From Bacteroidaceae bacterium (GTDB lineage: Bacteria > Bacteroidota > Bacteroidia > Bacteroidales > Bacteroidaceae), in the NCBI GenBank assembly GCA_024398435.1, contig JAKSJD010000003.1, positions 62,001 to 126,000 on the forward strand: a DNA stretch of 64,000 bases, read 5' to 3'. The notes below the pieces were generated by a model. It was not told where the DNA came from. It did no database searches and saw only the letters and a list, made by a program, of their open reading frames with translations. The translations under genes were made by a program, and so were the position numbers. Shown here piece after piece: positions 1 through 64,000 of the stretch; the stretch's first letter is position 1, and each line of letters begins with the position of its first letter.

Positions 1-332
1 TGTGCTGTAGGGCACTGACTGAAATATTCGCTCTTGCGCTTATAGATCTTCTGGCATGTGGCCTTGTCAACACTTTTGCCAAACTGGCGTTGGCTCACGA
101 TATTGATGGTTCCGCTTCCGGTTCGCCCTTCGTGCATGAATGCTTCGGCTTCGGAGAGGTCGAGACCAAAGTCGGTCATTGCCTTGTGCCAACTGCTGGC
201 ATGATTTGGCATAGAGTCGAACAGCACTCCGTCCATATCGAACATGACGGTCTTCAGATTGAACCGCTCATAACCCTTCTCCTTGCAGAAGTCGGCCAAT
301 GCCTTGTGTATGTTTTCCCTATTTATCATCAT
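1..332 (-). CDS. HAD-family phosphatase, beta-phosphoglucomutase-like (partial)
   Basis: The N-terminal ~110 residues of a haloacid-dehalogenase-like hydrolase are present; the gene runs off the left edge of the window. The nucleophile motif FDMDGVLFDSMPNH (DxD signature) is visible near residue 30, followed by a helical cap of the beta-phosphoglucomutase type with an HEGRTGSG stretch. Such enzymes dephosphorylate or isomerise small sugar phosphates in the cytoplasm; the substrate cannot be read from the sequence. The start is one of two adjacent ATGs (332 or 329), three bases after the stop of altronate dehydratase, so it is almost certainly co-transcribed with uxaA. A role in clearing a sugar phosphate during uronate use is inference from that linkage. 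Confidence 0.85.
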   Translation of the reverse strand, partial: MMINRENIHKALADFCKEKGYERFNLKTVMFDMDGVLFDSMPNHASSWHKAMTDFGLDLSEAEAFMHEGRTGSGTINIVSQRQFGKSVDKATCQKIYKRKSEYFSQCPTA

Positions 333-335
333 CAC

Positions 336-1871
336 TTATAGTGTCACACCTGTCTTGAATATAGCAATTTCCTGATAGTTCTTTTTCTCGTTCCATGTAG
401 GTTCACCCGAAGCAATGGCAATCACCTTGTCGCGGAATCGGCTTGCAAGATTGTCCATTGTCTCTCCCTCGAGCAATGTGCCGGCATTGAAGTCGATCCA
501 TGTTGGTTTGTTCTGGGCAAGCGCAGAATTGGTGGAAATCTTCATCGTAGGAACGAATGTGCCGAATGGAGTTCCGCGGCCTGTGGTGAACAAAACGATA
601 TGACAACCGGCAGCAGCGAGGGCAGTGGATGCCACAAGGTCGTTGCCAGGTGCACTCAAGAGGTTAAGACCTTTCACCTGCAAACGGTCGGCATAGTCGA
701 GCACTCCACATACAGGACTCTTTCCGCATTTCTGTGTACATCCGAGAGCTTTTTCTTCCAATGTGGAAATGCCTCCAGCCTTGTTGCCAGGGGATGGATT
801 CTCTCCGACGGGTTCGCCATGACTGAGGAAATACTGCTTGAAATCATTAATGAGCTTGACGGTTTGTTCGAAGAGTCCCTCGTTCTTGCAACGATTCATG
901 AGAATGGTCTCTGCCCCGAACATTTCAGGCACTTCGGTGAGTACCGTCGTTCCGCCTTGACTGACAATATAATCAGAGAATTCGCCAAGCAGAGGATTGG
1001 CCGTGATGCCACTGAAACCATCCGAACCTCCGCATTTGAGGCCGACACGCAATTCGCTCAAAGGAATAGGTGTGCGTCTGTCGTTGCTCATCTTGGAATA
1101 GAGGTCGCGCAGGATGTCCATTCCGGTTTCTGTCTCGTCGCCTTCAACACGTTGGGTGACCATCAAGCGGATGCGCTCGGTATCGAAATCGCCAAGCATC
1201 TCCATGAACTTGTCGGGCTGATTGTTCTCGCATCCAAGACCTACAATGAGGACAGCACCTGCATTTGGATGAAGCGTCATGTCGCGAAGCACCTTGCGAG
1301 TGTTTTCGTGGTCGTCGCTCAACTGGCTGCAACCATAATTGTGTGGGAAAGCCACCACTCTGATTCTTTCTGCCTGTGTCTTTTGTGCTTCGGCTTCGGA
1401 GATTTCCTGTACCAAGCGGTCGCGCAGTTGGTTGCAAACTCCGTTCACACATCCAACAGTAGGGATAATCCACAATTCATTGCGGATGCCCACGTCGCCA
1501 TTCTTCCTGCGATAACCCATAAAGGTGGAACCGTCAGAACTCGTCTGGTTGCTCAGTTTGGTGAGTTGCTCACTGTCGCCCGAATAGGTGTATTCGAGAA
1601 GTCCTCCGAGATTGGTGTGGATATGGTCGTGGCAAACATAGTCGCCTTGTTTGTGGTATTCGTTGAGGTGACCGATAGGGTAGCCATACTTTATCACTTC
1701 GGCTCCTTGCTGCAAGTCGCAAAGCAAGAACTTGTGGCCGGCAGGAATGTCGGCATTGAGAGTGATAGCCTTGCCATCAACGTATACGGTTGCACCCGCT
1801 TTCAATGGCTTGATTGTCACTGCCACGTTGTCGGCAGGATTTATCTTGATGCAAATGGTTTCCTGATTCAT
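336..1871 (-). CDS. uxaA: Altronate dehydratase
   Basis: This enzyme dehydrates D-altronate to 2-keto-3-deoxygluconate in the cytoplasmic galacturonate pathway. The 511 residues match the full-length UxaA architecture: an N-terminal SAF-type domain (about 1-95) joined to the large catalytic UxaA domain, which begins near GYRRKNGDVGIRNE (about residue 118). Cysteine motifs GLGCENNQ, KCGGSDGFSG and GCTQKCGKSPVCG are the expected metal-site region. It sits 12 bases after an AraC regulator and 3 bases before a HAD phosphatase, on the same strand. Its partner tagaturonate reductase is 46 kb away at 47440-48909, so the isomerase pathway is split within the genome. Confidence 0.95.
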   Translation of the reverse strand: MNQETICIKINPADNVAVTIKPLKAGATVYVDGKAITLNADIPAGHKFLLCDLQQGAEVIKYGYPIGHLNEYHKQGDYVCHDHIHTNLGGLLEYTYSGDSEQLTKLSNQTSSDGSTFMGYRRKNGDVGIRNELWIIPTVGCVNGVCNQLRDRLVQEISEAEAQKTQAERIRVVAFPHNYGCSQLSDDHENTRKVLRDMTLHPNAGAVLIVGLGCENNQPDKFMEMLGDFDTERIRLMVTQRVEGDETETGMDILRDLYSKMSNDRRTPIPLSELRVGLKCGGSDGFSGITANPLLGEFSDYIVSQGGTTVLTEVPEMFGAETILMNRCKNEGLFEQTVKLINDFKQYFLSHGEPVGENPSPGNKAGGISTLEEKALGCTQKCGKSPVCGVLDYADRLQVKGLNLLSAPGNDLVASTALAAAGCHIVLFTTGRGTPFGTFVPTMKISTNSALAQNKPTWIDFNAGTLLEGETMDNLASRFRDKVIAIASGEPTWNEKKNYQEIAIFKTGVTL

Positions 1872-1883
1872 ATTATGTGTGGA

Positions 1884-2834
1884 TTACAAGTTTCGGTATT
1901 TCTTTGGCGTGATGCCTGTGTGTTGTTTGAAATATTTTGAGAAAAGAGATTGGTTGGCAAAGTTGAGATAAGCACAAATTTCCTTGATTGTGGAATGACG
2001 GTTCCGGAGGAGTGCCTTTGCTTCGAGAATGACGTATTGGTCAATCCAATCGGTTGCATATTTCCCACTTACCTCGTGAATGACGGACGACAGGTATTTA
2101 GGAGTGATACAAAGAAGGTTGGCATAGAAAATCACCTGTCGCTGCTGCTTGTAGTTTTCCTGCACTGCCTGAATGAACTGACTGAAAATCTGTTCCCTTC
2201 GAGTGATGCTTTTCTTCTTGATTTCCTCTGTTCCCGAGTTTTGCAAATGGTAGGCGTGTAGGCCGTTGTATTTGAAGATGTCGAGATAAGCCTTTGCGAT
2301 TTGTTCCTTGTAGTTGAAGGTAGGGTCGGACAGTTTTGCCTTAAGCAAATAATAGATTTTCATCGTCTCCTCCATCGTGTCCTCACTGAGTTTGAAGGCA
2401 GGGTGGTGCATTGTGTGTTGCTGTACGGATATGCCGAGTCGGACATCTTCCGAGAAATTGATGAAACCTTTGGAAATGGCGATGATACAACCCTTGAAAT
2501 CTTTTGTGATTCGTGTGATTTGGAAGAAAGACTCTACAAGGATGGTCACGCCATTGTTTGCACTGAGCGTGTAGTCCTGCAGATTGATTTTGATGTCCAT
2601 TTCGCCTTGCAGACAAAGAATGATTGCATTCATTGAGAGTTGAATGGGCGAATCCATCCTGTCGACACGGGGTTTTCGCATGTCGTCGGGGGAAAGATTG
2701 TCGGAGATGAAAAGCTTTCCTTCAATCTGTACCGAGTAGTCGTCTTTTGGAAATTCGTTGAAATCTATCTTTTGTAATTCAGTCATATGTAGTCTTGAAT
2801 GTTTTTTTCGGTTTTGAAATGCTTTCAGAAGCAA
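1884..2834 (-). CDS. AraC-family transcriptional regulator
   Basis: A DNA-binding regulator with an N-terminal cupin-like sensing half and a C-terminal double helix-turn-helix (about residues 215-316) ending in the classical AraC signature around FANQSLFSKYFKQHTGITPKKYR. The longest start is at 2834, but an internal ATG at 2786 (MTELQKIDFNEF) is equally plausible and would give a 300-residue protein, closer to the two AraC paralogues at 59371-61236. It lies 12 bases upstream of uxaA on the same strand, so control of galacturonate catabolism is a reasonable inference. The inducer is unknown. It is soluble and has no membrane segments, unlike hybrid two-component AraC proteins. Confidence 0.88.
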   Translation of the reverse strand: MLLKAFQNRKKHSRLHMTELQKIDFNEFPKDDYSVQIEGKLFISDNLSPDDMRKPRVDRMDSPIQLSMNAIILCLQGEMDIKINLQDYTLSANNGVTILVESFFQITRITKDFKGCIIAISKGFINFSEDVRLGISVQQHTMHHPAFKLSEDTMEETMKIYYLLKAKLSDPTFNYKEQIAKAYLDIFKYNGLHAYHLQNSGTEEIKKKSITRREQIFSQFIQAVQENYKQQRQVIFYANLLCITPKYLSSVIHEVSGKYATDWIDQYVILEAKALLRNRHSTIKEICAYLNFANQSLFSKYFKQHTGITPKKYRNL

Positions 2835-2843
2835 GTCGGATGT

Positions 2844-3905
2844 TTACAGCAATCGAACTTCACAATTATGCATTCGTTCAATATCGCTGAGTTCCTTTCC
2901 GTAATAAACGGCTTGCATGCATCGGAGGAACAATCCATGAGAAACAACGAGAATATGCTTGCCAAGCCATTCGGGTTGTTGTGTCAGTTCGAGAAACTTC
3001 CTCGCTCTTTCTTTCATGTCGTCCACACTCTCGGCATCGGCCGGAATGAGAATCCGATGCTGTCCGTCGACCTTGGCACCCGTAGCACTTCCCCAATCGC
3101 GTTCTCTCAACAATCCGGTAAACATGATAGGCAGGTCAAGTTCGGAGTTAAGTATCTCAGCTGTGTCCATGCATCTCTTCAGGTCGCTGCAAATAATCGA
3201 ATCGAGGAGCAGCGGATTCAGCACTGAAATGCTTTCGCGTATGTTTTGCATTCCTTCTTCTGTCAGTGTTCCCGGCATACAACCCTGAAGAATGTGATTG
3301 CGGTTTTCTTCGGTTTCTCCATGTCGGTAGAGATAGAGAATCGGTTGCTGTGGCAAGGAGACAACTCTGTCGACATTCATGTCGTGGGGTTCCGTAGGCA
3401 GATTGTTGAGCAACTGATGAGGATAGCAGATGCCAATCTTCGGACATTTGAGATGTGGCAGCAATCTGTCGTAATAGCCTTTTCCTCGTCCTAATCTGTG
3501 TCCGTTCTTGTCGAATGCCATTCCGGGAATGACGGCAAGGTCGATTGTGGTATAGTCGGTAACGATAGGCCCCAGTGACTCCGTTATGTTGAATGCCCCC
3601 ACGGTTGTGGCAGACTGAGAGTCGTAAGAATGGAGTTCCAGTTCGTCGCCACAAACTGTTGGCAAGATTATGTTCTTCTTGTCTTTGTAGGTCTCGATGA
3701 GTGTGTGGGTGTTTACTTCATCGGGCAAACTACAGAAAAGAAGTATTGTTTTAGCCGAACGGAACAACGGGTCGGCCTCGAGTTCGGCAATTATCTGTTC
3801 TCCCTGACTAGCAAGTAGGTTGTCGGAGGATTGAGGCCTTGAATGGGTAGACAAAACTTTTTGAGTTTGCCTTAGCCACTTTCTTATCTCTTGCTTGCTT
3901 TTCAT
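2844..3905 (-). CDS. 5-formyltetrahydrofolate cyclo-ligase fused to histidine phosphatase
   Basis: A two-domain protein of about 353 residues. Residues 1 to about 185 are a 5-formyl-THF cyclo-ligase (5-formyl-THF plus ATP to 5,10-methenyl-THF), with the family motif LGRGKGYYDRLL near 140. Residues about 188-353 are a phosphoglycerate-mutase-like histidine phosphatase with the RHGETEE catalytic motif near 193, the acid residue in LLRERDWG and the second histidine in VVSHGLF. The start is taken at 3905 (MKSKQEIRKW), which fits the family N-terminus; a longer reading to 3947 exists. This start lies inside the end of the S41 protease gene, giving an overlap of about 98 bases in another frame. The phosphatase substrate is unknown; a cobalamin-phosphate or phosphosugar phosphatase is possible. 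Confidence 0.9.
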   Translation of the reverse strand: MKSKQEIRKWLRQTQKVLSTHSRPQSSDNLLASQGEQIIAELEADPLFRSAKTILLFCSLPDEVNTHTLIETYKDKKNIILPTVCGDELELHSYDSQSATTVGAFNITESLGPIVTDYTTIDLAVIPGMAFDKNGHRLGRGKGYYDRLLPHLKCPKIGICYPHQLLNNLPTEPHDMNVDRVVSLPQQPILYLYRHGETEENRNHILQGCMPGTLTEEGMQNIRESISVLNPLLLDSIICSDLKRCMDTAEILNSELDLPIMFTGLLRERDWGSATGAKVDGQHRILIPADAESVDDMKERARKFLELTQQPEWLGKHILVVSHGLFLRCMQAVYYGKELSDIERMHNCEVRLL

Positions 3906-5523
3906 CTGGGAGTGTTGGGACTGTTTGCTTGTTGTTGAATAGTTCAATAGCTCGCTTTATGGTTTGGTCGTCTTTGTTGATGTATTCAATATATTCCTCA
4001 ATGTCGAGAAGATTATAGAGGATGATTCCGTGGAGGGCAGTTTCGATGAGATGCTGCGAACGGAGAATCATGTTGTTGCGACGCTTGACACCCTTGTTGT
4101 CGCAATAGTTGATGAACTGCTGTGTGACTCTGTCCTTGCGAAGGGTCTTGAGGATATCTTCGGCATTGTCCATACCAACAAACTTTGGTCGGTTGTGGTC
4201 GGTGTAGTCAAAGCAATATTGTGTGACGAGACCGTGTGAGATGACTTCCTGCCAATAGCTTGTGTATTCGGTTGTGTCTTCGCCTACGAAATAGTCGGGC
4301 ATGATGCCGCCACCGCCATAGACGGTTCGGCCAATGCTTGTGAGATATGTTTCTCCTGTTTGGCGAATACTGTCTTCGTTGAAGAATTCACCTCGTTCGT
4401 AGCGGTGGATGATGTCGAATTCGTATTCCTTGTCGTCGCCGCTGCTGTAAGGCTTTTGAATGCATCGGCCTGAAGGTGTGTAGTAGCGACTGATCGTGAG
4501 GTGGATGAGACTTCCGTCGGAGAATGAAATCTGTTGCTGGACAAGTCCCTTGCCAAACGTGCGGCGTCCGACGATGATTCCACGGTCATTGTCCTGTATT
4601 GCTCCGGCAAAGATTTCGGCAGCGCTGGCACTGTTTTCGTTTGTGAGAACGATGAGTGGCAACTTCTGGTACGAACCGCGTCCATCTGAATAGAAGTCTT
4701 CGCGTTTTGTGTTTCGTCCCTGGGTATATACAATCAGTTTGTGTTCAGGAAGGAATTCGTTTACCATCTGAATGGCACTGCTCATGTAGCCTCCCGTGTT
4801 GTCGCGAAGGTCGATGATGAGTCCCTTGAAATCTTGTTGCTCAAGTTGTGCAAGGGAGATAAGGAGTTCAGGATATGTGGTTTCGCCAAACTTGTTGATC
4901 TTTATGTAGCCGAGATCATTGGTGAGCATATAAGTGGCATCAATCGATTTGATTGGAATGTCGCCTCTGACAACATTGAACGAAAGAAGGTCCTTTTCTC
5001 CACGTCGAACAACGCCAAGACGCACTTTGGTGCCTTTCTCGCCCTTGAGACGGCGAAGGGTTTCGTCGTTAGTCACTTTCTTTCCTACATAGGTGCTGTC
5101 GTCGATGCTTACGATTCTGTCGCCAGGCATCATGCCGACTTTCTCTGCAGGTCCGCCGCTGATGATGTTTGTGACGTAGACCGTGTCGCTCTTGATTGTG
5201 AACTGAACTCCGATGCCGCCAAAGAATCCCTTAAGCTCGTCGTTGGCTGTCTTTGCCTTGTCGGCAGGGATGTAGGCAGAGTGGGGGTCGAGTTCGGCCA
5301 GGATGCGTGGCATGGCCTTTTCTACGATGTCGGCAATGTTGACTGTATCAACATATTGGTCGTCGATAACGTGCAGCAAATCGTTGATTTTGTTGCTCGA
5401 TGTGTTGATAATGTTGAGTCGGTTACCAGCATATCTGTTAGCAAAGAAAGTTCCAATCAGGATGCCCACGATGACGCTGATGGCAATAACGATTGGTACG
5501 AATCTGGAAGTGCGGTGTGTCAT
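3808..5523 (-). CDS. ctpA: S41-family C-terminal processing peptidase
   Basis: A periplasmic or membrane-anchored serine protease of the tail-specific/CtpA family. The 571 residues show an N-terminal membrane anchor (about 10-28), a PDZ domain (about 85-170, with GGIGVQF and GMMPGDRIVSIDD) and the S41 catalytic domain. The catalytic Ser is in NENSASAAEIFAG (about residue 296) and the Lys in GRRTFGKGLVQ (about 322). The C-terminal ~220 residues form the long extension common in Bacteroidetes homologues. It follows the dCMP deaminase by 33 bases and its 3' end overlaps the cyclo-ligase fusion gene. Targets are unknown; envelope protein maturation is the family role. Confidence 0.93.
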   Translation of the reverse strand: MTHRTSRFVPIVIAISVIVGILIGTFFANRYAGNRLNIINTSSNKINDLLHVIDDQYVDTVNIADIVEKAMPRILAELDPHSAYIPADKAKTANDELKGFFGGIGVQFTIKSDTVYVTNIISGGPAEKVGMMPGDRIVSIDDSTYVGKKVTNDETLRRLKGEKGTKVRLGVVRRGEKDLLSFNVVRGDIPIKSIDATYMLTNDLGYIKINKFGETTYPELLISLAQLEQQDFKGLIIDLRDNTGGYMSSAIQMVNEFLPEHKLIVYTQGRNTKREDFYSDGRGSYQKLPLIVLTNENSASAAEIFAGAIQDNDRGIIVGRRTFGKGLVQQQISFSDGSLIHLTISRYYTPSGRCIQKPYSSGDDKEYEFDIIHRYERGEFFNEDSIRQTGETYLTSIGRTVYGGGGIMPDYFVGEDTTEYTSYWQEVISHGLVTQYCFDYTDHNRPKFVGMDNAEDILKTLRKDRVTQQFINYCDNKGVKRRNNMILRSQHLIETALHGIILYNLLDIEEYIEYINKDDQTIKRAIELFNNKQTVPTLPDEKQARDKKVAKANSKSFVYPFKASILRQPTC

Positions 5524-5556
5524 ATTTTATCTTCTTTATTTTCTTGGTTTGTAGGT

Positions 5557-5991
5557 TTACAGTTCTTCAGCGTCGATGTCGATATGAATGACTTCAATGC
5601 CGGCACGTTTCAGGAGGTCGATTCCGTCGCTGAGACGATATTGCTCGCCATAGATTACTCGCTTGATTCCGCTCTGGATAATCAGTTTTGAGCATTCGAG
5701 GCAAGGTGAGGCAGTGACATAGAGAGTGGCTTCGTTGCTTGAATTGTGTGAGCGTGCCAGTTTTGTGATGGCATTGGCTTCGGCATGAAGCACGTATGGC
5801 TTTGTCACGTTGTCTTCCTCGCATACATTTTCAAATCCTGATGGCGTTCCGTTGAATCCATCGCTGATGATCATTTGGTTCTTCACTACCAACGCACCTA
5901 CTTTTCTGCGTTGGCAATAGCTGTTTTCTGCCCAAATCTTTGCCATCTTGAGATAGCGAACATCGAGTTTATGCTGTTTCTCGTCAGTCAT
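5557..5991 (-). CDS. dCMP deaminase (ComEB-like)
   Basis: A zinc-dependent deoxycytidylate deaminase converting dCMP to dUMP for thymidylate synthesis. The 144 residues carry the zinc and catalytic motif HAEANAI (His near residue 68) and PCLECSK (Cys near 96 and 99), which together define the cytidine/dCMP deaminase fold. Length fits the short ComEB type. It lies 23 bases after the lipoprotein gene and 33 bases before ctpA, in the long minus-strand run. A riboflavin-type deaminase is less likely because of the short length and the ComEB-like N-terminus KMAKIWAENSYCQRRKVGA. Confidence 0.92.
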   Translation of the reverse strand: MTDEKQHKLDVRYLKMAKIWAENSYCQRRKVGALVVKNQMIISDGFNGTPSGFENVCEEDNVTKPYVLHAEANAITKLARSHNSSNEATLYVTASPCLECSKLIIQSGIKRVIYGEQYRLSDGIDLLKRAGIEVIHIDIDAEEL

Positions 5992-6014
5992 TTTCCTTAT
6001 GCTTGTTTTGATTG

Positions 6015-6479
6015 TTATTTTATTGTTGATGTTGAACTCAATTCAATGTATGTGTCCCTGTCCTTGATGATGCGAAGGATGTTGTGGTCGCCCTTGTAGG
6101 CCTGTGCATCCCGAATGATGGTGAATATTTCCCTGCATAGTTCGGATGCTTCTTTGGGACTGCTGCCTGCCGTGAGTGATGTGGTGAAGGAATGTGTCTT
6201 GCCGTCGGCTGAATAGGTGCCTTCGATTGGACTTGTGGCATTCAGCATTCCTTGGAATGTCTGCATGTTGAATGTTATCCAATATGTGCCGGGAGCGGCG
6301 TAGAGTTCTGTCACTCCACTGACCACTTTCTTTCCGTTGTAGGTGATTCCGGTAATCTTGAACGAATTGCCGTTGAATATCTCTGCCAAGTCGTCTTCTT
6401 CCTCGCATGATGAAAGTGCGGCAAAGGAAAGAAGTGTCGCTACAAGGATTGAAATTGAATATAGATATTTTCGTCTCAT
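6015..6479 (-). CDS. Small lipoprotein, DUF4847-like
   Basis: A 154-residue predicted lipoprotein: the N-terminus has a hydrophobic signal ending in a lipobox-like LSFAALSSC, followed by an acidic stretch EEEDDLAEIF. The mature part (about 130 residues) looks like a compact beta-rich domain and has no catalytic motif I recognise. It resembles the DUF4847-type lipoproteins of Bacteroidales; that assignment is from memory. Its start overlaps the stop of the upstream peptidase by 4 bases (ATGA), so it is translationally coupled to it. No function can be assigned. Confidence 0.75.
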   Translation of the reverse strand: MRRKYLYSISILVATLLSFAALSSCEEEDDLAEIFNGNSFKITGITYNGKKVVSGVTELYAAPGTYWITFNMQTFQGMLNATSPIEGTYSADGKTHSFTTSLTAGSSPKEASELCREIFTIIRDAQAYKGDHNILRIIKDRDTYIELSSTSTIK

Positions 6480-8518
6480 TGTTTTGTTGGTTGTAATATG
6501 CCGTTTCGGCGCAACAGGGCGTCGATGGTTGGTTCCTGTCCTCTGAATCGTTTATAGAGTGTCATTGGATGTTCTGTTGCTCCGCGCGAAAGCACGTTGT
6601 CGCGGAAACTCTGAGCCGTTTCGGCCGAAAAGGTTCCATTCTTCTGGAATTGCTCGAAAGCATCGGCATCGAGCACTTCTGCCCATTTATAGCTGTAGTA
6701 GCCTGCAGAATAGCCTCCTGCCATGATGTGGGAGAACTGCACTGTCATGCATGTGCCCGGAACTTCCGGAGTGAGTCGGGCTTCTTTCCATGCTTCCTTC
6801 TCGAATGAAGGGATGTCTGCTGTGAGTGGCTCAGTGAGTGTATAGTAAGCCATGTCGAGAAGTGAGTAGGCCACTTGTGCCATACATCCTGATGCCACTT
6901 GGAAGTTGCGGCTGCGGATGATGCTGTCGATGAGTTCGTCGGGCAATGGTTCGCCTGTCTGGTAGTGGAACGCAAATGTGCGTAGGAACTCTTTCTCGAT
7001 GCTGAAATTCTCCATGAGTTGAGAAGGCAGTTCGACGAAGTCCCAATATACATTCGTGCCGCTGAGTTCTTCATATACGCATTGTGAGAACATTTCGTGG
7101 AGTGAATGTCCAAATTCATGCAGGAATGTTTCCACCTCGCCCAATGTTAGCAGAGCTGGTTTGGTGTCGGTAGGTTTCGTGAAGTTCATCACGAGCGACA
7201 CGTGTGGACGGTGGTTGGTTCCGTCAGGGTCTATTTTCTGTTCGCGGAATGTGGTCATCCACGCTCCTGCTTTCTTGCTTTCGCGTGGGTGGAAGTCGCA
7301 ATAGAGGAGGGCAAGAGGCGAACCGTCGCGGTCGCTCACTTCATATACTTTTACGTCGGGATGGTAAACCGGGATGTTGGGATTGAGGCGGAATGTTATG
7401 CCATACAGCCGTGTGGCAAGACCGAATACGCCTTCCTGCACCTTATCGAGCTGGAAGTAGGGGCGGAGCATCTCGCTGTTGATGTTGAACAGTTTTTCCT
7501 GCAGTTTGTTGGTGTAGAAGGCCATGTCCCAAGGCTGAAGTTCGAAGTCGTCGCCTTCCATCTCGCGTGCAAACTGGCGGAGATTCTTCAGTTCTTCCAA
7601 TGCTGTTGGCTTGTAGGCTTCGATAAGTTGGCTGAGCATGTGGTACACATTGTCCTTGTTCTTTGCCATTCTCTCCTCGAGCACATAGTCGGCATAGCAT
7701 TTGTAGCCCATTATCTGTGATTGCTCGAGCGAAAGGTTGACGATGCTGCGGACGGTTTCCTTGTTGTCGAGCGAGTCGTCGTGGTTGCAGAGGGTGTTGT
7801 AGGCCATGTACATCTGCTTCCTGAGTTCGCGCTTTTTGCTGTAAGTCATGAATGGAGCGCGACTTGGTGCATGCAATGTGAAGAGCCATCCTTCGAGTTT
7901 CTTGTCGTGAGCAGCCTTCTTTGCTGCCTCTATGGCTGTCTGTGGAAGTCCGTCGAGGTCGGCTTGGTCGGTGATGTGAAGTTGAAACTCGTTTGTCTGC
8001 TTGCGCTTGTTGCGCGAGAACTTGAGGTCGAGTTTGCTCATCTCATTGTCGATTTGCTGAAGTCGCTTCTGTTTGTCCTTTGGCAGATTGGCTCCCGAAC
8101 GGATAAAGCCCTTGTAGGTGTCGTCGAGCAGTTGCCATTCCTCGATGCTCAGTTCGTCCTTGCGGTCTTTCAAATCTTCATATACGGTCTTCACTCGCTT
8201 GAAGAGTTCGGGGTTGAACATGATGGCGTTGGCATGGTCGCTGAGGATGGGCGACATCTTTTCTGCCAGTTCGTCCATCTCGTCGGTTGTTTCGGCCTCG
8301 ATGAGATTGAAGAATATGCCTGTGGTTTCTCCAAGCAGATTGCCTGCACGTTCCATCGCCTCGATGGTGTTGGCGAAAGATGGATGCTCAGGATTGTTGA
8401 CGATTTCGTCGATTTGCCTGAGTTCTTCTTCCATTCCTTGGCGCATACGCTGTTCGTAGTCGGCCAAGGTAACTTCATTGAATGGATATGGAGTGCCGAT
8501 GCTTGGATTGCTATTCAT
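6476..8518 (-). CDS. dcp: M3-family peptidyl-dipeptidase
   Basis: A zinc metallopeptidase of the oligopeptidase A/Dcp family (M3), which removes C-terminal dipeptides or cleaves short peptides. The 680 residues match the family. The zinc motif HEFGHSLHEMF is near residue 466, preceded by TLGEVETFL and followed by the downstream glutamate region VELPSQLMENFS. No signal peptide is visible, so a cytoplasmic enzyme is likely. Its start overlaps the stop of the Crp-like regulator by 8 bases and its stop overlaps the lipoprotein start, so all three are coupled. Confidence 0.93.
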   Translation of the reverse strand: MNSNPSIGTPYPFNEVTLADYEQRMRQGMEEELRQIDEIVNNPEHPSFANTIEAMERAGNLLGETTGIFFNLIEAETTDEMDELAEKMSPILSDHANAIMFNPELFKRVKTVYEDLKDRKDELSIEEWQLLDDTYKGFIRSGANLPKDKQKRLQQIDNEMSKLDLKFSRNKRKQTNEFQLHITDQADLDGLPQTAIEAAKKAAHDKKLEGWLFTLHAPSRAPFMTYSKKRELRKQMYMAYNTLCNHDDSLDNKETVRSIVNLSLEQSQIMGYKCYADYVLEERMAKNKDNVYHMLSQLIEAYKPTALEELKNLRQFAREMEGDDFELQPWDMAFYTNKLQEKLFNINSEMLRPYFQLDKVQEGVFGLATRLYGITFRLNPNIPVYHPDVKVYEVSDRDGSPLALLYCDFHPRESKKAGAWMTTFREQKIDPDGTNHRPHVSLVMNFTKPTDTKPALLTLGEVETFLHEFGHSLHEMFSQCVYEELSGTNVYWDFVELPSQLMENFSIEKEFLRTFAFHYQTGEPLPDELIDSIIRSRNFQVASGCMAQVAYSLLDMAYYTLTEPLTADIPSFEKEAWKEARLTPEVPGTCMTVQFSHIMAGGYSAGYYSYKWAEVLDADAFEQFQKNGTFSAETAQSFRDNVLSRGATEHPMTLYKRFRGQEPTIDALLRRNGILQPTKQ

Positions 8519-9191
8519 TTGTCTTGATGTTGCTTAGTTCGTGGATTGTGAATCCGTGGCGGCGCAGGTCGATGAGGCCTTGGTCCTGCCATTTGTTGAG
8601 GATGCCCGAAACGGTGAGTCGGGTTTCGTCGACCATGCTGCTGATGGCTTCCATCTTGGCCCTAACGTGTTTCTCTCCGGTTGGAGTGAGGCAGTGGCTG
8701 CTGATGAGTTTGAGAATCTTCTCTTCGGCAGTGGCAGGGCATACGAATGGAGCGGCGTCGCGGCTCTTGCGCAGATTGTTGCAGAGCATGTTGATATAGT
8801 TGCTTCTGACGATGTCGAATGCCATGAGTCGGCGCAGGAAATGGTCGCGCGACACGACGAAAGTGCTGCCTTCCTCGATGAAAGTGTAGGTGCGCTCGAA
8901 TGTGCGTTTCACTCCGAAGAGGTTGTGCGGCTCGATGAGGTGGGGCATGTCGGTGCAGATTTCGCTGATGGCGAAAGGTTGTGTTGCAGAACGGTATTCA
9001 GCCTCGAAACGTCCGTTGATGATGTAGATAAGCGATTGGCAACGGTCTCCGCTTGTGGCGATGATGTCGTCGGCATCGTACTTGTGGAAATCGAGTTTCA
9101 CAGATGCGATGATGCTGTCGAAATCAGCCAATGTGAGTCCTTGCAGCAATGGCAGCATCTGCATTCGTTCGGTCATACTTATTTCAATCAT
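8511..9191 (-). CDS. Crp/Fnr-family transcriptional regulator
   Basis: A 226-residue regulator with an N-terminal cyclic-nucleotide-binding-like beta roll (about 15-130) and a C-terminal winged helix (about 150-220, MVDETRLTVSGILNKWQDQG). There is no cysteine cluster of the Fnr type, so an oxygen-sensing iron-sulphur role is not supported. The start is 9191 or the internal ATG at 9176 (MTERMQM). It heads the minus-strand run, with a -7-like box TATCTTTG at 9219-9226 upstream. It may control the coupled peptidase gene; that is inference. Confidence 0.88.
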   Translation of the reverse strand: MIEISMTERMQMLPLLQGLTLADFDSIIASVKLDFHKYDADDIIATSGDRCQSLIYIINGRFEAEYRSATQPFAISEICTDMPHLIEPHNLFGVKRTFERTYTFIEEGSTFVVSRDHFLRRLMAFDIVRSNYINMLCNNLRKSRDAAPFVCPATAEEKILKLISSHCLTPTGEKHVRAKMEAISSMVDETRLTVSGILNKWQDQGLIDLRRHGFTIHELSNIKTNE

Positions 9192-9218
9192 GTTGTGCGC
9201 GTGTGTAAAAATCGACTA

Positions 9219-9226
9219 CAAAGATA
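9219..9226 (-). promoter_or_regulatory. Putative promoter -7 box of the Crp-dcp run
   Basis: On the minus strand the sequence reads TATCTTTG, the Bacteroidetes primary-sigma -7 consensus TAnnTTTG, about 28 bases before the Crp-like start codon. A good TTTG -33 box is not visible. Confidence 0.55.
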
Positions 9227-9414
9227 GCAATAAAATTGCTAATGGCGAAGAAAATTCAAGATTTTTTAACGATTAGTTGGTGTTTTCTAATACAAAGTGT
9301 GTGCTGATTTTATGGCTACAATAATATAGATATGTAAATTACAAAAGTACAACTATAGGATAATCAATGTGTTAGCATGGTTTCTGCGTTAATTAATAAT
9401 GTGAGGTCAAACGT

Positions 9415-9680
9415 AAAAACTCTCAAAACTCTCATAACTCTACCAGTTGATTTTCGCTGGATGAAAATTCTTGAATCGGTTTGCAGGCGACTGGACGAAC
9501 TCGAATTCGTATGTTGTGATACATATAAATTGCTTTGAATAGTATTGAATCAGATGAAATGGAGAAAATGCTGAAGAGATGCTTTAGTTTAATATATAAT
9601 ATTATATATAATATTATATATTAAACTAACCCATTATTACGCTAGGCACTGGTAGAGTTATGAGAGTTTTGAGAGTTTTT
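9415..9680. repeat. 266-bp element bounded by 33-bp perfect inverted repeats
   Basis: Bases 9415-9447 are the exact reverse complement of 9648-9680. Each arm contains three tandem 9-bp units of the type AACTCTCAA, AACTCTCAT, AACTCTACC (9418-9444 in the left arm). The 200-bp interior holds a separate 46-bp palindrome and no supported gene. The design resembles a small non-autonomous inverted-repeat element, but no target-site duplication was identified. Confidence 0.85.
9584..9629. repeat. 46-bp perfect palindrome
   Basis: The sequence from TTAGTTTAATATATAATA at 9584 to the matching TATATTAAACTAA ending at 9629 is identical to its own reverse complement, centred between 9606 and 9607. It is almost pure A/T, could extrude as a cruciform or fold as RNA, and lies off-centre inside the inverted-repeat element. 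Confidence 0.9.
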
Positions 9681-9807
9681 TCTCTATATATTTTACAGAT
9701 GATAACACTCTACACATATTTTATATAATAATAAAAATATACATAAAAGTACATTTCCGTTCTCAAAATTAATAATCTTTATAAATATTAAAAATATTTA
9801 TAAAAAG

Positions 9808-9839
9808 TTTGGTAGTTCCAAATATTTTTCGTATCTTTG
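9808..9839 (+). promoter_or_regulatory. Strong Bacteroidetes-type promoter with no gene downstream
   Basis: TTTG at 9808-9811, a 20-base spacer, and TATCTTTG at 9832-9839 match the Bacteroidetes consensus (TTTG, 19-21 bases, TAnnTTTG). It points right, into the 22-bp array at 9857-9944, and the next gene (apbE) is on the opposite strand. A short non-coding transcript is therefore predicted. Confidence 0.65.
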
Positions 9840-9856
9840 TAGTGTGTTTAAGAAAA

Positions 9857-9944
9857 CAGAGCGCGAAGAAGGGCCCCATGAAACGCGAGAAACGACGTCA
9901 AACCTCGCGAGAGATGATATAACGGAACGCTAAACCTTATGAAA
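9857..9944. repeat. Degenerate 22-bp tandem array, about four units
   Basis: Units begin at 9857, 9879, 9901 and 9923, exactly 22 bp apart. The conserved core is an AACGCGAGAAA-like block (for example TGAAACGCGAGAAACGACGT at 9879) and the unit ends are more variable. The same core appears in the array at 18222-18303. Confidence 0.7.
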
Positions 9945-10024
9945 CACAATCGCTATTTGAAACACAGATACAAAGTTCTTACATTTATTTCACGGGCTCG
10001 CGCAGGGACGAAACGGAAATATGG

Positions 10025-11110
10025 TTACTTTGATTGCAACGGAATGTTGTCGGTTTGCCAGACGGCATAATGGTGGGTGTCGTCGCTGTAGATAAGGTAG
10101 GCCTGCAGTTCGGGATGACGATGGAGTAATTGCTGCGAACGCTTCAGGCCCATAACCATGAATGCAGTGGCATAGGCATCGGCGGTGGCACAGTCGGATG
10201 CCAGGACGGTGGCAGAGAGAAGGGTGTGCTGAACGGGGCGGCCGGTGTGAGGGTCGATGGTGTGGGCATATCGACGGCCTCCTTCCTCGTAGAAGTTGCG
10301 ATAGTTGCCGCTCGTGGCCATTGAGATGTCGGTAACGGAAATCACTTGCTCAATCTCTGTTTGCTGACAAAGCGAGTCGGCTTCCGGACGCATGATTCCG
10401 ATGTTCCACGGATTGCCCTTGTGGTTGTTGCCTCTAACGCGCACTTCGCCTCCGATTTCCACCATGTAGTTGTCCACTCCCATGCTCTCGAGATAGAGTC
10501 CCACAGCATCCACTCCATAGCCTTTGGCAATGGCACTCATATCGAGCATGACGGCCGTGTCGGCTTTCTCAATCTCCCCACTGGCATTGAGGTCCACCTT
10601 CTCGATACCAACATGCGTGAGCAGCGATTGAATGAGCGAGTCGGTGATGATCTGACGGTTCTTGAATCCAAATCCCCATGCGTTGACAAGTGGTGCAACC
10701 GTGATGTCGAATGCTCCGTCGGTTTCTGCGGATATGGTCTTGGCCAGACAGAATACATTGCAGAAATGGTCGTCGGTCGACATGGAAGTGCCGTTGTTGA
10801 TGGCAGTGATTACAGAGTTGGGATTGAAAGGCGACAGGGAAGCGTCGACATCTTGCAGCACACTGTCGATTCCTTCGCTCAAGTCAGTTGCCGAGAGGTA
10901 GGTCATGTGGTAGATCGTGCCGAAGATGTCGCCCTCGCATTTGAGGTATGAAGCCTGATCAGGGGATTTGCCCTTGTTTGCCGGATTTTCGATGATGACA
11001 TAGACGGTGCCTGCAATGAGCAAAAGCAGCAGCAACCAGTGCCAAGGTCGCAGTGGATGGCGCTGGGCAGGCATATCGAGTGATTCGTTGAGTTTGCTGA
11101 ACATTCCCAT
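10025..11110 (-). CDS. apbE: FAD:protein FMN transferase
   Basis: ApbE covalently attaches FMN to threonine residues of target proteins such as Na+-translocating NADH:quinone reductase and Rnf subunits, on the periplasmic side. The 361 residues include an N-terminal membrane segment (about 24-42) and the ApbE domain, with YGVDAVGLYLESMG, the MVEIGGEVRVRG motif and the metal-binding C-terminal region HTIDPHTGRPV and SDCATADAYATAFMVMG. It follows mntP by 18 bases and probably shares its transcript. No target flavoprotein is encoded nearby. Confidence 0.94.
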   Translation of the reverse strand: MGMFSKLNESLDMPAQRHPLRPWHWLLLLLLIAGTVYVIIENPANKGKSPDQASYLKCEGDIFGTIYHMTYLSATDLSEGIDSVLQDVDASLSPFNPNSVITAINNGTSMSTDDHFCNVFCLAKTISAETDGAFDITVAPLVNAWGFGFKNRQIITDSLIQSLLTHVGIEKVDLNASGEIEKADTAVMLDMSAIAKGYGVDAVGLYLESMGVDNYMVEIGGEVRVRGNNHKGNPWNIGIMRPEADSLCQQTEIEQVISVTDISMATSGNYRNFYEEGGRRYAHTIDPHTGRPVQHTLLSATVLASDCATADAYATAFMVMGLKRSQQLLHRHPELQAYLIYSDDTHHYAVWQTDNIPLQSK

Positions 11111-11128
11111 ATTCTGTCTGACGGGTGG

Positions 11129-11689
11129 TTAAATGAGTATTTTAATTCCGATTCCGATAAGTATGATGCCTCCGATGAGTTCGGCAGGGAAACGAAACTT
11201 CTTTCCGAGAACTATTCCCAGTGTGGCACCGACCACCGACATCAACGTGGACATTATTCCGATGATGACGATTGGGGATGCGATGCTGTCGAACGTGTTG
11301 AGTCCCATGCACGTGAACGAGGCTCCCACGGCAAGTGCGTCGATGCTTGTGGCTATCGAGAGCAAGAGAATCACGCTGATTTTGTGAGGGTCGAATTGCT
11401 TGGCTTCATCTCCCTTGAAATAGTCGATTATCATTTTCGTGCCGATAAAGGCAAGGAGAAGAAATGCTATGATATGGCCATACTGAGTGAGGGTGGGACC
11501 GAAGTAAATGGTACAAATCCATCCGATTGTTGGCATCAGAGCCTGAAACAAGCCAAAGAGCACACACATGGGCGTGAGCACTTTCCATTCGAACTTACGA
11601 ATCAGCAACCCCGTGGCAATGCTTACGCTGAAGCAATCCATTGCGAGAGCCAAACCAAGCAGTATTTGTTCGACGATTGAAAGTGTCAT
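11129..11689 (-). CDS. mntP: Manganese efflux pump MntP
   Basis: A 186-residue inner-membrane protein with six predicted membrane segments, matching the MntP family (formerly UPF0059). Typical family features are LALAMDCFSVSIATG near the N-terminus and SIATSIDALAVGASF in the fourth segment, each carrying the conserved membrane aspartate. It exports Mn2+ to prevent toxicity. In many bacteria it is controlled by an Mn2+ riboswitch or MntR; neither is apparent here. apbE follows at 18 bases. Confidence 0.94.
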   Translation of the reverse strand: MTLSIVEQILLGLALAMDCFSVSIATGLLIRKFEWKVLTPMCVLFGLFQALMPTIGWICTIYFGPTLTQYGHIIAFLLLAFIGTKMIIDYFKGDEAKQFDPHKISVILLLSIATSIDALAVGASFTCMGLNTFDSIASPIVIIGIMSTLMSVVGATLGIVLGKKFRFPAELIGGIILIGIGIKILI

Positions 11690-11740
11690 AAATGTATGGA
11701 GCTATTTAGTTGTTGCGCATTTCAATTCATGTGTGAGACG

Positions 11741-12643
11741 TCATTCCTCAGTGACTGTCTCGGCAGCAGCCTTCTTATGGTGCTTCTTGCCCCAATTGAG
11801 GTCGAAGATGAGATTGTAGGTGCCTCCCCAGCATGATTCGTTGACGGTGGTTCCGTAGCCAGGAACATAGTAAGGCTTTGAGAGGTCGGTGTTGCCAAGA
11901 GAGAGCTGCTTCTTGTAGCGGGCACTCCAACCCATGTGGAAGTTCTTCCATATCTTCACCTGAACGCCTACGACAACCTCAAACCATTGGCATGTGGTGG
12001 ATATTCCCTCGTGGCTGAAAGCTGACGAACCACCCCAAATCGGGTCGGCAAGGTCGGGACCGCTCATGTCGAAATTGAACGACGACAATCCGTAGCGAAC
12101 ACCTGCAAACAGACGGTTCTCCTGGAACTTGTTCTTGAGCATGTTGAAGTCCACACCGATGCGGAAATATGGAGCTGCCACATTGTATTTGATATCAGTA
12201 TTGTCGTCCGTCTTGTCGCATTTGCCGAATCCTGCTTCGAAGATAGGGAAATAAGTGTTCTTGAGGTTCAGACGCAGGGCAGCCTCTAAAGAACCGCAGT
12301 CGGACAAGAGATATTGCATGGGCCCGAAGATGTCGGCCGATAAAGTGAAACCTTGGAAGAAGGAAAGTTCCTGCTGCTCAAGAATTTCCGGAATGTATTT
12401 CGATGGCTTGAGGCTGTCGGGAAGTGACTCTACAACTCCTTTCACAACACCCACAACGGAATCCGTCACAACGACATCCTGTTCCTTGTTTTCTTCCTGC
12501 GCAAACATGGCCGAAGAAGAAATCAAAAGGATTGCCATCATGCAAATCCTCAGAATTACACATTCCGTAAATCGTAATCTGTAATCCGTAATCTGTAATC
12601 CGTACCCCATAACCTTCAATCCTTTATTCCTCTGCCACTCCAT
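11741..12643 (-). CDS. Outer-membrane beta-barrel-like protein, DUF6048-like
   Basis: A predicted exported protein with a hydrophobic signal ending at SSSAMFAQEE (about residues 30-49 of the longest reading) and a mature region of alternating beta-strand character typical of small outer-membrane barrels (GFTLSADIFGPMQYLL, RLFAGVRYGLSSFNF, MGWSARYKKQLSLG). I recall this as the DUF6048 family of Bacteroidales. The start is uncertain: the ATG at 12643 overlaps the preceding gene by 20 bases, 12610 is an alternative, and 12541 would leave a very short signal. The stretch translated as QITDYRLRF derives from heptamer repeats at 12567-12608. Function unknown. Confidence 0.7.
   Translation of the reverse strand: MEWQRNKGLKVMGYGLQITDYRLRFTECVILRICMMAILLISSSAMFAQEENKEQDVVVTDSVVGVVKGVVESLPDSLKPSKYIPEILEQQELSFFQGFTLSADIFGPMQYLLSDCGSLEAALRLNLKNTYFPIFEAGFGKCDKTDDNTDIKYNVAAPYFRIGVDFNMLKNKFQENRLFAGVRYGLSSFNFDMSGPDLADPIWGGSSAFSHEGISTTCQWFEVVVGVQVKIWKNFHMGWSARYKKQLSLGNTDLSKPYYVPGYGTTVNESCWGGTYNLIFDLNWGKKHHKKAAAETVTEE
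12567..12608. repeat. Heptamer tandem repeats inside a gene's 5' end
   Basis: Six consecutive 7-bp units of the form GTAATCT/GTAATCC occur at exact 7-base spacing. They lie within the longest reading of the DUF6048-like gene and encode its residues 13-26 or form its leader, depending on the true start. Confidence 0.85.
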
Positions 12644-13226
12644 TGAAATATATCTTTACGTTTTCCAAACCTTGATAGTTGACTTCTGAATTGACAATCT
12701 CCACATGGTCGATTGCTGCATCTGTAGATTTTATTCCAGTCAAAGTGTGATAGTAGTGGGCTCCGCATTCAGGCAATTCCACGTGGGCATGACTCTTGTG
12801 GCTGACAATGAGTGTGTCGCCTCGCGAAATGCTTTCATACTGGAAAATCAATGTGTCGGCAGGATTGAGATAACTCATCGGAACACTCACCTCTGAACGC
12901 GATGAACTCTTGTTGACGAGAATCGTATCGCGCCTTACGTTTGCTACCGATTCGTTGTAGCCTTGCTCGATAAGGGTGGAGTCGCGACGCTCTTTGACCA
13001 CTGTCTGATACCCGAGTTTGCGGTATGTGTAGGTGGTCTTTGTTCCCGGAAGCAGTGTCTTGATGGTGATGGCATCGGAATAGGTGATTGACGTGCCTTC
13101 GCTATCGTAGAAATGATAGTTGCAAAGCACGGTGTTCTCCAACGGACAGTTGTTCGACGAGCAAGCTGCCGCAAGGAGAATCAACATACCTCCCAAAACC
13201 ATTATGCCAATGCGCTTCCCGATCAT
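12624..13226 (-). CDS. Lipoprotein, DUF6452-like
   Basis: A 200-residue predicted lipoprotein: signal MIGKRIGIMVLGGMLILLAA followed by a lipobox cysteine (AAAC). The mature part is beta-rich with no catalytic motif seen; I recall the family as DUF6452. The start at 13226 is chosen because it overlaps the stop of the glycosyltransferase as ATGA and gives a proper lipoprotein signal; an upstream reading to 13406 is a frame extension into the glycosyltransferase gene. Its 3' end overlaps the DUF6048-like gene, so the two are likely made together and may act as one envelope unit. Confidence 0.78.
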   Translation of the reverse strand: MIGKRIGIMVLGGMLILLAAACSSNNCPLENTVLCNYHFYDSEGTSITYSDAITIKTLLPGTKTTYTYRKLGYQTVVKERRDSTLIEQGYNESVANVRRDTILVNKSSSRSEVSVPMSYLNPADTLIFQYESISRGDTLIVSHKSHAHVELPECGAHYYHTLTGIKSTDAAIDHVEIVNSEVNYQGLENVKIYFNGVAEE

Positions 13227-14176
13227 ATTGTCTTTTCTACCTGATAAGTGTTGCGCTCCTGAGAGTTGCGGCTGATCATGTCGCCGAGGAATCCGGCCAC
13301 GAAGAGTTGTGTGCCAAGAATCATCATCGTGAGAGAAATATAGAAATATGGCGAATCTGTCACGAGACCAGGGTTTGCTCCGTTTGCCAAGGAGATAAGT
13401 TTCCAAGCACCGACAACGATTGCGGCAATGAATCCGATGAAGAACATCAGTGTGCCTACGAATCCGAATACGTGCATTGGCTGTGCTCCGAATGCAGAAA
13501 GGAACCAGAGGGAAAGAAGGTCGAGATAGCCGTTGACGAAGCGGTTGAGACCAAACTTTGTCTTTCCGTATTTGCGTGCCTGATGGTGAACCACCTTCTC
13601 GCCAATCTTGCTGAATCCTGCATTCTTTGCGAGGAATGGAATGTAGCGGTGCATTTCGCCATATACCTCAATGTTCTTGACAACTTCATGCTTGTAAGCC
13701 TTGAGGCCGCAATTGAAGTCGTGAAGATTCTTGATGCCCGAAACCTTGCGTGCAGTGGCGTTGAAGAGCTTTGTAGGAATGGTCTTGCTCAGTGGGTCGT
13801 AGCGCTTCTGCTTGTAACCGCTGACGAGGTCGTAACCGTCTTCCTTAATCATTCGGTAGAGTTCTGGAATCTCGTCGGGACTGTCCTGAAGGTCGGCATC
13901 CATTGTGATAACGACATCTCCCTGAGCCATCTCAAAACCATGGTACAATGCAGGACTCTTTCCATAGTTGCGGCGGAACTTGATGCCGTGAACTTCTGGA
14001 TTCTTGCTTGCGAGGTCTTCGATAACTTCCCATGAATGGTCGCGACTTCCGTCGTTGCAGAAAATCACTTCATAAGAGAAACCATTAGCTTCCATCACAC
14101 GCTTAATCCATGCATGAAGTTCTGGAAGCGATTCTTCCTCGTTGTAGAGAGGAATAACTACTGAAATATCCAACAT
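13223..14176 (-). CDS. GT2 glycosyltransferase, DPM1/GtrB-like
   Basis: A 317-residue polyprenyl-phosphate glycosyltransferase. The N-terminal GT-A domain (about 1-230) starts with ISVVIPLYNEEESLPEL, has the DXD-like metal motif in VITMDADLQDSPDEIP, and is followed by two membrane helices (about 235-260 and 275-300), the DPM1/GtrB/ArnC arrangement. It would transfer a sugar from a nucleotide donor to undecaprenyl phosphate at the cytoplasmic membrane face. It follows the DUF4199-like gene by 27 bases, a common Bacteroidetes neighbour, and overlaps the lipoprotein gene at ATGA. The donor sugar is unknown. Confidence 0.93.
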   Translation of the reverse strand: MLDISVVIPLYNEEESLPELHAWIKRVMEANGFSYEVIFCNDGSRDHSWEVIEDLASKNPEVHGIKFRRNYGKSPALYHGFEMAQGDVVITMDADLQDSPDEIPELYRMIKEDGYDLVSGYKQKRYDPLSKTIPTKLFNATARKVSGIKNLHDFNCGLKAYKHEVVKNIEVYGEMHRYIPFLAKNAGFSKIGEKVVHHQARKYGKTKFGLNRFVNGYLDLLSLWFLSAFGAQPMHVFGFVGTLMFFIGFIAAIVVGAWKLISLANGANPGLVTDSPYFYISLTMMILGTQLFVAGFLGDMISRNSQERNTYQVEKTI

Positions 14177-14203
14177 ATTCTTTATGTATTTTTTGTTTGT
14201 TTG

Positions 14204-14824
14204 CTATTGCTGTTCTTGCTCGGCGCCTTTGTTTTGAAGTTTCTCCACTTCTTTCTTGATGTTTCTCGATTTCCTGTGGGCAATTATAAGCATTGGTATG
14301 CCGAGGAAGAATGAGAATACAAGATTGTCGGCAAAGAGATTCATCGCAAGGTCGAACGGACTGAGCTGTGCGACGATGTCGAACTGAGCTTTGCTGTTTT
14401 CAAGAATATCGCTCATCCCCATCTGCTTGTACTGGGCAATGATGTCGGGGTGTGTAAGCATTGCGTAGAAAGCCTCGCATACCCTTCCCTCATCGAAGAA
14501 TTGGAAATATACGTATGCAGCTGCTCCCAAGAGGAAATTGGCATAGAGTAGGGTGAATGAAACGAACACCCATGCAATTCCCCATGAAACGTTGTCGCCT
14601 GCTTCCAGCAATTGCTTGAACCTCCATGAAAGGTAAAGCGCAAAGATGGGCGACGCAATCATCAGCATCGAACCAAGCATGGATGCTATGAAATTGTTGG
14701 CAACCAAACCAACGACAAACAGCAGGAATGTCACCACCCACGCAATGCCGAGGAATGTCCCATACTCTCTGGAAAATTCGCGGCTCAACCTTATATGTTC
14801 TAATTTCCAAGCTATTTGTTCCAT
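14204..14824 (-). CDS. DUF4199-like integral membrane protein
   Basis: A 206-residue membrane protein with four predicted helices (near FLGIAWVVTFLLFVVGLVA, MLGSMLMIASPIFALYLSW, GIAWVFVSFTLLYANFLLGA and LVFSFFLGIPMLIIA) and a charged C-terminal tail. This matches the DUF4199 pattern, and its place directly upstream of a GT2 gene is the usual Bacteroidetes context. The start at 14824 (MEQIAWKLEH) is preferred over 14887, since the extension is charged and unlike the family. Function unknown; a flippase or partner of the glycosyltransferase is possible but unproven. Confidence 0.8.
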   Translation of the reverse strand: MEQIAWKLEHIRLSREFSREYGTFLGIAWVVTFLLFVVGLVANNFIASMLGSMLMIASPIFALYLSWRFKQLLEAGDNVSWGIAWVFVSFTLLYANFLLGAAAYVYFQFFDEGRVCEAFYAMLTHPDIIAQYKQMGMSDILENSKAQFDIVAQLSPFDLAMNLFADNLVFSFFLGIPMLIIAHRKSRNIKKEVEKLQNKGAEQEQQ

Positions 14825-15001
14825 ATGGTAATGTTTCTGCCGAACCTTGCAACGAGAAGGAGCGACTTCTTCTGTTTCAAACTGCAAATATAGGCATTTA
14901 TTGCGAATCTAAGGCGATGAAAAGCGAAAATTCGCGTTTTCACACCTTAATTAATATTATATAGAGTAAAATGGTGGGGTTGAAATGGTATTTCTGTGTG
15001 T

Positions 15002-15589
15002 TTACAAACTGCCTTCGCTGACCCTCGACGAATGTTTCTTTACGAAGTCCTTCCACGACTCCTTTCCTCCGCCTCCGCCGGCAGGTTTTCCCATCTGGAT
15101 AAAATGACAATATGCGGCACCCAAGGCATCGGTGGCATCGAACTGAATCTTCATGGTTTCGTCGCTGATTTTCAGCATCTTCTGCAGCATGCTTGCCACT
15201 TGTTCCTTCGATGCGGCACCATTTCCCGTAATGGCCATTTTGATCTTTTTCGGTTCGTATTCAGTGATAGGAATATCGCGTTGGATGGCGGCACAGATGG
15301 CTACTCCTTGGGCTCTGCCCAATTTGAGCATACTTTGAACGTTTTTGCCGAAGAAAGGTGCCTCGATTGCCAACTCGTCGGGATGGTATGAATCGATGAT
15401 GCTCAGAACGCGTTCGAATATCTTTCCGAGTTTCAGATAATGGCTCGCATATTTCTTCAGCTCAATCACTCCGAAAGCAATCATTTCTGCCTTGTTGCCT
15501 GTCACTTTCAACAATGCATAACCCATGAGATTGGTACCAGGGTCGATTCCCATCACAATCTTTTCTGTCTTTGGAGCATCACTTCTCAT
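15002..15589 (-). CDS. ruvC: Crossover junction endodeoxyribonuclease RuvC
   Basis: RuvC resolves Holliday junctions in homologous recombination. The 195 residues contain the catalytic acidic residues in [16 protein letters not shown] (Asp near 15), [19 protein letters not shown] (Glu) and [12 protein letters not shown] (the C-terminal Asp). The C-terminus has a basic, Gly/Lys-rich extension of about 30 residues. The start at 15589 may be preceded by a few residues fewer, but the family N-terminus fits. It stands between the DUF4199-like gene and the divergent PBP1A; ruvA and ruvB are not in the window. Confidence 0.95.
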
Positions 15590-15695
15590 CTGTTCTTGTC
15601 ATTTTGTTTGTGCAAATATAGCAAAAAATGCTCAAAACAACCACTTCAAAACCAAAAAAACGGCAATTCATATCTTCGATTTCATAATTAATCCG

Positions 15696-15703
15696 TAACT
15701 TTG
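15696..15703 (+). promoter_or_regulatory. Putative -7 box for PBP1A
   Basis: TAACTTTG matches the Bacteroidetes -7 consensus and lies about 127 bases before the preferred PBP1A start at 15830. The leader is therefore fairly long. No canonical TTTG -33 box is at the expected spacing. Confidence 0.5.
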
Positions 15704-15829
15704 CACTTTGAACGAGTGAAATCTTGAAAAGATTTGACCAACTCGTATTTCGTTATTTATAACTCGAAACTGAATAGAATTGTGTATATAGATCATTTGA
15801 AACCAGAAACAAATTCGACAACTAATCGG

Positions 15830-18208
15830 ATGGGTAAGAATAATAATAAGGCAGAAAAGAAATCAAGCGTTGCCAAAGCCGTCATATTCATTTGGATATG
15901 CGTCTTGTCGCTCATACTTATAGGTGGAGCTTCCATATATGCCATTTCTCAGGGTTGGGTCGGGAAGATTCCTGATATCGAGGAACTTCAAAACCCAATC
16001 AGCAAATATGCAAGCCGTGTGTATTCCGACGACGAAGTGTTGCTCGGCACTTGGAGCTATGCAAGCCAAAACCGTGTGATGGTGCCTTTCGATTCCATCC
16101 CTGAAAATCTTGTGAATGCACTTGTCGCAACGGAAGATGAACGATTCTATGAACATTCGGGAATCGACTTCCGAGCTCTTGCACGTGCCATCGTCAAGCG
16201 ACTGATTATGGGCGATAAGTCGGCCGGAGGTGGTAGTACTATCACTCAGCAGTTGGCAAAGCAGCTCTACACTGATGTGGCTACGGATTCCAAGGCTCGT
16301 GCCTTGCAGAAGCCAATCGAATGGTATATTGCCGTTCAGCTCGAAAAATACTATACTAAGGAAGAAATCATTGCACTCTATCTCAATCAGTTCGACTTCC
16401 TCTACAATGCTGTCGGAATTAAGAATGCAGCAATGACTTATTTCGGTAAGGCTACTACCGACCTCAATCTCAATGAGTGTGCAACTCTCGTCGGAATGTG
16501 TAAGAATCCTTCTTACTTCAACCCAATCCGTGACAATGAAAAGTGTTGCGAACGCCGAAATATAGTGCTTCAGCAGATGGTGAAGGCTGGCTACATCACT
16601 CAGGAAACTATGGACGAGACGGCTGCAATGCCAATCGATGTCACTCTCTTCAAGATTACATCCCACAATGAAGGTCAGGCTCCTTATTTCCGTGAGTATC
16701 TCCGTAGGGCAATGATGGCAAAGAAGCCTGTTCTCAGTGATTATGCTTCTTGGCAGTATCAGCAGTTCTATGATGATTCAATCGCTTGGGAAAACGACCC
16801 TCTCTATGGCTGGTGCAACAAGAACAAGAAAAAGAATGGTGAATACTACAATATCTATACCGATGGCTTGAAGATTTATACGACTATCGATACTCGTATG
16901 CAGAAATATGCCGAAGAGGCAGTGAGAGAGCATGTGGCAAGATATCTCCAACCTGCATTCGAATCGCTCAGACATAGATATTCTACATTCCCTTATATCG
17001 GAGTGTCAAAGTCGCAATTGGATAAGACGGTTCTGCGATTGATGCGCCAAACAGAGCGATACAGAGTCCTCAAGGAAGCTGGATGTACTGATGAGGAAAT
17101 CAACACCAACTTCAACACTCCTGTCACTATGACTGTCCTCAAATACGAGAAAGACGGAACTTGCTCGGAATTTGAAACTGAGATGACTCCTCGCGATTCT
17201 ATCCTCTACTACAAGAAATTCCTCCGTACGGCCATGATGGCAATGGACCCTCAGACGGGTTATGTCCGTGCCTATGTCGGCGGCCTCGATTTCAGACACT
17301 TCCAATACGATAACGTGATGGGAGGCGGACGTCGTCAGGTAGGTTCTACTATCAAGCCATACCTCTACAGCCTTGCCATCATGCACGAATGGACTCCTTG
17401 CTCGATGATCAATACTTCGCAGTTCTCTGCCGGTGGATGGGCTCCAAGAGGAGGCGTAGGTGGCATGATGACACTCACGTCGGCTCTTACACATTCAAGC
17501 AACCAAGCAAGTGCACGACTTATTTCCGAACTCGGTCCTACAACGTTCATCAAGCTCTTGCGCGAATTCGGTATTCGTACAGTCAATATCGATCCAACTC
17601 TCTCGCTCTGTCTCGGTACGTGCGACATCAGTGTGGGCGAAATGGTCAGCGGATACACAGCCTTTGCTAATCAAGGACTTCGCACCGAACCATTGCTTGT
17701 GAAGCGTATTGAAGATGCCGACGGAAATATCGTGGCTTCGTTCACTCCTCGTACGAATGAGGTCCTCAGTCCTGAGGAAGCATTCCAGATGGTGACAATG
17801 CTCCGAAGCGTTGTCAACAGCGGTACAGGTGCTGCACTTCGTTCTACAATTCATGCCGATATGGGCGGTAAGACAGGTACGACCAACTCGCATGCCGATG
17901 CTTGGTTTATGGGATTCTCTCCAAAACTCGTCGTTGGTTGTTGGGTAGGTGGCGACGACCGCGATATCCACTTCGACTCCATGAGCTACGGACAAGGTGC
18001 CCGTGCTGCATTGCCTATCTATCATAAGTTCATGAATAAGGTCTATCGCGATGGCCGATTCGGCATCAACCAAGAATTGAAGTTCATCGAACCGGAAGAC
18101 TTTGACCCTTGTGCAAGCGAACTCGACGAACTCCGCAGCCTTGAACATCACGACAATGGTGATTTGGAGGAAGACGAAACCGACCGCATCGACGATGCAT
18201 TCATGTAA
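15830..18208 (+). CDS. Class A penicillin-binding protein 1A
   Basis: A bifunctional peptidoglycan synthase, membrane-anchored with a periplasmic catalytic part. About 792 residues from the preferred start MGKNNNKAEKK (15830); the longer reading from 15734 adds 32 residues without a family match. After one membrane segment (about 18-40) comes the GT51 transglycosylase (VATEDERFYEHSGIDFRA, GGSTITQQLAKQLY), then the transpeptidase with SxxK in VGSTIKPY, SxN in HSSNQAS and KTGT in GGKTGTTNSHAD. The C-terminus is acidic (EEDETDRID). It polymerises and crosslinks glycan strands during elongation. Confidence 0.95.
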   Translation: MGKNNNKAEKKSSVAKAVIFIWICVLSLILIGGASIYAISQGWVGKIPDIEELQNPISKYASRVYSDDEVLLGTWSYASQNRVMVPFDSIPENLVNALVATEDERFYEHSGIDFRALARAIVKRLIMGDKSAGGGSTITQQLAKQLYTDVATDSKARALQKPIEWYIAVQLEKYYTKEEIIALYLNQFDFLYNAVGIKNAAMTYFGKATTDLNLNECATLVGMCKNPSYFNPIRDNEKCCERRNIVLQQMVKAGYITQETMDETAAMPIDVTLFKITSHNEGQAPYFREYLRRAMMAKKPVLSDYASWQYQQFYDDSIAWENDPLYGWCNKNKKKNGEYYNIYTDGLKIYTTIDTRMQKYAEEAVREHVARYLQPAFESLRHRYSTFPYIGVSKSQLDKTVLRLMRQTERYRVLKEAGCTDEEINTNFNTPVTMTVLKYEKDGTCSEFETEMTPRDSILYYKKFLRTAMMAMDPQTGYVRAYVGGLDFRHFQYDNVMGGGRRQVGSTIKPYLYSLAIMHEWTPCSMINTSQFSAGGWAPRGGVGGMMTLTSALTHSSNQASARLISELGPTTFIKLLREFGIRTVNIDPTLSLCLGTCDISVGEMVSGYTAFANQGLRTEPLLVKRIEDADGNIVASFTPRTNEVLSPEEAFQMVTMLRSVVNSGTGAALRSTIHADMGGKTGTTNSHADAWFMGFSPKLVVGCWVGGDDRDIHFDSMSYGQGARAALPIYHKFMNKVYRDGRFGINQELKFIEPEDFDPCASELDELRSLEHHDNGDLEEDETDRIDDAFM

Positions 18209-18221
18209 CATTGGCAATAAA

Positions 18222-18303
18222 AAGAACGCGTGAAACGACCTTGCGAACCGCGAGAAATAGGGTCACGAACCGCGAGAAATGACCTCCCGAACCGCGAGTA
18301 ATT
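18222..18303. repeat. 22-bp tandem array between PBP1A and kdsB
   Basis: Units start at 18222, 18244, 18266 and 18288, each 22 bp apart, with the core CGAACCGCGAGAAATGACCT. The first unit is degenerate and the last is partial. The array lies just downstream of the PBP1A stop and upstream of the kdsB start at 18357. Confidence 0.85.
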
Positions 18304-18356
18304 GGCAATGGTTTAGCAATGAATTGCCACACATTATTATATAATATATAAGAACT

Positions 18357-19118
18357 ATGTTGAAAGTAATAGGAATCATTCCTGCAAGATATGCATCCAC
18401 ACGCTTCCCTGCAAAACCTTTGGCAGTGCTTGGGGGCAAGACAGTGATTGAAAGAGTTTACACCCAAGTGGCAGGCGTCCTCGATGATGTAGTGGTTGCC
18501 ACAGATGATGAACGAATCAAACAGGCAGTCGAGTCATTCGGTGGCAAAGCTGTCATGACAAGCGTAAACCATAGAAGCGGTACTGATCGTTGCTATGAGG
18601 CTCTGCAGAAAGTGGGGGAGAACAACTTTGATGTAGTGGTAAATATTCAAGGCGACGAACCTTTTATCCAAGCCGAGCAACTTCGGACGGTTTGTCAGTG
18701 CTTTGACGATTCTTCGGTTGACATTGCCACACTTGTGAAACCTTTCACACCGGCTGACGGATTTGCAGCTCTTGAAAATGTCAACAGCCCTAAGGTCGTT
18801 GTCAACAAACGCATGGAAGCTCTCTATTTCTCTCGCTCCATCATTCCTTTTACACGTGGTAAGGAACACGACCAGTGGCTCGAAGGACATACTTATTTCA
18901 AGCATATCGGACTTTATGCCTATCGTAGCAAAGTGTTGGCAGAAATCACAAAACTTCCACAATCATCACTCGAATTGGCAGAATCTCTCGAACAACTCCG
19001 TTGGCTTGAGAATGGATATAAGATAAAGGTAGGAATCAGCAATATCGAAACCATCGGAATCGACACCCCAGAAGACCTTCAGCGAGCAGAAGAATTCCTC
19101 AAGAGCCGAGGCTTCTAA
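18357..19118 (+). CDS. kdsB: 3-deoxy-manno-octulosonate cytidylyltransferase
   Basis: KdsB activates Kdo as CMP-Kdo for lipid A-core assembly in the cytoplasm. The 253 residues fit the family exactly. Visible motifs are the N-terminal nucleotide-binding GIIPARYASTRFPAKPLA, the metal-binding VNIQGDEPF and the conserved FSRSIIPF and HIGLYAYR segments. The start ATG at 18357 follows an AT-rich leader. The nearest upstream gene is PBP1A, separated by 148 bp holding a 22-bp array. This supports a Gram-negative envelope with Kdo-containing LPS. Confidence 0.96.
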   Translation: MLKVIGIIPARYASTRFPAKPLAVLGGKTVIERVYTQVAGVLDDVVVATDDERIKQAVESFGGKAVMTSVNHRSGTDRCYEALQKVGENNFDVVVNIQGDEPFIQAEQLRTVCQCFDDSSVDIATLVKPFTPADGFAALENVNSPKVVVNKRMEALYFSRSIIPFTRGKEHDQWLEGHTYFKHIGLYAYRSKVLAEITKLPQSSLELAESLEQLRWLENGYKIKVGISNIETIGIDTPEDLQRAEEFLKSRGF

Positions 19119-19241
19119 TCATTCATGTATTTTGACACATGAGTGACCTCTATGGGGTGTGTTCGCACACAATCGGAACTAAAATCGAGCAAATAAATGC
19201 AAATTATTGATAATATTGCTTGCTGATTGTGAATTATTTCG

Positions 19242-19249
19242 TAACTTTG
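19242..19249 (+). promoter_or_regulatory. Putative -7 box of the small winged-helix gene
   Basis: TAACTTTG, a TAnnTTTG match, lies 65 bases before the start codon at 19314. A TTGC that could be a weak -33 box is about 22 bases upstream of it. Confidence 0.5.
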
Positions 19250-19313
19250 CAGCGTGAAAATAATCACATGCGGATAAAATAGTATTAATTTAAGGTAAAA
19301 AGAAGAACAAACT

Positions 19314-19523
19314 ATGTTGCAGGAAAAAGCAGGAAACATCGCAGGTCTTATTTGGCACTCACTCGACGAAAACGGTGCTCAGACTTACAAGCAGATCAAG
19401 AAGTCAACAAAGTTGGCTGAGAAGGATTTTAACCTCGGTCTTGGTTGGTTGCTTCGCGAAGACAAACTCAATGTTGCAGAAACTGGTGACGAGAAAGATC
19501 CTCTCATCTATTCGCTCAAGTAA
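19314..19523 (+). CDS. Small winged helix-turn-helix protein (DUF2582-like)
   Basis: A 69-residue protein that looks like a single winged-helix domain: NIAGLIWHSLDENGAQTYKQ, KSTKLAEKDFNLGLGWLLRE as recognition region, and a short wing ending in DPLIYSLK. It resembles the DUF2582 winged-helix proteins of Bacteroidetes. It has its own promoter and is followed by a strong hairpin, so it forms a one-gene unit. Its abundance-type codon use and small size suggest a well-expressed DNA-binding protein, but targets are unknown. Confidence 0.8.
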   Translation: MLQEKAGNIAGLIWHSLDENGAQTYKQIKKSTKLAEKDFNLGLGWLLREDKLNVAETGDEKDPLIYSLK

Positions 19524-19569
19524 GCACAAACACTTAGCGCCAGAACACAGACAGACATTTAAAAGCAAA

Positions 19570-19599
19570 AGAGTGTGCAGCCATTTGGTTGCACACTCT
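19570..19599. terminator. Bidirectional hairpin terminator
   Basis: AGAGTGTGCA at 19570 pairs with TGCACACTCT ending at 19599, with the loop GCCATTTGGT (extra G-T/C-G pairs possible). T-rich sequence follows on the plus strand and AAAAGC..TTT on the other side, so it can serve both the winged-helix gene and the convergent kinase gene. Confidence 0.85.
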
Positions 19600-19622
19600 T
19601 ATTTTGTTCCGTATTCTTTGTT

Positions 19623-20243
19623 CTATTCGAATGGGAAAAGACCGAAGAGCATTGAGTCAATCTTATCTGTGATGGCTTGGAAATCCTTTGGATTGTTTTC
19701 AAAGTCAATGTCGTCGGCATCGATGATGAGAAGTTTTCCATCATAATTGCTGATCCATTCCTCATAGCGGTCGTTAAGTCCCTTTAGATATTCGATGGAT
19801 ATTGTCTGCTCATACTCGCGTCCACGCTTCTGAATCTTTGCAATGAGATGAGGAATAGTGGAACGCAGATAAATCATGAGGTCGGGCTTCTTTACGAGAG
19901 ACATCATCAAGTCGAAGAGATCGCAATATGTTTGGAAGTCACGGTCCGACATGTTGCCGAGGGCATGAATGTTTGGAGCGAAGATGCGTGCATCCTCATA
20001 GATAGTTCGGTCTTGTATGATTGTATCCTTTGCGTTCGAGATATCAACAACATCCTTGAAACGTGTGTTGAGGAAGTAGATCTGAAGATTAAACGACCAC
20101 CGCTTCATGTCCTTGTAGAAGTCCTCAAGATAAGGATTGTAGTCGACTGATTCAAACTTTGGAGTCCATCCGTAACGCTTAGAAAGCATTCGGGTGAGTG
20201 TGGTTTTTCCACATCCGATATTTCCTGCTACTGCTATGTGCAT
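19623..20243 (-). CDS. Deoxynucleoside kinase (copy 1)
   Basis: A 206-residue kinase of the dNK/dCK/dGK family that phosphorylates deoxynucleosides for salvage. It has a P-loop GNIGCGKTT at residues 7-15, the substrate-site region KFESVDYNPYLEDFYKD, the DRT motif in IIQDRTIYEDARIFA and the lid region PHLIAKIQKRGREYEQ. It is directly downstream of a paralogue of similar length (20269-20922), 25 bases away. In other bacteria such tandem pairs form a heterodimer with split specificity; that these two do so is inference. Confidence 0.9.
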   Translation of the reverse strand: MHIAVAGNIGCGKTTLTRMLSKRYGWTPKFESVDYNPYLEDFYKDMKRWSFNLQIYFLNTRFKDVVDISNAKDTIIQDRTIYEDARIFAPNIHALGNMSDRDFQTYCDLFDLMMSLVKKPDLMIYLRSTIPHLIAKIQKRGREYEQTISIEYLKGLNDRYEEWISNYDGKLLIIDADDIDFENNPKDFQAITDKIDSMLFGLFPFE

Positions 20244-20268
20244 AGTTGTATGGGTTTGATTAGGTTTG

Positions 20269-20922
20269 TTATTTCTTTATTGCAACCACTTTTTCCTGTT
20301 CGTTCATTGGGAAGAGACCGAAAAGAAGACTGTCGATGTGGTTTGTGATGAACTCGAAGTCTTTTGGCCGGTTGAGGAAGTCGAGATTGTTGACATCAAT
20401 GATAAGAACCTTGCCAGGATACTTGTTCATGATAAAGTCTTCGTAACGATTGTTGAGTCCCTGCAAGTATTCCAAGGAAATGGATTGCTCGTATTCGCGT
20501 CCTCGTTTCTGTATCTGCTCGACAAGATGAGGAATTCCGGAACGAAGATATATCATGAGGTCGGGCACACGAGTGAATCGCATCATCAGGTCGAAGAGGT
20601 CCATATAAGTCTTATAGTCGCGATCCGACATGTTGCCCATCTCCTTGTTGTTGGCTACGAACACATGCACACCTTCGAAGATGGTTCGGTCTTGAATGAT
20701 GTCCTTGTCTTGGCGTTGGAGTTCGAGCATGTCCTTGAATCTCTCGCTAAGGAAATAGGTTTCGAGATTGAACGACCATCTATGTATGTCCTTGTAGTAG
20801 TCTTCAAGATATGGGTTACTGATGACCGACTCGTATTGCGGTGTCCAGCCATAATGACTGGACAGCATACGAGTGAGTGTGGTCTTCCCGCTACCTATAT
20901 TTCCTGCAATTGCTACGTGCAT
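20269..20922 (-). CDS. Deoxynucleoside kinase (copy 2)
   Basis: A 217-residue paralogue of the next gene, with the same P-loop GNIGSGKTT (residues 7-15), QYESVISNPYLEDYYKD, IIQDRTIFEGVHVF and lid PHLVEQIQKRGREYEQ. The extra 11 residues are a C-terminal tail. The two copies differ around the substrate pocket (QYESVISN versus KFESVDYN), suggesting different base preference. It follows pgi by 15 bases, so a pgi-dNK-dNK transcript is likely. Confidence 0.9.
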   Translation of the reverse strand: MHVAIAGNIGSGKTTLTRMLSSHYGWTPQYESVISNPYLEDYYKDIHRWSFNLETYFLSERFKDMLELQRQDKDIIQDRTIFEGVHVFVANNKEMGNMSDRDYKTYMDLFDLMMRFTRVPDLMIYLRSGIPHLVEQIQKRGREYEQSISLEYLQGLNNRYEDFIMNKYPGKVLIIDVNNLDFLNRPKDFEFITNHIDSLLFGLFPMNEQEKVVAIKK

Positions 20923-20937
20923 TGTGTGACTGATAGG

Positions 20938-22272
20938 TTAAGAGATACGTTTCTGAATGGCTTCTGTTTCGGCTTCGTATCCAGGTTTGCCGAGAAGGGC
21001 AAACATATTCTTCTTGTAAGCCTCTACTCCTGGTTGGTTGAAAGGATTGACATCGATGAGCAAACCACTGATACCACAACCTTTCTCGAAGAAGTAGATG
21101 AGTTGTCCAAGAGCATATTCATCGAGCTTTGGAATGCTGATGCGGATGTTTGGAACGCCACCATCGATGTGAGCAAGGCATGTTCCGAGTTCTGCCTTAT
21201 GGTTGACCTCATCGATATGCTTGCCTGCAAGGAAGTTCAAGCCATCAAGATTCTCGGCATCAGTAGGAACTGCAAGGTCGTGGTTAGGCTTGTCGATAGA
21301 GATGACTGTTTCAAATATTGTGCGCTCGCCATCCTGAATCCATTGCCCCATAGAGTGGAGGTCGGTAGAGAAATCAACTGAAGCAGGGAAGATGCCCTTT
21401 CCGTCCTTGCCTTCGCTTTCTCCGTAGAGCTGCTTCCACCATTCACTCACGTAGTGGAGTTTTGGCTGATAGTTGACAAGAATTTCAATCTTCTTGCCTT
21501 CTGCATATACAGCATTACGTGTAGCAGCATAAACGGCTGCTGGATTGCTGCAGAATGGAGCGTTGACGTCACATTCCTTTTCCATGTCCTGAGCACCCTT
21601 GACGAGTTGGCAGATATCGAATCCTGCACAAGCGATAGGAAGAAGTCCTACAGGCGTGAGAACTGAGAAACGTCCACCAACATTGTCTGGAATGACGAAT
21701 GTCTTATAACCTTCCTTGTCTGCACAAGTGCGGGCAGCACCTTTCTTTGCGTCTGTGATAGCAACGATTACCTTCTTTGCAACATCCTTGCCCATCTGTT
21801 CCTCACACATCTTCTTCATAAGGCGGAATGTGATGGCAGTTTCTGTTGTCGTTCCCGACTTGGAGATGTTGATTACACCAAACTTAACACCTTTGAGGTA
21901 GTCGATAAGTTCTGACAGATAGTCTTCGCTGATGTTGTTTCCTGCAAAGAGAATGCGAGGAGCATTAGACTTCTTCAACCATGAGAAATTGTCGTCGAGA
22001 GCAGCAATTACAGCCTTTGCTCCAAGATAACTACCACCAATACCTGCAACAACAATGGCATCACAGTTGTCCTGCAATGTCTTTGCTGTAGCATTGATTT
22101 CGTTGATAAACTCAGGTGTGATAGAAGAAGGGAGATGGAGCCATCCAAGGAAGTCATTACCTTTGCAAGTACCTTCTTCAAGTGCTTTTTGTGCAGCCAT
22201 TACTTTGGCTTCATATTCGTTCACCTTTCCCTCTGCAAGGAAAGACACGGCATTGTTGATTTCAAGTTTCAT
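20938..22272 (-). CDS. pgi: Glucose-6-phosphate isomerase
   Basis: Interconverts glucose-6-phosphate and fructose-6-phosphate in glycolysis. The 444 residues are the short bacterial type. Family signatures are [16 protein letters not shown], the SIS-domain phosphate site [12 protein letters not shown] and [15 protein letters not shown]; the C-terminal signature [15 protein letters not shown] contains the conserved Gln. It lies 64 bases downstream of gpsA on the same strand, and the two kinases follow closely. Likely housekeeping expression. Confidence 0.96.
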
Positions 22273-22336
22273 TCTAATTATGTTTTGGTAAGTTTGATTA
22301 TGTGGTTTTATTGAATTATTCAGGGGAGTAGTATCG

Positions 22337-23341
22337 CTACCTGAACGAGTCGCTCAGTATCTTCACTTCTACCGAAGGAGAGATTCGTTCGTAGAGGATG
22401 TTATACATTGCATCGAGGATAGGCATGTTCACGTGATACTTCTTGTTGATTTGTTTCATGCAATAAGTGCCGTAATAGCCTTCGGCAATCATTTCCATTT
22501 CGAGTTGAGCGGTCTTTACAGAGTAGCCTTTGCCAATCATCGTACCGAATGTGCGGTTACGGGAGAAATTGGAGTACATTGTTACGAGCAAGTCGCCGAG
22601 ATAGGCAGTGTTGGTAACCTTTCTGTCGCTCATTGTCTCCACGCTCTGAAGGAAACGGTCCATTTCCTGAACGGCATTGGCAACGAGTACGGCTTGGAAG
22701 TTGTCGCCATATTTCAAACCATGGCAAACACCGGCAGCAATAGCATAGACGTTCTTCAATACAGAACTGTATTCGATTCCTTCTATATCTGTGCTGACTG
22801 ATGTCTTCACATATTTGTTTGTAAGCAATTCTGCAAGAGTTCGTGCATTGTCGATATTAGGACATCCAACAGTAAGGTAGCAAAGACGGTCCATTGCAAC
22901 CTCTTCTGCATGTGAAGGTCCTCCGATGCAGGCAACATGGTCGGCTGGCACATTGAATGCCTGTTGGAAGTACTGTGAGATTGTTACGTTGTCGTCAGGA
23001 ACAATACCCTTGATGGCAATACCAATAAATTTCTCGCGGATGCTTACCTTGAGTTTCTTCAAGTGACCTTTGAGGTAAGGAGAAGGAGTGACGAAGATGA
23101 GGGTGTCAGATTCTTCAACAATCTTATTGAGGTCGGAAGAGAAATGTATGCGGTTTACGTCGAAGTGTAGTCCGGTGAGGTAAGCTGGATTATGGCCGAG
23201 ACGCTTGAATTCTTCGATTCTGTCGTCGCGGCGCATATACCAGTTGATTTGTTCCTCATGGTGGAGAACTATTTTGGCAACAGCAGTTGCCCAGCTTCCG
23301 CCACCGATGATTGCTACTCTTCCACAGCTGTTGAATTGCAT
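22337..23341 (-). CDS. gpsA: Glycerol-3-phosphate dehydrogenase [NAD(P)+]
   Basis: Reduces dihydroxyacetone phosphate to sn-glycerol-3-phosphate for phospholipid synthesis. The 334 residues show the Rossmann motif [16 protein letters not shown] at the N-terminus, the conserved AIKGIVPD loop, [10 protein letters not shown], and the catalytic Lys region in [20 protein letters not shown]. It follows lysS by 26 bases, giving a lysS-gpsA-pgi-dNK-dNK order on the minus strand that could be one transcript from the lysS promoter. Confidence 0.96.
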
Positions 23342-23367
23342 ATCGAGCTTGATGTATTATTTGTCAG

Positions 23368-24912
23368 TTATTCTTCGGTTTCTTCTTCGCCTTCGTTTTG
23401 CTGAGCCTTCTTTGGCTTCATGGTAGGGAAGAGCAGGACTTCCTGGATAGTTGGCTGTCCTGTCATAAGGATAGCAAGACGGTCGATACCGATGCCGATA
23501 CCGGATGTTGGAGGCATACCATATTGAAGAGCACGAAGGAAGTCGTGGTCGATAACCATTGCTTCGTCATCACCCTTGTCAGCCAGTTTCATTTGTTCGA
23601 TGAAGCGTTCTTCCTGGTCGATAGGGTCGTTGAGCTCAGAATAAGCATTTGCGAGTTCCTTTCCGTTTACCATAAGTTCGAAACGTTCTGTAAGACCTGG
23701 CTTTGAGCGGTGCATCTTTGTGAGTGGAGACATTTCGACAGGGTAGTCGGTAATGAATGTTGGCTGGATGAAAGTGCCTTCACAAGTTTCTCCGAATATT
23801 TCGTCGATGAGTTTGCCTCTACCCATCTTGTCAGTTTCTTCTACGCCAAGATCCTTCGCAATCTTTCTCATCTCGTCTTCTGACATTGCCTCGAGGTCGT
23901 AACCAGTCTTTTCCTTGATGGCTTCGAGGATAGGGAGACGACGATAAGGAGCCTTGAAGCTAACCATGTTGTCGCCAATCTGAACTTCTGTAGTTCCGTT
24001 GACTGCAATACATATCTTCTCGAGCAACTGTTCTGTGAATGTCATCATCCAGTTGTAGTCCTTATAGCTTACATAGAGCTCCATGCAAGTGAATTCAGGA
24101 TTGTGGCTGCGGTCCATACCTTCGTTGCGGAAGTTTCGTCCGATTTCGTAAACACCTTCGAATCCACCGACGATAAGACGCTTGAGGTAGAGCTCTGTAG
24201 CAATACGCAAATAGAGGTCAACTCCGAGCGTGTTGTGGTGAGTGATGAATGGGCGGGCACTTGCACCACCGGCAATCTGTTGAAGGATTGGAGTTTCAAC
24301 TTCCGTGAAACCAGCTTCATCAAATACCTGACGCATTGTGCGGATGATTGTGGCACGCTTGAGGAAAGTTTCTTTCACACCATTGTTTACGATAAGGTCG
24401 ACATAGCGCTGACGATAGCGAAGTTCTGGGTCGGAGAATGCATCGTACACCTGTCCGTCCTTTTCCTTTACTACAGGCAGAGGGCGAAGACTCTTTGCAA
24501 GAACAGTGAGTTCCTGACAATGTACGCTTACCTGACCGGTTTGAGTGCGGAACACGAAACCCTTGATTCCGATGAAGTCGCCGAGGTCGAGAAGTTTCTT
24601 GAACACAACATTGTACATGTCTTTGTTCTCGTCAGGACAAATATCATCGCGAGTGATATAAACTTGGATTCTTCCCTTTGAGTCTTTCAACTCGATGAAT
24701 GAAGCCTTACCCATGATTCGGCGGCTCATCATACGTCCGGCAATACAAACTTGTCGTTGTTCTTCATCTTCGTCACGGAATGATTCTACTATTTCTGTAG
24801 AGAATGCATTTGTAGGGAAAGCAGCTGCAGGATAAGGATTGATGCCCATATCGCGCAAAGCTTGCAGGTTTTGTCTGCGTTGGATTTCTTGTTCGTTTAA
24901 TTCTGTTGCCAT
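23368..24912 (-). CDS. lysS: Lysine--tRNA ligase (class II)
   Basis: Charges tRNA-Lys. About 514 residues from the start at 24912 (MATELNEQEIQRR); the frame stays open to 25020 but that extension is translated repeat sequence, and the -7 box at 24957-24964 lies inside it. The OB-fold anticodon domain occupies about 50-160, then the class II core with GFEGVYEIGRNFRNEGMD (motif 2 region) and GIGIGIDRLAILMTG (motif 3). The short acidic C-terminal tail is EGEEETEE. Confidence 0.96.
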   Translation of the reverse strand: MATELNEQEIQRRQNLQALRDMGINPYPAAAFPTNAFSTEIVESFRDEDEEQRQVCIAGRMMSRRIMGKASFIELKDSKGRIQVYITRDDICPDENKDMYNVVFKKLLDLGDFIGIKGFVFRTQTGQVSVHCQELTVLAKSLRPLPVVKEKDGQVYDAFSDPELRYRQRYVDLIVNNGVKETFLKRATIIRTMRQVFDEAGFTEVETPILQQIAGGASARPFITHHNTLGVDLYLRIATELYLKRLIVGGFEGVYEIGRNFRNEGMDRSHNPEFTCMELYVSYKDYNWMMTFTEQLLEKICIAVNGTTEVQIGDNMVSFKAPYRRLPILEAIKEKTGYDLEAMSEDEMRKIAKDLGVEETDKMGRGKLIDEIFGETCEGTFIQPTFITDYPVEMSPLTKMHRSKPGLTERFELMVNGKELANAYSELNDPIDQEERFIEQMKLADKGDDEAMVIDHDFLRALQYGMPPTSGIGIGIDRLAILMTGQPTIQEVLLFPTMKPKKAQQNEGEEETEE

Positions 24913-24956
24913 ATTGTTATATACATTATTTTTCTTTAGTAAGTGCAAAATCACTG

Positions 24957-24964
24957 CAAAGATA
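24957..24964 (-). promoter_or_regulatory. Putative -7 box of lysS
   Basis: Minus-strand TATCTTTG lies 45 bases before the lysS ATG at 24912. Immediately upstream is the heptamer-repeat block at 24972-25046, where a -33 box would be expected. Confidence 0.6.
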
Positions 24965-24971
24965 CAAAAAA

Positions 24972-25046
24972 ATGCAGAATGCAGAATGCAGAATGCAGAA
25001 TTTTTTAAATAATTGTACATTGTACATTATCAATTCTACATTTTTT
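24972..25046. repeat. Heptamer-repeat block (copy 1)
   Basis: Four tandem ATGCAGA units (24972-24999), then a T-run and an AT-rich tail containing TTGTACATTGTACATTATCA. In reverse complement it matches the blocks at 26279, 28907 (same orientation as this one), 34224 and 47252. Confidence 0.8.
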
Positions 25047-25054
25047 CAGTTTTA

Positions 25055-26263
25055 CTATCTCTGAAGTTCGGTAAGGGCGAGAATGAAAGGTCCGACTCCT
25101 TTAGGGTCGTTCACTCGGATTGGTTCGCTTAGATAGTATTCGAAACTTCCGTCTCTGTCGTCGCTCAAACCGCCTACACTGCAAATATTGTTGATATTGA
25201 TGCGGCCAGTGGATTCATCTTTTTCTATGAAATTTCGGCATATTCCCTTCAATGCCTTCTTGCCTGCCTTGGCAAAGGCTTTTGGAAGAATGCCCAATCG
25301 GTTGCCTTTCAGAAATGAATAGGCAGTCATTGGAGTGACCGACATTTCAAAGTAGTTGCCTTCCTTCCCCGTGAGGTCGAGCACTTGTTGCCAACAACCA
25401 ATCTTCTTGTCCTGCAAGCGAATCATTTCCAATGCAATGTTGTTGACAATCAAGGCGAGGGAATCTATGCCGGAATAATCAGGAGAATCATTTCGGATGA
25501 TTTCGTAAGTGTCGACCAAGGCCATCAAGTACCAGCCGATTGCTCTTCCCCAAGCGTGGGCAGAACGTCCGTTAGATGGGTCGCACCAACTTTGCTTGTG
25601 GGCCGAATCCCAAGCATGATGAGGCAGATGGCATTCATGGCAAATGGTCTTTTCGAATGAAAGAGTGAACTGGCGGACGATTTCGTCATACAGTTTTGCC
25701 TTTTCATTTTGCGGAATATTCCTGCTGACGTATTCTGCCTTGAATGGTTCGGCCATGTAGAGTCCATCGAGCCACATTTGTTGAGGATAGATTTTCTTGT
25801 GCCAATAGCCGCCTTCGGGAGTCGTTGGTTGGATGGAAAGTTGCTTGTAGAGCGTGTCTGCGGCAATCTTGTATTTTGGTTCTTTTGTCAGTTCATAAAA
25901 CGTGAACAGCAGTTTTCCGCTATTGATGTCGTCGAGTTTGAAGTCGCTCATCTTGTATCCGCTTATGATTCCGTTGTCGTTGATGAGCGCATCATAATAA
26001 GTCTTTGCATAGTTGAGCAGTTCGTCTTTGCTGATTGTTGAAGCATTGGAATGATTTTGATATTGCATCATTGCTGCAAGTTCAAGACCAATCGTATAGG
26101 TCCATTTCGGACGATTGCTGCCTTCGAGAGCCCAAGCTTGTGGACTTCTCGCCATTTCCGAATGGATAATCTGTTCGGCCAAACCTCGGTTCAGCTTCAC
26201 GTTTTGGGCGTTTATGCTGATTGTGGCAATGAAAAACAATAATAAGGTCAATGTTCTATTCAT
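25055..26263 (-). CDS. GH105-type unsaturated rhamnogalacturonyl hydrolase
   Basis: An exported hydrolase of the GH88/GH105 (alpha/alpha)6 type, which releases unsaturated uronic acid from the ends of oligosaccharides made by pectin lyases. About 402 residues with a signal peptide MNRTLTLLLFFIATISINAQ. The signature AWGRAIGWYLMALVDTYEII matches the GH105 core; the conserved LDGLYMAEPF and CHECHLPHHAWD regions are also present. The start at 26263 is chosen because it begins the signal peptide; the longer frame from 26308 runs through the promoter. It fits with the PL10 lyase at 50068 and the uronate genes. Confidence 0.88.
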   Translation of the reverse strand: MNRTLTLLLFFIATISINAQNVKLNRGLAEQIIHSEMARSPQAWALEGSNRPKWTYTIGLELAAMMQYQNHSNASTISKDELLNYAKTYYDALINDNGIISGYKMSDFKLDDINSGKLLFTFYELTKEPKYKIAADTLYKQLSIQPTTPEGGYWHKKIYPQQMWLDGLYMAEPFKAEYVSRNIPQNEKAKLYDEIVRQFTLSFEKTICHECHLPHHAWDSAHKQSWCDPSNGRSAHAWGRAIGWYLMALVDTYEIIRNDSPDYSGIDSLALIVNNIALEMIRLQDKKIGCWQQVLDLTGKEGNYFEMSVTPMTAYSFLKGNRLGILPKAFAKAGKKALKGICRNFIEKDESTGRININNICSVGGLSDDRDGSFEYYLSEPIRVNDPKGVGPFILALTELQR

Positions 26264-26267
26264 GCTA

Positions 26268-26275
26268 CAAAGATA
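26268..26275 (-). promoter_or_regulatory. Putative -7 box of the GH105-type gene, nearly leaderless
   Basis: Minus-strand TATCTTTG ends only four bases before the ATG at 26263. If transcription starts at the usual distance, the mRNA would begin at or next to the start codon. Confidence 0.55.
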
Positions 26276-26278
26276 TGA

Positions 26279-26355
26279 AAAAATGTATAATTGAGAATGG
26301 AAAATCAATAATTCTTAAAAAAAATCCTGCATTCTGCATTCTGCATCCTGCATTT
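26279..26355. repeat. Heptamer-repeat block (copy 2)
   Basis: AAAATGTATAATTGAGAATG at the left, an A-run, then four heptamers of the form TCCTGCA/TTCTGCA (26325-26352). It fills the space between the minus-strand -7 box (26268-26275) and the plus-strand -7 box (26360-26367). Confidence 0.85.
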
Positions 26356-26359
26356 TCAT

Positions 26360-26367
26360 TATCTTTG
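26360..26367 (+). promoter_or_regulatory. Putative -7 box of the GH30 gene
   Basis: TATCTTTG lies 44 bases before the GH30 start at 26412, directly after the last heptamer of the repeat block. No TTTG -33 box is visible. Confidence 0.6.
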
Positions 26368-26411
26368 TGGCAGCCAAATCAAATGATCTTGTTCAGGTAT
26401 ATAAATAAATA

Positions 26412-27917
26412 ATGTATATGAAAATTCAGCTAATTGCATCATTCCTTGTGGTTTCGTCGGCCTTGATGGCTCAAAATGTGAATTGGTACGAAACTAATCA
26501 ACAGTCGAATTGGCAGGTGAAGAAAGCCAAACTCTCTTCGAAATCGGCACAAACTCCCGTGCTTGAAATAGTCGGAAACGAGGAAGGCCGTCCTTTCCGT
26601 GCTTGGGGTACAACCTTCAACGAATTGGATTGGGATGCTTTCCGAAGGCTTCCTCAGACAGAGCAGGAGAAGATCATGCACGATATGTTTGCTCCCGATG
26701 GCGACCTCCACTTCTCCCGTGGACGAATTTCAATGAATGCCAACGACTATGCACTGGGTTGGTATAGTTGCGACAGTGTGGATGGCGACTTCCAGTTGAA
26801 GTATTTCAATATAGAAAGAGACAAGACAACCATCATCCCACTCATACATTGGGCACAGAAATACAATAGCCAAATGACTTTCTGGGTTTCGCCTTGGAGT
26901 CCTCCGGCTTGGATGAAAATCAATCATGACTATCCAGTTGTGAGCAGTCAATACAACAATCAGCCAAAGGAAAAGGATTACTTGTTGTATGGAGCAGTTG
27001 ATGCACCAATCGACCCCGACGAGGTGAAAATGCTTGGCGACCGCAATGGAGTGTATCCAAGACGTTTGGCCACAACCGATTATTTCATTCAGGACAGCCG
27101 TTATCTCCAATGCTATGCAAACATGTTCTGCAAGTTTATCGAACTCTATGCAGCCGAAAACATTCCGATTACGATGGTTATGTACCAGAACGAGGCATAT
27201 AGTTATACGGTTTATCCCGGTTGTGCTTGGACGGCAGAAGGCACAGCCAAATTCAATGTCGAATATCTTGCTCCAACTTTGAAGCAAAAGCATCCAGACG
27301 TGAAACTCTATCTCGGAACTTTCAACACCAATCGCCAGGATTATATCGAGAAGATTCTTGCATCAAAGGGCCTTATCGATTGCATCGAAGGTTTCGGAGC
27401 TCAATGGGAATGCCGCCAGATTGTTCAGAATCTCGTGGCTCAATATCCTCAGCTCCATTACATTTGTTCGGAGAGCGAATGCGGCAATGGCAATATGGCT
27501 TGGGCAGATGGCGAACACACGTTCTTCCTTCTTTCCGACAATCTCGGCAAGGGAATTGATGAGTATTTCAATTGGAACTTCATTCTTTGCGACAAGGGAA
27601 CAAGCAAGTGGGGATGGAATCAGAACGCCCTCATCAATGTCGACAGCAAAACGAACAAATACCGCTATACGGCTGAATACTATGCCTACAAGCATTTCTC
27701 CCACTTCATCACTCCTGGTTCTATCATGGTTGGGTATGTTCCTCGCACAGGAAACGACAACAGCATGGTCGTTGTTTTCCGCACTCCAGAGAACCAGCAC
27801 ATCGTTGTGGCCGGCAACTTCAACAATGCTGATAAAGACGTTTCGGTGAAGATTGGCAAGAAGTATCTCACAGCATCCCTTAAAGCCCACTCGTTTAATA
27901 CTTTCATAATAAAGTAG
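26412..27917 (+). CDS. GH30-family glycoside hydrolase
   Basis: An exported retaining hydrolase of family GH30 (members act as glucosylceramidases, beta-1,6-glucanases, xylanases or beta-fucosidases). 501 residues: signal peptide IQLIASFLVVSSALMAQ, then a TIM barrel. The acid/base is Glu261 in MVMYQNEAYSY and the nucleophile region is CSESECGNG (Glu354 or 356), followed by the side beta-domain with NSMVVVFRTPENQHIVV. The conserved WVSPWSPPAWMK segment fits GH30. The start could be the second Met two codons later. The exact substrate subfamily is not resolved; a beta-glucan or xylan role fits the neighbouring enzymes. Confidence 0.9.
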   Translation: MYMKIQLIASFLVVSSALMAQNVNWYETNQQSNWQVKKAKLSSKSAQTPVLEIVGNEEGRPFRAWGTTFNELDWDAFRRLPQTEQEKIMHDMFAPDGDLHFSRGRISMNANDYALGWYSCDSVDGDFQLKYFNIERDKTTIIPLIHWAQKYNSQMTFWVSPWSPPAWMKINHDYPVVSSQYNNQPKEKDYLLYGAVDAPIDPDEVKMLGDRNGVYPRRLATTDYFIQDSRYLQCYANMFCKFIELYAAENIPITMVMYQNEAYSYTVYPGCAWTAEGTAKFNVEYLAPTLKQKHPDVKLYLGTFNTNRQDYIEKILASKGLIDCIEGFGAQWECRQIVQNLVAQYPQLHYICSESECGNGNMAWADGEHTFFLLSDNLGKGIDEYFNWNFILCDKGTSKWGWNQNALINVDSKTNKYRYTAEYYAYKHFSHFITPGSIMVGYVPRTGNDNSMVVVFRTPENQHIVVAGNFNNADKDVSVKIGKKYLTASLKAHSFNTFIIK

Positions 27918-28014
27918 TTTTTACGGAATAAAAAGTCGAAACTCGAGGAAACATTTGTTGTTTCTTCTTGCTTCGGAAGGAAATGTTTATAGGAGTTTGG
28001 GGTTTTGTTCGGCG

Positions 28015-28086
28015 GGAAAATATAAAACAAGCAGCCACTCTCGAAGGGAGAACGGCTGTTGGTGTGGTTGTTTTGTCTTGATTTGA
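28015..28086 (-). ncRNA. Candidate small RNA
   Basis: A minus-strand -7 box (TATCTTTG, 28092-28099) points into about 30 bases of A/C-rich sequence, then a hairpin CAGCC..TCTC-loop-GAGA..GGCTG (28058 to 28032) and a U-rich run TTGTTTTATATTTT. Together these make a transcript of about 70 nt with promoter and terminator but no reading frame. It could instead be the GH30 terminator read on the other strand. The -7 box context TTTGCAGCGTCAAA is shared with the genes at 28861 and 37031. Confidence 0.35.
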
Positions 28087-28278
28087 CGCTGCAAAGATAG
28101 TGCAAATCGAGCGAAATAAAACAAAAATTTTTTATTTCCGAGATGCAGCCTATCTCGCGGAAGAAAGATATGAAAAAATGTATAATTGAGAAACTTTAGT
28201 TCGATAAGTCATATCGACGACCAAAGGGAGGAGCATTTCAAAAACCAAACTAAAATCTTCTTTGAACTTGAATACAAA

Positions 28279-28308
28279 AAAGGCCAACACAAAAGTATGC
28301 TGGCCTTT
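28279..28308 (-). terminator. Hairpin terminator of the 177-residue unknown gene
   Basis: AAAGGCCA (28279-28286) pairs with TGGCCTTT (28301-28308) around a 14-base loop, with A-rich sequence on the left that reads as a U-tract on the minus strand. It lies 20 bases beyond the stop at 28328. Confidence 0.7.
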
Positions 28309-28327
28309 ATGATGATTTTGGATTCGA

Positions 28328-28861
28328 TTATTTAAGTAAGTCTTGGTTGACGTCGGCTACATCGAATGTGAATGTGTAAGCATCAGGATCGTCTACGAAA
28401 CGGAATGTTGCTGTAACCGTCTTGGCATTGACAAGTTCCTTCTTGAACTTCTGCTTATAGGTTCCGGCGCAATTGAGAATTGGAGATTCGCGGTCGTTGT
28501 TGGTTCCTGTGAGCGAGTAGTTGCTTGCTCTGCCTTCGTCGAACTTGATAAGAACTCTCTGCATCATATTTTGGTCGACTGAGAAGAGTTGTGAGGCAGT
28601 GCGGAATGACATTACATAACCCTTATCCTCTGTCTTCATGATGATGAGCGAAACGGTTACCTTACCATTTCTTGCATCGAGAATTTCGTTAGCGTTTGAG
28701 ATTGCGAACTTGTTGAATTTGCCAGGAGTGTTGCTTTCTTCCTCGAGGTAAATCCATCCTTTTTTCGCTTCTTGTTGGGTTGTGTCGGCAGTTTCTTCTT
28801 GGGCAAAAATGCCTCCGAATGCTAGTGCTGACAGTAAGCATGTTAAAAATAATCTCTTCAT
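28328..28861 (-). CDS. Exported protein of unknown function
   Basis: A 177-residue protein with a clear signal peptide MKRLFLTCLLSALAFGGIFAQ and a mature domain of about 155 residues. The mature part alternates short strands (KVTVSLIIMKTED, KGYVMSFRTASQLF, TVTATFRFVDDPDAYTFTFDV) and is mildly charged; I recognise no family or catalytic motif. It has its own promoter (-7 box 28894-28901) and terminator, so it is a single-gene unit, divergent from pheT across a heptamer block. A periplasmic binding or structural role is possible but not shown. Confidence 0.8.
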   Translation of the reverse strand: MKRLFLTCLLSALAFGGIFAQEETADTTQQEAKKGWIYLEEESNTPGKFNKFAISNANEILDARNGKVTVSLIIMKTEDKGYVMSFRTASQLFSVDQNMMQRVLIKFDEGRASNYSLTGTNNDRESPILNCAGTYKQKFKKELVNAKTVTATFRFVDDPDAYTFTFDVADVNQDLLK

Positions 28862-28893
28862 GATACTTGTTACATTGTTTTGATTTGACGCTG

Positions 28894-28901
28894 CAAAGAT
28901 A
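28894..28901 (-). promoter_or_regulatory. Putative -7 box of the unknown exported protein
   Basis: Minus-strand TATCTTTG is followed by GCAGCGTCAAATC, the same downstream context as at 28092 and near 37075. It lies 33 bases before the start at 28861. Confidence 0.6.
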
Positions 28902-28906
28902 GTAAA

Positions 28907-28985
28907 AAATGCAGGATGCAGGATGCGGAATGCAGGATTTTTTTAAATAATTCTTCATTTTCCATTATCAATTATACATTTTTTA
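28907..28985. repeat. Heptamer-repeat block (copy 3)
   Basis: Units of the form ATGCAGG/ATGCGGA at 7-base spacing (about 28908-28938) followed by a T-run and an AT-rich tail ending in TTATACATTTTTTACT. It fills the space between the two back-to-back -7 boxes at 28894-28901 and 28987-28994. Confidence 0.85.
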
Positions 28986-28986
28986 C

Positions 28987-28994
28987 TATCTTTG
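28987..28994 (+). promoter_or_regulatory. Putative -7 box of pheT
   Basis: TATCTTTG lies 65 bases before the pheT ATG at 29059, directly next to the heptamer block. Confidence 0.6.
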
Positions 28995-29058
28995 CAAATT
29001 GAAACAGAACGGCTCACCAAGGCTGTTCGCATCGAACGAATGTAAAAATCAAAAGAAT

Positions 29059-31563
29059 ATGAACGTAAGTTACAAGTGGCTTAAGGAATATGTCGATTTC
29101 GATATGACTCCTAACGAAGTGGCCGATGCTCTCACAAGTGTGGGACTTGAAGTGGAAGCCGTAGAAGAAGTTCAGTCAATCAAGGGTGGCCTTGAGGGAT
29201 TGGTGGTTGGTGAAGTTTTGGAATGCGAACCTCATCCCGACAGCGACCATATGCACGTTTGCAAGGTTGGACTTGGCGACGGAAAAGTAGAACAAATCGT
29301 TTGTGGCGCTGCCAATTGCCGTCAGGGATTGAAGGTGATTGTGGCTACACTCGGCACAACTCTCTATGATGGAGATAAGGAATTCCACATCAAGAAGTCG
29401 AAACTCCGCGGTATCGAAAGCAACGGTATGATTTGTGCAGAAGATGAAATCGGAGTCGGAACCGACCATAGCGGTATCATCGAATTGCCTCAGGACACTC
29501 CGGTAGGAATGCCTGCAGCAAAGTATTTCGGACTTGAGAGCGACTATGTAATCGAAGTGGATATCACTCCAAACCACTCCGATGCCTGCAGCCATTGGGG
29601 AGTTGCACGCGATTTCTATGCTTATCTTCGCCAGAATGGCTTCGAAACATCTCTCCATCGCCCATCTGTTGATGATTTCAAGGTTGACAACCACGACCTC
29701 GAAATTGATATCGAAGTTGAGCAGAAAGAGGCTTGCCCTCGCTATGTAGGCGTAACAGTAAAGAATTGTGAGGTGAAGGAATCTCCAAAGTGGCTCAAGG
29801 ACAAACTGACAACCATCGGACTTCGTCCAATCAACAATATTGTCGACATCACCAACTATGTGATGATGGCTTACGGACAACCTCTCCACTGCTTCGACGC
29901 AGATATGATCAAGGGCGGAAAGGTCGTTGTAAAGGCAATGCCGGAAGGAACTCCATTTGTCACACTCGATGGCGTGGAACATAAACTTTCAGAGCGCGAC
30001 TTGGCTATCTGTAATGCAGAAGAACCAATGTGTATTGCTGGTGTGTTCGGAGGAAAGGGTAGTGGAACCTACGAAACCACAAAGGATGTGTTGTTCGAAT
30101 CAGCTTACTTCCACCCAACTTGGATTCGTAAGAGTGCCCGTCGCCACGGACTTCAGACGGATGCAAGCTTCCGCTTCGAACGCGGAATCGACCCTGCAGG
30201 TCAGATTTATGCCGTTAAGATGGCTGCTTTGCTGGCAAAGGAACTTGCCGGAGGCGAAATCGCAATGGAGATTAAGGATGTGAAGAACGACAATCTCCCA
30301 CAGAATGCAATCGTAGATGTAGATTACAAATACATTTGGGACCTCAGCGGAAAGGTTATTCCTGCAGAGACAATCCTATCAATCTGCCAGGACCTCGGAA
30401 TGAAGGTTCTCGAACAGACAGATGCAGCCGTAAAGCTCGAAGTGCCTGCTTATCGCGTCGACGTGACTCGTCCTTGCGATGTTGTAGAGGAAATCCTTCG
30501 TATATACGGATATAATAATGTGGAAATCCCAACTCAGTTGAAGTCAAGTCTTACAACAAAGGGCGAACTCGATAAGTCGAACAAGTTGCAGAACCTCATT
30601 GCAGAACAGCTCGTAGGTTGTGGCTTCAATGAAATTCTCAACAACTCCCTCACAAAGACTTCATACTATGACGGCCTCGAGACTTATCCATCTGATAATC
30701 TCGTACGCCTCATCAACCCATTGAGTCAGGACCTTGGCGTAATGCGTCAGACACTTCTCTTCGGAGGTCTTGAATGCGTAAGCCACAACATCAACCGTCG
30801 AATGGCCGACCTTAAGTTCTTCGAGTTTGGCAATTGCTACTACTACAATGCTGCAAAGCGCACTCAGGAACAAATCGAATCATCCAATGCAGAAACATCA
30901 AAGCTCATGCTTGCTCCATATTCCGAAGACTATCATCTCGGCTTGTGGCTCACAGGTAAGCGCGTCACTGGCAATTGGGCTCATGCAGATGAAGAAACAA
31001 GCGTTTACGAATTGAAGGCTTACGTTCTTAACATCATGAAGCGTCTTGGCGTTCCATTCGGTGCCCTCGTATTCGGAGAGGAAAAGAACGACGTGTTCTC
31101 AAAGTCGGTAAAGGTAACAAACCGAGGCGGAAAGCTTATTGCTCAATATGGTATCGTCAGCAAGAAGCAGACAAAGAAGTTCGATGTCGATGCTCCGGTA
31201 TTCTTCGCAGATATCAATTGGAACAATATGATGAAGCTCATCAAGGGCAAGGGTGTCAGCTATTATGATATTCCTAAGTTCCCAGCAGTTAGTCGCGACC
31301 TCGCCCTCTTGCTTGATAAGAAGGTTGAATTTGCTCAGATTGAGGAAATCGCATACCAGACAGAACGCAAACTCTTGAAGGAAGTCACACTCTTCGACGT
31401 TTACGAAGGAAAGAACCTCGAAGCAGGAAAGAAGAGCTATGCAATTAACTTCGTACTTCAGGACGAGACAAAGACTCTCAACGATAAGCAAATCGAGAAC
31501 ATCATGAGCCGCATCGAACAGAATATCGTTCAGAAACTCGGTGCCGTCATTCGTGGTAAATAA
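29059..31563 (+). CDS. pheT: Phenylalanine--tRNA ligase beta subunit
   Basis: The beta chain of the alpha2-beta2 phenylalanyl-tRNA synthetase. About 834 residues from MNVSYKWLKEYVDFDM (29059); the frame is open 20 codons further but that part lies in the leader. Domains: N-terminal B1 with an EMAP-like tRNA-binding fold (about 40-150, HPDSDHMHVCKVGLG), B3/B4 editing domain (about 210-390, RYVGVTVKNCEV, TPFVTLDGVEH), B5 (about 400-470), catalytic-like core and the C-terminal FDX-ACB anticodon domain (FPAVSRDLALLL). pheS is not in the window, so the subunits are encoded apart. Confidence 0.96.
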   Translation: MNVSYKWLKEYVDFDMTPNEVADALTSVGLEVEAVEEVQSIKGGLEGLVVGEVLECEPHPDSDHMHVCKVGLGDGKVEQIVCGAANCRQGLKVIVATLGTTLYDGDKEFHIKKSKLRGIESNGMICAEDEIGVGTDHSGIIELPQDTPVGMPAAKYFGLESDYVIEVDITPNHSDACSHWGVARDFYAYLRQNGFETSLHRPSVDDFKVDNHDLEIDIEVEQKEACPRYVGVTVKNCEVKESPKWLKDKLTTIGLRPINNIVDITNYVMMAYGQPLHCFDADMIKGGKVVVKAMPEGTPFVTLDGVEHKLSERDLAICNAEEPMCIAGVFGGKGSGTYETTKDVLFESAYFHPTWIRKSARRHGLQTDASFRFERGIDPAGQIYAVKMAALLAKELAGGEIAMEIKDVKNDNLPQNAIVDVDYKYIWDLSGKVIPAETILSICQDLGMKVLEQTDAAVKLEVPAYRVDVTRPCDVVEEILRIYGYNNVEIPTQLKSSLTTKGELDKSNKLQNLIAEQLVGCGFNEILNNSLTKTSYYDGLETYPSDNLVRLINPLSQDLGVMRQTLLFGGLECVSHNINRRMADLKFFEFGNCYYYNAAKRTQEQIESSNAETSKLMLAPYSEDYHLGLWLTGKRVTGNWAHADEETSVYELKAYVLNIMKRLGVPFGALVFGEEKNDVFSKSVKVTNRGGKLIAQYGIVSKKQTKKFDVDAPVFFADINWNNMMKLIKGKGVSYYDIPKFPAVSRDLALLLDKKVEFAQIEEIAYQTERKLLKEVTLFDVYEGKNLEAGKKSYAINFVLQDETKTLNDKQIENIMSRIEQNIVQKLGAVIRGK

Positions 31564-31619
31564 CGAATATGAAATCAAAATAATAGTCAATAGTAAATTG
31601 TCAAATAGTAAGTAATAAT

Positions 31620-32351
31620 ATGGGAAGAGCATTTGAATTTAGAAAGGCCCGCAAATTGAAAAGATGGGGCAACATGGCAAAGACGTTCACACGTCTCGGT
31701 AAGCAAATCGCAATAGCAGTAGCTGAAGGTGGACCAGATCCTGACAACAACGCACACCTTCGTGCCATCATCGCTACTTGTCGTCATGAGAACATGCCAA
31801 AGGACAATATCGACCGCGCTATCAAGAACGCTATCGGTAAGGACAAGTCAGCATGGAAGACAATGACTTACGAAGGCTACGGCCCTCACGGAGTTGCTGT
31901 TTTCGTTGATACATTGACCGACAATACAACTCGTACAGTTGCTGATGTTCGCAGTATCTTCAATAAGTTCAGCGGTACACTCGGAACAATGGGTTCACTC
32001 GCATACCTTTTCGACCACTATGCAACATTCTCTTTCAAGAAGGTTGACGGAATGGATATGGACGAGATGATTCTCGACCTTATTGAATTCGGAGTAAACG
32101 ATGAGTTCGATGAGGAATATGATGAGGATAAGGAAGAAACAACAATCACTATCTATGGTGATCCAAAGAGTTTCGCTCAAATCCAGAAGTATCTCGAAGA
32201 CAACAAGTACGAGATTACAACAGCAGAATTCACATACGTTCCTAACGACTTGAAGGAAGTTACCGACGAACAACGTGAAACTATCGACAAGATGGTTGAA
32301 CGCCTCGAAGAATTCGAAGACGTACAGAACGTATATACTAATATGAAATAA
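31620..32351 (+). CDS. YebC/PmpR-family regulatory or translation factor
   Basis: A 243-residue YebC-like protein (DUF28/TACO1 family), known from other bacteria as DNA-binding regulators or, more recently, as factors that relieve ribosome stalling on proline runs. The N-terminus MGRAFEFRKARKLKRWGNMAK and the ARKLKRWGNMAKTFTRLGKQ region are typical, as are PKDNIDRAIKNA and YEGYGPHGVAVFVDTLTDN. The acidic stretch EFDEEYDEDKEE is in the third domain. It follows pheT by 56 bases and is closely followed by the TSCPD protein. Confidence 0.94.
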   Translation: MGRAFEFRKARKLKRWGNMAKTFTRLGKQIAIAVAEGGPDPDNNAHLRAIIATCRHENMPKDNIDRAIKNAIGKDKSAWKTMTYEGYGPHGVAVFVDTLTDNTTRTVADVRSIFNKFSGTLGTMGSLAYLFDHYATFSFKKVDGMDMDEMILDLIEFGVNDEFDEEYDEDKEETTITIYGDPKSFAQIQKYLEDNKYEITTAEFTYVPNDLKEVTDEQRETIDKMVERLEEFEDVQNVYTNMK

Positions 32352-32352
32352 G

Positions 32353-32631
32353 GTGAAGGGAGTATTTACAACCCGTGGCACCTGTTCAAGCCAAATAGAA
32401 CTCGAAGTGGATGATACAACTCATATCATCCACTCCGTTGCTTTCGTAGGAGGTTGTCATGGAAACACACAAGGTATAAGCCTGTTGGTGAAAGGCCAAA
32501 AGGCAGAAGATGTAATTAACAAACTGCAAGGAATTCGTTGTGGTATGAAACCCACTTCATGTCCCGACCAGTTAGCAAGAGCTTTGACCGCATGTCTAAA
32601 CAGAATATCAGAACAACAGCAACAACAGTAG
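32353..32631 (+). CDS. TSCPD-domain protein (TIGR03905-like)
   Basis: A 92-residue protein with GTG start one base after the YebC stop. It contains CHGNTQGISLLVKGQ and the name-giving TSCPDQLARAL motif with conserved cysteines, as in the small TSCPD proteins related to the C-terminal domain of class II ribonucleotide reductase. The C-terminus is a run of glutamines from a CAA/CAG repeat. Its biochemical role is not established. Confidence 0.85.
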   Translation: MKGVFTTRGTCSSQIELEVDDTTHIIHSVAFVGGCHGNTQGISLLVKGQKAEDVINKLQGIRCGMKPTSCPDQLARALTACLNRISEQQQQQ

Positions 32632-33023
32632 TCCTTCTCTCGTGCCTCTTTATCCTTGCATCTTGTCAGGAAAGCATAGGCGAACGCTTGGAAAGGGAGA
32701 CAAAGGAATGGACACGAAAGAATTGTCCGCGTCCAGAATTTGAGGATATCATAATCCTTGATAGTTTGGTCTTTCATAATGATGGCTCGAATGATTATAA
32801 GCTTTGCTATACATTTGTGGCTGATTCATTGCAGTTGGACGAATTCAATAAAAAGAAGGGCGAACTCCGTGACCGCCTTCTTACCAGTATCATCAATTCT
32901 GCTGATTTGCGTCATGTAAAGCAAGAAGGTTGCAATATTGTCTATTCCTACACATTGGAAGGAACCGACGAACCTTTGTGTGAATTCCGTTTTACCAAGA
33001 AAGATTATGGAACAACAAAGTAG
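32592..33023 (+). CDS. Small lipoprotein
   Basis: A 143-residue predicted lipoprotein starting at MSKQNIRTTATTVVLLSC with lipobox LFILASC. The mature domain (about 120 residues) is rich in charged residues and has no recognised motif. The start at 32592 is preferred over 32538, because it begins the signal peptide; it overlaps the preceding gene in another frame by about 40 bases. The 3' end overlaps the next gene by 17 bases, so the genes are likely co-translated. Function unknown. Confidence 0.75.
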   Translation: MSKQNIRTTATTVVLLSCLFILASCQESIGERLERETKEWTRKNCPRPEFEDIIILDSLVFHNDGSNDYKLCYTFVADSLQLDEFNKKKGELRDRLLTSIINSADLRHVKQEGCNIVYSYTLEGTDEPLCEFRFTKKDYGTTK

Positions 33024-33492
33024 TATCTCTTCCGACAGCATCGAACTTCACAGAATGCGTGCAAGGGAATTGTTCCTTCAAGGCTACAATTGCGCTCAAT
33101 CCGTCTTTTGTGCTTATGCAGAAGATTACGGCTTTACACCCGAACAGGCATTGAAGGTTTCAGCTTCCTTTGGCGGAGGTATTGGCCGAATGAGAGAAAC
33201 TTGTGGGGCTGTTTGTGGAATGGCAATGCTTGTGGGAATGGAGAAAGGTCAAATCAATCCAAATGATTCACAAGCAAAGCAAGAGAATTATAAGGCAGTG
33301 CAGCAGTTGGCTCAATTGTTTAGGGAGCAAAACGGAAGCATCAAATGCAGCGAACTTTTAGGACTTCGAAAGGATGCTCCAATCAAGTCGGCTCCAGATG
33401 AAAGGACAGCAGAATACTATCGTACACGTCCTTGTCTTCGGATGGTAGAGTCGGCAGTTGAGATGTTCGAACAAAATAAGGAAGCACTTTAA
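33007..33492 (+). CDS. C_GCAxxG_C_C family protein
   Basis: A 161-residue protein of the cysteine-motif family named for C_GCAxxG_C_C: GYNCAQSVF, FGGGIGRMRETCGAVCGMAM and the later cysteines in SIKCSELLG and RPCLRMV are all visible. These proteins are suspected to bind metal or redox cofactors; no reaction is known with certainty. The start at 33007 (MEQQSSISSDS) is preferred to 32938, which lies within the lipoprotein gene. A hairpin over the stop codon ends the transcript. Confidence 0.88.
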   Translation: MEQQSSISSDSIELHRMRARELFLQGYNCAQSVFCAYAEDYGFTPEQALKVSASFGGGIGRMRETCGAVCGMAMLVGMEKGQINPNDSQAKQENYKAVQQLAQLFREQNGSIKCSELLGLRKDAPIKSAPDERTAEYYRTRPCLRMVESAVEMFEQNKEAL

Positions 33493-33505
33493 TGAGCGCT
33501 TCCTT
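33478..33505 (+). terminator. Hairpin terminator overlapping the stop codon
   Basis: AAGGAAGC (33478-33485) pairs with GCTTCCTT (33498-33505), followed by ATTTCTTTT. The left arm and loop include the last codons and the stop of the Cys-motif gene. Confidence 0.85.
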
Positions 33506-33528
33506 ATTTCTTTTATGCGTGAATGATA

Positions 33529-34164
33529 CTAAATGAGGTGTTTCTTTGTCTTGTTTCTGACCTCTGCACCTACACCTTCAATCATGTTAGCATGTTCTTG
33601 AGTTGGCTGAACTTCCGACTTCTTGATGCTGATGACCTCCTTTGTGTTGAACTCTCCTTCATACAGTACAATACTGTTGTTGTAGTATGTGCCTTCAACG
33701 AAGAACTTATATGTGCCTTCCTTCAAAGGTTTGCCATTTTCGTCAGTCAGGTCCCAGACGAATCTTGGTTCGCATCTGTCTACTTTTGGAGTTGCTCCAG
33801 TGAATCCATCGATTTCAGTATCCGACATTGCTTCTGCATTAGCATGCTTTACCCATGTTGGAACACAAGTAGGGCGGTAGTGATAGCCTCTGTCTGCTTG
33901 CTGACCTGCACGGGCTCTGCCTTTGGTTGTGAATGAAGTGACGAAGAGAGTCTTTACTACATTTCCTTTCATGTCTTCAATCCATACAGCATATTGGTTC
34001 GAACCAGGTCCTTGCTGCTTGTTGTAGGTGAAATGGATATACAACTCTTTTGTCTTTTTCTTTTCCGTGGCATTGTTTCCTGCATAGGCATTGCCTACTG
34101 CCATGAATGAGCATACAGCAATTGCTGTAAGAGTGACAGCACGTTTAAAGTTGAATGTTTTCAT
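33529..34164 (-). CDS. Periplasmic DUF2271-family protein
   Basis: A 211-residue exported protein: signal peptide to about residue 29 (AVGNAYAG), then a beta-sandwich-like domain with YNKQQGPGSNQYAVWIED, the DUF2271 hallmark, and FVWDLTDENGKPLKEGTYKF. Related proteins are found with iron or FMN/thiol redox membrane systems in other bacteria, but no partner is adjacent here. It has a TACCTTTG -7 box upstream (34216-34223) and is divergent from the CE1 esterase across a heptamer block. Function unknown. Confidence 0.85.
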   Translation of the reverse strand: MKTFNFKRAVTLTAIAVCSFMAVGNAYAGNNATEKKKTKELYIHFTYNKQQGPGSNQYAVWIEDMKGNVVKTLFVTSFTTKGRARAGQQADRGYHYRPTCVPTWVKHANAEAMSDTEIDGFTGATPKVDRCEPRFVWDLTDENGKPLKEGTYKFFVEGTYYNNSIVLYEGEFNTKEVISIKKSEVQPTQEHANMIEGVGAEVRNKTKKHLI

Positions 34165-34215
34165 GTTACATTATATTATTTATTAAACACTTCCGAAATA
34201 ATCCAGTTGCGCCTA

Positions 34216-34223
34216 CAAAGGTA
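34216..34223 (-). promoter_or_regulatory. Putative -7 box of the DUF2271 gene
   Basis: Minus-strand TACCTTTG lies about 52 bases before the start at 34164 and abuts heptamer block copy 4. Confidence 0.55.
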
Positions 34224-34308
34224 TGAAAAAATGTATAATTGATAATGGAAAATTAATAATTATTAAAAAAAATCCAGCATTCTGCATCCTGCATCCTGCA
34301 TTTTTTAT
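34224..34308. repeat. Heptamer-repeat block (copy 4)
   Basis: AAAATGTATAATTGATAATG at the left, an A-run, then heptamers of the form TTCTGCA/TCCTGCA to 34300. It fills the space between back-to-back -7 boxes at 34216-34223 and 34309-34316, as at 26279 and 28907. Confidence 0.85.
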
Positions 34309-34316
34309 TATCTTTG
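34309..34316 (+). promoter_or_regulatory. Putative -7 box of the CE1-type esterase
   Basis: TATCTTTG lies 52 bases before the preferred start codon at 34368 and directly follows the heptamer block. Confidence 0.6.
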
Positions 34317-34367
34317 CAGTCGTATTGATACGCTTAACAATAAATGCCAATTATAAAAGAAACGCTT

Positions 34368-36419
34368 ATGAAGAGATTTTTACTTTCAGCAGTATTGCTG
34401 TTTATGGTTGTTGGAATGGCATCAGCCTATAAACAGTTGAAGAGGGTGGAGATTAATGTGAATGGTTCTGTACGCAATATGGAAGTGTTCGTTCCTGATG
34501 TGTTGCCAGAGAATTCTCCACTTATGATTATCACTCACGGTATGAACCAAGACCCAGAATACCAAATGGGTAGCGACCATTTCTATGAGATGATCGATAC
34601 AGCAAAGTTTGTTGTGGTTTATCCTCGAAGCAATGGTAGTACTTGGGATACAGGTGGTACTAATGATATGAATTTCATCATTAAGATTATTGATGAAATG
34701 GCTGCTCAGTATAGCATTGATACCAATCGTGTGTATTGGTCGGGCTTCTCTATGGGTTCAATGCTCATCTACCATTGCATGGCTCAGATGCAGGATCGCA
34801 TTGCAGCCTTTGCTCCTACAAGTGGTATCCAGTTCAGCGAATCTCCTTGGAATGCATGTAAGAAACCAGTAAACCTCATTCAGTGTCACGCTTATGGTGA
34901 TGATGTCTTCGGTTATGAGCAATACGGCATACGAGATTATGTGATGCATTTTGCAACAATGGACAAGACAACCGATTACAAGAAAAAGGCAGGATATCGA
35001 ATCTTCCCTAATCTTTGGTATGATGGTGACCTCGAAATATGGAGTGGTGGAGAGAACGGAAGTGAAGTAGCTCTCTACTCTTACAATAATGGTGGTCACT
35101 GGCCAATGAACGATAACCGCCACCTTATATGGGCATTCTGTAAGCGATTCTCTCTTGATGAAGGAGCTCCTACAGGTAAGATTATCAGTCCTGAAACAAC
35201 AGATAATTATTGTTCAGCAGATACAATTCCTATCAAGATTCAGGCAAAGGATAAGGATGGCTACATTTCCTCAATCATGCTTTATATTGATGATAGAGTA
35301 AAGGCAAAAGCAAACTTTACTGAAGTTTCTGAATCAGGTGTTTACGAACTTGATTATACTTGGGTTCGCCCAACAGCAGCAAAGCATACAATCAAGGCAG
35401 TCATTACCGATAATGACAAAAAGTCGCGTACCATTTCCCGTGCTGTGACTATTGCAAAGCCAGAGCCATTGAAGTTGTTGAGCCTCGATCCAGAGAACGA
35501 TTCATTCGATCTTCCTCTCACTCAGAAGGTGTTTACTTTCATTTACGACTTGAAAGTTGACCTTTCCCGCATGAAGGCCCAGTTTATAGGTGCTGGCAGT
35601 TCTGTTGACTTGATCAAGTCTGATACTCTTCTTGCTGATACATTCACACTTACAGTTCCTAACGATTTCGAACTGCAAGAAGGTGCATACAAGTTGTATC
35701 TTTCTAATGTATATGACCAACGCAATGTGAAGGCTTCAAACTTAACCCTCAACTACTATTATGGTTATACGGCAGTGGATGAAACATCTACAGGCAAGAC
35801 AGCTCCTTATGTTTATAAGGGCAAACTTCTTAAAGCACTTCAGCAAGCACGCGATCTTTATGAGGCAACTGCTGGTGATGAATATAAGGAACAGGAAACA
35901 CTTCGTTCTGCTCTGCTTGCAGTAGTTGATAGCTTGACGGCATTTGCTTCAACATCACCAACTCAGTATGATTTGGCTGTAGCAACTATTATGGACGTAA
36001 TCGCTCCTTTGCAGACACGAAAGGACAATCTCGATGCATACTATAAGGTTCGTGCCGAGGCAGAAAAATATATTGAAATGTTTGCGAACGATGAATCTGT
36101 CAACACAACTTCTGCTTACACTCGTCTTATCAAGGCATATACAAATTATGAACTTGATGAAACTCAGAAGCAGAAGGACAGTAAGATTATAAGCTATACA
36201 GAAGGTATTCAGCGCTATATTGATAATTTTATTGAGAAGAATGCTGAAGCAATTGCAGCTTCAATCTCAACTTTGAAGATTGATGCTGAAAACGTGAAGA
36301 GCATTGAATACTTCGACCTTAGTGGAGCTCGAGTGCTTGCTCCAACACGAGGCATCTATGCAGAGCGCATTACCCTCAAGAACGGAAAGCAAACTACAAA
36401 GAAAGTTCTCATCAAATAA
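34368..36419 (+). CDS. Secreted CE1/PHB-depolymerase-type esterase
   Basis: A secreted alpha/beta hydrolase of about 683 residues. Signal peptide MKRFLLSAVLLFMVVGMASA, then the esterase domain with oxyanion region MIITHGMNQ and the nucleophile elbow GFSMG (Ser128) and catalytic His region GGHWPM. This fits feruloyl or acetylxylan esterases of CE1. A middle Ig-like module (about 280-370, with GKIISPETTDNY) and a helical region with repeated alanine and glutamate follow. The C-terminus GIYAERITLKNGKQTTKKVL resembles a type IX secretion sorting tail. The start at 34368 begins the signal peptide; 34344 is longer. Likely acts on hemicellulose side groups. Confidence 0.85.
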   Translation: MKRFLLSAVLLFMVVGMASAYKQLKRVEINVNGSVRNMEVFVPDVLPENSPLMIITHGMNQDPEYQMGSDHFYEMIDTAKFVVVYPRSNGSTWDTGGTNDMNFIIKIIDEMAAQYSIDTNRVYWSGFSMGSMLIYHCMAQMQDRIAAFAPTSGIQFSESPWNACKKPVNLIQCHAYGDDVFGYEQYGIRDYVMHFATMDKTTDYKKKAGYRIFPNLWYDGDLEIWSGGENGSEVALYSYNNGGHWPMNDNRHLIWAFCKRFSLDEGAPTGKIISPETTDNYCSADTIPIKIQAKDKDGYISSIMLYIDDRVKAKANFTEVSESGVYELDYTWVRPTAAKHTIKAVITDNDKKSRTISRAVTIAKPEPLKLLSLDPENDSFDLPLTQKVFTFIYDLKVDLSRMKAQFIGAGSSVDLIKSDTLLADTFTLTVPNDFELQEGAYKLYLSNVYDQRNVKASNLTLNYYYGYTAVDETSTGKTAPYVYKGKLLKALQQARDLYEATAGDEYKEQETLRSALLAVVDSLTAFASTSPTQYDLAVATIMDVIAPLQTRKDNLDAYYKVRAEAEKYIEMFANDESVNTTSAYTRLIKAYTNYELDETQKQKDSKIISYTEGIQRYIDNFIEKNAEAIAASISTLKIDAENVKSIEYFDLSGARVLAPTRGIYAERITLKNGKQTTKKVLIK

Positions 36420-36430
36420 ATAAAAATAAC

Positions 36431-36468
36431 GGGCCTGCCGTCACTTCCCAGTGATGCAGGCCCTTTTT
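36431..36468 (+). terminator. Strong intrinsic terminator of the CE1-type esterase
   Basis: GGGCCTGC..TCACT pairs with AGTGA..GCAGGCCC (36431-36463) around TCCC, followed by a five-T run. Located 12 bases after the esterase stop. Confidence 0.92.
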
Positions 36469-36488
36469 AATAAAAAAGAAGAAAGAGA

Positions 36489-37031
36489 TCAAAGAATTGA
36501 ATTATTTTTGTTCTGGTCAACCCAGATAAGTCGTGAAGTGTTGTAGCCACGCCTTTCGGCTTCCTTTAGAATGGTCTTTTTTGTTGAGTTGTTGATTTGA
36601 GGAGTTCGTGCGAGAATCCAGAGATAATCATCCGAACTTCCGCCAACAAGAGCGTGACTGTAATCATCAGCAAGCATTAGTATTCTATAGTCGGAATAGA
36701 AAGGCCAGAAGAACGAAACCCGAAGAAGTCCTGCTGTATTTGTAAGTTTTGCTTTCCCGTTTGAAGTTTTCAGTTTTCCATTCTTCCAGCCGGTATTTGC
36801 TACTTTGATTGTACCATCAGTATTTTGGGAATAGAAAGCGCTTGTGTTGGTTTGTCCCTTTTCGAATCGATGGTCGAATCTTGCGATTTCGTACCAACGT
36901 CCCATATACTTTCCAATGTTATTCACCTTGATAGGAGAGTTGTTGATTCCGTCGCCAGCCGCTGCTTGAACGAAAGGAATGAATGAGCAAACGATTGCTG
37001 CTAAAATAGTTCTTGTTTTCATACTCGTCAT
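36489..37031 (-). CDS. Lipocalin-family protein (Blc-like)
   Basis: A 180-residue exported lipocalin. The signal peptide is about MKTRTILAAIVCSFIPFVQA (start could be Met4 at 37022). The core signature is GKYMGRWYEIARFDHRFEKG, with the conserved GxW, then FFWPFYSDYRILMLADDYSHALVGG and WILARTP, as in bacterial Blc and apolipoprotein D-like proteins. No lipobox cysteine is seen, unlike E. coli Blc. It may bind lipids or hydrophobic ligands in the periplasm. A TAACTTTG box near 37078-37085 on the minus strand is its likely promoter. Confidence 0.92.
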   Translation of the reverse strand: MTSMKTRTILAAIVCSFIPFVQAAAGDGINNSPIKVNNIGKYMGRWYEIARFDHRFEKGQTNTSAFYSQNTDGTIKVANTGWKNGKLKTSNGKAKLTNTAGLLRVSFFWPFYSDYRILMLADDYSHALVGGSSDDYLWILARTPQINNSTKKTILKEAERRGYNTSRLIWVDQNKNNSIL

Positions 37032-37310
37032 GTTTTAATTTGTGTTTGTGTTGTCTGTCTTTTTTGTTTGACGCTGCAAAGTTACGGATTCTATATTCTT
37101 CTTATATCATTATTTTTCACTTATTTTTCGATAGTTAATATTAGCCATTTCGATAGTCAGCGAATATGGTGATTATCTCGTGCGTATATATATAATATAA
37201 TGTGTATTCTATCACGAATAAATACGCGACAAATAATAGTTTTTGTTAGAAATATTGTTTTAAAATGCAAATAATTCTCAATTTGACATCCTGCATTATA
37301 AATTATTTCA

Positions 37311-37318
37311 TATCTTTG
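37311..37318 (+). promoter_or_regulatory. Putative -7 box of the BspA-like gene
   Basis: TATCTTTG lies 235 bases before the start codon, so the predicted 5' leader is about 230 nt. A TTTG at 37282-37285 is 25 bases upstream, longer than the usual spacing. Confidence 0.6.
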
Positions 37319-37379
37319 TATCGCATTTGGGATAATTTCCGTTTGCAGACATATTGAAGAAGCGTTAGCTTGTATTCTT

Positions 37380-37490
37380 GTTTCTGAAATCGCCAATTAA
37401 AGAAGTATCCAAGAATGAAGTTGATGTTCACGCTTTGCGTGGGCTATTACTTGTTTATGGATACAGGGTGTTTGGCGATACCTCAGAAAC
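37380..37490 (+). promoter_or_regulatory. Structured 5' leader RNA of the BspA-like gene
   Basis: Four nested stems are visible: GTTTCTGA (37380-37387) with TCAGAAAC (37483-37490); TCGCCAA (37390-37396) with TTGGCGA (37472-37478); GTATCCA (37405-37411) with TGGATAC (37458-37464); and GTTCACGC (37426-37433) with GCGTGGGC (37437-37444) around a UUU loop. All pairs are Watson-Crick apart from two G-U pairs in the tip. Arrangement and position suggest a cis-regulatory RNA. I do not recognise it as a named class. Confidence 0.7.
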
Positions 37491-37553
37491 GTAGATGAAG
37501 TGATTTGTCCACGTTTTTTTGTGCAGATAGATAACTAATAAAATACATTCATT

Positions 37554-40500
37554 ATGAAAAAGATTATAACTTTATTATCGGTAATATGCTGTTGCGTTGG
37601 TGTAATGGCGGAAGATATTCCCAATGATGAGATTTGGTATGAAGCAAGTGCAAAATTGAATGAAACGACCTCGTCATCATCATCCGGACTTCATACTAAA
37701 GCTTTTAATGCATCTATCCAATCCCATACATTTAGTAATGGTAAAGGTGTCGTTAAATTTAATAATACCGTCACAAGTATAGGAAATTATGCATTCTATC
37801 GTTGCAGTGGTTTGACCTCAGTCACGATACCGAATTCCGTGGAGAGCATTGGATATGATGCATTCTATAGATGCAATTGTTTGACATCTGTCACGATTCC
37901 AAATTCCGTGATGAGCATAGGAACGGGTGCATTCTCTGATTGCAGTGGCTTGATATCAGTTGCAATAGGAAATTCCGTGACGAGCATAGGAACGAGTGCA
38001 TTCTCTAATTGCAGTGGTTTGACATCAGTCGCGATACCGAATTCCGTGATGAGCATAGGAGATTATGCATTCTATGGTTGCATCAGTTTGACTTCTATCG
38101 AGATACCAAATTCCGTGACTAGCATAGGATATGAAGCATTCTCTGGTTGCAGTGGCTTTACTTCAATTGAGATACCAAATTCTGTTACGAGCATAGGAGG
38201 TGCTGCCTTCTACGGTTGCAGTGGTGTAACTTCAATAATATGGGATTCAAATGTTTCCCCAAATTGTTTGACTCAATATTGTAAAAACACACTTAGTACT
38301 CTTGTGTTGGGAGATAATATTACGAGCATAGGAGCAAGTGCGTTCTCTGATTGCAGTGGTTTGACCTCAGTCACGATACCGAATTCTGTGATGAACATAG
38401 GAGATTGTGCATTCTCTAATTGCAGTAGCTTGACTTCAATATATATACCAAATACTGTTACGAGCATAGGAGGTTCTGCCTTTTACGGCTGCAGTGGTTT
38501 GACATCAGTCGCGATACCGAATTCCGTGATGAGCATAGGAGATTATGCATTCTCTAATTGCAGTAGCTTGACTTCAATATATATACCAAATTCTGTTACG
38601 AGCATAGGAAGTTCTGCCTTTTACGGCTGCAGTGGTGTTACTTCAATAACATGGGACTCAAACGTATCCCCAAATTGTTTGACTCAATATTGTAAAAACA
38701 CACTTAGCACTCTTGTGTTGGGAGATAATATTACGAGCATAGGAGCGAGTGCGTTCTCTGATTGCAGTGGCTTGATATCAATAACGATACCAGAATCCGT
38801 TATTAGTATTGAAAACAATGCTTTCTATGGCTGTAGTGGTTTGATATCAATTGAGATACCGAATTCCGTGACGAGCATAGGAACTTATGCATTCCAGAAT
38901 TGCAGTAGTTTGATGTCATTAGTAGTACCTGGTACAGTAAAAGAAATTGGGTCTGGTGCTTTTAGTGGATGTTCGAGTCTTCGCTCAGCAGGACCAATCG
39001 GCAGTGGATGTTTCTATGAATTTGGTTGGACCGATGAAATTCCTGATTATGCGTTCTCGGGTTGTGATGGATTGACGCGAGTAACATTGCCTTCTTCTAT
39101 TACCAGCATAGGGGGCGGTGCATTCTCTAGTTGCAGTGGTTTGACCTCAATCGAGATTCTAAATTCCGTGACTAGCATAGGAAGTTCTGCCTTTTACGGC
39201 TGCAGTGGTTTGGCATCTGTAACGATAGGCAATTCCGTGACGAGCATAGGAGAGAGTGCATTCGATGGTTGCCGCAATATTGAGTCGCTATATTGGGATT
39301 CAAATGTTTCTCCATATTGTTTGACCCAGTATTGTAAAAACAACCTAAAAACTGTAGTATTGGGAGATAATATTACGAGTATAGGCAGTAGAGCATTCTC
39401 GGGTTGCAGCGTCTTGACTTCAATAATAATCCCTAATTCTGTTACAAACATAGGAGATTATGCATTTAATAATTGTTCGGGACTGAAATCAATACAAATG
39501 TCTGCAAATATCCAAGAGGTAGGCTCTCATGCGTTTGATGGGTGCAATGTGTTTGAAAGTGAACGATTGGAAATCGGCCAGTTGTATGCTAAATTTAAAA
39601 CAAGTACAATTTTTACTTCAAGTGCAGGAATACTGGTGAAGATTAATAATGATGAAGCAAATGCAACAGATGGCATCATAATTGTAAAAGATAAACCTAA
39701 TACGTATTTTTCCGGCCCTTGTAAGGTATGTTGTAATGGAACTGTTATATACCAATCGGATGTTAACTATAGAACGCATAGTTTGCAGCCAAATTTGACT
39801 TATGAGTCAAATCCTACACAAATCTTAATATCGTCTGTTTCTTATGTGGAAGAGGATGCAAAAGTAGTTAAAACCGAAGTACAGAATCCAATTACAGGCG
39901 AATATGAAACTGGAGGAGCTTTGCGATTGACAAATCTTCCTCCAAACTCATCATATTATATCCCGTATAGAGTGTATTATGGAACAGGAAAGGATGATTA
40001 CGAAGGAGGTAGCAACTATGTTTATACAAATAGCTTGACACTGAAAACTGAAACTCCAAAAGTCGTAAACAGTACAAGTGCAGTTGTTGCTGCTACTACT
40101 AACATTCTGGATGATGAAGTTTCTGTAGGTTTTGAATGGAGAAAGATAGATGCTCCAGCGGAGATTCCTTCAAAATCTGGTGGTGCTGTAATATATAATG
40201 GCCGAATGGAGGGAAAGATAATGAATCTGCAAACAGATAGCTATTATAAGGTTCGTGCATATTATGAATCACTAGAAGGCAAGAAATACTATGGCGAATG
40301 GGTAGGTTTCGACCCAAGTGATTTCTCATACTTTGAACCAACAGTTCATACATACGCAATGGCATCAGCACAGACAAGCAACAGTGTGAAGGTAAGAGGA
40401 TATGCAGTTGCAGGTACGGATGACTTGGACGACCAGGGCTTCGAATATAATGAAGTTGGTTCTATTGCAGAGCCAAAGCGAGTGAGTGCAACGGGACAGT

Positions 40501-40781
40501 TGATGACTGCAACACTGGAAGGTTTGAAATATAATACTTCATACAATGTTCGTGCTTATGTGAAGACATCAAGCAAAACAGTTTATGGTGAAACTGTCAC
40601 ATTCAAGACTCCTTACACTGACGGAATCGAAGAAATCACGGTTGATGCAGTACAAGAACGAACAATACAAGGAGTTTATGATATGCAAGGCAGATTAATC
40701 AGTCGCGATTCAAACATAGATTTGTCAACATTGAAGCAAGGTATTTATATTATCAATGGTAAGAAGGTGCTGATTAAATAA
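37554..40781 (+). CDS. BspA-like leucine-rich-repeat surface protein
   Basis: A 1075-residue exported protein. After a signal peptide (about 1-20, LLSVICCCVGVMA) come about 23 BspA/LRR_5 repeats (residues about 60-680) built on a 23-residue unit like SVTSIGDYAFYGCSGLTSIE. Three longer 'WDSNVSPxCLTQYCKN' inserts interrupt the array at similar spacing. Residues about 690-1030 form beta-rich modules (FN3-like), and the C-terminus STLKQGIYIINGKKVLIK resembles a type IX sorting tail. Long near-identical DNA repeats make it prone to recombination. BspA proteins bind host or matrix proteins; the ligand here is unknown. Confidence 0.9.
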   Translation: MKKIITLLSVICCCVGVMAEDIPNDEIWYEASAKLNETTSSSSSGLHTKAFNASIQSHTFSNGKGVVKFNNTVTSIGNYAFYRCSGLTSVTIPNSVESIGYDAFYRCNCLTSVTIPNSVMSIGTGAFSDCSGLISVAIGNSVTSIGTSAFSNCSGLTSVAIPNSVMSIGDYAFYGCISLTSIEIPNSVTSIGYEAFSGCSGFTSIEIPNSVTSIGGAAFYGCSGVTSIIWDSNVSPNCLTQYCKNTLSTLVLGDNITSIGASAFSDCSGLTSVTIPNSVMNIGDCAFSNCSSLTSIYIPNTVTSIGGSAFYGCSGLTSVAIPNSVMSIGDYAFSNCSSLTSIYIPNSVTSIGSSAFYGCSGVTSITWDSNVSPNCLTQYCKNTLSTLVLGDNITSIGASAFSDCSGLISITIPESVISIENNAFYGCSGLISIEIPNSVTSIGTYAFQNCSSLMSLVVPGTVKEIGSGAFSGCSSLRSAGPIGSGCFYEFGWTDEIPDYAFSGCDGLTRVTLPSSITSIGGGAFSSCSGLTSIEILNSVTSIGSSAFYGCSGLASVTIGNSVTSIGESAFDGCRNIESLYWDSNVSPYCLTQYCKNNLKTVVLGDNITSIGSRAFSGCSVLTSIIIPNSVTNIGDYAFNNCSGLKSIQMSANIQEVGSHAFDGCNVFESERLEIGQLYAKFKTSTIFTSSAGILVKINNDEANATDGIIIVKDKPNTYFSGPCKVCCNGTVIYQSDVNYRTHSLQPNLTYESNPTQILISSVSYVEEDAKVVKTEVQNPITGEYETGGALRLTNLPPNSSYYIPYRVYYGTGKDDYEGGSNYVYTNSLTLKTETPKVVNSTSAVVAATTNILDDEVSVGFEWRKIDAPAEIPSKSGGAVIYNGRMEGKIMNLQTDSYYKVRAYYESLEGKKYYGEWVGFDPSDFSYFEPTVHTYAMASAQTSNSVKVRGYAVAGTDDLDDQGFEYNEVGSIAEPKRVSATGQLMTATLEGLKYNTSYNVRAYVKTSSKTVYGETVTFKTPYTDGIEEITVDAVQERTIQGVYDMQGRLISRDSNIDLSTLKQGIYIINGKKVLIK
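38012..39390 (+). repeat. Near-identical intragenic repeats of the LRR array
   Basis: A 60-bp segment at about 38012-38073 recurs almost unchanged at 38494-38555, and a ~120-bp segment at 38235-38355 recurs at 38645-38765, with a more diverged third copy near 39294-39390. Differences are mostly synonymous. Confidence 0.85.
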
Positions 40782-40819
40782 CTTCATTTGGCAGCGAAAC
40801 TGCCGAACACTCAAATGAC

Positions 40820-40857
40820 GAAGCCTCTTGGTCTAAAAATGATGACCGAGGGGCTTC
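40820..40857 (+). terminator. Hairpin terminator of the BspA-like gene
   Basis: GAAGCCTCTTGGTC (40820-40833) pairs with GACCGAGGGGCTTC (40844-40857) around TAAAAATGAT, with T-rich sequence after it. Confidence 0.85.
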
Positions 40858-40907
40858 TTTCGACTGTCGAACACTAAACCGCTAACGCGAAAAATATAAA
40901 ATTTCGA

Positions 40908-41021
40908 AAAAACCTTCATTCCTTCAGTTTTGCTTGTAAGTGAGTGATAATCAGTGTGATATAGGCTGAAGGTAAATCTGTTTACCTTCAGCCACCTTCA
41001 GCCACCTTCAGGATTTGTATG
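40908..41021 (+). repeat. 114-bp direct repeat, left copy
   Basis: Matches 43105-43218 with three mismatches. It contains a perfect 13-bp stem GGCTGAAGGTAAA (40964-40976) and TTTACCTTCAGCC (40981-40993) with loop TCTG, plus further CCTTCAG units. The two copies face the same way and bracket the OmpA-family gene. Confidence 0.9.
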
Positions 41022-41342
41022 TTTTTACTCATCTATTTATTATGGATTTCAGATGTTGCAGGTCTACTTAGTCTCTTTGAGAAGCCTGACACCTCCAAAC
41101 TTGTTCACGAGGTAGCTATTGCTCTTATGGTTGGCAATTTCGTTAGCATTCCTTGCGCTGGTGGTGGCTCAGTCGGTAGAGAGGCTGGGATGGACGCAGG
41201 AAGGATGATGATTTCAGACTCCGTTGCTGGCTACATGCAGCAAAGATGGTCAAAGCATCCCGAAATATTGCGACAAGACGCAGGGGATATGGGGTTTAAA
41301 ATTAAGTCTGTGTCAAAAGGTTGGTATTTAAAAAGGACATAA
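41019..41342 (+). CDS. Doubtful 107-residue frame, possibly a gene remnant
   Basis: An open frame starting at the end of the left direct repeat. The N-terminus is hydrophobic (MFLLIYLLWISDVAGLL) and the rest contains CAGGGSVGREAGMDAGR and a basic C-terminus, with no family I recognise. It lacks a visible promoter or ribosome-binding site and its start depends on repeat DNA. It could be a decayed fragment of a transferred gene. A strong hairpin directly follows its stop. Confidence 0.25.
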   Translation: MFLLIYLLWISDVAGLLSLFEKPDTSKLVHEVAIALMVGNFVSIPCAGGGSVGREAGMDAGRMMISDSVAGYMQQRWSKHPEILRQDAGDMGFKIKSVSKGWYLKRT

Positions 41343-41380
41343 TGAACCCCGAAAGTTTTTTCTCTAACATTCGGGGTTCA
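41343..41380 (+). terminator. Hairpin after the doubtful frame
   Basis: TGAACCCCGAA (41343-41353) pairs perfectly with TTCGGGGTTCA (41370-41380) around a T-rich 16-base loop. It could end transcripts from either side. Confidence 0.6.
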
Positions 41381-41438
41381 TATCGGATTGTGATTATTTC
41401 TTAATGAATTGGCTTTGCCGATTCATCGGCGCGCCTCG

Positions 41439-41469
41439 GCATAGCATTCAAGCGAGCTTGATGCTATGC
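41439..41469 (-). terminator. Hairpin next to the OmpA-family stop
   Basis: GCATAGCATTCAAGC pairs with GCTTGATGCTATGC with one bulged base, around GA. It ends three bases before the stop of the OmpA-family gene. No clear U-tract follows, so a terminator is only one reading. Confidence 0.5.
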
Positions 41470-41471
41470 TT

Positions 41472-42848
41472 TCATCGCTTGATGAATTCAACTCTTCTGT
41501 TCTTTGCCTGACCTTCCTTGGTCTTGTTGTCAGCGATAGGCTCGTGTGACCCCTTACCTACGGCACGGAGGTTCCACTCGTCAACACCGAGCTTCACAAG
41601 GGCTGCTACCACAGCCTCAGCACGTGACTGTGAGAGAGGATCGTTGACCTTGTCTGAACCCTGGTTGTCGCAGTGACCCTGTACCTCGAAGCGAACCGAC
41701 TTATTCTTGAGCATATAGTCTGCAACCTTCTGGATTTCCTCCATTGACTCAGGGAGGAGAGTAGCCTTACCGGTCTCGAAGAGGATATTGTTGGTCACGA
41801 ATTTTCCGGTCTCCTGCATGGATTTCTCGACTGCAGTAAGGTCTGAAGCGTTGCGCTCATAGAGTTCCGCGCCTGCAGTGCCGAGACGGATATTGGAGAG
41901 ACAGCAATACGGATAGTCATTACTCTGATAACAGAATTCAACATACTTTGGAGCGATTACATTAGGAGCGTTGATGATGCGCTTGCCGTTGATATAGACC
42001 TTCATCGCGCGCTGGTTGAATGACATGGCAAAATGGTTCCAACCGGCCTTCATTCCGGTGATCTTTCCGGTATTGTTCAGGTCAATAATCTCAGCTTCAA
42101 CAGAGCCCTTTTCAGGCTTCTGAAGTCTGTATTTTACACTGCTGCCACCTCCCAGATTTGGAGCCCACCATATCATGATGTCACCGCAATACTCACTGGA
42201 ATCGTCACCTCCATAATATTCAGTATAAGTGTTCAAACCCTGTCCGCCGTTCTTGAGGGCTATGTTCAGATTCATCTGACCACCATTGTCAGCAGGTTTT
42301 GACAGGTAGTAGTCAAATTCAAGGGTGAACTCCTCCGGAAGATAGCTGTACTGATTCTTCTTCATAAGAGGATATATTCTGCCGCCTTCACCGTCAAACT
42401 TTATGACCTTCCTGCCGCCAAGGTCCGTTACGCCCACGCTTCCCGCACTTATATCCCACTTGCTCGGGAATTCGCCCATCTTCTCACCTGCAAGATTGTC
42501 CTCGAACAGGACAATGCTGCCTGGAACGAAATCATTCTCCTCGCTGCTCATCGCGGCGTTCTGCATCTCAGGAGCTCCGAATTCAGAGTCCTCGTTTGCA
42601 CCCTGCCTATTCTTGCCCTTTCCATCCAGCGCTTTGTCCATAGCGTCGTCAACCTCGCGCTCAACCTTGTTTTCAATCTTTTCCTTTACCTTCTCAACTG
42701 CCTTTTCCTTAAGTCTGTTAAGGAATCCCTGAGCCTGTGCATCAAAAGAAAAAGAGAATGAGAACAATAAAGTCAGCACTACTAACTTTGCGAAAATGGA
42801 ATCTTTGTGTTTACTTGCATAAAAATACTTAATAATATGTCGTGACAC
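41472..42848 (-). CDS. OmpA-family protein with N-terminal coiled coil and lectin-like domain
   Basis: A 458-residue exported protein. A signal segment ends near SFDAQAQG (about residue 40). A highly charged helix follows (LKEKAVEKVKEKIENKVE, about 45-80), then a LamG/concanavalin-like domain (about 105-330, EEFTLEFDYYLSK, WNHFAMSFNQRAMKVYINGK), and a C-terminal OmpA peptidoglycan-binding domain (about 345-458, ILFETGKATLLPESMEEIQK, VQGHCDNQGSDKVND, SQSRAEAVVAALVKLGV, NRRVEFIKR). It would be anchored to peptidoglycan. Codon use looks more G/C-rich than neighbouring genes, and the gene lies between 114-bp direct repeats, consistent with acquisition as a block. Confidence 0.9.
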   Translation of the reverse strand: MSRHIIKYFYASKHKDSIFAKLVVLTLLFSFSFSFDAQAQGFLNRLKEKAVEKVKEKIENKVEREVDDAMDKALDGKGKNRQGANEDSEFGAPEMQNAAMSSEENDFVPGSIVLFEDNLAGEKMGEFPSKWDISAGSVGVTDLGGRKVIKFDGEGGRIYPLMKKNQYSYLPEEFTLEFDYYLSKPADNGGQMNLNIALKNGGQGLNTYTEYYGGDDSSEYCGDIMIWWAPNLGGGSSVKYRLQKPEKGSVEAEIIDLNNTGKITGMKAGWNHFAMSFNQRAMKVYINGKRIINAPNVIAPKYVEFCYQSNDYPYCCLSNIRLGTAGAELYERNASDLTAVEKSMQETGKFVTNNILFETGKATLLPESMEEIQKVADYMLKNKSVRFEVQGHCDNQGSDKVNDPLSQSRAEAVVAALVKLGVDEWNLRAVGKGSHEPIADNKTKEGQAKNRRVEFIKR

Positions 42849-43104
42849 CAGTATCGGCTATTTTACTATCTTCAACCATAGTTTCCGACTTTCAAGTTAG
42901 CCAATAAAGATTATCAATTGCAAAAGTACAATTTTTTCTAGAATAACGTGCAGAATTTCTCCGAAAACATCATAATATCACGCTTTTTTATGCAAAAACA
43001 CAAAAAAGTACTTTCCAAGTGGCAAATTTGGAGAGACCCCCATACGAATAAGGCACAAAGTCAAGCCGAACACTGAACTGTTCCACGAAAAATAATAAAT
43101 TCGT

Positions 43105-43218
43105 AAAAACCTTCATTCCTTCAGTTTTGCCTGTAAGTGAGTGATAATCAGTGTGATATAGGCTGAAGGTAAATCTGTTTACCTTCAGCTATCTTCAGCC
43201 ACCTTCAGGATTTGTATG
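43105..43218 (+). repeat. 114-bp direct repeat, right copy
   Basis: Matches 40908-41021 with three C/T differences. It retains the GGCTGAAGGTAAA/TTTACCTTCAG hairpin (43161-43190). Confidence 0.9.
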
Positions 43219-43290
43219 GTTTTCTCTCTACTATTCATGCAGGAGACGAAACCGTTTTGGCTGAAAGAAACTGAAGGAAACCTGAAGGAA

Positions 43291-43320
43291 GGCTGAAGGT
43301 TCTTGTATCAACCTTCAGCC
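43291..43320. repeat. CTGAAGG-type inverted repeat
   Basis: GGCTGAAGGTT (43291-43301) pairs perfectly with AACCTTCAGCC (43310-43320) around an 8-base loop. It uses the same CTGAAGG word as the stems in the direct repeats and is preceded by three further CTGAAGGA units. Confidence 0.85.
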
Positions 43321-43434
43321 GGTAAGGTATTGTGTTATAGGGTGTTATCTCATAAAACTGAAGGAAAAGCCAAAAATAGCAAAACTCTTTTTTCGGCAGC
43401 AAAACTGCCGAACACTTAATTGCTAATGCAGAAA

Positions 43435-43632
43435 AACATTATAAGAAAATGGGTCAAGTCTTATAAGAAATGACCTCACGAACCATAAGAAAATGCTTCA
43501 CGAACCATAAGAAAAGTATCGTAACATTATAAGCAATTTCGTTGTGAGCCTATAGGAATTGCTTCATGAAACGCGTTTCTTTGCTCTTCGAAGCGCGGTG
43601 TTTTCTCCTTCGATGCGCGCTCCATAAACTGA
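43435..43632. repeat. 22-bp tandem array before the GH10 gene, about nine units
   Basis: Units start at 43435, 43457, 43479, 43501, 43523, 43545, 43567, 43589 and 43611, all 22 bp apart. The best conserved is CGAACCATAAGAAAATGCTT (43479 and 43501); toward the right the core shifts to GAAACGCG/CGAAGCGCG-like forms. The array ends about 60 bases before the GH10 promoter. Confidence 0.8.
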
Positions 43633-43691
43633 CATTTTTATTCTTTGAATAACTTTATCATGGTAATAGATAGAGTTTTTTTGTTTTTTCC

Positions 43692-43722
43692 TTTGTGATT
43701 CTTTTGATTTGTATTATATTTG
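43692..43722 (+). promoter_or_regulatory. Promoter of the GH10 xylanase gene
   Basis: TTTG at 43692-43695, a 19-base spacer and TATATTTG at 43715-43722 match the Bacteroidetes consensus at both boxes. The start codon is 50 bases downstream. Confidence 0.7.
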
Positions 43723-43771
43723 TAACCAAATCCATGAATATTAAAGAATTTAAATAGAAAACTTTACCTGT

Positions 43772-46498
43772 ATGAGAAAAAATTACTCCTTATTGTTTGT
43801 GTTGCTCGGTCTTTTGACTTGCAGCAACATGAAAGCTCAACTTAATCAGAATCCTGACAAGTTCTTGGGCAACATCACTACTCGTGGTTCGGTCAATGGC
43901 GGTGGAGTGGAATTCGCTTCGCTTTGGGACCAAATCACTCCAGAAAACGAATCGAAATGGGCTTCTATCGAAGGCAGCGCTCGCGGACAGTTCAACTGGG
44001 GCGGTTGCGACAATGCCTACAACTATGCTAAGAACCACCATTTCCCATTCAAGTTCCACACTCTGATTTGGGGTGGCCAATACCCAGGATGGATGGACAA
44101 TCTCTCTAAGGAACAACAATACAAGGCAGTTGTGGAATGGATGGATGCTATCAAGAAACATTATCCTACGCTCGACATGATTGATGTCGTGAACGAAGCC
44201 GTTGCCGGACATGCTCCAGCTCCTTATCGCGAGGCACTCGGTGGTGAGGGAAAGACTGGTTACGACTGGATTATCAAGGCATTTGAGATGGCTCATGAAC
44301 GCTGGCCAGATGCCATCCTTATCTACAATGACTACAACACATTCCAGTGGCAACGCTCTCAGTTCATCGACTTGGTAAGGACACTTCGCGATGCAGGTGC
44401 TCCAATCGATGCTTATGGATGCCAATCTCACGACCTTACCGGCTACAGCCTTGCTAACTTTAAGTCGGCAATGACTGAAATTCAGAATGCTCTGAAGATG
44501 CCTATGTACAGTACGGAATATGATATTGGTACTACAGACGACAATCAGCAATACACAAACTACAGCGAGCAAATCAAGTACATGTGGGAATGTGATTATG
44601 TAGCAGGTATCACTCTTTGGGGTTATATCTATGGTGCTACATGGACAACAGATGGTAACTCAGGTATCATCCGTGACGGTAAGGACCGTCCTGCTATGAA
44701 GTGGTTGAGAGAGTATATGGCTTCTGATGCTGCAAAGAATGCGAAGAGCCCATTCCCTGGCAGAAAGAAGGAAGCTTCGATATATGTAAAGCCTGCTCAA
44801 TGGAACGCAACAGTGAAGGACACAACTACAATTGAGGTGCGTGCAAGTATGCGTACAAAGCAAATCGAAAAGGTGGAACTCTACACTGGTTCTACTTTGA
44901 TAGCAACAATGACTGAAAGCCCTTACATCGCAGAATATTTCCCAACTCGTACGGGCAAAGTCAACTTGAAGGCAATTGTCTATACAACCGATGGCAGCAA
45001 ATACGAGCGCCTCGGTGGTTTCAACGTGTGTGAACCTCGTGCTCCGTATAAGGACACTCCAACAGAATTGCCAGGAACTCTTCAGGCAGAAAACTTCGAC
45101 TCAGGTGCTGATGGTATTTCATTCCACGACAGCGACTCAAAGGACGACGGCGGAACAAGCTATCGTAGAAACGGTGGTGGTGTGGATATCGTAACATGTA
45201 GTGGCGGCTATGCCATTGGTTACACAAATGCAGGCGAATGGCTTGAATATACTGTAAATGTAAAGGAAGCTGGTCTCTACAGCTATGAGGCTTATGTTTC
45301 TGCAGGTGCTTCAGGTGCTTCAATCAGCATTGGTTTGAGTGATGATGGCACTGTAACCGATTTGACAGGTACACTCCAGATTCCATGTATCACTTCTGGT
45401 AATTGGGACACTTATCGTTCTGTTTGTGGTCGTCTCTCAAAAGAACTCAAGGAAGGTCAGCAAGTTATCCGAATCAGTGTAACAGGCAGTCAGTGCAACA
45501 TCGATAAGGTTGTGTTCAAGAAGGTAGAACTCAATAGCGGCTTGAAGGTTAGCCTTGCTGCAGATCCTTCTCCAGCAACAGTCAACAAGTCGACTGTTAT
45601 TTCAGCAAAGGTAACAATACCAGAGGAAACAACCGTTTCGAAGATTCTCTTCTATGTAAACAACATTCTTAACAAGACAGTTGTAGCTGAACCTTATCAG
45701 ATTACATACCGTCCAACAGCTAAGGGAACTTACCTCATCAATGCTGTTGCAGTGGATGCAAATGGTGCTCAATCCAACCTCGCAAAGATGAACCTCACAG
45801 TTCAGAAGGCTCGCTCAGCATATAAGGGAGCTATCACAATCCCAGGAACTATCGAGGCAGAAAACTTCGATAAGGGTGAGGACGGACTTTCATTCCATGA
45901 TTCTGATACAGAAGACGAAGGTGGAGCAAAATACCGTACTGACAATGAAGGAGTGGACATCACAACCGGAAATGGTGGTTATGTTATCGGTTACACTCAG
46001 GCAAACGAATGGCTTGAATATACAGTAAATGTAACAGAACCAGGTAAGTATTCATACGAAGCAGTTGTTTCATCTGGAGCAGACGGTTCTGCTTTCACAC
46101 TCTATCTCAACAACAACGGAAAACTCACAGCTCTCACAAGCAAGGTGACAGTTCCAAATAGTGGCAGTTGGGATACATATCGCACTGTGAAGGGTAACCT
46201 CCTCCGTCAACTTTCTGAAGGTCAGCAGATATTCCGCTTGACAATTACAGGAGCATATTGCAACATTGATAAACTCAACCTTATCTGCACTCTCAACACA
46301 GGTATCGAAGAGGTAATCGACCTTACGGGTGGAACTTATGCAGTTTACTCTACAACTGGTGTTTATGCAGGTGAAATGATGGTTGGAGGAAGCGAAACTC
46401 TCAGCAAGCAACTTGGTAACTTCACTGGCAAGACAGGCGTTTACATCCTGAAGGACCGCAAGACAGGCAAGTCGCGCAAAGTGGCTGCAACTAAGTAA
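43772..46498 (+). CDS. GH10 endo-xylanase with two CBM6-like modules
   Basis: A secreted endo-beta-1,4-xylanase of 908 residues. Signal peptide to about residue 23 (LLTCSNMKA), then a GH10 barrel (about 25-330) with acid/base Glu142 in IDVVNEAVAG and nucleophile Glu249 in MYSTEYDIG, and ITLWGYIYGATW. Two Ig-like linkers and two CBM6-like modules follow, each opening with an 'IEAENFD..DG(I/L)SFHDSD' signature (near residues 435 and 695) and sharing GYTNAGEWLEYTVNV. The C-terminus TGKTGVYILKDRKTGK resembles a type IX sorting tail. It would degrade xylan outside the cell. Confidence 0.94.
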   Translation: MRKNYSLLFVLLGLLTCSNMKAQLNQNPDKFLGNITTRGSVNGGGVEFASLWDQITPENESKWASIEGSARGQFNWGGCDNAYNYAKNHHFPFKFHTLIWGGQYPGWMDNLSKEQQYKAVVEWMDAIKKHYPTLDMIDVVNEAVAGHAPAPYREALGGEGKTGYDWIIKAFEMAHERWPDAILIYNDYNTFQWQRSQFIDLVRTLRDAGAPIDAYGCQSHDLTGYSLANFKSAMTEIQNALKMPMYSTEYDIGTTDDNQQYTNYSEQIKYMWECDYVAGITLWGYIYGATWTTDGNSGIIRDGKDRPAMKWLREYMASDAAKNAKSPFPGRKKEASIYVKPAQWNATVKDTTTIEVRASMRTKQIEKVELYTGSTLIATMTESPYIAEYFPTRTGKVNLKAIVYTTDGSKYERLGGFNVCEPRAPYKDTPTELPGTLQAENFDSGADGISFHDSDSKDDGGTSYRRNGGGVDIVTCSGGYAIGYTNAGEWLEYTVNVKEAGLYSYEAYVSAGASGASISIGLSDDGTVTDLTGTLQIPCITSGNWDTYRSVCGRLSKELKEGQQVIRISVTGSQCNIDKVVFKKVELNSGLKVSLAADPSPATVNKSTVISAKVTIPEETTVSKILFYVNNILNKTVVAEPYQITYRPTAKGTYLINAVAVDANGAQSNLAKMNLTVQKARSAYKGAITIPGTIEAENFDKGEDGLSFHDSDTEDEGGAKYRTDNEGVDITTGNGGYVIGYTQANEWLEYTVNVTEPGKYSYEAVVSSGADGSAFTLYLNNNGKLTALTSKVTVPNSGSWDTYRTVKGNLLRQLSEGQQIFRLTITGAYCNIDKLNLICTLNTGIEEVIDLTGGTYAVYSTTGVYAGEMMVGGSETLSKQLGNFTGKTGVYILKDRKTGKSRKVAATK

Positions 46499-46529
46499 AG
46501 TATTTCGATAGATAATACATATTAAAGAA

Positions 46530-46560
46530 TAACCTCCCGGATGATTGCTCTGGGAGGTTA
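46530..46560. terminator. Bidirectional terminator between GH10 and trmN6
   Basis: TAACCTCCC (46530-46538) pairs with GGGAGGTTA (46552-46560) around a 13-base loop; T-rich sequence follows. It overlaps the stop codon of the convergent methyltransferase gene. Confidence 0.85.
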
Positions 46561-47223
46561 TCTTATTGTTTGGGTAGTGTGGATTGTATGTCGGATATGA
46601 TGAGAGAAACGCAAAAGTGTTCGTTTGAATGGCTTGCCCTTGCTGTCACAAACATCGGTTCGATGAGTAACATACAAACAATGTGTGGCTGCAATGGAAA
46701 TGAATCTCAAAGCAGCAGAATAGGGCACTACCACACAAAAACTGCCGTCAGCTGCCAAAACCTTTTTCACTCCAACGATAAGTTCTTCAAACGAAAGTGA
46801 AGAAGTGTTTCGGGCATTTCCTCTGGTATGATTTGGAGAAATCGTCTCTTCCTCATAATAGGGTGGATTGCTTACGATTAGATCGAAGGCATTGCTGCAT
46901 TGTTCCAGTTGGCAGAAACTTACGAAATCATATTCAATGGCACTGGTCCTTTCGTCGATTGAGGCTTCTTTGAAATTCCACTTTGCTTGTTCAATAGATT
47001 GTGGGTCGATGTCAATAGCAACAATATTAGCAGAAGGATAGGCATCGGCAGCCATTATTGATATTATTCCGCTTCCTGTTCCGATATCAAGTATGGTTGA
47101 TGGCAAATCCTCACTAATGAGAAAGTTGCCGATAAGTATGCTGTCGGTACCGACTTTCATGCTACACTTATCATGCCATATCCTATATTTTTTCCAAAGG
47201 AAAAAGTCTTTGCTTTCAGCCAT
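46558..47223 (-). CDS. trmN6: tRNA1(Val) adenine-N6 methyltransferase
   Basis: A SAM-dependent methyltransferase of the TrmN6/YfiC family, modifying A37 of tRNA-Val. The 221 residues show the SAM site ILDIGTGSGIISIMAADAYP, the acidic loop VAIDIDPQSIEQA and the catalytic N6-adenine motif DLIVSNPPYYEE. The N-terminal FLWKKYRIWHDKCSMKVGTD is family-typical. It has its own TACCTTTG box at 47244-47251 and is divergent from uxaB. Confidence 0.93.
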   Translation of the reverse strand: MAESKDFFLWKKYRIWHDKCSMKVGTDSILIGNFLISEDLPSTILDIGTGSGIISIMAADAYPSANIVAIDIDPQSIEQAKWNFKEASIDERTSAIEYDFVSFCQLEQCSNAFDLIVSNPPYYEEETISPNHTRGNARNTSSLSFEELIVGVKKVLAADGSFCVVVPYSAALRFISIAATHCLYVTHRTDVCDSKGKPFKRTLLRFSHHIRHTIHTTQTIR

Positions 47224-47243
47224 ATTTCTTCATTATTTGATTG

Positions 47244-47251
47244 CAAAGGTA
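47244..47251 (-). promoter_or_regulatory. Putative -7 box of trmN6
   Basis: Minus-strand TACCTTTG lies 20 bases before the trmN6 start and abuts heptamer block copy 5. Confidence 0.55.
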
Positions 47252-47330
47252 GTAAAAATGTATAATGTATAATGGAGAATTGATAATTTATTAAAAAAAA
47301 TCCTGCATCTTGTATCCTGCATTGACTCAG
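47252..47330. repeat. Heptamer-repeat block (copy 5)
   Basis: AAAAATGTATAATGTATAAT at the left, an A-run, then TCCTGCA-TCTTGTA-TCCTGCA heptamers. The same layout as copies 2 and 4, on the outer side of a divergent promoter region. Confidence 0.75.
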
Positions 47331-47399
47331 TTTTGCATTATTTTTGGGGGAAAAGCAAAAAAAAATTACTTCGTCGAACTAAAGTTTCTGCATTTTTTG

Positions 47400-47407
47400 T
47401 ATCTTTG
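47400..47407 (+). promoter_or_regulatory. Putative -7 box of uxaB
   Basis: TATCTTTG lies 33 bases before the uxaB ATG at 47440. No TTTG -33 box is seen at the usual distance. Confidence 0.6.
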
Positions 47408-47439
47408 CACCATATTATATACAAAAAGAAATTAGGCGT

Positions 47440-48909
47440 ATGAAAGCATTAAACAAGAGAACTGCTCCAAAGAGTCAGGCACCCGAGAGAATCATCCAGT
47501 TTGGCGAAGGTAACTTCCTTCGTTGTTTCGTTGATTGGATTATCTTCAACATGAACCAAAAAACAGATTTCAATAGTAGTGTCGTAATCGTGCAACCTAT
47601 TGAAAAGGGTATGGCTGATATGCTCAATGGTCAGGATTGTCTATACCATGTAAATCTCCAAGGTCGTCTTGGTGGCGAAGTTATTAATTCGTTGACACGT
47701 ATTGATTGCGTCAGTCGTGCATTGAATCCTTACACACAGAATCAGGCATTCATGGCATTGGCAGAACAACCAGAAATTCGTTTCGTAATATCAAACACAA
47801 CAGAAGCTGGTATCGCATTCGACCCTTCTTGCAAGTTCTCTGATGCTCCTGCAAGTTCATATCCAGGTAAGTTGACTCAATTGCTTTTCCATCGTTACAA
47901 GACTTTTGATGGTGCTGCAGATAAAGGACTTATCATGATGCCTTGCGAACTTATTTTCCTCAATGGTCATCATCTCAAGGAATGTATCTATCAGTATATT
48001 GAACTATGGAAAGATGACTTCGCAGGTGATTATGAAGGATTCAAGGATTGGTTCACTAACTATTGCTATGTTTGTGCAACACTTGTTGACCGCATTGTTC
48101 CTGGATTCCCTCGCAAGGAAATCGCCCAAATACAGGAGAAGGTTTGCTATCGCGACAATATGGTAGTACAAGGTGAAGCATTCCACCTTTGGGTAATTGA
48201 GAAACCTGAAAATATGTCGATTGAAGCATTGAAGGAAGAATTCCCTGCAGAGAAGGCAGGTCTTCATGTGCTTATTGCAGAATCAGAAAAACCTTACCAT
48301 GAACGTAAGGTCACATTGCTCAATGGTCCTCACACTGTGTTGAGCCCTGTTGCTTTCCTCAGTGGAATTAATATTGTACGTGATGCATGCAACGATCCTG
48401 TTGTTGGTCAGTTTATTCATAAGGTCCAGTTTGATGAACTTATGCAAACCCTCAATCTCCCAATGGATGAACTGAAGCAATTTGCTGCAGATGTACTCGA
48501 GCGCTTCAACAATCCTTATGTTGACCATCAGGTAACAAGCATCATGCTCAATTCATTCCCTAAATATGAAACTCGCGACCTTCCAGGACTCAAGACTTAT
48601 TTGGAACGCAAGGGAGAACTTCCACAGGGACTCGTATTTGGCCTTGCTGCAATAATCACATATTATAAGGGCGGCAAGCGTGAGGATGGTACAGAGATAG
48701 TTCCAAATGATGCTCCTGAAATTATGCAGATGCTGACCGAATTGTGGAAGACTAATGATACACAAAAGGTTGCAGAAGGAGTTCTTGCTGCTACATCTAT
48801 ATGGCATGAAGACTTGAACCTTATTCCAGGTTTGACATCTCTTGTTAAGGCTGACCTCGACAAGATTCAGTCGCTTGGAATGAAGGAAGCTGTAAAGACA
48901 ATTTTGTAA
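47440..48909 (+). CDS. uxaB: Tagaturonate reductase (altronate oxidoreductase)
   Basis: Reduces D-tagaturonate to D-altronate with NADH in galacturonate catabolism. The 489 residues belong to the mannitol dehydrogenase/UxaB superfamily: nucleotide-binding start RIIQFGEGNFLRCFVDWII, the conserved FVISNTTEAGIAF, and the catalytic Lys region in ERKVTLLNGPHTVLSP. Length fits UxaB rather than fructuronate reductase UxuB. Its product is the substrate of UxaA encoded at 336-1871. The next gene follows by 13 bases or less. Confidence 0.94.
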   Translation: MKALNKRTAPKSQAPERIIQFGEGNFLRCFVDWIIFNMNQKTDFNSSVVIVQPIEKGMADMLNGQDCLYHVNLQGRLGGEVINSLTRIDCVSRALNPYTQNQAFMALAEQPEIRFVISNTTEAGIAFDPSCKFSDAPASSYPGKLTQLLFHRYKTFDGAADKGLIMMPCELIFLNGHHLKECIYQYIELWKDDFAGDYEGFKDWFTNYCYVCATLVDRIVPGFPRKEIAQIQEKVCYRDNMVVQGEAFHLWVIEKPENMSIEALKEEFPAEKAGLHVLIAESEKPYHERKVTLLNGPHTVLSPVAFLSGINIVRDACNDPVVGQFIHKVQFDELMQTLNLPMDELKQFAADVLERFNNPYVDHQVTSIMLNSFPKYETRDLPGLKTYLERKGELPQGLVFGLAAIITYYKGGKREDGTEIVPNDAPEIMQMLTELWKTNDTQKVAEGVLAATSIWHEDLNLIPGLTSLVKADLDKIQSLGMKEAVKTIL

Positions 48910-48922
48910 TAAGAAATTGGGA

Positions 48923-50065
48923 GTGAAGCATACAGCGGTCATAATCGGAGCAGGACCCGCGGGAGCGGCATGTGGAATAAGATTGATGCAGGCAGGCGTT
49001 GACTGTCTGCTCGTTGACCGTCAGAAGTTTCCAAGAGAGAAACTGTGTGCAGGCTTGTTTACCCAGAAATCACAACAATGCCTTAAGGAACTTTTGCGCG
49101 AAGACAGATACAATGCTTGTATGGAAGCTGCAAAAGTCAGTCATGAAACCGACTTCGCTTTATACAAGGGAAAGCATGAAATGGTTAGATGCCAACCAGC
49201 GAAACCTATCGTGCTTGTCAATCGTCCTTCATTTGATGAATGGTTGGTAGAACATTACGTCAGCATAGGTGGAAGATTCAGGGATGGAGAGGAACTGGTC
49301 GATATCGACTACGAGAACAAGAAAGCCAAATTCCAAGATATGGAGGTTGATTACGACTTCCTCATTGCCGCAGATGGAGCCAATTCTACGGTAGGACATA
49401 TCCTATCGCGCATATTCCCTATATCTTTTGAGAAACGCGAAAAAAATCCAATGTGTTTGGAAATCAATGTCGATAGGGCCGACCTTGATATGAAAGGGGT
49501 AAATATCTACTTCGGTATTGTTCCAAAGAGTTATGCTTGGGTATTCTCAAAAGGAGAACAGGTATGTGTAGGAATGGTGAAACTACCAGGAGAGCAGTTT
49601 AATGTGAACAATGCAATGCGCAAGTTCATTGGCGAACTGAATATAAATAATCCTCAAAAATATCCACTACGAGGTGCTATGCTGCCAATAGGCAATTACA
49701 TGCAGACACCTTATTTCAGTGACATCCTTTTTGTGGGAGATGCAGCGGGATTGGTAGAACCGTTAACGGGTGAAGGCATTTATTATGCTTTACAGAGCGG
49801 TGTGTATGCTGCCGAATCTGTTATTGCAATTGAGTCGCATCCTGTTGGTCCGCTTTATGCTGAAAAGATAGAGCATTTGAAACGACTTATTGATAAAGGC
49901 GCATTCTACCAACGACTGCTCGAAAACAAATGGACAAGCAATTTGTTCTTCCGATATGCTCATAATCATGCTGGTTTTATCAAGCATTTCTATGAAACAC
50001 AGATAGAGAATGCATGTCTGGATAGTTTCCTCAAAATAGTATTAAAATATAAATGGAATAAATAG
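48923..50065 (+). CDS. FAD-dependent oxidoreductase, geranylgeranyl-reductase-like
   Basis: About 380 residues. The Rossmann motif AVIIGAGPAGAACGIRL opens the protein, followed by the FAD-linked segments DFLIAADGANSTVG and FVGDAAGLVEPLTGEGIYYA that define the geranylgeranyl-reductase/p-hydroxybenzoate-hydroxylase-like family. Members reduce prenyl chains, for example of menaquinone or archaeal-type lipids; the substrate here is unknown. The start may be GTG 48923 (MKHTAVIIG) or TTG 48917. It is 13 bases or less downstream of uxaB and 2 bases upstream of the pectate lyase, so it is in the uronate/pectin transcript. Confidence 0.88.
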   Translation: MKHTAVIIGAGPAGAACGIRLMQAGVDCLLVDRQKFPREKLCAGLFTQKSQQCLKELLREDRYNACMEAAKVSHETDFALYKGKHEMVRCQPAKPIVLVNRPSFDEWLVEHYVSIGGRFRDGEELVDIDYENKKAKFQDMEVDYDFLIAADGANSTVGHILSRIFPISFEKREKNPMCLEINVDRADLDMKGVNIYFGIVPKSYAWVFSKGEQVCVGMVKLPGEQFNVNNAMRKFIGELNINNPQKYPLRGAMLPIGNYMQTPYFSDILFVGDAAGLVEPLTGEGIYYALQSGVYAAESVIAIESHPVGPLYAEKIEHLKRLIDKGAFYQRLLENKWTSNLFFRYAHNHAGFIKHFYETQIENACLDSFLKIVLKYKWNK

Positions 50066-50067
50066 GT

Positions 50068-51192
50068 ATGAAGAAGTATTTGTTTGCTTTGTTAGGCATA
50101 TTGCTTATGCAGTGGAATGTCCTGTATGCTCAAGTGCCTGTTGATACAACGAAGGCAGAACCAATGTCGTGGTATCAGGCAATGCGTCAGACAAAATACG
50201 AATGGTATGTGAGCAAGCAAGCACGAAACGTAGGCGATAGCATTGTAAAGTATCAATTGCCAAGTGGTGGCTGGGCAAAGAATCAGGATTGGGGATTGGG
50301 CCCAGATACAGTGTATATGCAGGACTGCTTCCGTACAGGTATAGGTTCAACTATTGATAATGGAGCTACATGTCAGGAATTGCGTTTCCTCGCAAAGATG
50401 TATTATTACACTAATCTGATAGACTATCGCATTGCTTTCCTCAATGGAATGGAATTCCTTTTGAAAATGCAATATGAAAATGGAGGTTGGCCACAATATT
50501 ATCCATCAAGGGGAGAAGGCCACTATTCAAATCATATTACGTTCAATGACAATGCGATGGTCAATGTCATGAATTTCCTTCTTGAGGTTTCTAAAAATGG
50601 AGAGCCTTATGACATGCTCTGGTTGCCAAAGGACTTGTTGGAAAGATGTAAGAATGCGTATGATAAAGGTGTGGAATGCATCTTGAAATGTCAGATTATT
50701 GTTGATGGGCAACCTACAGTTTGGTGCCAGCAACATGATGAGGTTACATTTAAACCCGCAGGAGGACGGGCTTATGAATTGCCTTCATTTTGTGGAACTT
50801 CTGAAACAGCCAATATACTTCAGGTTTTGTATGCACAGCCAAACCAACGTGACGAACGTTTGATCATGGCTATTGATGGTGCTATTAGATGGTTGGAAAA
50901 TCATAAAATAGAAGGAAAGGCAATTGAACACTATACAAACAAAGAAGGAAAACCTGATATTCGATTGGTTGACAGACCAGGAGCTCCGGATATGTGGGCA
51001 AGGTTCTATGATTTAATAAGTGGTGAACCTATGTTTTGTGGTCGTGACGGTGTTCCTCATAAGAAAGTTGAGGAAATTGAATATGAGCGCAGAACTGGAT
51101 ATAGTTGGTTTGGCACTGAACCAGCCGAACTAATCAAGTACCATTCTCAATGGGAAGCATATATCCTTGACAGTTATAAGATAGAGGAATAA
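50068..51192 (+). CDS. Pectate lyase, family PL10
   Basis: A secreted pectate lyase of about 374 residues, cleaving polygalacturonate by beta-elimination. Signal peptide MKKYLFALLGILLMQWNVLYA. PL10 features include LPSGGWAKNQDWG, QYENGGWPQYYP, WCQQHDEVTFKPAGGRAYE and GAPDMWARFYDLISGEPMFC with the downstream RDGVP, the conserved region carrying the catalytic Arg in this family. It lies 2 bases after the FAD oxidoreductase gene. Its unsaturated products would be substrates for the GH105-type hydrolase at 25055-26263. Confidence 0.93.
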   Translation: MKKYLFALLGILLMQWNVLYAQVPVDTTKAEPMSWYQAMRQTKYEWYVSKQARNVGDSIVKYQLPSGGWAKNQDWGLGPDTVYMQDCFRTGIGSTIDNGATCQELRFLAKMYYYTNLIDYRIAFLNGMEFLLKMQYENGGWPQYYPSRGEGHYSNHITFNDNAMVNVMNFLLEVSKNGEPYDMLWLPKDLLERCKNAYDKGVECILKCQIIVDGQPTVWCQQHDEVTFKPAGGRAYELPSFCGTSETANILQVLYAQPNQRDERLIMAIDGAIRWLENHKIEGKAIEHYTNKEGKPDIRLVDRPGAPDMWARFYDLISGEPMFCGRDGVPHKKVEEIEYERRTGYSWFGTEPAELIKYHSQWEAYILDSYKIEE

Positions 51193-51207
51193 TATTATCA
51201 AGAGTAG

Positions 51208-51999
51208 GTGATGAAATCATTAGTTTACAGTCTCGCATTTTGTTTGCTCCTATGCTCCTGTGGATGGGGTATCGGAGATGATGTCGAAGCTGAAGCTTCC
51301 GATAGTTTGGATGTTGATACTATAGCTATGGAAGAGCTCGACTTGTTTGATGATGCACCGATTCCGGATGCAGCAGACAAGTTGTTTGATGATTTCTTCT
51401 ATTCATATGTGACAGATGAGAGCTACAGAACCGAACGTACGACCAGTGGCCTCTCATTTAATGCTTTTGATGATATGCCAGAGGCCGTATTTTCCATCGT
51501 TTATGAACGCGAAGAAGACCTTGAGTTGGCTAAGGATACTTCTGTCAATGAGGTAAGTGTGGAAATGATAGATTGGTCGGATGATAGAATTGTCAGATAT
51601 CGTTTCAACCGAAATAATGAAGGGAAATGGTATCTTACAGGTACTGAAGATGACCACATCGATAATACTCCTAATGCTGGGTTCTTTGCGTTTATGCATG
51701 ATTTTGTTACCGATTCTTTGTATCAGCACGAATCTATTGAATTCCCTCTTCAGTATACATTATATTCCTATGAGGATGCGGAAACGATTCATACTTCATT
51801 CGAACCTGATGAATGGAATGCATTGTGTGATGAGTTGCCCGATTTGAGTGAAAAGATTGTCAGTGTGGATTATGGTCAGACCATAATCAGCCAAAACCGA
51901 AAGTCGGTTCAATTGAAAGGTTTGGTGAATTCTATGGCTATTAAGTTCCATTTCGTGTTCTCGAGTGGCAGATGGAGATTGGTACAGATGGAGTCATAG
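51208..51999 (+). CDS. Lipoprotein, DUF4348-like
   Basis: A 263-residue predicted lipoprotein with signal MMKSLVYSLAFCLLLCSC and an acidic linker after the lipobox. The mature domain (about 50-260) includes KLFDDFFYSYVTDESYRTERT and a C-terminal FVFSSGRWRLVQMES, which I recall from the DUF4348 family. Start could be the second Met. It lies 15 bases after the pectate lyase and 35 bases before murB. Function unknown. Confidence 0.82.
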   Translation: MMKSLVYSLAFCLLLCSCGWGIGDDVEAEASDSLDVDTIAMEELDLFDDAPIPDAADKLFDDFFYSYVTDESYRTERTTSGLSFNAFDDMPEAVFSIVYEREEDLELAKDTSVNEVSVEMIDWSDDRIVRYRFNRNNEGKWYLTGTEDDHIDNTPNAGFFAFMHDFVTDSLYQHESIEFPLQYTLYSYEDAETIHTSFEPDEWNALCDELPDLSEKIVSVDYGQTIISQNRKSVQLKGLVNSMAIKFHFVFSSGRWRLVQMES

Positions 52000-52034
52000 T
52001 AGATGATTATAATAAATAAAGTTCTTGACAACAG

Positions 52035-53030
52035 ATGAGAAAACGGATATATAATACATTTGGAATAGAAGCTTATGCGAATGATATAGTTGAGTACGGT
52101 AGTGTTGCAGAACTGCAAAATATTGTGCCTACTTTGCAAAACTGCCAATACTTCCATGTTGGCGGCGGTAGCAATCTGTTGTTTACGAAGGATTATGAAG
52201 GAACTATTCTTCATAGCAAGATACTTGGCGTAGAAGATGTGTCATATGAATATTCACAATCGTCGGATGATGTGTATCTGAAGGTCGGTTCTGGAATGGT
52301 ATGGGATGATTTCGTTGGATATTGTGTTGGGAATGGCTTGTGTGGCGCAGAGAACTTGTCGCTCATTCCGGGAGAGGTTGGTGCAAGTGCTGTTCAGAAT
52401 ATTGGAGCGTATGGTGTTGAGGCTAAAGACATTATTGTTGAAGTTGAGTGTGTCAGTTTGACTACAGGAGAAAAGAGGACCTTTACTAATGCAGAATGTC
52501 AGTATTCATATCGCCAAAGTATTTTCAAGAAAGAACTTAAGGGACAATATGCTGTTGTGTATGTAGTATATAGGCTTTCACGAAAGTTTACTCCAATGCT
52601 CGACTATGGCAATATAAGAAGTCAATTGAGTGATGGCGAAAACGTGACTCCACAAGCAATTCGAGATGCGATAATCAATATAAGGCAAACAAAACTTCCC
52701 GACCCAAAAGTAACGGGCAATGCAGGTTCTTTCTTTATGAACCCTGTTGTGAGTAAAGAGAAGTTTGAAGAGTTGTATGCTCAGTATTCAAATATGCCAT
52801 ACTATGAGGTTGAAGGTGGAGTTAAGATACCTGCAGGTTGGATGATTGAACAATGTGGATGGAAAGGCAAGGCATTAGGTCCGGCTGCAGTTCATGACCG
52901 TCAAGCATTGGTGTTGGTCAACCTTGGAGGTGCAACAGGTGCGGATATTATCTGTTTGTGTGAAGCAGTCAGAAAGAGTGTAAAAGATAAGTTTGGGATA
53001 ACCATTAATCCAGAAGTAAATATAATATGA
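52035..53030 (+). CDS. murB: UDP-N-acetylenolpyruvoylglucosamine reductase
   Basis: Reduces UDP-GlcNAc-enolpyruvate to UDP-MurNAc using FAD and NADPH, an essential peptidoglycan step. The 331 residues contain the FAD-binding HVGGGSNLLFTKDYEG and LSLIPGEVGASAVQNIGAYG, the catalytic Ser region NAGSFFMNPVVS and the C-terminal AWMIEQCGWKGK-like region. Its stop overlaps the next start (ATGA). Confidence 0.96.
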   Translation: MRKRIYNTFGIEAYANDIVEYGSVAELQNIVPTLQNCQYFHVGGGSNLLFTKDYEGTILHSKILGVEDVSYEYSQSSDDVYLKVGSGMVWDDFVGYCVGNGLCGAENLSLIPGEVGASAVQNIGAYGVEAKDIIVEVECVSLTTGEKRTFTNAECQYSYRQSIFKKELKGQYAVVYVVYRLSRKFTPMLDYGNIRSQLSDGENVTPQAIRDAIINIRQTKLPDPKVTGNAGSFFMNPVVSKEKFEELYAQYSNMPYYEVEGGVKIPAGWMIEQCGWKGKALGPAAVHDRQALVLVNLGGATGADIICLCEAVRKSVKDKFGITINPEVNII

Positions 53031-53791
53031 GGATAACTCTTCTTGGAACGGGAACATCAAATGGTGTGCCACAAATCGGTTGCGATTGTGCGACATGTAC
53101 TTCTACCGACCCAAAGGACAAGCGCTTGCGTTGTTCTGCATTGGTAGAGAACGATGCGACTCGCATTCTTATTGATTGTGGTCCCGATTTTCGTCAGCAG
53201 GTCTTGGCAAATGGCTTTAAGAAGATTGATGCAATATTTATCACACACGAACATTATGACCATGTAGGTGGATTGGATGATTTGCGTCCATTCAGCTTGT
53301 TTGGTGACATAAACGTATATGCTGAGGATTATTGTGCCGAACATTTGATGCAACGAATACCTTATTGCTTTACTCCGCCAGAAAAAAGATACCCAGGAGT
53401 ACCAGCAATTTCTTTGGAACATATGGAACCACATGTTCCAGTGAAAGTGGGAAGTATTGAGGTCGTCCCAATTCGTATCATGCACGGGAAACTTCCTATT
53501 GTCGGTTTTCGCATTGGCAATCTGGCATATATTACTGATATGAAGTCAATGCCTGATGAAGAGTGGAATTATTTGGAAGATGTAGATATACTTATCGTCA
53601 ATGCCCTTCATCATAAGTCGCATCCAAGTCATCAAACAGTGGAGGATGCAATAGCATTTGCGCAAAAGGTTGGTGCGCGTGAAACATACTTCATCCACAT
53701 GAGCCATTATGTTCTTCCTCACGAAGTGGAGGAGAAACTCTTGCCTCCTCATATTCATTTTGGATATGATGGCCTTACGCTTAATATATAA
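53027..53791 (+). CDS. MBL-fold metallohydrolase (PhnP-like)
   Basis: A 254-residue metallo-beta-lactamase-fold phosphodiesterase. Metal ligands are in the HxHxDH motif of FITHEHYDHVGGLD; the N-terminus LLGTGTSNGVPQIGCDCATC and a cysteine-rich segment match the PhnP-like group, which hydrolyses cyclic ribose phosphates or related phosphodiesters. It overlaps murB by 4 bases. No phosphonate genes are nearby, so its substrate is open. Confidence 0.9.
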   Translation: MRITLLGTGTSNGVPQIGCDCATCTSTDPKDKRLRCSALVENDATRILIDCGPDFRQQVLANGFKKIDAIFITHEHYDHVGGLDDLRPFSLFGDINVYAEDYCAEHLMQRIPYCFTPPEKRYPGVPAISLEHMEPHVPVKVGSIEVVPIRIMHGKLPIVGFRIGNLAYITDMKSMPDEEWNYLEDVDILIVNALHHKSHPSHQTVEDAIAFAQKVGARETYFIHMSHYVLPHEVEEKLLPPHIHFGYDGLTLNI

Positions 53792-53812
53792 TATATATAA
53801 TGTGTAATAAGA

Positions 53813-53840
53813 AAGGCAACATCCATTTGGGTGTTGCCTT
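53813..53840. terminator. Bidirectional terminator between the MBL gene and GH95
   Basis: AAGGCAACA (53813-53821) pairs with TGTTGCCTT (53832-53840), T-rich on the right. A nearly identical hairpin, in reverse, sits at 56412-56444 on the other side of GH95. Confidence 0.85.
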
Positions 53841-53850
53841 ATTTCATTGC

Positions 53851-56388
53851 TTACTTGTTGTAGTATTTCTTTCCGTTTCGGATGACGATTCCTTTGTAGT
53901 TGTCGTCAACAGGAATACCTAATAGATTGTATGTCTTTGTTTCTTTTGGATAAGAGTCATTGCTGATGACTTGGATAGAAGCTGGAGTTCCATATGTTAT
54001 TTCTTGTCCTACTTCAGTGTCAATTTCATAATCATACGCATAGGCTTTGCCTGAAATTCCGGTACTATGACGTCCAACAAGTGTTGCACCTGGAATATCG
54101 AGTTGTGAGTATGAACGCAAAGTGAGTTTTTCTCCAGCCTTAGAACGAACGGCAAGATAAGTTACTTTGCTATTGCTCCATTCCATATCTACTTCGAAAC
54201 CTCCACGGGCGCAAAGTCCGTACGCACTTCCTTGTTTCCATGCTGTTGGTATAGCAGGCAAGAGATGAACGGCACCATCGTGGCTTTGGATGAGCATTTC
54301 GGCAATGCCAGCAGTCACACCAAAGTTTCCATCAATTTGGAACGGTGGATGAGCGTCGAAGAGGTTAGGGAATGTGCGTCCCTTTGGATATTTCTGTGTA
54401 TCAGCATCTGATTCTGATGGGAGCAGATTGAGCATATTGCGAATGATTGTGTAGGCGTGAGTTCCATCAAGCATACGAGCCCAGAAGTTTGTCTTCCATC
54501 CAAGACTCCAACCTGTTGCTTCATCTCCACGTTGAGTTAGTGTAACCTTTGCTGCGTTGTAGAGTTTTGGAGTGTTGAACTTACTGATTTGGTTTGAAGG
54601 ATAGAGACCATAGAGATGACTGATATGGCGGTGTTGGTCATTTGGATTGTCTGCATCCTCAAGCCATTCCTGCAGTTGACCGTATTTTCCAACTTTCATT
54701 GGAGGCAACTGAGTGATGACATCTTCCAATGTATCTTGATAGAGTTCGTCTTTTCCAAGAACCTTTGCTGCATTGAGTGCATTGCTCAAGGCATCGAAAG
54801 CTATCTGGTTGTCCATAGTACAACCTGCAATGATAGGCGATGATTTGCCCATAGGTTCATGTTCTGGACTTACAGAAGGCACAACCACAAGATAACCATA
54901 CTTTGGATGCTTCTGCATATAGTCGAGATAGAAATCGGCTGCTCCTCTAATGACTGGGTACCATTCGGTAAGGAAGTCCTTATCCATTGTGAACTGATAG
55001 TGTTCCCAAAGGTGGGTGGCGAGCCAAGCTCCTCCGTTTGGATACATTCCCCAATAAGCACCATCCACAGGACCGGCAATACGCCAAATGTCTGTGTTGT
55101 GATGAGCCATCCATCCACGGCACCCATACATTGTCTTTGCTGTTATTGCACCAGTTTCGGAAAGGTCTTTTATCATAGAGAACAAAGGCTCTGCTGTTTC
55201 GCTGAGGTTGCATACTTCCGCTGGCCAATAGTTCATCTGTGCATTGATGTTGATGGTGTACTTACTGTCCCAAGGGGCATCATGCTTGTCATTCCAAATA
55301 CCTTGTAGGTTGGCAGGTTGTCCTCCTGGTTGTGAGGATGAGATAAGCAGATACCTACCATAGTTGAACATAAGAGTTGCCATTCCTACATCGGTTGTTT
55401 TCTTGCTGAAAGCATCAAGACGCTTATCAGTTGGCAAATAGCTGTTGTCGGTAAAAGTACCGAGCGAAAGTTTTACGCGAGAGAATTGACTTTGATATTT
55501 CTCGATATGGCGGGCAAGCAATTCATCATAGGAATATTGGCGGGCATTGGTTAGCAAACGCTGTATCTTGGTGTCGGCATTGCCTCGCGTGTTCTTGTAG
55601 TTGATGAAGTTTGTGGCAGCACAGATATAAAGTGTGACTTCGGTAGCACTTCTGACATATATGCTTGAAGAGGTGCGTGTAATCTTTCCGTTAGTTTCGA
55701 TTTCCGTCTTGCACTTTGCAGTAAGAGCAGAATTGATACCTTCCTGCGATTCGCCCTTGATGGTAGCTGTGAGTGCATTGGCTCCATATGTGACAGTTGT
55801 GTTGAACGGACTGCTCTGAGAGAGTTGAAGGTTCAGTTCTGTGCTGTCGGAAGTTATATGCATCACAATGATACTGTCGGCAAGTGAGGCAAATGTAGTG
55901 CGGGTATATGTTGTTCCTTCGTTGGTGAAGCAAACAGTAGATACACCGCATTCGAGGTCGAGTTCGCGCATATATTCGGTTATGTCCTTATCGAGTGCCT
56001 TGAGTGATTTAATCTTAAGGCTGCCCAACGAAAGATATCTCATGCCGTGAGGACCTTTGATGAAGTCGGCATCAATGATGTCTTGTGCTTCCTTTTCCTT
56101 TCCTGAGAAGATAAGGTTGCGCACTTCCTGCAATCGGTTGAGTGACTTTGTACTATTGTTGTTGTGGGGACCGCCACTCCAGAATGTCTCTTCGTTGAGT
56201 TGGATTTCTTCTGTTGTAGTTCCTCCATATACCATTCCGCCCATTCGTGAGTTTCCGATTGGGAGTGCCTCAAGCCAGATGGATGCAGGTTTATCGTACC
56301 AAAGGCGAGTGTCAGGATTCTGTGCTGATGCATTTGCCGCAAACATCAGAACCAAAATAGCAGATAGTGTAAATGCTTTCTTTGTCAT
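53851..56388 (-). CDS. GH95-family alpha-L-fucosidase or alpha-L-galactosidase
   Basis: An exported inverting hydrolase of 845 residues. Signal peptide to about residue 22, then the GH95 beta-domain, the linker and the (alpha/alpha)6 barrel. The conserved [13 protein letters not shown] (catalytic Asn/Asp environment) and [19 protein letters not shown] (general base Asp) are clear. GH95 members remove alpha-1,2-L-fucose or L-galactose from xyloglucan and pectic side chains. The C-terminus [13 protein letters not shown] is like the sorting-type tails of neighbours. The fucose/galactose choice is not resolved. Confidence 0.93.
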
Positions 56389-56411
56389 TTTTTTATAATT
56401 GTATTGAAATG

Positions 56412-56444
56412 TTTAGGCAACACCCATTGTGGATGTTGCCTAAA
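56412..56444 (-). terminator. Terminator upstream of GH95, after the esterase gene
   Basis: TTTAGGCAACA (56412-56422) pairs with TGTTGCCTAAA (56434-56444). It follows the esterase gene on the minus strand and mirrors the hairpin at 53813-53840. Confidence 0.8.
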
Positions 56445-56463
56445 TATGAATCCGAACTGATTG

Positions 56464-57351
56464 TTATGGAATGTTCTTCTTGTCTGTTGTCCAGCCTTCA
56501 ACTTGTGAAAGTCCGCATGGATTGCCTGTGAACATCTTTCCAGCTTCGTCGTCGCTCTTGAGCTGCCACTTGAGCCAAGCAGTTGCAACCTTTGCAAACT
56601 CGCCTCCATAAGGACGGCCGTATGTGCCTCCGTGTCCAACGTTTAAGTTGCAGACGAATGCAGGAACATGGTCGATGCGCTTGAAATCGTCCATACCATT
56701 GTTGTATGCGATATCGGTTGGGCCACCGAGCATATACATGATAGGTGTGTGGATTTCCTTCAGACGTGACTTTTCTGGCATTGGCATACCTGGCATTGCC
56801 TGTGAACGACCTTCGCTGGTGAACAAACCGCTGTTGCAGATCATGACTGTCTTGAGGCGTGGTTCCTTTGCGATGTCGAGAGTTTGAAGTCCACCGCATG
56901 ACATACCTGCTGCTGCAATGTTCTTCTTGTCAATCTTCTTGTAGTACTGGCTATTCTTGTTCTTGTTTTGTGCAAGAATCCAATCGATAGCATCGATGAG
57001 TTGCTTTGATTCAGAACCATCGTGTGAGAATCCTGCTCCTTGGCTTGGCATAGGACCGATTGCAACAACGATGAATCCGTGAGATGCAATTTCGTTGAGG
57101 AAGTTGATGTGTTCACGAGGTGAATTTGCACAACCTCCGTTTCCCCATACAAGTACTGGAAGAGGATTGTTCTTACCAAACTTGCTGAGATCCTGTGGAC
57201 GGAATACTGTGTGAGTTGCAAGAGATGCATCGCTAACCATGATTGCCTTGAATTCGCCGGTGCCACCGCCTTCGAGGATTTCACTCTTTACTTCCTGTGC
57301 CTGGATTGTCAGTGCTGACAATAAGGCAACTAATGTTGTTAAGATTTTCAT
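56464..57351 (-). CDS. Exported alpha/beta-hydrolase (esterase)
   Basis: A 295-residue exported hydrolase: signal MKILTTLVALLSALTIQAQ, oxyanion region LVWGNGGCANSPREH, nucleophile elbow AAGMSCGG, and catalytic-His region VGHGGTYGRPYGG. It resembles cutinase-like or poly(ethylene)-esterase-like Bacteroidetes esterases; in this context it may remove ester groups from pectin or hemicellulose. The start at 57351 begins the signal; a longer frame to 57453 adds leader. Exact substrate unknown. Confidence 0.88.
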   Translation of the reverse strand: MKILTTLVALLSALTIQAQEVKSEILEGGGTGEFKAIMVSDASLATHTVFRPQDLSKFGKNNPLPVLVWGNGGCANSPREHINFLNEIASHGFIVVAIGPMPSQGAGFSHDGSESKQLIDAIDWILAQNKNKNSQYYKKIDKKNIAAAGMSCGGLQTLDIAKEPRLKTVMICNSGLFTSEGRSQAMPGMPMPEKSRLKEIHTPIMYMLGGPTDIAYNNGMDDFKRIDHVPAFVCNLNVGHGGTYGRPYGGEFAKVATAWLKWQLKSDDEAGKMFTGNPCGLSQVEGWTTDKKNIP

Positions 57352-57385
57352 AATTAAGTCTTTGTTAGGTTTATTATTAAGAATA

Positions 57386-58834
57386 CTATTTTTGATGTGA
57401 CAAACTATTCTTCTTTGATTGCTCGCTCCTGTTGAATAAGGCGATGAGAACACTTCCGAGTATGCCCGAACAGAGCGAACCCATCAGTACGGCTATCTTT
57501 CCGCTGGAGCGAAGGTGTTCGGTCATGTCTGGGAATTCGGCGAATGAAAGTGTATCCACGAAGATACTCATTGTGAATCCGATACCTCCAAGGCATGCAA
57601 CGGCAAACAACATCTTCCATGTGGCCTTGTCAGGCATTTCGCCCACTTTCAGTTTTATGGCAAGGAGAGATGCGAGAGTGATGCCGATTGGCTTACCGAG
57701 AAGAAGTCCGAAGAAGATGCCCATGCCAACGCTTCCGATTTCTGGTGAGTACTGGAATATGTTGAAATAGCTCATGTCTGGTATTTCCACACCTGCATTG
57801 GCCAATGCAAATATTGGCATGATGCAGAAATTGACCCATGGATTGAGAGCATGCTCAAGTCGGTAACTCATTCCAATTGAGTTGCGGCTGATGTGCGACA
57901 TGCGACGAAGGCAATGGCGCTGAAGGTCGTTAGGGAATTCTGATTCCATTTCGTCGATATGGTCATAAGCTTCGAGTCGATGGGTGTATTCCTTGTTGCG
58001 ACGGAAAAGATAAGCCTTGCCATAACGGGCATCCATCGGTATCATGAATGCCATGACTACACCTGACATGGTTGCATGGATACCGGCATAATAGAACAAT
58101 GACCAAACGGCAGCTGCCGGTATGAGATACATCATCATACGGTTTTCGCCCATCAATTTCATTATGTAGATTCCGGCAAGAATGACCAATGCAATGCAAA
58201 GGAGCGGAAGGTTGATGTGGCCGCCATAGAAGAATGCCACAACCAGGATGGCTCCCAAATCGTCGGCAATGGCAAGGGCTGTAAGGAATATCTTCAATGA
58301 GATTGGTACCCTGTTGCCCAAGATTGACATTATGCCGACGGCAAATGCTATGTCGGTGGCTGTAGGGATTCCCCATCCGCTTCCCGCCTGTGTGTGTATA
58401 TTAAATAATGTGTAGATTAATGCGGGTGCTGCCATACCTCCGGCTGCTGCTATCACTGGCATCATGGCCTTCTTGACCGATGAGAGTTCGCCACAAACCA
58501 TTTCGCGCTTGATTTCCAAACCAACCGTAAAGAAGAATATGACCATCAAGATGTCGTTGATAAACTTCTCGACCGTCATGTCCTTTGGAAATACCCAGTC
58601 AATTGCGCGTGTGCCGTCTTGACAGATAGGGGATTGGATGGAAATAGTAAGACTTGTTTCGAGGAAATCGTGATACAAGTCGCGGGTGAATGGTAGGTTG
58701 GCCAGCAGCATTGCGATGATGACGCAAAGAATCAGTACGCCTCCTGCTGCCCATGGCTGCTGTCTGAAAGCCTTATCTGAGAGGTTGATGGCTCTGACGC
58801 TCTTGGCCCATTTGTATGTCGGAATTAGTTTCAT
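57386..58834 (-). CDS. nhaA: Na+/H+ antiporter NhaA
   Basis: An inner-membrane Na+/H+ antiporter of about 482 residues from MKLIPTYKWAKS (58834). Twelve predicted membrane segments; family signatures include VGLEIKREMVCGELSSVKKA, GIPTATDIAFAVGIM and ALAIADDLGAILVVAFFY, which carries the two transport Asp residues. A hydrophilic insert (about residues 265-310) between two helices is longer than in E. coli NhaA. The minus-strand TAACTTTG at 58856-58863 is the likely -7 box. Confidence 0.95.
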   Translation of the reverse strand: MKLIPTYKWAKSVRAINLSDKAFRQQPWAAGGVLILCVIIAMLLANLPFTRDLYHDFLETSLTISIQSPICQDGTRAIDWVFPKDMTVEKFINDILMVIFFFTVGLEIKREMVCGELSSVKKAMMPVIAAAGGMAAPALIYTLFNIHTQAGSGWGIPTATDIAFAVGIMSILGNRVPISLKIFLTALAIADDLGAILVVAFFYGGHINLPLLCIALVILAGIYIMKLMGENRMMMYLIPAAAVWSLFYYAGIHATMSGVVMAFMIPMDARYGKAYLFRRNKEYTHRLEAYDHIDEMESEFPNDLQRHCLRRMSHISRNSIGMSYRLEHALNPWVNFCIMPIFALANAGVEIPDMSYFNIFQYSPEIGSVGMGIFFGLLLGKPIGITLASLLAIKLKVGEMPDKATWKMLFAVACLGGIGFTMSIFVDTLSFAEFPDMTEHLRSSGKIAVLMGSLCSGILGSVLIALFNRSEQSKKNSLSHQK

Positions 58835-58855
58835 GTCTAATGTTTGTTTAAGTTG

Positions 58856-58863
58856 CAAAGTTA
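58856..58863 (-). promoter_or_regulatory. Putative -7 box of nhaA
   Basis: Minus-strand TAACTTTG lies 21 bases before the nhaA start codon at 58834, leaving a very short leader. Confidence 0.55.
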
Positions 58864-59065
58864 GTGAAAAATTTAATATGTACAAAACAAATAGAGAAAA
58901 ACTTATCTGTTGCATATCGAACGAAACTGAAATTATATTTCAGAAATGGTAAATTCCCGCTATTTTTCTTGCATGCAACAGACTGAATTATACGTTTTGT
59001 TTTGCTTAAAAGTATTATTCATATAGTTCCATTTTATAATTTTCATTGCTGTAAAACCTAAAACA

Positions 59066-59166
59066 CATGGTCATAAACTTAAATTAACGTCGCTGTTTAT
59101 CTAGATTACGTACGCCGTTTATCTAAATTGCGACGCTGTTTATCTAAATTACGTCGCTAATTTAAG
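59066..59166. repeat. 21-22 bp tandem array, about four units
   Basis: Units start near 59066, then 59087, 59108 and 59130, with a partial unit at 59151; lengths are 21, 22 and 21 bp. The core is ACGTCGCTGTTTATCTAAAT. The sequence is unrelated to the CGAACC arrays but the period is the same. Confidence 0.8.
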
Positions 59167-59281
59167 AATGTTCTTATAGAAAACATAAAATAGAGCAATG
59201 AAAACAGTGAAATATCTTTAGCTTCGGAAGGTTTTGTAACTTGACATATTAAACCGATTTCTCTTGAACGAAGACAAAAAG

Positions 59282-59316
59282 AAAGAGGATAAATCATTGA
59301 ATGAAATATCCTCTTT
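59282..59316 (-). terminator. Hairpin terminator after the AraC pair
   Basis: AAAGAGGATA (59282-59291) pairs with TATCCTCTTT (59307-59316), a perfect 10-bp stem, 55 bases beyond the AraC stop. Confidence 0.75.
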
Positions 59317-59370
59317 GTGTATAAAATAGAGTGGGGCAGCCGATGAGGCCTTCACACTTTGTGGGCGGAA

Positions 59371-60291
59371 TTAGATTTCGCGCATCATATAACGCTTTGG
59401 CGCAACACCTGTGACACGCTTGAAATAGCGTCCGAAGAAACTTTGGCTTGGGAAATTGAGCATGTCGCTAATCTGCTGAATCTTGTAGTTCTTCTCGCGC
59501 ATGAGCTGGATTGCCTGAGCTACTACATATTCATCAATCCACTGACTTGCATTCTTTCCGCTGTAAGCTATTGTTACGCTTGAAAGATATTTAGGACTAA
59601 GTCCCAACTTTGCTGCATAGAACTTCACTTCGCGTTCTTTTGATGAATATGTGTTGAGCAAGTTGATGTATTCGCGGAAGAGGTTTTCCTGACGTGAGAT
59701 AGCCTTGCCCTGCACTTCCATCTTGAAGTTGAAGATTCGGATGACGTTGATGTTGAGCAAATCGTAGAATGAAAGAATCACAGTCTTGAGGTCCTTGTCG
59801 GAGATTGTCTTTCTAGAGATTTCCTTCTTGATATCATCAAATATCTCACTGAGGTGAAGCATGTCGCTTGCGTCGCAATCTGTTATACGGCACTTGCAGC
59901 GAAGGTTCACTTTGTCCTTATACAAGCCAATGCGCTCGAAAGAGTCGAGGTCCATTTGCTCTGAAATAAGAATGGTCAGATATCGGGCATTGTCGGAAAT
60001 ATTGGTAATCGACATTGTGGAACCAGGAGTGATGAGCATGAGCATGTTCTTTGTCACATGTATATCCTCTTTGTTTACAACCAGAGAAATGCTGCCTTCG
60101 AGCATGATGACCATCAAACCATATGAAAGGTGATAGTTTTCGTTCTTAGCATAGAGCTCGGTAATGGCATTCTTGTAATACTGATTGTCGAAGAGATATA
60201 TAAGGTCCTTCACGTAGGCAATGCTTCGTTCCGTGATATTATCGATACCGATTGCCGAGTCCTGAATATATTTACATTTGTTCTTTTCCAT
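59371..60291 (-). CDS. AraC-family regulator (paralogue A)
   Basis: A 306-residue regulator with an N-terminal cupin-like half and the C-terminal double helix-turn-helix ending in PSQSFFGRYFKRVTGVAPKRY. It is about 40 bases downstream of a paralogue with the same C-terminal signature (TQSFFGRYFKRVIGVSPRDY) on the same strand, and shows the same plan as the AraC next to uxaA. The pair likely arose by duplication. No catabolic gene lies directly beside them, so targets are unknown. Confidence 0.88.
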   Translation of the reverse strand: MEKNKCKYIQDSAIGIDNITERSIAYVKDLIYLFDNQYYKNAITELYAKNENYHLSYGLMVIMLEGSISLVVNKEDIHVTKNMLMLITPGSTMSITNISDNARYLTILISEQMDLDSFERIGLYKDKVNLRCKCRITDCDASDMLHLSEIFDDIKKEISRKTISDKDLKTVILSFYDLLNINVIRIFNFKMEVQGKAISRQENLFREYINLLNTYSSKEREVKFYAAKLGLSPKYLSSVTIAYSGKNASQWIDEYVVAQAIQLMREKNYKIQQISDMLNFPSQSFFGRYFKRVTGVAPKRYMMREI

Positions 60292-60330
60292 GATTGAATC
60301 GTTTTAGTGGGTTATCCTACTTTTAATAAA

Positions 60331-61236
60331 CTAAATTGAAAGTTTCTTGCTGTACAGACGAATATAGTCGCGAGGCGAAACACCTATGACACGCTTGAAA
60401 TAACGTCCGAAGAAACTCTGAGTGGAAAAGTTGAACATAGTGCTTATTGTCTTGATGTTGTCCTTGTTCTTGTAGAGCTGAAGGATGATGCAATAAGCCA
60501 CGTATTGGTCGATCATCTTAGAGGCAGTAGAGCCAGCATACACTCTTGTGATGCCCGACAACTGTTTCTGAGTGAGTCCGATAGATGAAGCATAGAATGT
60601 GACAGTGCGTTCCTTGAGATAGTTCTTCTGCAGCAAATCGATGAAGTGGAAGAAAATCACCTTTTGAATGCAATCCGAGAATGCCACGATTTCAGAAGTT
60701 GTCGGTGCTGTCTCGTATGACTGAATGTGAACGAGAAGGATAGTGAGGCGAGCGCGAAGGGCAGCTTCCTTAAAGATATTGGTTTGATATTCCACTACTT
60801 TCTTTACCTTATCGTAATCAGCAGCAGCCTGTGCTATCTGGTCGGTTGTGAAATGATAGTGCTTGAAGATAAAGCATGAAGCCTTAGCCTGACTGTCGGA
60901 AATTGCTGCAGCCACATCGTCGAGAATGTGTCCCTGCACGAGAATGCAGAAGAGCTTACATCTTGAACTGATGATTTCCACCTGTGTGCATGGTGTGATA
61001 AGCAGATGGTCATTACTCTTTACCTTGACTTCGGCGCCATTAATCTTCAGATGAAGGCAACCTTGCATCACAGTAACACGGCAATTGTACTTAGAGTTGT
61101 AAATCATAGGATGGGATGCAATCTTAGGCTCATCCTTCTGATTGAAATTGTCTATGCAGATGAATTTGTCGTTATAAGAGGCGAAATTCATTCCTTTGCC
61201 TAATTCCTGGACATTGAAAATGTTGCTTTTTGCCAT
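60331..61236 (-). CDS. AraC-family regulator (paralogue B)
   Basis: A 301-residue paralogue of the following gene. N-terminal ligand-binding half with CRVTVMQGCLHLKINGAEVK and HLLITPCTQVEIISS, then the AraC helix-turn-helix region (about 205-301). It is 53 bases downstream of the zinc-ribbon/FHA gene and 39 bases upstream of paralogue A, so the three may share a transcript. Divergence in the sensing half suggests different ligands. Confidence 0.88.
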   Translation of the reverse strand: MAKSNIFNVQELGKGMNFASYNDKFICIDNFNQKDEPKIASHPMIYNSKYNCRVTVMQGCLHLKINGAEVKVKSNDHLLITPCTQVEIISSRCKLFCILVQGHILDDVAAAISDSQAKASCFIFKHYHFTTDQIAQAAADYDKVKKVVEYQTNIFKEAALRARLTILLVHIQSYETAPTTSEIVAFSDCIQKVIFFHFIDLLQKNYLKERTVTFYASSIGLTQKQLSGITRVYAGSTASKMIDQYVAYCIILQLYKNKDNIKTISTMFNFSTQSFFGRYFKRVIGVSPRDYIRLYSKKLSI

Positions 61237-61289
61237 ACTTATTTGAGGTTGATTGTTTTTTCAATTTGATTAATACCACAATGGTGAGG

Positions 61290-61829
61290 TTAGTTTTCAG
61301 TATCTTTACTATCAGCAGCTCTGAGAATGAGTGTCGTTGCTCCAATTGTTATCACTGCACCGTCTTCAAGGTTTATCCTATCGCAATCTTTGAGAATTTG
61401 GTTCATGTAAAAGGTTCCTGTATCGCTTGGAGCATCCCTTAGGATGTATTTCAGCTCTCCTTTCTTGTTGTACTCAACCTTTATGGCACAATGGAACGTA
61501 TCGATGCTTGGATCACTTGTCTCAATTGGCTTGTTGATATTAGTTCCTTTAAGGTATCTACCAAATTCGTTGTCGCCGAGGCTTAGCGGAATGATTTGCT
61601 TGTAGGCAAATTGGTTTTCAACAACTATGACGCTTCCAAAATCCTTATCGAATTGGTTTTCGTCTATTTGGCGTTCTTGGTGGATTCCTGTGAGTTTGGA
61701 TTTCCCAATGCGTATCTTGAATTCTTTCTTGCATTCCTGACATACAAAGACGAGCGATTGTCCGTCTTCGTATTTGGTTTCGTCAAATACGATGTACGCG
61801 TCGCATTTCGGACATCTGACTCTCTTCAT
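61290..61829 (-). CDS. Zinc-ribbon and FHA-domain protein
   Basis: A 179-residue cytoplasmic protein. The N-terminal zinc ribbon has two CxxC pairs (RCPKCDAYI and VCQECKKEF, about residues 5-35). The FHA domain follows (about 80-170), with GDNEFGRYL, the phosphothreonine-site region SDPSIDTFHCAI and a C-terminal ITIGATTLIL. FHA domains read phosphothreonine, but no kinase is encoded nearby. Start by ATG at 61829. Confidence 0.88.
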   Translation of the reverse strand: MKRVRCPKCDAYIVFDETKYEDGQSLVFVCQECKKEFKIRIGKSKLTGIHQERQIDENQFDKDFGSVIVVENQFAYKQIIPLSLGDNEFGRYLKGTNINKPIETSDPSIDTFHCAIKVEYNKKGELKYILRDAPSDTGTFYMNQILKDCDRINLEDGAVITIGATTLILRAADSKDTEN

Positions 61830-62029
61830 ATAAAGGAATAATGGTTATGAATTTCTATTGAGGCGCTATAACTGTTGTTTCCTCGGTTTAGGCGCTTACA
61901 GTTTGCGTATAAACGCCTATTCCCGATAAACTATATGTGTCGTAATGGGGTAGAGAAGAAGCAATTGCCTAAAAATAGTTTGCTCTTTGGCCCCAAACTC
62001 TAAAAGAACTCTTAGTATCTGTCAGTTCA

Positions 62030-62386
62030 TTATTCTGCAGCTGGAGCTGGAGCAGCTTCGCCTGAAGTTTCAGCAGGAGCCTGAGTTGCAGGGAATGAAG
62101 GAATGTTGTTAGCGTCAGTCTGTGCTGGAGCTGTAACGTTGATAGGCTGCTCTTCAACTGTTGCCTTTGGAACAAATGCAACTGCACATACACTGAGAAC
62201 TACCATTACGATTGCAAGAGTCCAAGTTGCCTTCTCGAGGAAGTCTGTAGTCTTGCGAACGCCCATGATTTGGTTTGAAGAAGAGAATCCAGAAGCAAGA
62301 CCGCCTCCCTTAGATTCCTGAATAAGAACGATTCCGCACATCAAGATTGAAACGAGAATCGCTAAGATGATGATTAATGGATACAT
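62030..62386 (-). CDS. secG: Protein-export membrane protein SecG
   Basis: SecG assists the SecYEG translocon. The 118 residues have two membrane segments (about 3-22, IIILAILVSILMCGIVLIQ, and about 54-74, WTLAIVMVVLSVCAVAFVP), separated by a family-typical loop KGGGLASGFSSSNQIMGVRK. The tail is Ala/Pro/Gln-rich. It lies between the LptE gene and the FHA gene in the minus run. Confidence 0.93.
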   Translation of the reverse strand: MYPLIIILAILVSILMCGIVLIQESKGGGLASGFSSSNQIMGVRKTTDFLEKATWTLAIVMVVLSVCAVAFVPKATVEEQPINVTAPAQTDANNIPSFPATQAPAETSGEAAPAPAAE

Positions 62387-62495
62387 TGTTTTAAATATTT
62401 TTTATTGTTTAATATTCTTTTTTACCTTTTACGGGGTGCAAAGTTAATACTTTTTTTTATTAAATCCAATGATTTATAAGGAATATTTGATATTT

Positions 62496-63020
62496 TTACC
62501 AATTTGCTACCGTTGCATTGTAGATTTGGTCTACAATATCGTTAATCATTTCTTGTACAAGCTCTTCCTGAACGGCAGAAAGTTGTTGTTTCGAATCGTA
62601 AACTGTAGTCGATGAGAACTTCTGTTCGAAGTCTTCCTCATGCTTTGTTGTATTGACGAATCTCACGTTCACGGTAAGTTTCAATTGTGTTTGTGCGGAA
62701 TAACCATCCGAAGCCACCGACTTGTTCGTCTGTGAGTATTCTGTGATTTCTCCGGCCAACTGCAAATGACCGTTCTTTTTCAGCACTTTCAATTTCGTCT
62801 TCTTTGCATAAGCATCAGAAAGTGAATTGTAGAACATTCCTTCCATTGGAGCCCAGACATAGGCACAGCGGATAGGGAATTTGTCGAAAGAAATGCTCTT
62901 CACCTTGTCATAGTTGATGTTCGAGCCATTGAAGGTGTAGCTTACGGTGCATGCCGTCAGAATGATGATAGCTGAAAGCATGCCGCTAATCGTCCAAGCT
63001 TTATATTTAGTCGATTTCAT
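62496..63020 (-). CDS. lptE: LPS-assembly lipoprotein LptE
   Basis: A 174-residue outer-membrane lipoprotein that supports LptD in LPS insertion. Signal and lipobox are in [13 protein letters not shown]; the mature part matches the LptE fold with [19 protein letters not shown] and [17 protein letters not shown]. Its start overlaps the sigma-54 activator stop by 14 bases; secG is 109 bases downstream. Bacteroidetes LptE genes commonly sit next to a sigma-54 activator. Confidence 0.88.
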
Positions 63021-64000
63021 AAATCCTTATCTTCCTATAGAGAGTTCGTTCACTGATTCCAAGTTCTCTTGCTGCCTTACCTCTGTTGCCGTTGTTGCGC
63101 TTCAGAGAGTCTATGATGTTCTGGCGTTCCATTTCCTGCATTGTGCGAGGAGACGACTCAACATAAACTTCTGCTATTGGAATGTTGTCTTCCATATATT
63201 CCGTGGCAGGATGTTGGGTAGGAATGGTAGGCGCCTGCATGATAGAAGGGTTTTGTATCACGGTAGGCTGAATCACGCTGTTCTCCTTGTTTTGATTTAT
63301 CATCTGTTTCAAGTCTTTCACTTCATTGCTGAGGCGAGAAAGCACTTGGAATATCATATCTCGTTCGTTTTCGTAAACATAGTCCGATTGCTGCTGAGGC
63401 TTTGCAATGACGAGTCCTCTGCCTGTCGCAGAATCGTCAGTGATGCCAAACTGCTTCAGTGTTTCAGCATTTATCACACGGTCGGTCGAAATGAATGTGA
63501 TTTGTTCAGCAAGGTTCTTGAGCTGTCGGATGTTTCCTGGCCATTTGAACATCTTCAGTAGTTGCTTCGCATCTTCTGTGAGGCTGATAGGAGCAACCTT
63601 ATATTTCATGGCAATATCCCTTGCAAAGTATGTGAAGAGCAGGATAATGTCGTCTCCGCGTTCTCTCAATGGAGGGATGTTGAGTGAAATGGTGTTCAGA
63701 CGATAATATAAGTCTTCGCGGAACTTACCTTCACTGATAGCTCTATCTAGGTTGACATTAGTGGCAGCAACAATGCGAACGTTTGTCTTTTTCACCTCTG
63801 ATGAGCCGACGCGAAGATATTCGCCGGTTTCGAGCACTCGAAGCAAGCGGGCTTGTGTTTGCAGTGGAAGTTCTCCCACTTCATCAAGGAATAATGTTCC
63901 GTCATTGGCTTCACCGAAATAGCCTTCGCGATCGCGGTCGGCACCAGTGAAAGCTCCTTTTACGTGTCCGAACAATTCGCTGTCGATTGTTCCTTCAGGG
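63007..64000 (-). CDS. Sigma-54-dependent Fis-family regulator (partial)
   Basis: The C-terminal ~330 residues of a sigma-54 activator; the gene runs off the right edge. The AAA+ domain shows the sigma-54 contact loop GAFTGA, the Walker B DEVGELP and the arginine-finger region. A Fis-type helix-turn-helix at the C-terminus reads [18 protein letters not shown]. The sensing domain is outside the window. The first visible residues are [15 protein letters not shown], so the Met seen at 63975 in one frame is not the start. It overlaps lptE. Confidence 0.93.

What the first reader, a model, noticed from the sequence alone, without database searches (positions are those of the whole stretch)
37380..37490. 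Nested multi-stem RNA leader before a BspA-like adhesin gene
Three successive long-range stems (8, 7 and 7 bp) enclose an 8-bp tip with a UUU loop, all within a predicted 230-nt leader that begins near a TATCTTTG box. Each arm is perfectly complementary apart from two G-U pairs in the tip. This is far more order than an AT-rich Bacteroidales intergenic region usually shows, and suggests a cis-acting RNA that controls a surface protein. I do not know a named riboswitch or RNA family with this layout. Basis: the pairings are seen directly; function is inferred.
Basis: partly seen in the sequence, partly recalled or inferred. Interest (0 to 1): 0.78.

Follow-up and report, generated by a model that had tools for sequence, protein, structure and literature searches.

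The report
Two-state RNA leader before surface-protein genes
The hairpin is part of an apparently undescribed family of RNA leaders, found across Bacteroidota in front of many unrelated and often exported proteins, whose strands are kept complementary for two mutually exclusive folds, so it is probably an RNA switch for surface and accessory genes.

Summary
Diverged copies occur in 26 of 101 relatives by DNA search and 88 of 395 class genomes by covariance model; ten genomes chosen because they had hits carry 3-14 copies each. On 100 distinct copies helices P2-P6 are 95% paired, 36 of 38 pairs show changes on both sides, and 0 of 500 shuffles reach the observed values. G.U outnumbers A.C 362 to 48, so the + strand RNA is what is selected. 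No Rfam family matches.
The copies are 5' leaders: a TAnnTTTG box upstream (150 of 173), a same-strand ORF downstream (153 of 169, median 54 nt after). The genes share no family; BspA is one of many, but signal-like N-termini are enriched (88 of 142 against 153 of 576).
New here: most conserved strands have two partners. A.D, Y.Z and B.C close one long hairpin; alternatively A+X pairs with Y+B' (~20 bp) and C with D, directly before a U-tract. Both sets covary. Best reading: a bistable attenuator-like leader. Switching, signal and polarity are inferred, not shown.

The parts
37311..37318 (+). Bacteroidota-type promoter box TAnnTTTG (TATCTTTG); that this motif is the phylum's -7 box is recalled
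   Evidence: Sequence; the motif occurs within 190 nt upstream in 150 of 173 copies, shuffled expectation 25.3
37325..37553 (+). inferred 5' leader up to the ATG of the BspA-like gene; start site inferred from the box, not mapped
37358..37519 (+). conserved element (match to covariance model R1, 159.8 bits; this copy was in the model's seed)
37358..37380 (+). strand A+X. State I: A (AAGCGT 37360-37365) pairs with D. State II: A+X (AGAAGCGTTAGCTTGTATTCTTG) pairs with Y+B'
   Evidence: A.D; X.Y; A.B'; duplex energies; prefix fold
37380..37387 (+). P2 5' arm (partner 37483-37490)
37390..37396 (+). P3 5' arm (partner 37472-37478)
37405..37411 (+). P4 5' arm (partner 37458-37464)
37410..37427 (+). 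strand Y and start of B (CAAGAATGAAGTTGATGT): pairs with Z in state I, with A+X in state II
37426..37433 (+). strand B, 5' arm of tip helix P6
37437..37444 (+). strand C, 3' arm of P6 in state I; pairs with D in state II
37445..37457 (+). strand Z, 3' side of P5 in state I
37458..37464 (+). P4 3' arm
37467..37482 (+). GGT-(P3 3' arm)-ACC: possible small hairpin whose loop would kiss the P3 5' arm
   Evidence: Moderate support: of 174 distinct copies the third pair is T-A 154, C-G 5, T-G 3, G-C 1, A-T 1, unpaired G-A 5 and A-A 1, not located 4
37472..37478 (+). P3 3' arm
37483..37490 (+). P2 3' arm
37507..37514 (+). strand D (GTCCACGT): pairs with A in state I, with C in state II
37514..37520 (+). 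U-tract directly after D
   Evidence: longest T run >=5 in 73 of 100 copies
37554..40781 (+). downstream gene, 1075 aa BspA-type leucine-rich-repeat protein with signal-like N-terminus
   Evidence: named from its repeat pattern; its first 320 codons were among the 140 proteins, where LRR_8 and LRR_5 are the commonest hits

Best explanation
A ~200-nt cis-acting leader RNA built as a two-state switch. State I (ground state): the 5' half (A, P2, P3, P4, Y, B) pairs end to end with the 3' half (C, Z, P4', P3', P2', D) into one long hairpin. State II: each half folds on itself. A+X pairs with Y and the start of B (~20 bp, available first as the RNA is made), and C pairs with D in a GC-rich 7-8 bp helix directly followed by a U-tract, which looks like an intrinsic terminator about 54 nt before the start codon. 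I infer transcription attenuation: state II stops transcription, and exchange into the long hairpin, perhaps seeded by loop-loop pairing of P3, takes D away from C and lets RNA polymerase read into the gene. Shown by comparison: the family, the RNA strand, the leader position, conservation of both pairing sets. Inferred: that they interconvert, that C.D terminates, which state is ON, and what signal or protein decides.
For: Nested set: 95.0% of cells paired, 36 of 38 pairs changed on both sides, 923 such cells against 244 shuffled, 0/500; structure-blind RNAalifold already finds P3 and P6. Alternative set, absent from the model used to align: C.D 89.9% paired, 7 of 8 pairs double-changed, 0/500 on all five measures, and 27 of 27 copies with a non-consensus C have at least 6 bp with their own D; own C-D helix better than swapped in 82 of 96, worse in 14. 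X.Y 73.6% paired, 58 double-changed cells against 30, 0/500. A.B' 93.3% paired, 12 cells against 4.9, 1/500; own A-B' better than swapped in 72 of 96, worse in 24. Whole (A+X):(Y+B') duplex -17.1 against -12.1 kcal/mol with swapped partners, own better in 89 of 96. A.D 92.3%, 5 of 6 double-changed, 20 cells against 4.3. B has U at its third base in 83 of 93 (opposite G in 90 of 93) and B.C has twice the G.U of C.D (1.72 against 0.84 per copy), so D could displace B. RNA truncated just after C folds X.Y in 95 of 96; with X from other copies 274 of 383. Long hairpin -64.6, forced C.D -52.2 kcal/mol on average, -55.7 against -50.1 for the window copy. Columns with two partners (A, B', C, D, Y; 26 columns) have a mean majority base of 88%, P2 and P4 (one partner; 24 columns) 51%. 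U-tract after D, promoter box before, ORF 54 nt after.
Against: No transcript ends or termination data. D also pairs with a strand between the U-tract and the ATG in about half the copies (53 of 100 own against 23% swapped); that strand exists only in read-through RNA, which points to a role after transcription. The window copy does not reach that threshold. A simple terminator scan of the window flags the tip hairpin (a T-rich stretch follows it), not the D region. For X.Y the number of pairs with double changes is not above shuffles (8 against 7.3, 178/500); a first A-B test that left out the bases just before B was negative (own better in 41 of 96, worse in 55). X and P3 have one partner yet are 79% and 77% conserved, and Y with two only 73%, so double pairing does not explain all conservation. 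Part of the A.B', A.D, B.C, C.D complementarity follows from the other three; changes in the GGG/CCC part (for example L096, L091, L133) show C.D independently. Alignment A5 was fitted to P2-P6, which favours those helices.
Confidence: 0.5

Rival explanations
1. Leader acting after transcription: the long hairpin, with D paired to the strand just before the ATG (P7) in read-through RNA, sets translation initiation or mRNA stability; the U-tract is only the loop of P7.
For: D pairs with the downstream strand in 53 of 100 copies against 23% swapped and 18% shuffled, e.g. AATGTCCC/GGGACATT in L041 and L055; tight 54-nt spacing to the ATG.
Against: About half the copies, including the window copy, lack that helix at this threshold, and in a looser test own beats swapped in only 64 of 100; it does not explain conservation of C.D and A+X.Y+B'.
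Confidence: 0.27
2. A ligand-sensing riboswitch of a new class in which a small molecule stabilises one of the two folds, with a broad regulon as for second-messenger riboswitches (comparison recalled).
For: Several copies in one genome (3-14 in ten genomes chosen for hits), conserved GAAA and GGT/ACC flanks around P3.
Against: Much of the conservation lies in strands with two partners; the helices at the junction vary freely; downstream genes share no pathway.
Confidence: 0.12
3. A trans-acting small RNA gene that happens to lie upstream of other genes.
For: Own promoter box and terminator-like end.
Against: Same-strand ORF in 153 of 169, at tight spacing; unrelated genes each keep a copy.
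Confidence: 0.06
4. A DNA-level repeat (mobile hairpin, recombination site) not selected as RNA.
For: Multi-copy; homologous blocks of promoter plus leader precede unrelated genes; some copies are on viral contigs and one lies behind a recombinase gene in a plasmid record.
Against: G.U 362 against A.C 48 on the + strand; leader DNA 87-89% identical where the following proteins are 57-60% identical (L045 against L112 and L115); position tied to gene starts.
Confidence: 0.05

Closest known systems
Transcription attenuators with terminator/antiterminator exchange (trp-type leaders, riboswitch expression platforms); recalled, not searched as a family
   Same: Promoter-proximal leader, mutually exclusive pairings, GC-rich helix directly before a U-tract, gene start tens of nt downstream
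   Different: The exchange involves nearly the entire RNA (both halves re-fold), the terminator arm C lies about 60 nt upstream of D (62 in the window), no leader peptide or known ligand core was recognised, and the downstream genes have no common pathway
CopA/CopT and RNAI/RNAII type loop-loop antisense pairing (recalled)
   Same: Two hairpins with complementary loops that could kiss and then extend into a long duplex
   Different: Both partners are in one transcript, in cis; kissing is suggested by flanking GAAA/TTTC and GGT/ACC pairs but not shown
Rfam families of Bacteroidota (Flavo-1, Bacteroidales-1, Bacteroides-1, Bacteroid-trp, 6S-flavo)
   Same: Structured RNAs reported from Bacteroidota (table in PMC2864571, passages seen)
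   Different: No cmscan match at gathering score on the window or on 20 diverse loci holding copies; only three chance-level hits to other families up to E = 5 on 37150-37650
Candidate structured RNAs of human microbiomes (PMC8040213, passages seen)
   Same: Large catalogue, includes Bacteroidota candidates near gene starts
   Different: No description in the passages seen fits; the supplementary tables could not be read, so this family may be listed there without a described function

Membership tests
Any Rfam 15 family | cmscan score at or above the gathering cut-off | tested here: not met
   0 matches on the window; 20 loci gave one tRNA only; three hits at E 1.3-2.5 on 37150-37650, all far below their gathering scores
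Transcription attenuator | located between promoter and gene on the same strand | tested here: met
   Promoter box 150 of 173; same-strand ORF 153 of 169
Transcription attenuator | mutually exclusive conserved pairings | tested here: met
Transcription attenuator | GC-rich helix followed by a U-tract | tested here: met
   C.D then T run of at least 5 in 73 of 100; the local-hairpin scan does not flag it, as its loop limit is 8 and these arms are about 60 nt apart
Transcription attenuator | measured premature termination that responds to a signal | not testable with these tools
   No transcript data available
Riboswitch | conserved ligand-binding core and downstream genes of one pathway | tested here: inconclusive
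   Downstream genes share no family; conserved flanks of P3 could be a core or a kissing motif
   LRR_5 in 6, LRR_8 in 7 of 140 proteins scanned; an LRR cluster within 3 kb of 18 of 178 elements, 8 of them as first gene
Mobile repeat (REP/MITE type) | target-site duplication or cognate transposase | not tested
   Only homology blocks between copies were compared

The most novel reading that the evidence does not exclude
A transferable promoter-plus-leader module, spread through Bacteroidota, that places unrelated exported and accessory genes (adhesin-like LRR proteins, WG-repeat proteins, lipoproteins, DNA methyltransferases, genes on viral contigs) under one common control by an RNA whose two halves exchange most of their partners, possibly through an intramolecular kissing complex: a new class of regulatory RNA with a trans factor or signal still to be found.
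Probability: 0.35. Interest if true: 0.86.

Novelty: new variant of a known kind. Interest (0 to 1): 0.74.

Why it matters
Bacteroidota dominate the gut and rumen, and few of their cis-regulatory RNAs have known functions (both recalled). A leader shared by surface and accessory genes that are otherwise unrelated would reveal a regulon that gene annotation cannot show, and would give a common handle on expression of adhesin-like proteins, SusC-like receptors and cargo of mobile elements. The conservation pattern (88% majority base in strands with two partners, 51% in P2 and P4) also makes it a natural example of selection on two folds at once, directly testable by mutate-and-rescue.

Tried and rejected
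Rfam, at gathering score and permissive: nothing. Plasmid and phage collections with the window element: no match; with Bacteroidales-type copies 1 and 4 plasmid records and one weak, unannotated phage record. Literature: eight searches and passages of PMC9723704, PMC2864571, PMC8040213, PMC7366714, PMC10994844; no description found, but most subscription papers and all supplements were out of reach. PMC6414381 was seen only as a search listing (the look-up failed).

Idea that stems are a private address code (paralogues in one genome avoiding each other): compared P2+P4 identity of same-genome and different-genome pairs at equal backbone identity (59 copies). No consistent difference (0.39/0.40, 0.43/0.43, 0.48/0.54, 0.57/0.54, 0.77/0.56 by rising backbone identity; the last bin has 2 and 7 pairs). 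P3 was lower within genomes in one bin (0.69 against 0.89) and not in the others. Not supported.

A common downstream pathway or defence role: rejected; two type III methyltransferases and two DEDD exonucleases occur among 140, no general pattern.

Correction made on checking: I had counted X among strands with two partners; it has one. One search recounts without it and shows the exceptions (P3 77%, X 79%).

Dropped rows: L003 (same place as L001), L022 (cut 5') and L025 (middle deleted) left out of A1; L002, L027, L032 then held out of model R1 and recovered later (42.4, 74.2, 47.0 bits); weak antisense hits ignored (the element is nearly palindromic); 9 elements with under 400 nt of downstream DNA and 4 duplicate places left out. 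One search reported 119 stretches but gave 80 loci, all chosen by a conserved P3, so P3 variability is understated in A3 and A5. One search took 140 of 152 distinct downstream proteins, at most 320 codons each. The signal-like rule is a crude hydrophobicity test, and some first genes are paralogues.

Full report
What was checked. They are there base for base. The 230-nt leader folds at -66.8 kcal/mol, z = -4.85, and the conserved part 37358-37519 at -55.7, z = -6.03, with 0 of 200 shuffles as good in each case. A 180-aa ORF starts at 37031 on the other strand and a 1075-aa BspA-type LRR protein starts at 37554.

It is a family. DNA search of 101 relatives found copies in 26, the long matches at 69-85% identity. 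MAFFT alignment of 29 copies and RNAalifold, given no structure, already showed helix P3 with changes on both sides at all seven pairs. A covariance model (R1) made from 26 copies with helices P2-P6 only found 88 of 395 genomes of the class and 33 of 296 in a draw over the phylum, four of them outside the class (the draws overlap). Ten genomes picked because they had hits hold 4, 12, 7, 6, 14, 10, 7, 6, 4 and 3 copies when up to 150 candidates each are scored; the window's own genome has four. Rfam has no match.

It is selected as an RNA. On 100 distinct copies (alignment A5) 95.0% of the cells of P2-P6 are standard pairs, 36 of 38 pairs have changes on both sides, 923 cells against 244 in shuffles, 0 of 500 shuffles as high, and sliding the partner by one to three columns drops paired cells to 29-47%. 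A5 was fitted to this structure, which helps it. In the pair columns G.U outnumbers A.C 362 to 48 (235 to 48 without the two wobble-rich pairs), as expected for RNA of this strand.

It is a leader. A TAnnTTTG box lies within 190 nt upstream of 150 of 173 copies (shuffled mean 25.3), 102 of these 150 at 40-70 nt before the element. A same-strand ORF (at least 60-70 aa) begins downstream in 153 of 169 testable copies, median 54 nt, quartiles 45 and 69; of 152 distinct ones 136 have at least 100 aa; on the other side 32 of 168 have a divergent ORF of at least 100 aa within 350 nt. A copy outside the class (L236) also has an ORF 56 nt after the element. At three related loci (L045 unnamed, L112 Parabacteroides goldsteinii, L115 P. 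faecis) compared in two pairs, the leader DNA is 87-89% identical, while the following genes give at most one 49-nt DNA match and their proteins are 57-60% identical.

It is not specific to BspA. Of 140 downstream proteins, LRR_8 hits 7, LRR_5 6, WG repeats 4, LRR_4 4, dockerin 3, others fewer; PADLOC and NCBIfam give no theme. Clustering neighbours within 3 kb of 178 copies puts LRR/BspA proteins near 18 and WG-repeat proteins near 11. What many share is a signal-like N-terminus: 88 of 142 by a simple hydrophobicity rule, against 153 of 576 other neighbouring ORFs (odds ratio 4.5, p = 8e-15; the rule is crude and paralogues are not removed). In genome G390 promoter plus leader are homologous over 12 aligned copies, while the proteins behind 13 copies show no BLASTP match to each other at 1e-3; the same holds for L203 and L206 from different families, whose leader block is 87% identical. 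So the module seems to move between genes, or genes move behind it.

Two folds. Folding the nascent part of the window copy (37358-37446) showed a long helix that the nested structure does not contain: AGAAGCGTTAGCTTGTATTCTTG with CAAGAATGAAGTTGATGT. In relatives such as L008 the match is nearly complete over about 20 bp. Over 96 copies, the duplex of A+X with Y and the start of B has mean energy -17.1 kcal/mol, -12.1 with partners from other copies, -6.8 with shuffled partners; own beats swapped in 89 of 96. Pair counts agree: X.Y 73.6% paired, 58 double-changed cells against 30 (the count of pairs with double changes, 8 against 7.3, is not significant), A.B' 93.3% paired with 12 against 4.9. 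An earlier A-B test that omitted the bases just before B was negative (41 of 96 better, 55 worse); with them it is 72 against 24. On the other half, C pairs with D: 89.9% paired, 7 of 8 pairs double-changed, and 27 of 27 copies with a non-consensus C keep at least 6 bp with their own D, such as GCGCAGG/CCTGCGC in L096, GCATGGAT/ATCCATGC in L133 and GGGTGG/CCACCC in L053; own beats swapped in 82 of 96. D also pairs with A to close the long hairpin (92.3%, 5 of 6 double-changed). None of A.D, C.D, X.Y or A.B' was in the model that made the alignment. B carries a U at its third base in 83 of 93 copies, opposite a G in 90 of 93 (G.U in B.C 1.72 per copy, in C.D 0.84), so D could outcompete B for C. 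In the window copy C.D is -12.0, B.C -10.5, A.D -8.9 and the A+X duplex -19.4 kcal/mol. The 26 columns with two partners have a mean majority base of 88%, the 24 of P2 and P4 51%: much of what looked like sequence conservation may be the cost of pairing twice. It is not the whole story: P3 (77%) and X (79%) have one partner and Y (73%) two.

Possible kissing. P3 is flanked by GAAA/TTTC on its 5' arm and GGT/ACC on its 3' arm. The GGT/ACC pair becomes GGC/GCC in five copies and GGG/CCC in one; six copies have an unpaired combination and four could not be placed (174 in all). The formal count is weaker (92.0% paired, 8 double-changed cells against 2.2, covariation score reached by 16 of 500 shuffles), and GAAA/TTTC shows only a modest own-over-swapped excess (67 of 100). 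A loop-loop contact that seeds the exchange is a suggestion only.

Third partner of D. In 53 of 100 copies D also pairs with a strand between the U-tract and the ATG, against 23% with swapped and 18% with shuffled downstream sequence. The window copy does not. This helix can exist only in RNA that has passed the U-tract, so it counts against a purely transcriptional role.

Mechanism. RNA truncated after C folds X.Y in 95 of 96 copies (274 of 383 with X from other copies); the complete element prefers the long hairpin by 12.4 kcal/mol on average over a nested fold with C.D forced, by 5.6 for the window copy. I read this as a kinetic attenuator: the 5' hairpin can form first, C.D followed by the U-tract stops transcription unless the halves exchange into the long hairpin in time. 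Polarity, signal and factor are unknown. Translation or stability control is the main rival.

Known or new. No Rfam match, and eight literature searches with passages from five papers found no description (calls listed under Tried and rejected). I could not read the supplements of PMC8040213, which lists thousands of candidates, so a catalogue entry may exist. As a kind it is a structured leader; what is unusual is the near whole-molecule exchange, the breadth across unrelated genes, and the phylum-wide range.

Noticed in passing
L068 11004-11191, L069 11642-11823, L070 5153-5333 (viral contigs), L209 2465-2647: Copies on viral contigs and one in genome G029 share related neighbour ORFs on the opposite strand (clusters of four elements) that look like phage structural genes (my impression, no family search), and precede small lipoprotein-like or membrane-protein ORFs, like independently transcribed prophage cargo (term recalled).
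   Followed up: partly
L232 3216-4262 (Bacteroides finegoldii plasmid record); L231 3214-4075; L223: A gene annotated as recombinase family lies just upstream of the promoter region in L231 and L232, with DUF5640 or lipocalin ORFs behind. The full element is confirmed by R1 in L232 (46.8 bits) but not in L231. L223 has a recombinase-like ORF 376 nt upstream (label from its sequence).
   Followed up: partly
L094, L108, L127, L134, L129: Element plus a DEDD exonuclease-like gene: blocks 80-95% identical to L127 in records named Dysgonomonas, Parabacteroides, Candidatus Merdenecus and a Prevotellaceae MAG, in several behind a relaxase-like ORF (label recalled), suggesting recent transfer.
   Followed up: partly
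L090 5006-5195 and 5382-5552; L145 3841-4031 and 4216-4388: Two copies in tandem before one gene in Butyricimonas records.
   Followed up: no
L025 1417-1550: A copy lacking the stretch from C to the P4 3' arm while its ends remain; no ORF behind it passed the filter.
   Followed up: no
L233, L234, L056, L065: In one group of genomes of the class (f97) the element precedes similar SusC-like ORFs at a longer distance, roughly 230-280 nt (TIGR04056 in 2 of 140 proteins).
   Followed up: no
L150, L141, L102, L100: A family of short ORFs in Prevotella/Prevotellaceae records (sharing a LPADVLKKLNELLEQLHQ-like stretch) follows the element; function unknown.
   Followed up: no
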